A DNA stretch of 20,561 nt from positions 1 to 20,561 of the IMG/VR virus record IMGVR_UViG_3300005062_000047; one strand, 5' to 3'. Shown one piece after another: positions 1 to 20,561 of this stretch. This stretch comes from a virus. The notes under the pieces are model-generated. The model was not told where the DNA came from. It made no database searches and was given only the letters and a program-made list of their open reading frames with translations. Within the stretch, counting starts at the first letter, position 1, and each line of letters opens with the position of its first letter. The position numbers were made by a program, and so were the translations under genes.

Positions 1-64
1 ACTGTAGAGTAGGAAAGAACCGCCTTACCGTCTTTCGATGGCAGGTTTGTCCAGTCCTCTCTCC

Positions 65-98
65 GAACCGTGCTTACCCCTCTCGAAGTACACGGCTC
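65..98 (-). ncRNA. Group II intron domain V (catalytic hairpin)
   Basis: This is a 34-nt hairpin with arms GAGCCGTG and CACGGTTC and the catalytic AGC triad near its 5' base, the canonical domain V form. It lies 29 nt behind the maturase stop. Domain VI follows in about 4-64 and should hold the branch-point adenosine, although I did not fix which A bulges. Confidence 0.9.
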
Positions 99-127
99 TC
101 CATTGTTCTTCAATTTTAGAAAACTCA

Positions 128-1918
128 TCATTTTGGGTGGTGAATATTTTGGTGGCACTGATGGCAAACAACAAGCGTTTTTCTTTTCTTTGAAATCATT
201 GCACGTTCCCAAAGTTCCTTACCTTTAAGGTCTTTTACTTTGTGAATATGGTGAATTTCATATTTTCCTGCGCCTGTTTTACCGCACAACTCACATATAT
301 CCGCATTTAATCGTTTATCAAAAGTGTTTCTGTTATAACCAATTGTAACTGCCGCTTTTGTTACGGTATCAGTTGCGTTTGCACTCTTGCAATTGGTGTA
401 TTTTGCGAAATACATAAGTTTCTTACCTGCTTTTGTTTCATAAGGAATAGCCCACGAACCTTTTCCGTCCTTAAATTTTTCCTTAATCTTCGTAATACGG
501 GTTTTGTGCTTTGTTGCCAGCGTTTTCAGACAACTATATTCCATTAAGTAGTTAAAGTAATTTAAGTCGCTAAAGTTACTTGCTAGGGAATAATAGTTGC
601 ATATACCACGTAGTTCGGCATTAAAAATGGTGATGATTTCCAAGTCTGTGGAGTTCCTTAGCGGCACTCTGCTAATCGGAAACATCTCATCGCATTTCTT
701 TTGCCTAACAATGCCTTTTGAAAACAGAAACTTGCTGATTTTATCCTTTGGTATGAGCAATTCCACTTTGTTGTTAAGTGTTCTTTGTGTGGGTCGCCCT
801 TTTCCATGGGGTTTAATCGAACTATTCCTGCGAATACTAACATCATAGCCGAGGAAACGTGCTTTTTCTGAACTGTGTGTAATAAGAGTCTTTTCATCAC
901 TGAGTTCCATTTTCAGCGTTCCACTGATAAACTCAGCCAGTTTTCTCTTGATTTCCACACAATCCTCACGGTTTCCCTTAACGGCGATTAGAAAATCGTC
1001 TGCATAACGAATATATTTGATTTTCTTATCGTCCTGCGGAGTATATGGGGTTTTCATCATTTCTGCTCTCACTTGTTTATATTGTTTGAGCAAGTTCTGC
1101 TTTTCTTCCCCGTCCGCACAATCAATCAGCTTTTTCAGTTTGACCCTCTGTGTGAACAAACGGTTATACTCCTTTGTCCTTACAGTTTCATTAGGCTTGT
1201 CAAATTCTGATTTCAGCGTCATCACAAACTTGTCCAGTTCGTGCAAGTAGATGTTGGCGAGCAATGGCGAAATAATTCCGCCCTGTGGTGTACCACTGTA
1301 AGTGTTGTTATACTGCCAATTTTCTACAAAGCCCGCTTTCAAAAATCTGTAAATTAACTTAATCAATCTTGCGTCTTTAATTTTCTGGTTGATAAACCCT
1401 ACCAATACGGCATGGTCGATATTATCAAAACAACCTTTAATATCTCCCTCAACAAACCACTTAGCCCCTGTAAACTCCTTTTTGAGAGTTGAGAGCGCCG
1501 TGTGGCAACTTCTTTTCGGGCGAAATCCATGAGAGCAATTTAGAAATACTGGTTCATACACTGCTTCCATGACCATTCTCAAAACTTCTTGGACGAGTTT
1601 GTCCGTGAAAGTTGGTATCCCGAGTGGTCGCATTTTGCCGTTTGCTTTTTTGATATAGGTTCGTCTTGCGGGCTTCGGCTTATAGGTTTCATCAGCAAGG
1701 GAAGCGATAATTTTATCTATCTTTTCCTTGCTGAACCCGTCTGCGGTGTCATTGTCAACGCCATTTGTTGCCGCTCCACTGTTGGCATACAAATTCGTAT
1801 ACGCCTCAAACCAAATGTCTTGACGCAAGAGGTAGCGATAAAGCCTTGTAAAGACTTCTTCGCTGTTTTTCGATGAATTTTCCTTAATTCTTGCTAAAAT
1901 TTCCATTGTTGGTTTCAT
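128..1918 (-). CDS. ltrA: Group II intron-encoded protein: reverse transcriptase/maturase/HNH endonuclease
   Basis: This multifunctional protein (596 aa; lactococcal LtrA has 599) helps its intron fold and splice and drives retrohoming. The reverse transcriptase domain covers about residues 60-370, with SHGFRPKRSCHTAL near 129-142, GDIKGCFDNIDH near 158-169, TPQGGIISPLLANIYL near 210-225 and the catalytic YADD at 305-308. A maturase (X) domain follows, with the family signature DLEIITIFNAELRGICNYY. The C-terminal DNA-binding/HNH region has zinc-site pairs CELC (542-545) and CHQC (585-588) around HH at 556-557. I chose the ATG at 1918 (MKPTMEIL) because it matches the LtrA start and has GGAGG 9 nt upstream; a longer in-frame extension to 2041 runs back into intron RNA. 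All catalytic motifs are intact, so the intron may be active. Confidence 0.96.
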   Translation of the reverse strand: MKPTMEILARIKENSSKNSEEVFTRLYRYLLRQDIWFEAYTNLYANSGAATNGVDNDTADGFSKEKIDKIIASLADETYKPKPARRTYIKKANGKMRPLGIPTFTDKLVQEVLRMVMEAVYEPVFLNCSHGFRPKRSCHTALSTLKKEFTGAKWFVEGDIKGCFDNIDHAVLVGFINQKIKDARLIKLIYRFLKAGFVENWQYNNTYSGTPQGGIISPLLANIYLHELDKFVMTLKSEFDKPNETVRTKEYNRLFTQRVKLKKLIDCADGEEKQNLLKQYKQVRAEMMKTPYTPQDDKKIKYIRYADDFLIAVKGNREDCVEIKRKLAEFISGTLKMELSDEKTLITHSSEKARFLGYDVSIRRNSSIKPHGKGRPTQRTLNNKVELLIPKDKISKFLFSKGIVRQKKCDEMFPISRVPLRNSTDLEIITIFNAELRGICNYYSLASNFSDLNYFNYLMEYSCLKTLATKHKTRITKIKEKFKDGKGSWAIPYETKAGKKLMYFAKYTNCKSANATDTVTKAAVTIGYNRNTFDKRLNADICELCGKTGAGKYEIHHIHKVKDLKGKELWERAMISKKRKTLVVCHQCHQNIHHPK

Positions 1919-2477
1919 TTTGAGGTTTTCCTCCCTAATCAATTTTGATTTTAGTACAGAACAACTGCGTCCCTTCGCCCTTATGACGGTGTTACCGTCC
2001 CTGACTACTACGAACGCTCCGTAACCTTGCGGAATATTCAAACCCTTAAAGGTTATAGCCTTACGGCATTTCCGTTTAGGTTATCCCCAGTTAGCATGAT
2101 GTGTTGGAAATTGTGGATTCTCGGTTTTGCTTTCGTTTCGTTAAAACAGGTTCTCCTGCTCGTTGCGCAAATTATTGATAACAATAAGGGTCAGGATACT
2201 CCCCTTATTTGTCTTTGCGCCATAGGTTTCAGGCACTTTCCTATGTCCAATCGGAACGGAAACTTGAAACTCACATTCGGTAAATATAACCTAAACCTTA
2301 TATCCACTTTACCTCGCAGTTCAGTCGTGTTATATTGCCTTAAACAACTTACTGCTTTCCTGCCATGCTCTGTTCCCGTGTCAGCTTTCGCCTTTCGGTT
2401 AGGCAGGTGGTTTACCGCGTTATCTTACGGTGTAGTTCCCACACTACAAAACAACATCATGCCCTATCTGGGCGCAC

Positions 2478-2498
2478 GTCCAATCCGATTGTTGCCAT
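2478..2498 (-). CDS. 5' exon of the major tail protein gene (first 7 codons), interrupted by the intron
   Basis: GGAGG lies 8 nt before an ATG at 2498, followed by codons for M-A-T-I-G-L-D; the intron then begins. After splicing the next bases would be AGT (positions 3-1), adding serine in frame. MATIGLDS is a typical start of phi13-type siphophage major tail proteins, which form the tail tube. The position directly after the tail-terminator candidate fits the usual order. The rest of the gene lies outside the window, so the product call rests on seven codons plus context. Confidence 0.72.
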
Positions 2499-2536
2499 GT
2501 TCTATTCCTCCTTCAAAATCGCTGAATTTGTTTCAG

Positions 2537-2884
2537 CTAAAAATTCAATTCGTATTCTTTCGCCACATCGATGGCGAAGTGGTGAAAACCAGTATCTTCT
2601 TCATATCCTAGATACCTTCTGTCTGTTATGATAAAGCCTGCTCTAATAAGAACACTAACGACTTCATTCTTTCTTGCCTGGTAGTTACCTTTTGAAAATA
2701 TGGAGAGGCGAACTTCCTGCAGTTCTGCACTTGGCAGATCATCAGCATAATGGTCAAAGATATCACTCATAGGGGTAAGGACCAGATATTCATCCGGTGC
2801 CTTTTTACTAAACACGCCCGTTTCAATAGGAATCCCCAAAGGCTCAAGGACCTCGCCTATATCCTTCAAAATACTGTTATACAT
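2537..2884 (-). CDS. Putative tail terminator / tail completion protein
   Basis: This is a 115-aa acidic protein starting MYNSILKDIGEVLEPLGIP, with no signal peptide or membrane segment. I do not recognise a specific motif. In HK97-like siphophages the gene between the gp10-like protein and the major tail protein usually encodes the tail terminator that caps the tail tube and joins it to the head. Both size (110-130 aa) and place fit. GGAGG lies 9 nt before the ATG. The gene follows the gp10-like gene by 20 nt and ends 38 nt before the major tail start, as in one operon. The function comes from gene order rather than from motifs. Confidence 0.6.
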   Translation of the reverse strand: MYNSILKDIGEVLEPLGIPIETGVFSKKAPDEYLVLTPMSDIFDHYADDLPSAELQEVRLSIFSKGNYQARKNEVVSVLIRAGFIITDRRYLGYEEDTGFHHFAIDVAKEYELNF

Positions 2885-2904
2885 TGCACTCGCCCTCCTT
2901 ATCT

Positions 2905-3336
2905 TTAGATTTTGCTGATCTCTTCATCCAGTTTTCTTTTCATCGCTTCAATGCAGGCATTTCGACTGGCTGATTTTGCCGGTTTCAAGAAAGGCTTGGC
3001 GAGCTGACCAGACTTTCCATACTCTAAGATGTTGGCGATCTTAGCATTTGACTCTCCGTCTTTTCTCGGTTCATCAAAGCCCACCTTCACATTGTAATTC
3101 CCATCTCGATCCACACCAGCAGGGGTTACACCGAGAGCATCAATCAGCTCTCCTGTGGACCTTGAGGTCAGCTTTGTGTCACTTCCAACGGTTGCCTGTA
3201 GATTCGCTTTCACTTTGGCTTTCACCACTTCGCCACCAGCTTCTAGGACCTTTGGAATGATTTCATCGGTCTTTTCTGCCAAGGTGGATACTTTTAAAAG
3301 AAAATCCTCTGGCATTTTAAATGAACAGCGTCCCAT
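2905..3336 (-). CDS. HK97 gp10-like neck/tail-assembly protein, with a start supplied by the RIT element
   Basis: This 143-aa protein belongs to the HK97-gp10 family, found at the head-tail junction in siphophages. The family features seen are a central variable region followed by ILEYGKSGQLAKPFLKPA (near residues 105-122) and a basic-acidic C-terminal helix. The gene is unusual at its 5' end: ribosome binding site AAGGAGG, ATG and the codons for G-R-C-S-F-K all lie inside the left terminal repeat of the RIT element (3317-3355). The native start (MARSSFK) is now separated by the element at 6850. From codon 8 on (MPEDFLLKV) the sequence is that of the phage gene. The spacing from GGAGG to ATG is rather long (12 nt). 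The reading frame is fully open, so the protein is probably still made. Confidence 0.9.
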   Translation of the reverse strand: MGRCSFKMPEDFLLKVSTLAEKTDEIIPKVLEAGGEVVKAKVKANLQATVGSDTKLTSRSTGELIDALGVTPAGVDRDGNYNVKVGFDEPRKDGESNAKIANILEYGKSGQLAKPFLKPAKSASRNACIEAMKRKLDEEISKI

Positions 3337-3355
3337 AATGTAAAGTCACCTCCTT
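3317..3355 (+). repeat. RIT element left terminal inverted repeat (39 bp, exact)
   Basis: These 39 bases recur exactly, inverted, at 6764-6802. On the minus strand the repeat reads AAGGAGGTGA, then nine bases, then ATGGGACGCTGTTCATTTAA, so it holds a ribosome binding site, a start codon and six following codons. At this end the codons run in frame into the gp10-like gene. Confidence 0.95.
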
Positions 3356-3362
3356 CAATGAA

Positions 3363-3395
3363 GAAAGAGCCTGAATATTTCATTCAAACTCTTTC
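3363..3395 (-). other. Hairpin between ritC and the rebuilt gp10-like start
   Basis: GAAAGAG at 3363-3369 pairs with CTCTTTC at 3389-3395. Inside is a second 5-bp stem (TGAAT/ATTCA) separated by a 2x2 internal loop. No clear U-run follows in the direction of transcription, so it is not a convincing terminator; readthrough from the rit operon into the gp10-like gene seems possible. It could instead be part of the recombinase binding region of the element end. Confidence 0.45.
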
Positions 3396-3409
3396 CATAA
3401 TATTTGAAC

Positions 3410-4429
3410 TTACTCCTTGCCACAAAGACCGATTAGCATCTGCATCAAAGATTTATCTTCAGTCCATTGTGGAAGGTCGGCGTCAATACGTATTTGTGCG
3501 GATTCAATAGATTTTCGCCGCATCTCAGTATCAGCTTTTGCGTAAACTTCGGTTGTTTCAACGTGCACATGCCCTAAAAAATCTCGAATGTAAATCATAT
3601 TAACCCCAGCTTGGAGTAAATGCATTGCTTTTGAATGTCGCAAGACGTGTGGTGAAATATTTTTAGGCAGTTCAGGATTAAAAATTCTGGCCGCATCACA
3701 GTATTTTTTAAGAATATACGCTACTCCTGCTCTACTAAGCTTATGACGTTGATGGTTTTGGAAAAGTGGATAATCACCTCTACCATTAGCTGTTAACCCT
3801 TGTTCAGTAATATATTCTTTAAGTAGCAATGCTGTACTTTCCATAATCGGAACAGCACGGGTTTTTTGACCTTTACCAGTTAATTTTACGGTGTATGGTT
3901 TTTGTATTCGCAAATCGTTGACTTGTATATCGCAGATTTCTTGAACACGTGCTCCCGAATCGTACATCAAACTCAAAAGTGCTCTGTCACGCCTTCCATA
4001 AGCATCTCTTGAATTTGTCTGAGTAATAATTGCATTAACCAACTTTGGTGACAAGTGCGCTAATAATGGAGCGGGTTTCTTTTTGAAGCGTAATCCGAGA
4101 ATTTTTTGATACTCAAAAATATACTCAGGTTTTTGCAAACTGGCATACCTTGCAAATGCTCTTATCGCAGAGAGTCTAATGTTTCGAGTAGAAACACTAC
4201 ATCCTCGATCATGCTCCAGCCAAGTAAGAAACTCTGAGATGAAATCAGCAGTGAAGTCATTTAGTGTGATTTTTTCAGGATTTAAGTTATGGTGCTCTGC
4301 TGAAAAAGACAGTACCAGTTTAAAAGTGTCACGGTATGACATTATCGTATTTTGGGAAAGTCCTGCTTCCCCGGGAAGGTACATTGTTAGGTATACTGAC
4401 AAACATTCCGCAAAATCGGTAGTTTTCAT
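3410..4429 (-). CDS. ritC: Tyrosine recombinase, third of the RIT trio
   Basis: This is a 339-aa site-specific recombinase (XerC/D type). The N-terminal SAM-like core-binding domain covers about residues 5-105. The catalytic domain has Arg161 (SGARVQEI), Lys186 (GKGQKT), the HVLRH box with His261 and Arg264, His287 (LGHVHVETTEVY) and the nucleophile Tyr296, so the whole active site is present. Its ATG overlaps the ritB stop as ATGA, meaning translational coupling. It is the last gene of the trio; the left end of the element begins 54 bp after its stop. Confidence 0.93.
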   Translation of the reverse strand: MKTTDFAECLSVYLTMYLPGEAGLSQNTIMSYRDTFKLVLSFSAEHHNLNPEKITLNDFTADFISEFLTWLEHDRGCSVSTRNIRLSAIRAFARYASLQKPEYIFEYQKILGLRFKKKPAPLLAHLSPKLVNAIITQTNSRDAYGRRDRALLSLMYDSGARVQEICDIQVNDLRIQKPYTVKLTGKGQKTRAVPIMESTALLLKEYITEQGLTANGRGDYPLFQNHQRHKLSRAGVAYILKKYCDAARIFNPELPKNISPHVLRHSKAMHLLQAGVNMIYIRDFLGHVHVETTEVYAKADTEMRRKSIESAQIRIDADLPQWTEDKSLMQMLIGLCGKE

Positions 4430-5429
4430 TTAATAATGACCTCCATTCCAGGAATGATGTATCCGTATTTTTCTTGCATCAGTGCAGAAATTTCAGGATA
4501 AACTTCTGCGGTCATCCGTAAATATTGTTCAGTAGCACTTATGTTTTCATGCCCGAGATACTCCCTAAGATATGGCAGTGCTGTTGTGATGTCATCGCCA
4601 TTTGCAGTCCATTTTTGTAAGCAATGAACTGCGAAGGTGTGGCGAAAGTCATGAATTCTAGGCCCTTTACCTCGACCACCATGATGGATTTGAGCTTGTA
4701 ATAGCAATTTGCGAAAAGTAGAGTAAACCGAACGATTTCCATAATAGCCTCCATCGCGTGAAGGCAAGAACCAATCATCAGTGTCACCAATCAGTCTCGT
4801 TTTAGCATACTTTGCACAAGCTGTTGTTAACTCTTCACAGACATCGGGACATAGCGACTTTTCCCAAATTTGCTGTCATGGATAGTAAGTATACCTGATT
4901 TTAAATCAATATCCTTCCCTCGAAGATGAGTAGCTTCTGATAGACGTAGACCGCAACAATACAAAAGTCGGAATAAAACAGGCATAACTAAATGCCTACG
5001 AGGAGCACTTGTGTTTTCGAATGGCTGCATAGAATCAACAGCATTAAAAAATCGATTAATTTCTTCATGTGTAAAGATATATGGTACAAAGCTCTTATGC
5101 AGTTTTCCAAGTTCAGAGCTTGAAGGGATATATGCGGCATACCCCATACGAGTCATGTATTCTGCAAACTGACGTATAATCGAAAATCGGTGGTAGCGAG
5201 TACGATCTGATTCCATCGGTCTTGGAGAAATCCACGCTTTTACAACTTCCTCTGTAAGTGTTTCTGAGGGGATATTGTAGTTTTCTGAGAACCGACTAAA
5301 TTCGCTGAGCCTTTCATCTTCAGATCTGTACTCATATCCAACTGCACGTTTTTCAATGATGAATGCTTTGCATATTTGGGCAAGCACACCGCTGTATGTG
5401 CATTCCAGTGGTTTATGAGAATTATTCAA
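4426..5429 (-). pseudogene. ritB: Tyrosine recombinase, middle gene of the RIT trio, frameshifted
   Basis: The region codes for one recombinase in two frames. The first part (5429 to 4827, 200 aa, TTG start with GGAGG 9 nt upstream, overlapping the ritA stop by 8 nt) has the core-binding domain, Arg162 (CCGLRLSEATHL) and the lysine of SKFGKSRYVPM. The second part (ending at 4426) carries IHDFRHTF, YLGHENISATEQYL and thus HxxR, His and the nucleophile Tyr. The frame breaks around 4836-4839, where the minus strand reads TCTGTGAAGAG; removing one TG gives TCT-GAA-GAG and an open frame through the junction. The whole span is 1004 nt, which is 334 codons plus two bases. This looks like a recent TG duplication. 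Neither fragment has a full active site. A sequencing error is the main alternative. Confidence 0.88.
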
Positions 5430-6660
5430 ATTTCATCACCTCCGGTAACGAAAGTGTACATTTTCGCAAGCCTTCAACATCAATTTTTAGATAAGGTGTT
5501 GTGGAAGAATAGCTTATATGTCCCATAATATCTGAAACTTCAGGAAGCGGTGTTCCTTGCTCCAATAGCCTTCGAGCAAATCCGTGTCGTAGCGAATGAA
5601 CTCCCTTTGTAGTACCAGAGGGCTTCGTTATTCCGCACAAGCGAGTATACTTCGTTAATATGGAACTTACTGACGTGGGTTCCAACTTCCTATATGGAGC
5701 ATTTGAGGTTAGAAATACGGAATCACTTTCAACAGTGGGGCGAGCATATCTTAAATAATCAATAATAGCCCAACCCACATCTTCACAAAGAGGGTGAATT
5801 AATCTTTTTCCCGTTTTGTGTTGCACTAGGTCTATCTCATTGCGATCCCATTTTAGTGATTCTAGCTTTAATCCAGCAATATCTGACCTCCTAAGTCCCA
5901 GCTGTACCACCAAAAGGATCACTGCATAATCGCGTTTACCAACGGGGTTTGTTCGATCAATACTTTTCATCAAGAGTTCGACTTCACTTTTTTCCCAAAG
6001 TGCGGGAATAGTTTGATTTTGTTTCACACTCACTTTGGGAACGCTTGAAGACCAGTCTTTAGCGCAGTAACTGTTACGAAAAAGAAAACGGAAATAATTT
6101 TTTAATGTGGAAAGCATATGTTGAACTGATGTTGTCGCACAACCTTGTAAGGAAAGTGTATAGTCAGAAATTATTATCGCTGATAGATCCGATACACCAC
6201 TGAGACCGCGAAACCCCATAAAATCATAAAATCTTTTGATATTGCGCTTCCGCAATGCTCTAGTGGACTCACGGTGATCAGCAGTTTGAACACCATTCAA
6301 GTAGGCATTGACAATTAGTCTATCCTGAAGATACCAGTCAGATTCTTTTTGTGATGACCATTGCCTACGAAAAGCACCAAACAATTGCATTTCACCTAAT
6401 CTTCGAACGCAGCGAACGGCTTCAAGTACTCTATCCGGCGTTCTTACCGGATAATGTGCTGGGTAGTTGAATTTTTCTGAAAGATACCGCGCCCCGATTT
6501 CTTCAGAGAAAATATCTTGATTTGTGGTTTCAAGAACGTATTCTAAAAACCATCGACAGTCTTTCTTAACATGCCTTATCAATGACTTGCTGTAGCCGAG
6601 TCGTTCCATTTCTACAATAAAGGCATCGATAAGTGCAGTTAGAGTTAATTTTCTTTCCAT
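5422..6660 (-). CDS. ritA: Tyrosine recombinase, first of the RIT trio
   Basis: This is a 412-aa recombinase with a long N-terminal region (about residues 1-215, including a core-binding domain near 110-200) and a C-terminal catalytic domain. Active-site residues are Arg257 (LGLRRSDI), Lys282 (QHKTGK), His355 and Arg358 (HSLRHGF), His381 (MGHISYSS) and Tyr390 (TPYLKID). GGGGG lies 7 nt before the ATG. Its stop overlaps the ritB TTG start. A TATAAT box in 6708-6713 (minus strand) may belong to its promoter, but I see no good -35. In RIT elements the three proteins are thought to act together; the separate role of each is not known from this sequence. Confidence 0.93.
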   Translation of the reverse strand: MERKLTLTALIDAFIVEMERLGYSKSLIRHVKKDCRWFLEYVLETTNQDIFSEEIGARYLSEKFNYPAHYPVRTPDRVLEAVRCVRRLGEMQLFGAFRRQWSSQKESDWYLQDRLIVNAYLNGVQTADHRESTRALRKRNIKRFYDFMGFRGLSGVSDLSAIIISDYTLSLQGCATTSVQHMLSTLKNYFRFLFRNSYCAKDWSSSVPKVSVKQNQTIPALWEKSEVELLMKSIDRTNPVGKRDYAVILLVVQLGLRRSDIAGLKLESLKWDRNEIDLVQHKTGKRLIHPLCEDVGWAIIDYLRYARPTVESDSVFLTSNAPYRKLEPTSVSSILTKYTRLCGITKPSGTTKGVHSLRHGFARRLLEQGTPLPEVSDIMGHISYSSTTPYLKIDVEGLRKCTLSLPEVMKFE

Positions 6661-6763
6661 GGTTTGTCCCCCTTTAATGGATTAGAAGTCACATAGACTT
6701 ACTAATAATTATACGGGATTATGGAAAGAAATTTTTCTGTTAAGCTTGATAGATGAACATTTC

Positions 6764-6802
6764 AAGGAGGTGACTTTACATTATGGGACGCTGTTCATTT
6801 AA
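6764..6802 (-). repeat. RIT element right terminal inverted repeat (39 bp, exact)
   Basis: This is the inverted copy of 3317-3355. Here the carried ribosome binding site and ATG point rightwards on the plus strand, away from the element, and open only a short dead-end frame (MGRCSFKM then stop at 6807-6809). The repeat is therefore useful for gene repair only at the end that faces the 3' part of the split gene. Confidence 0.95.
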
Positions 6803-6850
6803 GATGTAATGAAAAGCTTTCCATAACATCTTAAAACTTGATCTTGCCAT
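6776..6850 (-). pseudogene. Stranded native 5' end of the gp10-like gene
   Basis: The native ribosome binding site AGGAGG, overlapping the TAG stop of the head-closure gene, is followed 7 nt later by ATG and M-A-R-S-S-F-K-M. After codon 8 the frame enters the RIT end and stops after 24 codons. The other part of the gene continues from 3336 with the matching M-G-R-C-S-F-K-M. The shared TTTAARATG bases mark where the phage gene was split. A useless 24-residue peptide may still be translated here. Confidence 0.88.
6801..6832. repeat. Near-palindromic recombination-site candidate at the right RIT junction
   Basis: This 32-bp near-palindrome is centred on AAGCTT, with outer arms AAGATGT and ACATCTT and few mismatches. 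Inverted arms around a short centre are the usual plan of tyrosine recombinase core sites. It spans the boundary of the 39-bp repeat and the native gp10-like sequence. The left end lacks an equivalent outside its repeat. Confidence 0.5.
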
Positions 6851-6861
6851 GAAATCACCTC

Positions 6862-7191
6862 CTAGTCCTTCGTAGCTTCTAACTTTTCTGCTGCTACATC
6901 CAAATAAAATCCCATAATAACCTCAACGCTTAAGACTTTGTACTCCCCGGTATCACAGCGGATCAGCATCCCAGGTTCAATCACCACATCAGGAATCCGT
7001 CTGAACTGAAAGGTGGCATTGGCTTTGGTGTAGGCGGCCATATTGGCCCACTTTCTTGAACCGTGCCTTTCATCCCGGTATGCACGAACACTGGCGATCA
7101 AATTTTCTCCCTTAGAAGAGAATCCTTCATCGTCTTTGACGGGAATCGTATCGATGATGTCGATCCGGGTGTTCATCTTCCCAAAGCTCAT
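6862..7191 (-). CDS. Phage head closure protein (head-tail adaptor)
   Basis: This small beta-rich protein of the SPP1 gp16/HK97 gp9-like head-closure family forms the ring that plugs the connector after DNA packaging. The family pattern is visible: an N-terminal MNTRIDIID strand, a middle with VRAYRDERHGSRKWANMAAYTKANATFQFRRI split over residues 30-62, then GMLIRCDTGEYKVLSV. I prefer the ATG at 7191 (109 aa), which has AGGTG 6 nt upstream, over the in-frame GTG at 7200. The stop overlaps the ribosome binding site of the gp10-like gene's native start. Confidence 0.85.
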   Translation of the reverse strand: MSFGKMNTRIDIIDTIPVKDDEGFSSKGENLIASVRAYRDERHGSRKWANMAAYTKANATFQFRRIPDVVIEPGMLIRCDTGEYKVLSVEVIMGFYLDVAAEKLEATKD

Positions 7192-7308
7192 ACCCTTCAC
7201 CTGCCTTTATTGCTTTCTCCTCATATCCATGACTCCGATCCTTTCGTCTGCCTTTTCTGTAGCATCTTTTCTGGCGTTTTCTTTTTTTCTTCACCCATAA
7301 CCTTTTCA

Positions 7309-7620
7309 TCAGACCTGCCACTCCTTACCCATGCGTAGAAGTAGATGTACCGTCTTCCACACCTGCTCTGAAGCACTGACATTGTCATTAAAAAAGCCAC
7401 CGGTAGAGCCATCGCGACTCTCATAAAAGTGAGAAGCCAGCATGATGACTCCTTGCTCGGTAGCAGGTGACATGGTGTTTTCTTTATAGAAGTCCGTCCC
7501 TAGATGCTGATAACCTTCGGCATAGCTGATGGCGGCGGCAATCACACCTTCCAGTAAGGTATCATCCTCATTATGGGTTACAATGAGATTTGCTTTTACC
7601 TTATCAAGCAGTGCCATCAT
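7309..7620 (-). CDS. Head-tail connector protein (gp6-like)
   Basis: This 103-aa mainly helical protein starts MMALLDKVKANLIVTHNEDDTLL in two parts of the usual gp6-like pattern (an early helix, then an acidic turn and a helix with ISYAEGYQ), followed by MLASHFYESRDG, also typical. Members bind the portal as a 12-fold ring and extend the DNA channel. The start overlaps the end of the head fiber gene region by only 3 nt spacing (TGA TAA ATG ATG), suggesting coupling; an ATG at 7617 is equally possible. Confidence 0.85.
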   Translation of the reverse strand: MMALLDKVKANLIVTHNEDDTLLEGVIAAAISYAEGYQHLGTDFYKENTMSPATEQGVIMLASHFYESRDGSTGGFFNDNVSASEQVWKTVHLLLRMGKEWQV

Positions 7621-7623
7621 TTA

Positions 7624-7848
7624 TCACTCGCTTTCCATAAGACCAGCAGCTTTTAGTTTCACAAGTAGCGCATTGAAATCAGAAACAAGACCAGCTACCT
7701 CGGTTGCAGTGCTATCTGCTTGAAGCGCTGCAGGTTTTAACTCCGTACCATCAAAGGTGACTTTTCCTTCTGCAGTTACAGCAAGTTCTCCACCGATGAC
7801 GGTCTTATCGCCACCCTGCTCGGCATAGTTTTTCGTGTTATATCCCAT
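7624..7848 (-). CDS. Putative head fiber protein
   Basis: This is a 74-aa protein with the pattern MGYNTKNYAEQGGDKTVIGG at the start, a Thr/Ala-rich middle and a C-terminal helix FNALLVKLKAAGLM. Similar small proteins directly behind the major capsid gene are commonly named head fiber or capsid decoration proteins in Bacillota phages. GGAGG lies 8 nt before the ATG. The gene is 66 nt behind the capsid gene, in the usual place. The name rests on family habit; whether it forms a fiber is not shown. Confidence 0.7.
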   Translation of the reverse strand: MGYNTKNYAEQGGDKTVIGGELAVTAEGKVTFDGTELKPAALQADSTATEVAGLVSDFNALLVKLKAAGLMESE

Positions 7849-7913
7849 GGTTTTTCCCTCCTTATCAAAGTAAAAGGAAGGCAGCTATAAGGGCTACCTT
7901 CCCATTAAATTAC

Positions 7914-9107
7914 TTAGGCTTTTTGCTGAAGCACCTTGATGGCTTCAGGAAGGATCAGTTTTGCATCTAGTCTCTGGGATGCAAGGAAACCGACCTGACC
8001 ATTGGCTGCATACAGTTCGTTCAATCTTTTAAAGGTTCTACCCTGACGGTCAGCAATCCAGTAGTACTTGAAGTCACCAAAGAGAATGGTCTTCTCACCA
8101 GCTGCTACTGTTGGCATATACTGAGAAGTCACCACTGGTCGATTGAGAATCGTATCTGGAACTCCCGACTGAATGGATGGCTGCCACAAATACTGCCCCT
8201 GACCATCTTTCAGCTTTCTGATGACCTTGATGGTGGCATCATTCACTAGGAATGTAGCGTTCTTTCTGTAGGCCGACTTCAAGCTGTGATAAAGGTCCAT
8301 TACCTCATCGATGGTAATAGCTGTAGCACTTGCAGCAGTTACACCAAGACTTGCGCCACCAGTTGCGTTTAGAAGCCCTGTAGGCTTCGCAGTACCGTTA
8401 CCTGTAATGAAACCTTCCTCTTCAGCAGCCCCGATTCTTCTTGCAAACTCAGCTGCGATATAAGCCTCAAGATCGAAGTAGCTGTCATTAAGAAGCTCAT
8501 CAGATACTTTCAGCATGGTGCCAAGTTTGTAGGCAGAGAGCGTCACTTGAGTGAAAGCGTCATCACTCTCTGCAAAAGCACCCTCTTCATCCATCCATGC
8601 TGCGGATCCGTGACTTGCCACCACTGGAATCTTTCTATCCCCATAGCTGGTCGTGATCACGTTACAAAGATTTCTAAGGACATTAGCTTCCTCAAGTGCC
8701 TGAATCAGTTGGTTCTCATATTCATCCGGTACAAGGAAGCCACCTTCAGAATCTGTACCAATTTGCAGAGCGTTTTGAACAGAAGGGTTCATCTTGTTTC
8801 TCATGGCCCCCCAAAAAGCACTCTTATATGCACTGGACGCTCTACCAGTTTTCTCTTCGGTCATCTTCTCAGGTCTTGAGGCAAGAGGTTTGCTAAGGGC
8901 AGCTGAAAGTTCCCTGTCCATCATTTCCTGACGCTCAAGGCGCTCGATTTCCTTGCCAAGACTCACTACTTCATCTTCCATCTTTTCATAAACTGCATTG
9001 TCTTCTGGTTTGATTAGACCATTTTCCTGACGATGTTCATCAAGGAATACTTTGGTCTGTTCCCAAACCTTGGCACGTTTCTCTCTTAGTTCTTGAATTT
9101 TACTCAT
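7914..9107 (-). CDS. HK97-fold major capsid protein
   Basis: This 397-aa precursor builds the icosahedral head. Residues 1 to about 75 are charged and predicted coiled coil (delta or scaffolding domain), normally removed by the protease encoded just upstream. The HK97-fold body follows with GTDSEGGFLVPDEYENQLIQ split at about 115-133, the E-loop region and a C-terminal FKYYWIADRQGRTFKRLNEL stretch. I chose the ATG at 9107 because GGAGG sits 8 nt before it; the earlier ATGs at 9122 and 9113 have no proper spacing. The ribosome binding site overlaps the end of the protease gene, as expected for coupled late genes. Confidence 0.95.
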   Translation of the reverse strand: MSKIQELREKRAKVWEQTKVFLDEHRQENGLIKPEDNAVYEKMEDEVVSLGKEIERLERQEMMDRELSAALSKPLASRPEKMTEEKTGRASSAYKSAFWGAMRNKMNPSVQNALQIGTDSEGGFLVPDEYENQLIQALEEANVLRNLCNVITTSYGDRKIPVVASHGSAAWMDEEGAFAESDDAFTQVTLSAYKLGTMLKVSDELLNDSYFDLEAYIAAEFARRIGAAEEEGFITGNGTAKPTGLLNATGGASLGVTAASATAITIDEVMDLYHSLKSAYRKNATFLVNDATIKVIRKLKDGQGQYLWQPSIQSGVPDTILNRPVVTSQYMPTVAAGEKTILFGDFKYYWIADRQGRTFKRLNELYAANGQVGFLASQRLDAKLILPEAIKVLQQKA

Positions 9108-9112
9108 ATTCA

Positions 9113-9919
9113 TTACCTCCAATTTTTAATCAGCTCCAGCCGTCTTTCCAGCTGGGCAATAGGGATAAGTGTCTTCTCTTCTGGTTCATGCTTTGGTTCT
9201 TTGTTTATAGGTACTGCTTCAGGTACTGGTGTTTTCTCTTCTCCCTGTTTATCCGAGAGATATTTCATCCTCGCCTGGATCCCAGGGAGTTTGTTCCTTA
9301 GAGCATTTGTCACGGTCATCTGGTCAAAGATAAAGCCACCGGAACCTTCATCTACCGGCTCTGATTCATAGAGAATCTTGTCGGCAAACTTCAGCTCGAT
9401 GGCTTTATGGGCACTCATCCAGGTTTCAGCGTCCATCATGTGAGAGATTTTTGCTCTGGATAGTCCTGTCTTTGTCTGATAAGCGTTGATAATACTTTCT
9501 TTTACTTCACTGAGGAGATTGATCCCCACCTGCAGATCCGCCACCTCACCAGCAATAAGCATAGCTGGGTTATGGATCATGATCACTGACAGCGGAGAAA
9601 CACACACCTCATCTCCCGCCATAGCAATGACAGAAGCAGCACTGGCTGCCAGCCCATCTATATGGACACTGACCTTGCCGGGATATTCCTTGAGCATGTT
9701 GTAAATCTGCGCTGCTGCGAAGGTGTCTCCACCTGGTGAGTGTATCTTTACAACAATGTCGTCCGTCTCCGGACCACTGGCATAAAGCTCTGTCTTAAAC
9801 TGTTTAGGGGTGATGTCATCATCAAACCAAGAGGACTCAGCAATGTACCCTTCAAGATGCAGGGTTCTTACTGTAGGCTCCTCGGCTTCATTCACCACCC
9901 AACGCCAAAATTTATCCAT
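9113..9919 (-). CDS. ClpP-type prohead protease
   Basis: This 268-aa serine protease of the ClpP/S14 family matures the capsid. Residues about 55-185 form the protease domain, with the nucleophile Ser93 in GLAASAAS, His116 in MIHNPAM and Asp163 in MMDAETW as the likely triad. KIHSPGGDTFAAAQIYNML near 58-76 forms the early strand and helix. The C-terminal 80 residues are charged and Pro/Glu-rich, a common tail that may act in scaffolding. GGAGG lies 8 nt before the ATG. It lies between portal and capsid as usual. Confidence 0.94.
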   Translation of the reverse strand: MDKFWRWVVNEAEEPTVRTLHLEGYIAESSWFDDDITPKQFKTELYASGPETDDIVVKIHSPGGDTFAAAQIYNMLKEYPGKVSVHIDGLAASAASVIAMAGDEVCVSPLSVIMIHNPAMLIAGEVADLQVGINLLSEVKESIINAYQTKTGLSRAKISHMMDAETWMSAHKAIELKFADKILYESEPVDEGSGGFIFDQMTVTNALRNKLPGIQARMKYLSDKQGEEKTPVPEAVPINKEPKHEPEEKTLIPIAQLERRLELIKNWR

Positions 9920-10047
9920 CTAATCGACCTCCTTTCTCATCATAAAAAAGCACTACTCGATTTTGAGAAATGCTATTTATACATCATATTAAGTTTGTAG
10001 TTGTCCACAGATACGGGTCGGTTATACACACAGTTATACACATATCA
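9920..10047. promoter_or_regulatory. Intergenic stretch with a cluster of DnaA-box-like 9-mers
   Basis: TTATACACA occurs twice (10022-10030 and 10034-10042), both exact matches to the DnaA-box consensus TTATNCACA. TTGTCCACA (10001-10009) and TTATACATC (9977-9985) are weaker matches in the same orientation. The gap of 128 bp between portal and protease genes is unusually long for this tightly packed module, and its left part is AT-rich. Binding by DnaA is inferred from the sequence only. Confidence 0.5.
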
Positions 10048-11283
10048 TCATGACCCATCACCATCACTCTTATCCAAGGCTTTCTTCGCATAGGCGCCTG
10101 CCATCTTTAAAGGTAAAAGATTTCCGTTCGCCAAATAGAGATTCCCACCTTCTTCATCAGGTATTGGATCCATGTTCTCCATCCGCCTTACATCGTTGAC
10201 AGAGAAGAAGCCATTTTGAATTCCAATGGCATAACCATCCATCCTGGATTTATAATCCCCTCGCATCAGTGCCGATGCATTGAAGGACACGAAGCACTGA
10301 CCTTTCTCTTTTTCAAGAAAGAGCTTCTTGTTCATAGCCTGCTCTATTCGAACCAGCCAAGGCCTTATGGTATGGACCACAAAGCTGATGGACTGGTTCT
10401 CAATGTTACTGAATGAACTCTTGCTGAGATCCGCCACCATATGGGGTGGCACTTGAAATATCCTGCAGATTTCCTCTATCTGAAACTTTCTGGTCTCAAG
10501 AAACTGGGCATCGGAATTTGGCATGCTGATGGCTTGGTACTGAAGACCGTCTTCAAGGACCGCCACCTTGTTGCTGTTTCCGCTTCCTCCATAAGCTGCT
10601 TGCCAGGCATCCCTCACCTTCGATGGATCCTTGATGGTTCCTGAAGTTGAAAGAATACCACTTGGTGTAGCGTTGTTGGCAAAGAACCTACCGCCATATT
10701 CTTCAGCGGCTATGTTCAGTCCGATGGCATTTTTCGCTAGGGCTACCGGTGAATAGCCCATGACGCCATCAAAGCCTAGACCCGGTACATGAAGCACATC
10801 TTCTGGTCCTAGATAATGGGTGGTAGTATCCTTCCTATAAGCGTAGTAGAGATTGCCATTCTTATCTCTATCCACCGTCATCTTGTCGGGAAGCAGGGGA
10901 TAAAGATGCACCACTTCCCCTTTACCATTTCGAATGATCTGGCAGTAGGCATTTCCCCAAAGGAGTATATGGGTCATCATTGTTTCCCTCAGAGTAAAAG
11001 ACGTCATCTCCGGATTCGGTTCATCATGTAATATCCGATATAGCGGATGGGTGTACATCTTTTCTTTACCGTCCCCTTTGTACTGATACGTATGAAGAGG
11101 TAAAGATGCCACCGTCTCTGCAATGATTCTCACGCAGGCGAAGACTGCTGTTGTCTGCATGGAGCTTCGCTCATTGACTATTTTCCCAGAGACACTTTGC
11201 CCCATATAAAAGTTCGGTGCACTGCTGACACTGTCTGTAGGTTCTGCCCTCGCTTTAAAGAGCCATTTAAAAAAGTTCGCCAT
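10048..11283 (-). CDS. Portal protein, HK97 family
   Basis: This 411-aa protein forms the 12-fold ring at the packaging vertex through which DNA enters and leaves. The family pattern is clear: AVFACVRIIAETVASLPLH near residues 47-65, HPLYRILHDEPNPEMT near 79-94, WGNAYCQIIR near 109-118 and PPHMVADLSKSSFSNIENQ in two pieces near 277-295. The C-terminal RRMENMDPIPDEEGG is also typical. It starts 19 nt after the large terminase stop, with GGAGGTGA upstream. Length is normal for the HK97 type. Confidence 0.95.
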   Translation of the reverse strand: MANFFKWLFKARAEPTDSVSSAPNFYMGQSVSGKIVNERSSMQTTAVFACVRIIAETVASLPLHTYQYKGDGKEKMYTHPLYRILHDEPNPEMTSFTLRETMMTHILLWGNAYCQIIRNGKGEVVHLYPLLPDKMTVDRDKNGNLYYAYRKDTTTHYLGPEDVLHVPGLGFDGVMGYSPVALAKNAIGLNIAAEEYGGRFFANNATPSGILSTSGTIKDPSKVRDAWQAAYGGSGNSNKVAVLEDGLQYQAISMPNSDAQFLETRKFQIEEICRIFQVPPHMVADLSKSSFSNIENQSISFVVHTIRPWLVRIEQAMNKKLFLEKEKGQCFVSFNASALMRGDYKSRMDGYAIGIQNGFFSVNDVRRMENMDPIPDEEGGNLYLANGNLLPLKMAGAYAKKALDKSDGDGS

Positions 11284-11302
11284 AATTGTTGTTCACCTCC
11301 TT

Positions 11303-12859
11303 CTATCCTAAAATGATCATGTCCCGTTCATCGTAAATAGATCCATCATCATCTGGTGGATTCACCGTTGCTCTGGCTAGACCCATGATCAGTGCCACGA
11401 TACCATCGATCTTTTCAGATGATTTTTCTTTGTCCACCTTGATGTTTCCAGCCGGGTCCGTTCTGACTACAATGTTATCTGCCATCCATCTTAAGACCGG
11501 ATGCCCGCCATGGGCTATCTGCTTACTTAAGGTCAGCCTCATCAGGTCCTTTGTGGGAGGTGACATATCCTTAAATCCCTGACCAAACGGTACTACCGTA
11601 AATCCCATCCCCTCTAGGTTCTGGCTCATCTGAGTGGCTCCCCACCGGTCATAGACGATTTCTCTGATGTTGTACTTCTCACCGAGGCGTTCGATGAACT
11701 TTTCGATAAATCCATAATGGACTACGTTTCCTTCTGTGAGATTGAGAAGTCCCTGCCTGTGCCAGATATCATAAGGTACGCTGTCTCTTTTCACCCGCTG
11801 ATGAAGGGTTTCTTCTGGCAGCCAAAAGTAGGGTAGGACCTGATACTTGTCTCCGTCCTCTAATGGCGGGAAAACCAAAACAAAAGCCGTAACATCGCTT
11901 GTTGAGGACAGGTCCAGCCCGCCATAGCAGACTCGCCCTTTTAACTCTTCCGGGTCTACAGGATAGTTACAAAGGTCCCACTTGTCCATGGGCATCCATT
12001 TGATTTCCTGCTTTAACCACATGTTCAGTCTCAGCTGTTTAAACAAGGCCAGATCTGCTGGATCGTCTTTCACTTGATTGTAGTGCTCCCTGACCCTCTC
12101 TATAGAAATGGTATGGCCAAGACTTGGGTTGGCTTTATACCAGTTGTTTTCATCTTCAATATTCGCATCGTCCTCTAAGCCATAGATAATAGCGAGGAAT
12201 GTCGGATCTATTCTCTTTCCTTCCAATATGTTTTTCGCCTTTTGGTGCATCTCCCAGCCATAGCCAGAGAGTTGATTTCCTGCAGTGGTGAGATATAAAA
12301 AGAGCGGCTGTGTTCTGGCATCCCCTGAACCGGTGGTCAGCATCTTGGCAAGGTCCGGATTTGGATAGGTCCAAATCTCATCGAGGATTACGCAGGAAGC
12401 ATTGATACCGGATTTTGATTTAACGTCAGAACTTAGTACCTGATAGAAACTCCCTGTCTTTGGATAGACAATTCGTTTCGTGGACCTCACCAGATTCGTC
12501 ACTTTTGAAAGGGTTGGATTTCCTTCAACGAAGTTCATGCTGGTATTAAAAATGATGCTGGCTTGTTGTCTGTCGCAAGCGGCCACATAAACTTCTGCGT
12601 TAGGTTCTCCATCAGCCAGAAGCATGTAAAGGGCAATGGCTGCGCCCAGCTCCGACTTACCGTTTTTCTTACCAATCTCCACATAGGCGGTTCGGTATTG
12701 ACGGGTACCGTCTTCCCTCAAGGTTCCAAAAAGTCGCCTCACCAGATCCTTCTCCCAGGGGAGTAACTTAAAAGGCTGACCGGCCCATCTGCCTTTGGTC
12801 AGCTTCAGTTGTTCGATAAAGTTTATGGCGTGATTCGCATGAGCTTCACTATAAGGCAT
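11303..12859 (-). CDS. Terminase large subunit
   Basis: This is the 518-aa packaging motor. The N-terminal ATPase has the Walker A-like loop GKKNGKS (63-69) and Walker B VILDE (157-161), followed by the coupling stretch LYLTTAG. The C-terminal RNase H-like nuclease begins with GGLDLSSTSDVTA (313-325), in which Asp316 is the likely metal ligand. I chose the ATG at 12859 because GGAGG lies 7 nt upstream; an in-frame TTG at 12877 lies before that site. The gene follows the small subunit by 19 nt. Confidence 0.95.
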   Translation of the reverse strand: MPYSEAHANHAINFIEQLKLTKGRWAGQPFKLLPWEKDLVRRLFGTLREDGTRQYRTAYVEIGKKNGKSELGAAIALYMLLADGEPNAEVYVAACDRQQASIIFNTSMNFVEGNPTLSKVTNLVRSTKRIVYPKTGSFYQVLSSDVKSKSGINASCVILDEIWTYPNPDLAKMLTTGSGDARTQPLFLYLTTAGNQLSGYGWEMHQKAKNILEGKRIDPTFLAIIYGLEDDANIEDENNWYKANPSLGHTISIERVREHYNQVKDDPADLALFKQLRLNMWLKQEIKWMPMDKWDLCNYPVDPEELKGRVCYGGLDLSSTSDVTAFVLVFPPLEDGDKYQVLPYFWLPEETLHQRVKRDSVPYDIWHRQGLLNLTEGNVVHYGFIEKFIERLGEKYNIREIVYDRWGATQMSQNLEGMGFTVVPFGQGFKDMSPPTKDLMRLTLSKQIAHGGHPVLRWMADNIVVRTDPAGNIKVDKEKSSEKIDGIVALIMGLARATVNPPDDDGSIYDERDMIILG

Positions 12860-12878
12860 AGGCGCTCCTCCTTTCAAA

Positions 12879-13391
12879 TTAGTCGTCCTTACTCTTTTTT
12901 AGAATGTCCTCCGCCTTTGGCACACCCGCCAGCAGCTCTTCCATGGCATCGCCCTCGATGGTGTTACCACTGTTATTGATGTTGAGTCTGCTTCGGGCCG
13001 ATGGGCTTAGTCCAAGTTCTGAACAGAAGTTTCTCATCTGTTTTAGGTTTTGCTGGGCAATGGACACTTGAGGAATCTGCTGAATATATCCTGAAGCGGT
13101 CTTTAGAATAGATCCATGCTTTGAAATGAATTCCTCCGCTTCTTTCCATCTGGCATAGGCCTGACAGTACCCAGCAAAGGCAGCCATGTCTACCTCCGTC
13201 AGTAGCCCCATGGATTCTAGCTCTTTTGATAACCTTCTCCATTCTTTCTTGGCATCCGGTTCCAGCCATGACGGGCACTTCGGCGCTATCTGTTTTGGTT
13301 TTGGTTCGTTCTTATTCAGTGGTCTTTTTCCTGGATTGCCTTCCAGCTCTTTGACCGCTGTGGGTTTTGGTGGTCTTCCTCTACCTGCCAT
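12879..13391 (-). CDS. Terminase small subunit, P27 family
   Basis: This 170-aa DNA-recognition subunit begins MAGRGRPPKPTAVKELEGN, followed by GKRPLNKNEPKP, the signature N-terminus of P27-type small terminases. Helical regions with WRRLSKELESMGLLTEVD and FCSELGLSPSARSRL follow. GGAGG lies 8 nt before the chosen ATG at 13391; a longer frame back to 13457 would skip this site. The protein probably binds the packaging start site. In related phages the HNH gene lies directly upstream of this gene, whereas here more than 6 kb separate them. Confidence 0.92.
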   Translation of the reverse strand: MAGRGRPPKPTAVKELEGNPGKRPLNKNEPKPKQIAPKCPSWLEPDAKKEWRRLSKELESMGLLTEVDMAAFAGYCQAYARWKEAEEFISKHGSILKTASGYIQQIPQVSIAQQNLKQMRNFCSELGLSPSARSRLNINNSGNTIEGDAMEELLAGVPKAEDILKKSKDD

Positions 13392-13519
13392 AACTTTCAC
13401 CTCCTTCATTTGTAGCAAAGAAAAAGGAACCTTCATCTGAAAGTCCCTATCACTCATTATTTTTTCTGCACATTATTTTTCTTATCTGCATATAACCCAG
13501 CACTTTCTATGCAGTAAGG

Positions 13520-13729
13520 TTATTGCCCTCGGATTCCTTTATAGTTGAAATTTCCTTTTCTAATCTCTTCATGATCTGCTTCCACAGCTCTGTTATATTC
13601 AGGGTCTTTGGTTTCCTTATCCTTGCAGCTCATACAAATACACTGCTCATTAAACATGGACATGATTCGTCCACCTTCTAAACTACCGCCGCAGCGGTCA
13701 CAAGTCTTTTGACTAAAAAATCGATCCAT
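13520..13729 (-). CDS. Small zinc-ribbon protein of unknown function
   Basis: This is a 69-aa protein with two CxxC pairs, CDRCGG (residues 10-15) and CMSCKD (32-37), separated by about 20 residues, so probably a single zinc finger or ribbon. The C-terminal half is rich in Glu, Asp and Lys and ends RKGNFNYKGIRG. Small proteins of this pattern are common in phages and mobile elements of Bacillota, but no function is known to me. GGAGG lies 9 nt before the ATG and overlaps the end of the previous gene, so the two are translated from one message. Confidence 0.8.
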   Translation of the reverse strand: MDRFFSQKTCDRCGGSLEGGRIMSMFNEQCICMSCKDKETKDPEYNRAVEADHEEIRKGNFNYKGIRGQ

Positions 13730-13742
13730 ATACTCGTACCTC

Positions 13743-13931
13743 CTACTCTATGTCCACATATTCCATCAGCGTGGCCAGGGCCTCATCATAACTCTTGGCT
13801 TCTTTGGTGATTCGCTGAATCATTTCTTCTGCCTTTTCAGATTCGCCAACTTCCTTTAGTGTTCTTGATACAATCCCCATGAGATTGAAAATATTCCCGT
13901 TCTCTCCAATGAGTCTGCATCTAGGTTTCAT
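13743..13931 (-). CDS. Small conserved phage protein of unknown function
   Basis: This 62-aa protein starts MKPRCRLIGENGNIFNLMG; the rest is helical and acidic (TLKEVGESEKAEEMIQRI, then SYDEALATLMEYV). I recognise it only as a type often found beside accessory phage genes. The chosen ATG at 13931 overlaps the stop of the upstream gene by 11 nt and has AGGTGG at a good distance; an ATG at 13940 has no spacing to that site. Function is unknown. Confidence 0.7.
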   Translation of the reverse strand: MKPRCRLIGENGNIFNLMGIVSRTLKEVGESEKAEEMIQRITKEAKSYDEALATLMEYVDIE

Positions 13932-14742
13932 CGGTTTCATCCACCTTTCTAAAAGCGCCACTTCCTTCTAGGTGCTTTAAGAGTGTCTTTCTGGTTTCCT
14001 TGTACTCGGGACCATTCATTCCGATGCGGATCAGCCAGGTTCTAAGTGCATACTTGGGGTTATCATCTTGGGCCTGTTTGTAGGATGCGCGGTTTAAGGT
14101 TCTTCCGTATCTTGCTATTAGTACACATAAATCCTGAAATGCCTTGATTCTCTCTGGATTTAAATTTGAGCTATAAAGTTTGAAGGTGAATGTCTTCTCG
14201 TCAAAATCAATCTGAAATCCTGGGCACCTATTTACACCCAGTTCTTCAAGTGCTTCTTTAAGACCCTCTAAATCATTGATCCCGATTTTGTTTAGGTCTT
14301 CAGCAAACCCTTCATCCATGAAGACTTCCTCTGTTTCAAAAGCCATCATGATAAGTCGCTGTTTGCTGTAAAGCATGTTGATGATATTCTTTAGACTATC
14401 AGCTGTATGCTGTTCAAAGTTTAGTTTAACTTCAATTCCACCAAGTTCTTCTAGCGGATCACTTGATCCTACATTTTGAGACGCTTCTTGAATTTCTGCT
14501 TCATCAACTGAAACATCATCATTGTACTCTTGATCAGTCAGTGGCTCAGGCTCCAATTGTTGATTCAGGATTTCTTCCATAGTGATGGACTTCCCATCTC
14601 CTCTAGTAATATCTCCATGCCTATCGATAGTGTAGTTTTCATTTTCTGTTCTGATTTCATAGGCAAAGCTTGGAACACTTAGGTATTTAGGTTTCACACC
14701 AAAGTGCTCGCCCAGTTGTTTGATCATTACTTTCCGGTCCAT
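13921..14742 (-). CDS. Phage protein of unknown function (273 aa)
   Basis: This soluble, acidic 273-aa protein begins MDRKVMIKQLGEHFGVKPKY. Proteins with this start are widespread in prophages of Bacillota and sometimes carry the label 'virulence protein' without evidence. A central region (about residues 115-150) has helices, and the C-terminal part has ALRTWLIRIGMNGPEYKETR. No catalytic motif is clear. GGAGG lies 7 nt before the ATG at 14742; the longer frame to 14850 reads into the palindrome upstream and is not credible. It has its own promoter module (14772-14804), shared in sequence with the one before the gene at 17049. Confidence 0.75.
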   Translation of the reverse strand: MDRKVMIKQLGEHFGVKPKYLSVPSFAYEIRTENENYTIDRHGDITRGDGKSITMEEILNQQLEPEPLTDQEYNDDVSVDEAEIQEASQNVGSSDPLEELGGIEVKLNFEQHTADSLKNIINMLYSKQRLIMMAFETEEVFMDEGFAEDLNKIGINDLEGLKEALEELGVNRCPGFQIDFDEKTFTFKLYSSNLNPERIKAFQDLCVLIARYGRTLNRASYKQAQDDNPKYALRTWLIRIGMNGPEYKETRKTLLKHLEGSGAFRKVDETDET

Positions 14743-14771
14743 TTTCATACCTCCTTGCGTTTTGCTACTTA

Positions 14772-14804
14772 CATATATCACTCTAACGCGCTCAAATAGC
14801 AAGT
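14772..14804 (-). promoter_or_regulatory. Promoter module, copy 1
   Basis: The minus strand reads ACTTGC, 12 bases, then TTAGAGTGATATATG. The same plan with the same spacing stands at 17090-17122. TTGCTA may serve as the -35 and GATATA, 17 bp later, as the -10; alternatively TGATATATG is an extended -10. It precedes the 273-aa protein gene. Confidence 0.55.
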
Positions 14805-14828
14805 GGTATATCAGTTTTTCTGTATTAA

Positions 14829-14883
14829 AAATGCACTTAATTACCCGCATTCAACATATCGGTGCGGGTAATTAAGTGCATTT
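14829..14883. terminator. Long palindrome behind the AbiE operon (terminator and/or second operator)
   Basis: Two exact 21-bp arms (14829-14849 and 14863-14883) flank a 13-nt loop. In the direction of abiE transcription a T5 run follows the stem, so it can act as a terminator. Each arm holds GCACTTAATTACCCGCA, a 15-of-17 match to 16427-16443 in the abiE promoter, so it may also bind the AbiEi repressor. Confidence 0.75.
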
Positions 14884-14900
14884 CATTTTTTCCCTTTTTC

Positions 14901-15797
14901 TTATTTATATTCCCTTTGAGTTGAGTCCCAATTCTTCATGAATTCATTTTCCTTTATCACTGCTTGAAAAGGTGGATCGAGGAAAGAAATAATCAACTGA
15001 ATGACTTTCTCCAGATTTAACTCATATTTCAATACCTTCTTACAAAATATATCCCATCTATTACCAATCGCATCATTCATGATCAGCCTCTCAAGAACTT
15101 GAACTGAATCTTCCTCAATTGGTGTTCCCCTGCTTGAAAAGGTCTCATATATCGCTTCTTGGACTTTTCTTCCTTCAAAATCAAAGGAAGTCGCAAGGTA
15201 ATAGATATCATAAAAATCTTTCATGCGTCCTGTCGATTCCATGAATCGAACAATCGCATCAAGTTTTTCCGATATCGTTGATTCTAATGAATAGGTAAGA
15301 ATTGTTGGTTCTTCAAATCCATCAAGTAAAACAGGGAGTATTCTTATAAGTGGTGCTGGAACGATTGTATCTCCCACACCAAAATCGATACTGAATGGCG
15401 TTCTCGTTTTGCCCATAAGACCTATTAGATTTACGCGAATGCCGTGATACTCTTTTATCTCACTGATTGGTTCAACGCTTCTTATTTCAATTTCCATGAA
15501 CTCATTATCACTTTTCATAGTTATGATTGATCGAACTAATTCTTCTACTGAACTCAGCTCATTAGAATGATTCTTTAATAAATAATCAGCATCAACTGTA
15601 GGTCTTGTTGTGAAGTCACTGATTGAATATAGGAGAAAACCACCTTTGAGGATGAGCTGTTCTTTATAATGGCTTTGAGCCAGTCTTCTAATGAACTCTT
15701 CCTGAAAAAATAAATTCAATAGTTGTTGAAACGCGATACCTTCTGCTTTCGCTTTATTTTTTAATCTTGCCAGTATAGACGTACTTGAATAAGTCAT
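14901..15797 (-). CDS. abiEii: Type IV toxin AbiEii, nucleotidyltransferase
   Basis: This 298-aa toxin of the AbiEii family (DNA polymerase beta-type nucleotidyltransferase) blocks growth of phage-infected cells. It shows KGGF (51-54), the TRPTVDAD motif (64-71) with Asp69 and Asp71 as likely metal ligands, and the later EKLDAIV and GRMKDFYD motifs expected for the family. I chose the ATG at 15797, whose A is shared with the AbiEi stop (TAATG); an in-frame GTG at 15806 is possible. Coupled translation after the antitoxin is typical. Here it probably serves as a prophage-carried defence gene against other phages. Confidence 0.92.
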   Translation of the reverse strand: MTYSSTSILARLKNKAKAEGIAFQQLLNLFFQEEFIRRLAQSHYKEQLILKGGFLLYSISDFTTRPTVDADYLLKNHSNELSSVEELVRSIITMKSDNEFMEIEIRSVEPISEIKEYHGIRVNLIGLMGKTRTPFSIDFGVGDTIVPAPLIRILPVLLDGFEEPTILTYSLESTISEKLDAIVRFMESTGRMKDFYDIYYLATSFDFEGRKVQEAIYETFSSRGTPIEEDSVQVLERLIMNDAIGNRWDIFCKKVLKYELNLEKVIQLIISFLDPPFQAVIKENEFMKNWDSTQREYK

Positions 15798-16393
15798 TAT
15801 AGCCACTTCCCTATCTGCGATTGAACTTTTTTAGTGATGTTAAACATTTCAGCATACTCAAATAGACGTCTGATGTTTTTTTGTGGGTCTTTGGTGTATC
15901 GCATTACCGCATTGGTAAAAACTTCTTTTTCGAGTTTCTTTTCATAGCGCATAATATCACACATAGTACGATCCCGATCAAAAATTCTTACTTCTACACC
16001 ATTTATTTCAAAAGTTGTAACACCAATACTGAGAAATTTCGGTTCTTGGTAGTATGGTTCTACAAGTGGATAATCGATGTCATATTGGCTTTTTTCACTA
16101 TCTCTGTCCACTGCTATTTGCCACGCTGTTGGAATTCTATCCGTATAGAGATAATGCAGGAGTGCACTTTCGAGAAATATAACCGCTTCGGGAAAGAGTC
16201 TTGCTATCATTACTTCCTCTGGGTTCACTTCATCAGTGAGTTCATAGTAACCATACTTTATTTTTGATATTTCTCCTTCTTCAAAAAGCTTTTTAATTTG
16301 ACGACTATTCAAACCCAGTTCTTTCAGCTCCGATGTTTTCAATACACCGCCATGTTTTTTAAATTCATCTATTATTTTTTGTTTTTCAATCAT
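15797..16393 (-). CDS. abiEi: Type IV antitoxin and autorepressor AbiEi
   Basis: This 198-aa protein has an N-terminal winged helix-turn-helix (about residues 1-50; HGGVLKTSELKELGLNSRQI then a wing ending YYEL) and a C-terminal AbiEi domain with VRIFDRDRTMCDIMRY near 133-148. Family members counteract AbiEii and repress their own operon by binding inverted repeats in the promoter. It comes first in the operon, and its stop overlaps the abiEii start. GGTG lies near the ATG, a weak ribosome binding site. The promoter and operator candidate lie at 16411-16472. Base composition is more AT-rich than the virion genes. Confidence 0.9.
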   Translation of the reverse strand: MIEKQKIIDEFKKHGGVLKTSELKELGLNSRQIKKLFEEGEISKIKYGYYELTDEVNPEEVMIARLFPEAVIFLESALLHYLYTDRIPTAWQIAVDRDSEKSQYDIDYPLVEPYYQEPKFLSIGVTTFEINGVEVRIFDRDRTMCDIMRYEKKLEKEVFTNAVMRYTKDPQKNIRRLFEYAEMFNITKKVQSQIGKWL

Positions 16394-16410
16394 ATTTGCA
16401 CCTCTTTATC

Positions 16411-16472
16411 CGCATTTGAATTTCAATGCGTGTATTTAAGTGCATTATATCACTGTTCAAATTATTTATCAA
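16411..16472 (-). promoter_or_regulatory. abiE promoter with overlapping operator candidate
   Basis: The minus strand has TTGATA (16472-16467), a 17-bp spacer and TATAAT (16449-16444), a near-perfect sigma-70-type promoter. Directly behind the -10 lies GCACTTAAATACACGCA (16443-16427), which recurs in both arms of the palindrome at 14829-14883. CGCATT (16411-16416) and AATGCG (16425-16430) form a further small inverted repeat. Repression by AbiEi is inferred from the family. Confidence 0.75.
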
Positions 16473-16500
16473 CGAGTTTATACGCGTTTTAAAATGTTCC

Positions 16501-16526
16501 AAGAAGAAAACAGGCTACTAAGCCTG
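16501..16526 (-). terminator. Rho-independent terminator behind the 103-aa gene
   Basis: The minus strand forms CAGGCT-TAGT-AGCCTG (16526-16511) followed by TTTTCTTCTT. It separates the upstream phage genes from the abiE promoter, so the cassette is transcribed on its own. Confidence 0.75.
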
Positions 16527-16546
16527 CTTTAGATTTTCTTCAGTTT

Positions 16547-16858
16547 TTACAGTTCAAGGCCAACGTAACGTCCATATGAGTATCCTTCCCCGTTTAGAAG
16601 AATTTTCTCTCCGGTATCGATATTCACGATGCGGATGCACCTGACCTCTCCATTTTGGTTGACACCTCCATCTTCATGTGAAATCCACGGCTGATCTCTC
16701 AGAAAATCCTGGGCAAATTCTATGAACTCTACATCCTTTAAAATCACTTCTCTCGTGATGATATATGGCTGACCTTTCTTTCCCTCTTTGATGGCTTGGT
16801 GGGTGAGCTCTTTTAGTTCTGTTAAATTACAAATCTTTCTTCCAAATAGTGCCTTCAT
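16547..16858 (-). CDS. Conserved small phage protein (DUF6329-like)
   Basis: This 103-aa protein starts MKALFGRKICNLTELKELT and has QDFLRDQPWISHEDGG in the middle and EVRCIRIVNIDTGEKILLNG towards the end. It resembles a family of small phage and mobile-element proteins of unknown function (probably DUF6329; named from memory). The ATG at 16858 shares its A with the stop of the gene upstream (TGATG), with GGAGG 9 nt before. A terminator follows its stop. Confidence 0.7.
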   Translation of the reverse strand: MKALFGRKICNLTELKELTHQAIKEGKKGQPYIITREVILKDVEFIEFAQDFLRDQPWISHEDGGVNQNGEVRCIRIVNIDTGEKILLNGEGYSYGRYVGLEL

Positions 16859-17049
16859 CACTTTTTCCCTCCCAGTCTTTTGAAATATCCTGTTTCCAGA
16901 AATTCCTCCATCTCACCGGGTGTGTAGATTAAGCATTCATCGTCTGTTTCTTCAATAGGCGCTAGTATAAAATCTCGATCCCACTTCCCAGCGATTTCGT
17001 AAACCTTACCTCTTTTGTTTTCGAATCTGTCCCTCTTCTGAATCATCAT
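16858..17049 (-). CDS. Small hypothetical phage protein
   Basis: This is a 63-aa protein starting MMIQKRDRFENKRGKVYEI, probably a small beta-barrel-like fold with a C-terminal helix (EMEEFLETGYFKRL). I do not recognise it. GGAGG lies 8 nt before the ATG and a promoter module lies at 17090-17122. Its stop overlaps the next start, so the two small genes are coupled. Confidence 0.7.
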   Translation of the reverse strand: MMIQKRDRFENKRGKVYEIAGKWDRDFILAPIEETDDECLIYTPGEMEEFLETGYFKRLGGKK

Positions 17050-17089
17050 TTCTTTGACCTCCTTGCTTTTAGTTTGCTTTTGGTACTAC

Positions 17090-17122
17090 CATATATCACT
17101 CTAAAGCTACATAAATGCAAGT
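17090..17122 (-). promoter_or_regulatory. Promoter module, copy 2
   Basis: The minus strand reads ACTTGC, 12 bases, TTAGAGTGATATATG, identical in plan and spacing to 14772-14804. TTGCAT with 17 bp to GATATA is the most likely -35/-10 pair. It drives the 63-aa and 103-aa genes. Confidence 0.55.
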
Positions 17123-17156
17123 CTTATCTTGAAAAATGATGTATATTTTCTAAGGC

Positions 17157-17645
17157 TTACAGAAAACTCGGAGGGTACTTCTTAATGGCTTTTTCACTGA
17201 TGACCAGAGCATCCTCTATAAATGCTTCATCAAAACCGGCAGCCTTATAACCTTCTTTCACAGTCTCTAGATAACTTCTACTTGGAAGGTTGAGATGGAT
17301 CCTATCCAGAATCTTATCGGTCATGATGTACACCATGGCTGTGATAGATGTTCCATCCTCCAGGGTGACCTTCACATCTTGTTTTTCATAAAACCTAGGG
17401 TAGCCTTCGTAAAAATCCAGTGCCTTCTCATCTTCTGGCTCAAGTTCCCAAACCATCACAGGTACTTTTCCACCACGTTTTTTCTCAATGGTGCAGTAGG
17501 CGTTTTCCATCTGATCTTTAAATAGCAGACGGTATCCTTTTAACAATCCTTTGCCATAGACCTTAGCCGCCTTGCACCTCATGGCCATTTGGCCGAGATT
17601 GAGATTGTACCCATAGGCCACGCCCAGTCTTTTTTCCACTTTCAT
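17157..17645 (-). CDS. Gamma-glutamylcyclotransferase-like (AIG2-like) protein
   Basis: This 162-aa protein has the AIG2/GGCT fold signatures: the substrate loop YGYNLN (11-16; usually YGSN), the MAMRC and KGYRLLFK region, and Glu80 in ALDFYEGYPRFY, the likely catalytic acid. Related enzymes turn gamma-glutamyl amines into 5-oxoproline. In phages these genes often accompany an amidoligase; none is seen here. The ATG at 17645 has GGAG 5 nt upstream; ATG/GTG alternatives at 17648 and 17651 are possible. Its role in phage biology is unknown. Confidence 0.82.
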   Translation of the reverse strand: MKVEKRLGVAYGYNLNLGQMAMRCKAAKVYGKGLLKGYRLLFKDQMENAYCTIEKKRGGKVPVMVWELEPEDEKALDFYEGYPRFYEKQDVKVTLEDGTSITAMVYIMTDKILDRIHLNLPSRSYLETVKEGYKAAGFDEAFIEDALVISEKAIKKYPPSFL

Positions 17646-17651
17646 CATCAC

Positions 17652-17829
17652 TCCATCCCTTCTTAAAGAGCGGTTTATCCCCTTACGTCTAGCCTGTGTG
17701 GGCTTATGTTTGACGAGGGGAACCCTTCTACCACCTTAAGGGCGGTTGCCCCCTCGGTGGATTGAAATTATTATAAGCATCCGCGGCAAATCTCCAGACG
17801 GGTACTACTATCAATGAAAAATAATATCT
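17652..17829 (-). other. Structured intergenic stretch
   Basis: No gene is visible here. In the minus-strand RNA GAGGGG with AACC (about 17747-17757) can pair with GGTT and CCCCTC (about 17717-17727), closing a loop that contains CCTTAAGG and competing CCACC/GGTGG pairs. AGCC-cacaca-GGCT forms a small hairpin nearer the next gene. It lacks a clear U-run and might be a leader of the GGCT-like gene or a scar linked to the endonuclease gene. Confidence 0.4.
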
Positions 17830-18315
17830 TTAGCTACCCGATATTTCATTGCACTTTGCAAATTCTCCAAAGTATTTTAACGCCGCTTCATTATAAGCTC
17901 TAGCAGCATCTTCCTCGTTTACAAATCTCCCCAAGTATATCGCTTTATTATTGAACTTTATCCTAGCTTCCCACTTGGATGCATTTTTTCGTTTTAATAC
18001 ACCTTTATATTGAGATGTGCATTTCACTTTAGGTTTCTTTCTGTTGAAGGAGTTTTTCTGTACTGATGCAACTCTCAAATTGGATCGTCTGTTATCCAAC
18101 CTATTTCCATTGATATGATCCACCTGCTCATTGGTTTTAACATTCATAATTACTCTGTGCATGTGAACAGTACGAGGTTCGCCGCGGTTCTTTCTTCCTT
18201 TACGAACAGCATATCCTGTTGACGCACTATAAGACCAATTGTACTCTGAAATTTTGCTGTAATCTTCATTACTAACAAGGACCTCTTTATCTTGAGTTAT
18301 TTGTATTACTTTCAT
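17830..18315 (-). CDS. Free-standing HNH/AP2 homing endonuclease
   Basis: This 161-aa protein combines an HNH nuclease (about residues 45-90, with HMHRVIM around His53, VDHINGN at 65-71 and RLDNRRSNLR) with a C-terminal AP2 DNA-binding domain (about 102-157, SQYKGVLKRK through WEARIKF and YLGRF to AARAYNEAA). This pairing is typical of phage homing endonucleases that spread by cutting related genomes lacking the gene. No intron structure was recognised around it. GAGGAG lies 8 nt before the ATG. A weak AGCT-ACG-AGCT hairpin with T7 (18336-18352) stands between it and the methyltransferase. Its codon use is more AT-rich than the virion genes. Confidence 0.9.
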   Translation of the reverse strand: MKVIQITQDKEVLVSNEDYSKISEYNWSYSASTGYAVRKGRKNRGEPRTVHMHRVIMNVKTNEQVDHINGNRLDNRRSNLRVASVQKNSFNRKKPKVKCTSQYKGVLKRKNASKWEARIKFNNKAIYLGRFVNEEDAARAYNEAALKYFGEFAKCNEISGS

Positions 18316-18359
18316 TTGATCAGCTCCTCAAAATCAAAAAAAGCTCGTAGCTATTTAGT

Positions 18360-19604
18360 CTACTGCTCTTTAGACAAATCTCTATATTGAATTTTTTCTC
18401 CATCCCTTAATAGGTAAACATCTTCATCTGTCCCAATATGGTCTATAAACCTTTTTGTAATAACATCTACAAATTTCTCGTCGAGTTCAACCGTATAACA
18501 AATTCGATCAACTTGTTCACATGCAATTAACGTACTTCCCGATCCTCCAAAAGGATCCACAACAATCGAATTCACACTCGAACTATTCTTCACAGGATAT
18601 GCGATTAAAGGAACAGGTTTCATCGTACTATGAAGGCCGTTCTTAGAAGGCTTATCGAATTCCCATACCGTGGTTTCAGAACGCCCTGCGTACCACTTGT
18701 GCTTCCCTTTTTTCTTCCATCCAAAAAGACACGGTTCATGTTTCCACTGATATGGGCTACGTCCTAATACCAAAGACTGTTTAACCCACTGGCACACTCC
18801 TGAAAGATAAAATCCTGCATCTTGAAAAGCCTTTCTAAATATATAGCCTTTGGTATCTGCGTGGAATACATAGATTGACGCATCGTCTGCCATAACACTT
18901 TCCATGTTCTTAAATGCGGCATGGAGAAAACCATAGAACTCCTCATCCTTTAAATTGTCATTTTGTATAGTGCCTTGGCTCCCATCATAGGAAACGCCAT
19001 ATGGGGGATCCGTTACGACCAGATTGGCCTTCTTTCCCTCCATAAGATTCTCAAAAGTTTCAACTTGAGTACTGTCTCCACATATCAATCGATGATTACC
19101 TAAAAGCCAAATGTCGCCTTGTTTTGAGATTGGTTCTTCTTCTAAAGCGGCCTCTACATCAAAGTCATCGTCGCTGACATCCTTATCATGAACCTGGCTA
19201 AAGAGATCTTCAATTTCTGCAGCATCAAATCCAGTAAGAGTCACATCAAAGTCCTGTGCTTCCAAATCTTTAATGAGGTCAGCCAGAGCTTCAAACTCCC
19301 AATCACCGGTGACTTTGTTTAGAGCCACATTGAGTGCCTTTTCTCTTTCAGCACTCATCTTAACAATGACACATTCCACTTCCGTGTGGCCTTCTGCCAC
19401 CAGCACCTTATATCGTTGATGGCCTCCTACTATATTGCCCGTCTCTTCATTCCAGATGATTGGCTCCACATATCCAAACTCTGTCATGGACCTTTTCAGC
19501 TTTTCATAAGCAGGATCTCCAGGCTTTAAGTCTTTTCTCGGGTTATATTCTGCCGGGTTGATTTCCGTCACCGGCACTTTTCTTATAATCATGTCTTGCT
19601 TCAT
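18360..19604 (-). CDS. ParB-domain DNA methyltransferase
   Basis: This 414-aa protein joins an N-terminal ParB/Srx-like domain (about residues 1-110, with NPAEYNPR near 16-23 and IVGGHQRY at 58-65) to a class beta DNA methyltransferase with the catalytic DPPY at 199-202 and the SAM-binding DPFGGSGST at 350-358. DPPY indicates amino-group (N6-adenine or N4-cytosine) methylation. No partner restriction gene is seen, so it is an orphan phage enzyme, perhaps shielding phage DNA from host restriction or marking it for packaging. The ATG at 19604 has GGAGGG 6 nt upstream; earlier in-frame ATG at 19628 lies before that site. A terminator stands just upstream. Confidence 0.93.
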   Translation of the reverse strand: MKQDMIIRKVPVTEINPAEYNPRKDLKPGDPAYEKLKRSMTEFGYVEPIIWNEETGNIVGGHQRYKVLVAEGHTEVECVIVKMSAEREKALNVALNKVTGDWEFEALADLIKDLEAQDFDVTLTGFDAAEIEDLFSQVHDKDVSDDDFDVEAALEEEPISKQGDIWLLGNHRLICGDSTQVETFENLMEGKKANLVVTDPPYGVSYDGSQGTIQNDNLKDEEFYGFLHAAFKNMESVMADDASIYVFHADTKGYIFRKAFQDAGFYLSGVCQWVKQSLVLGRSPYQWKHEPCLFGWKKKGKHKWYAGRSETTVWEFDKPSKNGLHSTMKPVPLIAYPVKNSSSVNSIVVDPFGGSGSTLIACEQVDRICYTVELDEKFVDVITKRFIDHIGTDEDVYLLRDGEKIQYRDLSKEQ

Positions 19605-19902
19605 CAGGTTCCCTCCGTTTCTTGGCATTAAAAAAGCCCTAGACCGGGGTCTATAGGCTAAAACTTATAAAATATTTTAGAAAAATACTCCTTTTTCAAG
19701 GTTGTAATGGATTCACTTTGATTGAACTTCTTAACTAATCATAGAACGCTACAACCCACTATTCATGCGATTTCCAGGAGATTATCTCCCTATGAACATA
19801 GCGCATAAAGCCTGGGATATACCCCCCTTACGATTTTCGCGATTTTTCACAAAAGACCCTGGCGCGTTGTCGTTTCAAGGGTTACGCAGAGATGCAGACC
19901 CC
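19605..19902. other. Non-coding stretch with cos-like features
   Basis: About 300 bp without a gene. On the minus strand it begins with the GGGGGTAGGGGG run at the HNH stop, then GACAACGCGCC and a GTGAAAAATCGCGAAAATCG repeat, then hairpins at 19774-19815 (CCAGG/CCTGG enclosing GGAGAT/ATCTCC and CTATG-AA-CATAG) and an AT-rich part. Many HK97-type phages have their cohesive-end site just behind the HNH gene, so cos is possible. No packaging site can be proven from sequence alone. Confidence 0.4.
19630..19659 (-). terminator. Rho-independent terminator before the methyltransferase
   Basis: The minus strand AGCCTATAGACC pairs with GGTCTAGGGCT with one bulge and is followed by T6. It ends transcription from the HNH side, or acts as an attenuator, 26 nt before the methyltransferase start. 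Confidence 0.75.
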
Positions 19903-20262
19903 CTACCCCCTTGTAGAGTTACCAAAGCCACCATCTTCTTCAGCAGTCTTTTTAGAGTGACAGCTCTTACATAAAGCCTGCCAGTTGTTTTTATTCCAAA
20001 AGAGTTTAAGGTTCCCACCATGAGGTTTGATATGGTCCACCTCTGTTGCTGGAGTCAGTCTTCCTTCTCTCTGACAGTGAACACAGAGGGGATGCTTTTT
20101 AAGAAAGTCTTTACTGGCTTTTCGCCACTGATATGTGTACATCTTTGAAGTCCTATCGTTCTGAGTCCTTGTCATTTCCTTCTTATGCTTCTCACAGTAC
20201 CTATCGTGGGTCAGCACTTGACACCCAGGATAATTGCAGATGCTCTTTGGTTTCCAGGGCAT
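19903..20262 (-). CDS. Phage HNH endonuclease (terminase-associated type)
   Basis: This is a 119-aa nuclease. The first part has a Cys/His cluster (Cys9, Cys14, Cys23, His26) as in many phage members. The HNH domain has the zinc pairs CVHC (60-63) and CKSC (98-101), the EVDHIKPHGG catalytic strand with His77 and NNWQALC. Proteins of this group stand next to the terminase genes in HK97-like phages and help nick DNA at cos. Here the gene is 6.5 kb from the small terminase. I chose the ATG at 20262 because GGGGGTGA lies 5-8 nt upstream; a longer frame to 20304 lacks a site. Confidence 0.92.
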   Translation of the reverse strand: MPWKPKSICNYPGCQVLTHDRYCEKHKKEMTRTQNDRTSKMYTYQWRKASKDFLKKHPLCVHCQREGRLTPATEVDHIKPHGGNLKLFWNKNNWQALCKSCHSKKTAEEDGGFGNSTRG

Positions 20263-20290
20263 CAATGTCACCCCCTTATTTTCTAAATAT

Positions 20291-20323
20291 AAAAAATGGA
20301 CCAACTAATTATTAGCTGATCCA
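20291..20323 (-). terminator. Strong rho-independent terminator
   Basis: The minus strand forms a 12-bp stem (TGGATCAGCTAA with TTAGTTGGTCCA, two G-U pairs), a 3-nt loop and then T6. It ends the unit of the partial gene upstream and lies before the HNH start. Confidence 0.85.
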
Positions 20324-20348
20324 TCGAATCACAAATGATTTTGAAACT

Positions 20349-20561
20349 TTATTTTAACCTATAGGTTATTGCACGCCCACTACCTAATTTAATTATAATA
20401 TTTTTCTCTACCAGAGTGTTCAATATCCTAAGGGACTTTGATTTATCATACCCGGTTTTCAAATCTATATCTTTTCTCGATAGCTCTCCCTTTGTTTTTA
20501 ATAACTCGTAAATACGGCTTTCATCTTTAGATAAATCTAATTGATCAATCTCAGTATTAGG
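20349..20561 (-). CDS. C-terminal winged-helix domain of a truncated-by-window protein
   Basis: The last 70 codons of a gene enter from the right edge and stop at 20349. The visible part holds SRIYELLKTKGELSRKDIDL, then a recognition helix with YDKSKSLRILNTLVEK and a wing ending LGSGRAITYRLK, a winged helix-turn-helix. This arrangement is common at the C-terminus of AlbA_2-type or RecG-like transcription regulators, as well as in other families; the rest is needed to decide. It has its own terminator and AT-rich sequence. Confidence 0.75.
   Translation of the reverse strand, partial: PNTEIDQLDLSKDESRIYELLKTKGELSRKDIDLKTGYDKSKSLRILNTLVEKNIIIKLGSGRAITYRLK

Follow-up and report, generated by a model that had tools for sequence, protein, structure and literature searches.

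Terminal repeats of a RIT element probably supply a replacement start to the phage gp10-like gene that it interrupts

Described RIT (recombinase-in-trio) elements carry three overlapping tyrosine recombinase genes on about 3.4 kb, are bounded by terminal inverted repeats with a palindromic end and insert in the genes of other mobile elements (PMC3414803, PMC10214605), in all of which they resemble the element considered here. Their inverted repeats are about 28-29 bp long with an overlapping palindrome (PMC3414803), and their target specificity is given as not having been tested formally (PMC10214605). Elements that give their targets a new N-terminus are already known from other groups: dusA islands (IMEVchUSA3) and SXT in prfC integrate within the 5' part of their target, to which they supply a new N-terminus with the frame restored (PMC8409611), and Tommasini et al. 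formulate it as a general rule that replacement sequence is usually present on attP (PMC10111431).

We considered a virus record of 20,561 bp, analysed over its whole length and called the window throughout, in which a RIT element, the gene that it splits and the stranded start of this gene all lie on the minus strand. The gene is HK97-gp10-like (PF04883; 2905..3336, 143 codons without internal stop, beginning MGRCSFKMPEDF at a start supplied by the element) and is found downstream of a Phage_HCP gene (7200-6862, minus strand), among head-tail genes. Its native start (6827..6850, ATG at 6850-6848) encodes MARSSFKM, a peptide that is identical in the uninterrupted relatives L011 and L013-L018, and is followed by inserted DNA, the gene being split after codon 8; a first-pass annotation had proposed this split and the stranding of MARSSFKM at 6850, and both are borne out by the coordinates and the translation. 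The next virion gene of the window carries a group II intron inserted after MATIGLD (1-2477, minus strand; reverse transcriptase at 128-2041, RF00029 at 4-100), such that two adjacent structural genes both host potentially harmless mobile elements. An AbiEii nucleotidyltransferase (PF08843, type IV toxin-antitoxin; 14901-16393, minus strand), with a probable AbiEi-like partner upstream, is also present amid the phage genes.

The window element is about 3.4 kb long and encodes only the three recombinases, all of them Phage_integrase (PF00589) and on the minus strand: ritA (5422..6660, 412 aa), ritB (4426..5429) and ritC (3410..4429, 339 aa), overlapping by 8 nt (5422-5429) and 4 nt (4426-4429). 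The ritB gene is intact, with 333 aa, in three other copies described below (L003, L006 and L007) but is frameshifted in the window by a 2-bp insertion near 4836, and a residue-level check on RitC found the catalytic residues R161, H261, R264, H287 and Y296 to be invariant. The terminal inverted repeats, one facing the gene body (3313..3358, minus strand) and the other on the ritA side (6761..6806, plus strand), are 96% complementary and measure 46 nt, not the 39 bp first given for them. A 6-bp recombination core is found as AAAATG on the gene-body side (3313..3318, minus strand), where it forms codons 7-8 (K M), and as AAGATG at the other element end (6801..6806, plus strand); a further core copy (6827-6832), together with a 20-bp palindromic spacer (6807..6826, TAATGAAAAGCTTTCCATAA) made of two abutting inverted TTATGNAAAG-like motifs, separates the stranded start from the element. 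The filled site therefore reads: native start, AARATG, 20-bp palindromic spacer, CATYTT, repeat, rit genes, repeat, AARATG, gene. The spacer reads with the gene in the window (6807-6826) and in L007, and is inverted relative to gene and element in L003 (1035-1054) and L006 (2953-2972), which suggests that the circle or the ends undergo a further inversion. The adjacent and overlapping recombinase trio and the terminal inverted repeats with an adjoining palindrome, within a total of about 3.4-3.5 kb, place this element among the RIT elements, and its mobility is indicated by near-identical elements in unrelated phages and by an empty site.

Read towards the gene, the repeat at 3313..3358 contains a Shine-Dalgarno sequence, AAGGAGGTGA (3346..3355, minus strand), an ATG (3334..3336, minus strand) and the codons GRCSFKM, in frame with the intact remainder of the gp10-like gene, to give MGRCSFKM. 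The first-pass reading of a ribosome binding site, ATG and GRCSFK codons inside the repeat, followed by the unbroken gene, is confirmed by the 143-codon open reading frame (3336-2905); 12 nt before the supplied ATG there is a TGA in frame. The other repeat also has a Shine-Dalgarno sequence (6764-6773) and an ATG (6783-6785) reading outward, which are unused in the orientation of the window. The duplex of Shine-Dalgarno and anti-Shine-Dalgarno sequences in the window amounts to -18.1 kcal/mol for the supplied and -19.4 kcal/mol for the native start, and the overall range of pairing with the 16S tail is -17.2 to -18.1 kcal/mol for supplied against -14.5 to -19.4 kcal/mol for native starts, while two other RIT ends, the two tested, gave -1.5 and -3.6 kcal/mol. 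Among the eight repeat ends of the four gp10 insertions that we describe below, the Shine-Dalgarno match extends over 10 nt in six, 9 nt in one and 5 nt in one; among 95 other RIT ends, 5 have a match of at least 6 nt. Of positions drawn at random from the same contigs, 0.06% have a start within 65 nt that is accompanied by a Shine-Dalgarno match of at least 9 nt and opens at least 50 codons. The earlier suggestion that the repeat mimics the start of its target in both coding and translation signals is thus supported by the strength of the Shine-Dalgarno sequence, the frame and the native length of eight residues. A scan limited to the sigma-70 consensus detected no promoter-like site near the repeat facing the gp10-like gene; transcription would then have to come by read-through.

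Using the repeat sequence to search IMG/VR, we recovered L003 and L004, the latter a near-copy of the window, and a search with RitA added L006 and one bacterial genome, in which the element occupies a prophage of Anaerotalea alkaliphila F-3ap (L007); the interrupted records are metagenome fragments and this one prophage, and are known here from sequence and not as plaque-forming phages. In the four insertions (window, L003, L006 and L007), the element always lies between codons 8 and 9 of the gp10-like gene, with MARSSFKM, MAKATFKM, MASSSYKM and MARGSYKM, respectively, as stranded starts and MGRCSFKM as the replacement in 4/4. The element genes are 93.8-99.4% identical across the four insertions and the neighbouring genes as low as 60%; for the three phage copies the corresponding values are 97.4-99.4% and 60-77%, and L003 and L006 have element genes that are 99.4% identical beside gp10 and upstream genes that are about 61% identical. 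As the element genes are near-identical while their flanks diverge, the insertions arose separately, and, since the four copies share one repeat sequence, they represent four independent tests of the site but not of the repeat. The rit genes of L007 run opposite to the gp10 gene, and here it is the ritA-side repeat, equivalent to the one unused in the window, that provides the start, as expected if both of the identical repeats bear starts.

An empty site is available in L044, which aligns with L006 on both sides, upstream over 2024 bp at 99.80% identity and downstream over 754 bp at 99.87%; in L044 these alignments share exactly 6 bp (positions 2019-2024), which correspond to AAAATG, codons 7-8. 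As judged from these alignments, the only change between the empty and the filled site is the element and a 6-bp duplication of AAAATG. The end sequence of the repeat was found in IMG/VR solely at these gp10-like insertions and, in two samples of about 390 genomes each, drawn from the class and the order of the prophage host, only at the one prophage insertion; we looked in these collections for the same ends in unrelated targets and there were none, all copies sitting at one codon.

The relatives of the gp10-like gene indicate why this site may be suitable. Across the protein family, codon 8 hardly varies and codon 7 is mostly Lys, which makes codons 7-8 a fitting target, and relatives of 50-95% identity keep an N-terminal length of eight residues, exactly that of MGRCSFKM. 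Two overlapping lists of 80 IMG/VR homologues show a native start that is typically M/V-A-[RK]-x-x-x-K-M and confine MGRCSFKM to RIT carriers; no uninterrupted relative in these lists already begins with it, the nearest being L077 with MGRCSVKM. In the predicted structure of the protein (mean pLDDT 67, moderate), residues 3-6 form a short strand and a helix begins at residue 10. The body of the gene has dN/dS values of 0.02-0.05 in comparisons including interrupted copies, although much of the divergence in most comparisons may predate insertion, and there are zero changes between L006 and L044; on this evidence the gene is under strong purifying selection, part of the divergence being possibly older than the insertion.

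Taken together, these data make it very likely that we are dealing with a RIT lineage specialised for one site, the AARATG that encodes the conserved Lys7-Met8 in HK97-gp10-like genes of phages, and that both repeats of the element supply a replacement start and leave a working protein with an altered N-terminus. The recombinases would exchange the 6-bp core at codons 7-8, and the native eight-codon start would consequently be left on one side. The repeats would serve both as DNA presumably bound by the recombinases and as an outward-reading ribosome binding site, ATG and codons, so that the supplied start would enter the gene at the exact native length, eight residues before Pro9, and, since both repeats carry it, in either orientation of insertion. 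The phage would then keep a functional gp10-like protein with MGRCSFKM instead of, for instance, MARSSFKM, expressed by transcription of the phage operon reading through the 3.4-kb element. Within this proposal, the site, the core, the frame, the supplied start, the two orientations, the repeated independent insertion and the purifying selection are read directly from the sequences. Translation from the supplied ATG and viability of the phage are suggested by the purifying selection and by L077, with the reservation that codon 8 is itself an ATG, where initiation could in principle take place; transcriptional read-through and the function of the altered protein and of the virion are presumed.

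L077, a fragment of a 32-kb IMG/VR contig, bears on the alternatives. It has no element, and its gp10-like gene begins GGAGGTGACTTGGCATTATGGGACGCTGCTCAGTTAAAATGCC, a start that is identical at 39 of 43 nt to the repeat junction and is placed directly before AAAATG. Just upstream there is a vestigial GTGGCTAAAGCAGAA that runs into a stop after a few codons; the native start of L262 (VAKAEFKM) has the identical sequence. We regard L077 as a likely relic, in which a RIT element was once present and then deleted and the gene still uses the leftover start; as it keeps a repeat-derived start without the element, the supplied start probably works alone. Two other candidates for such a start were discarded, L104, whose match to the MGRC...KM DNA pattern is a chance match in an unrelated open reading frame, and L288, which begins MGKVQIQM and is unrelated to the repeat.

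The same record provides the argument for a passive resemblance, in which the repeat would be a gp10 gene start captured from an L077-like donor and kept as recombination homology, unselected as a start, since the uninterrupted L077 gene has nearly the same start and upstream bases. We consider this unlikely: a donor would have no need of the vestigial native start upstream, which this weaker reading of L077 leaves unexplained, the Shine-Dalgarno sequence is still strong in nearly all copies, and other RIT elements have, at their ends, TTATGNAAAG-like motifs with which the inner and outer motifs of the repeat align, such that the repeat resembles a RIT end that has been modified. Less probable again is a regulated excision on prophage induction that would restore the native gene, as in helper-embedded PICIs and skin-like elements, the supplied start being incidental; the 6-bp cores on both sides would permit precise excision, and helper-embedded PICIs in prophage late genes have been proposed to act so (PMC10111431), but these are without replacement sequence whereas the RIT element has one in both ends, L077 retains the supplied start without the element, and the window has an intact gp10 despite a frameshifted ritB, which makes excision by its own recombinase trio doubtful. 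That the phages are defunct and the open frame a leftover of decay, as the intron in the next gene and the frameshifted ritB of the window might suggest, is highly improbable, since the same arrangement recurs in four separate contexts, always with an intact gp10 and open neighbouring head-tail genes, and group II introns can splice out.

The replacement start that we propose was then compared with the ends of other RIT elements, from Bacillota genomes and phage records, delimited by their inverted repeats with automatic, ungapped end calling. An end was scored when, read outward, it presented a Shine-Dalgarno sequence, a start and at least 50 open codons, and 12 elements whose ends were called wrongly or ambiguously by the script were left out. 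Flanks were usable for 58 elements (103 distinct ends). The four gp10 insertions score, at position -24, and of the approximately 54 others only L179 and L182, both human faecal phage records, carry a comparable start; both are single copies and our case does not rest on them. In L179 (around 366-443 and 3790-3850), a C5 DNA methyltransferase is interrupted at the ENVP motif by a RIT element, both repeats of which carry a Shine-Dalgarno sequence and TTG reading outward, possibly giving a separate C-terminal half; in L182 (1311-1652, minus strand), the element is in a DUF3846 gene, and the frame opened by the Shine-Dalgarno sequence and ATG of its repeat continues across the repeat and the spacer to join the gene, taking the place of the N-terminal portion of the DUF3846 domain.

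Other RIT elements have the same layout with a 6-bp core of their own, for example TTCCCC/GGGGAA in the IS21 istB gene of L108, with TTATGNAAAG-like motifs beside the core. Those inside other mobile genes (L106, L108, L148, L152, L153; L146, L147, L150, L188; L202, L216; L195) hit the IS21 istB P-loop, the PQGG motif of group II intron reverse transcriptases, LRHSKAMH/LRHTRS of tyrosine recombinases and the ParA Walker motif; from these sites, RIT elements seem to select the codons of conserved motifs in other mobile genes. A further set is sited at the extreme 3' end of phage portal genes (...DAGA or similar; L167, L203, L206, L208, L212, L213, L214, L217 and L218), where in 9/9 records, a count that includes a duplicate as L167 and L203 appear to be one insertion, the repeat extends the gene by YV[EK] or NVK and closes it with a TAA stop; this other lineage thus gives its gene an end rather than a start. 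Phage-dwelling RIT elements may have evolved recombinase-binding ends that double as the ends of essential virion genes, a gp10-like start in one lineage and a portal stop with a new C-terminus in another, with transposon ends, coding sequence and translation signals being the same bases, a generalisation to which we would give about an even chance.

A literature search found no description of RIT ends acting as gene starts or of transposon repeats providing start codons, in line with the first-pass annotation, which knew of none for RIT ends; Ricker et al. 2013 (Plasmid), the main RIT paper, may note something similar. What appears to be new is that both inverted repeats contain a start, that this start serves in either orientation, that the target is an essential-type phage gene, and that there is a probable relic. 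A transposon-like element could in this way make an essential-type viral gene a safe home by carrying a replacement for the part that it removes, independently of orientation. For one RIT lineage the target site, the 6-bp core and the empty site are now defined, and MGRCSF N-terminal peptides are predicted.

Compared with the RIT elements described so far, this lineage is distinguished by a single phage-gene site and by ends that encode a gene start. Strand-biased circularizing elements, GInts and Tn554 likewise have several tyrosine recombinases or related proteins, and the ends of the strand-biased elements and of Tn554 bear a core or footprint of 6 bp, but they have other gene sets and no gene-start function is described for them in PMC10214605. 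Helper-embedded PICIs repeatedly target prophage late genes (PMC10111431), and the RIT element likewise lies in one; they disrupt the gene until excision, bring no replacement sequence and encode a single integrase with AlpA and a primase, in contrast to the recombinase trio and replacement start found here. The closest functional parallel is with the dusA islands and SXT, which like the RIT element provide a replacement start codon and N-terminal codons in frame; these are large, reside in housekeeping genes, bring a promoter and use one fixed end, whereas the RIT element carries the start in both inverted repeats, can use it in either orientation, has no evident promoter and targets a phage structural gene.
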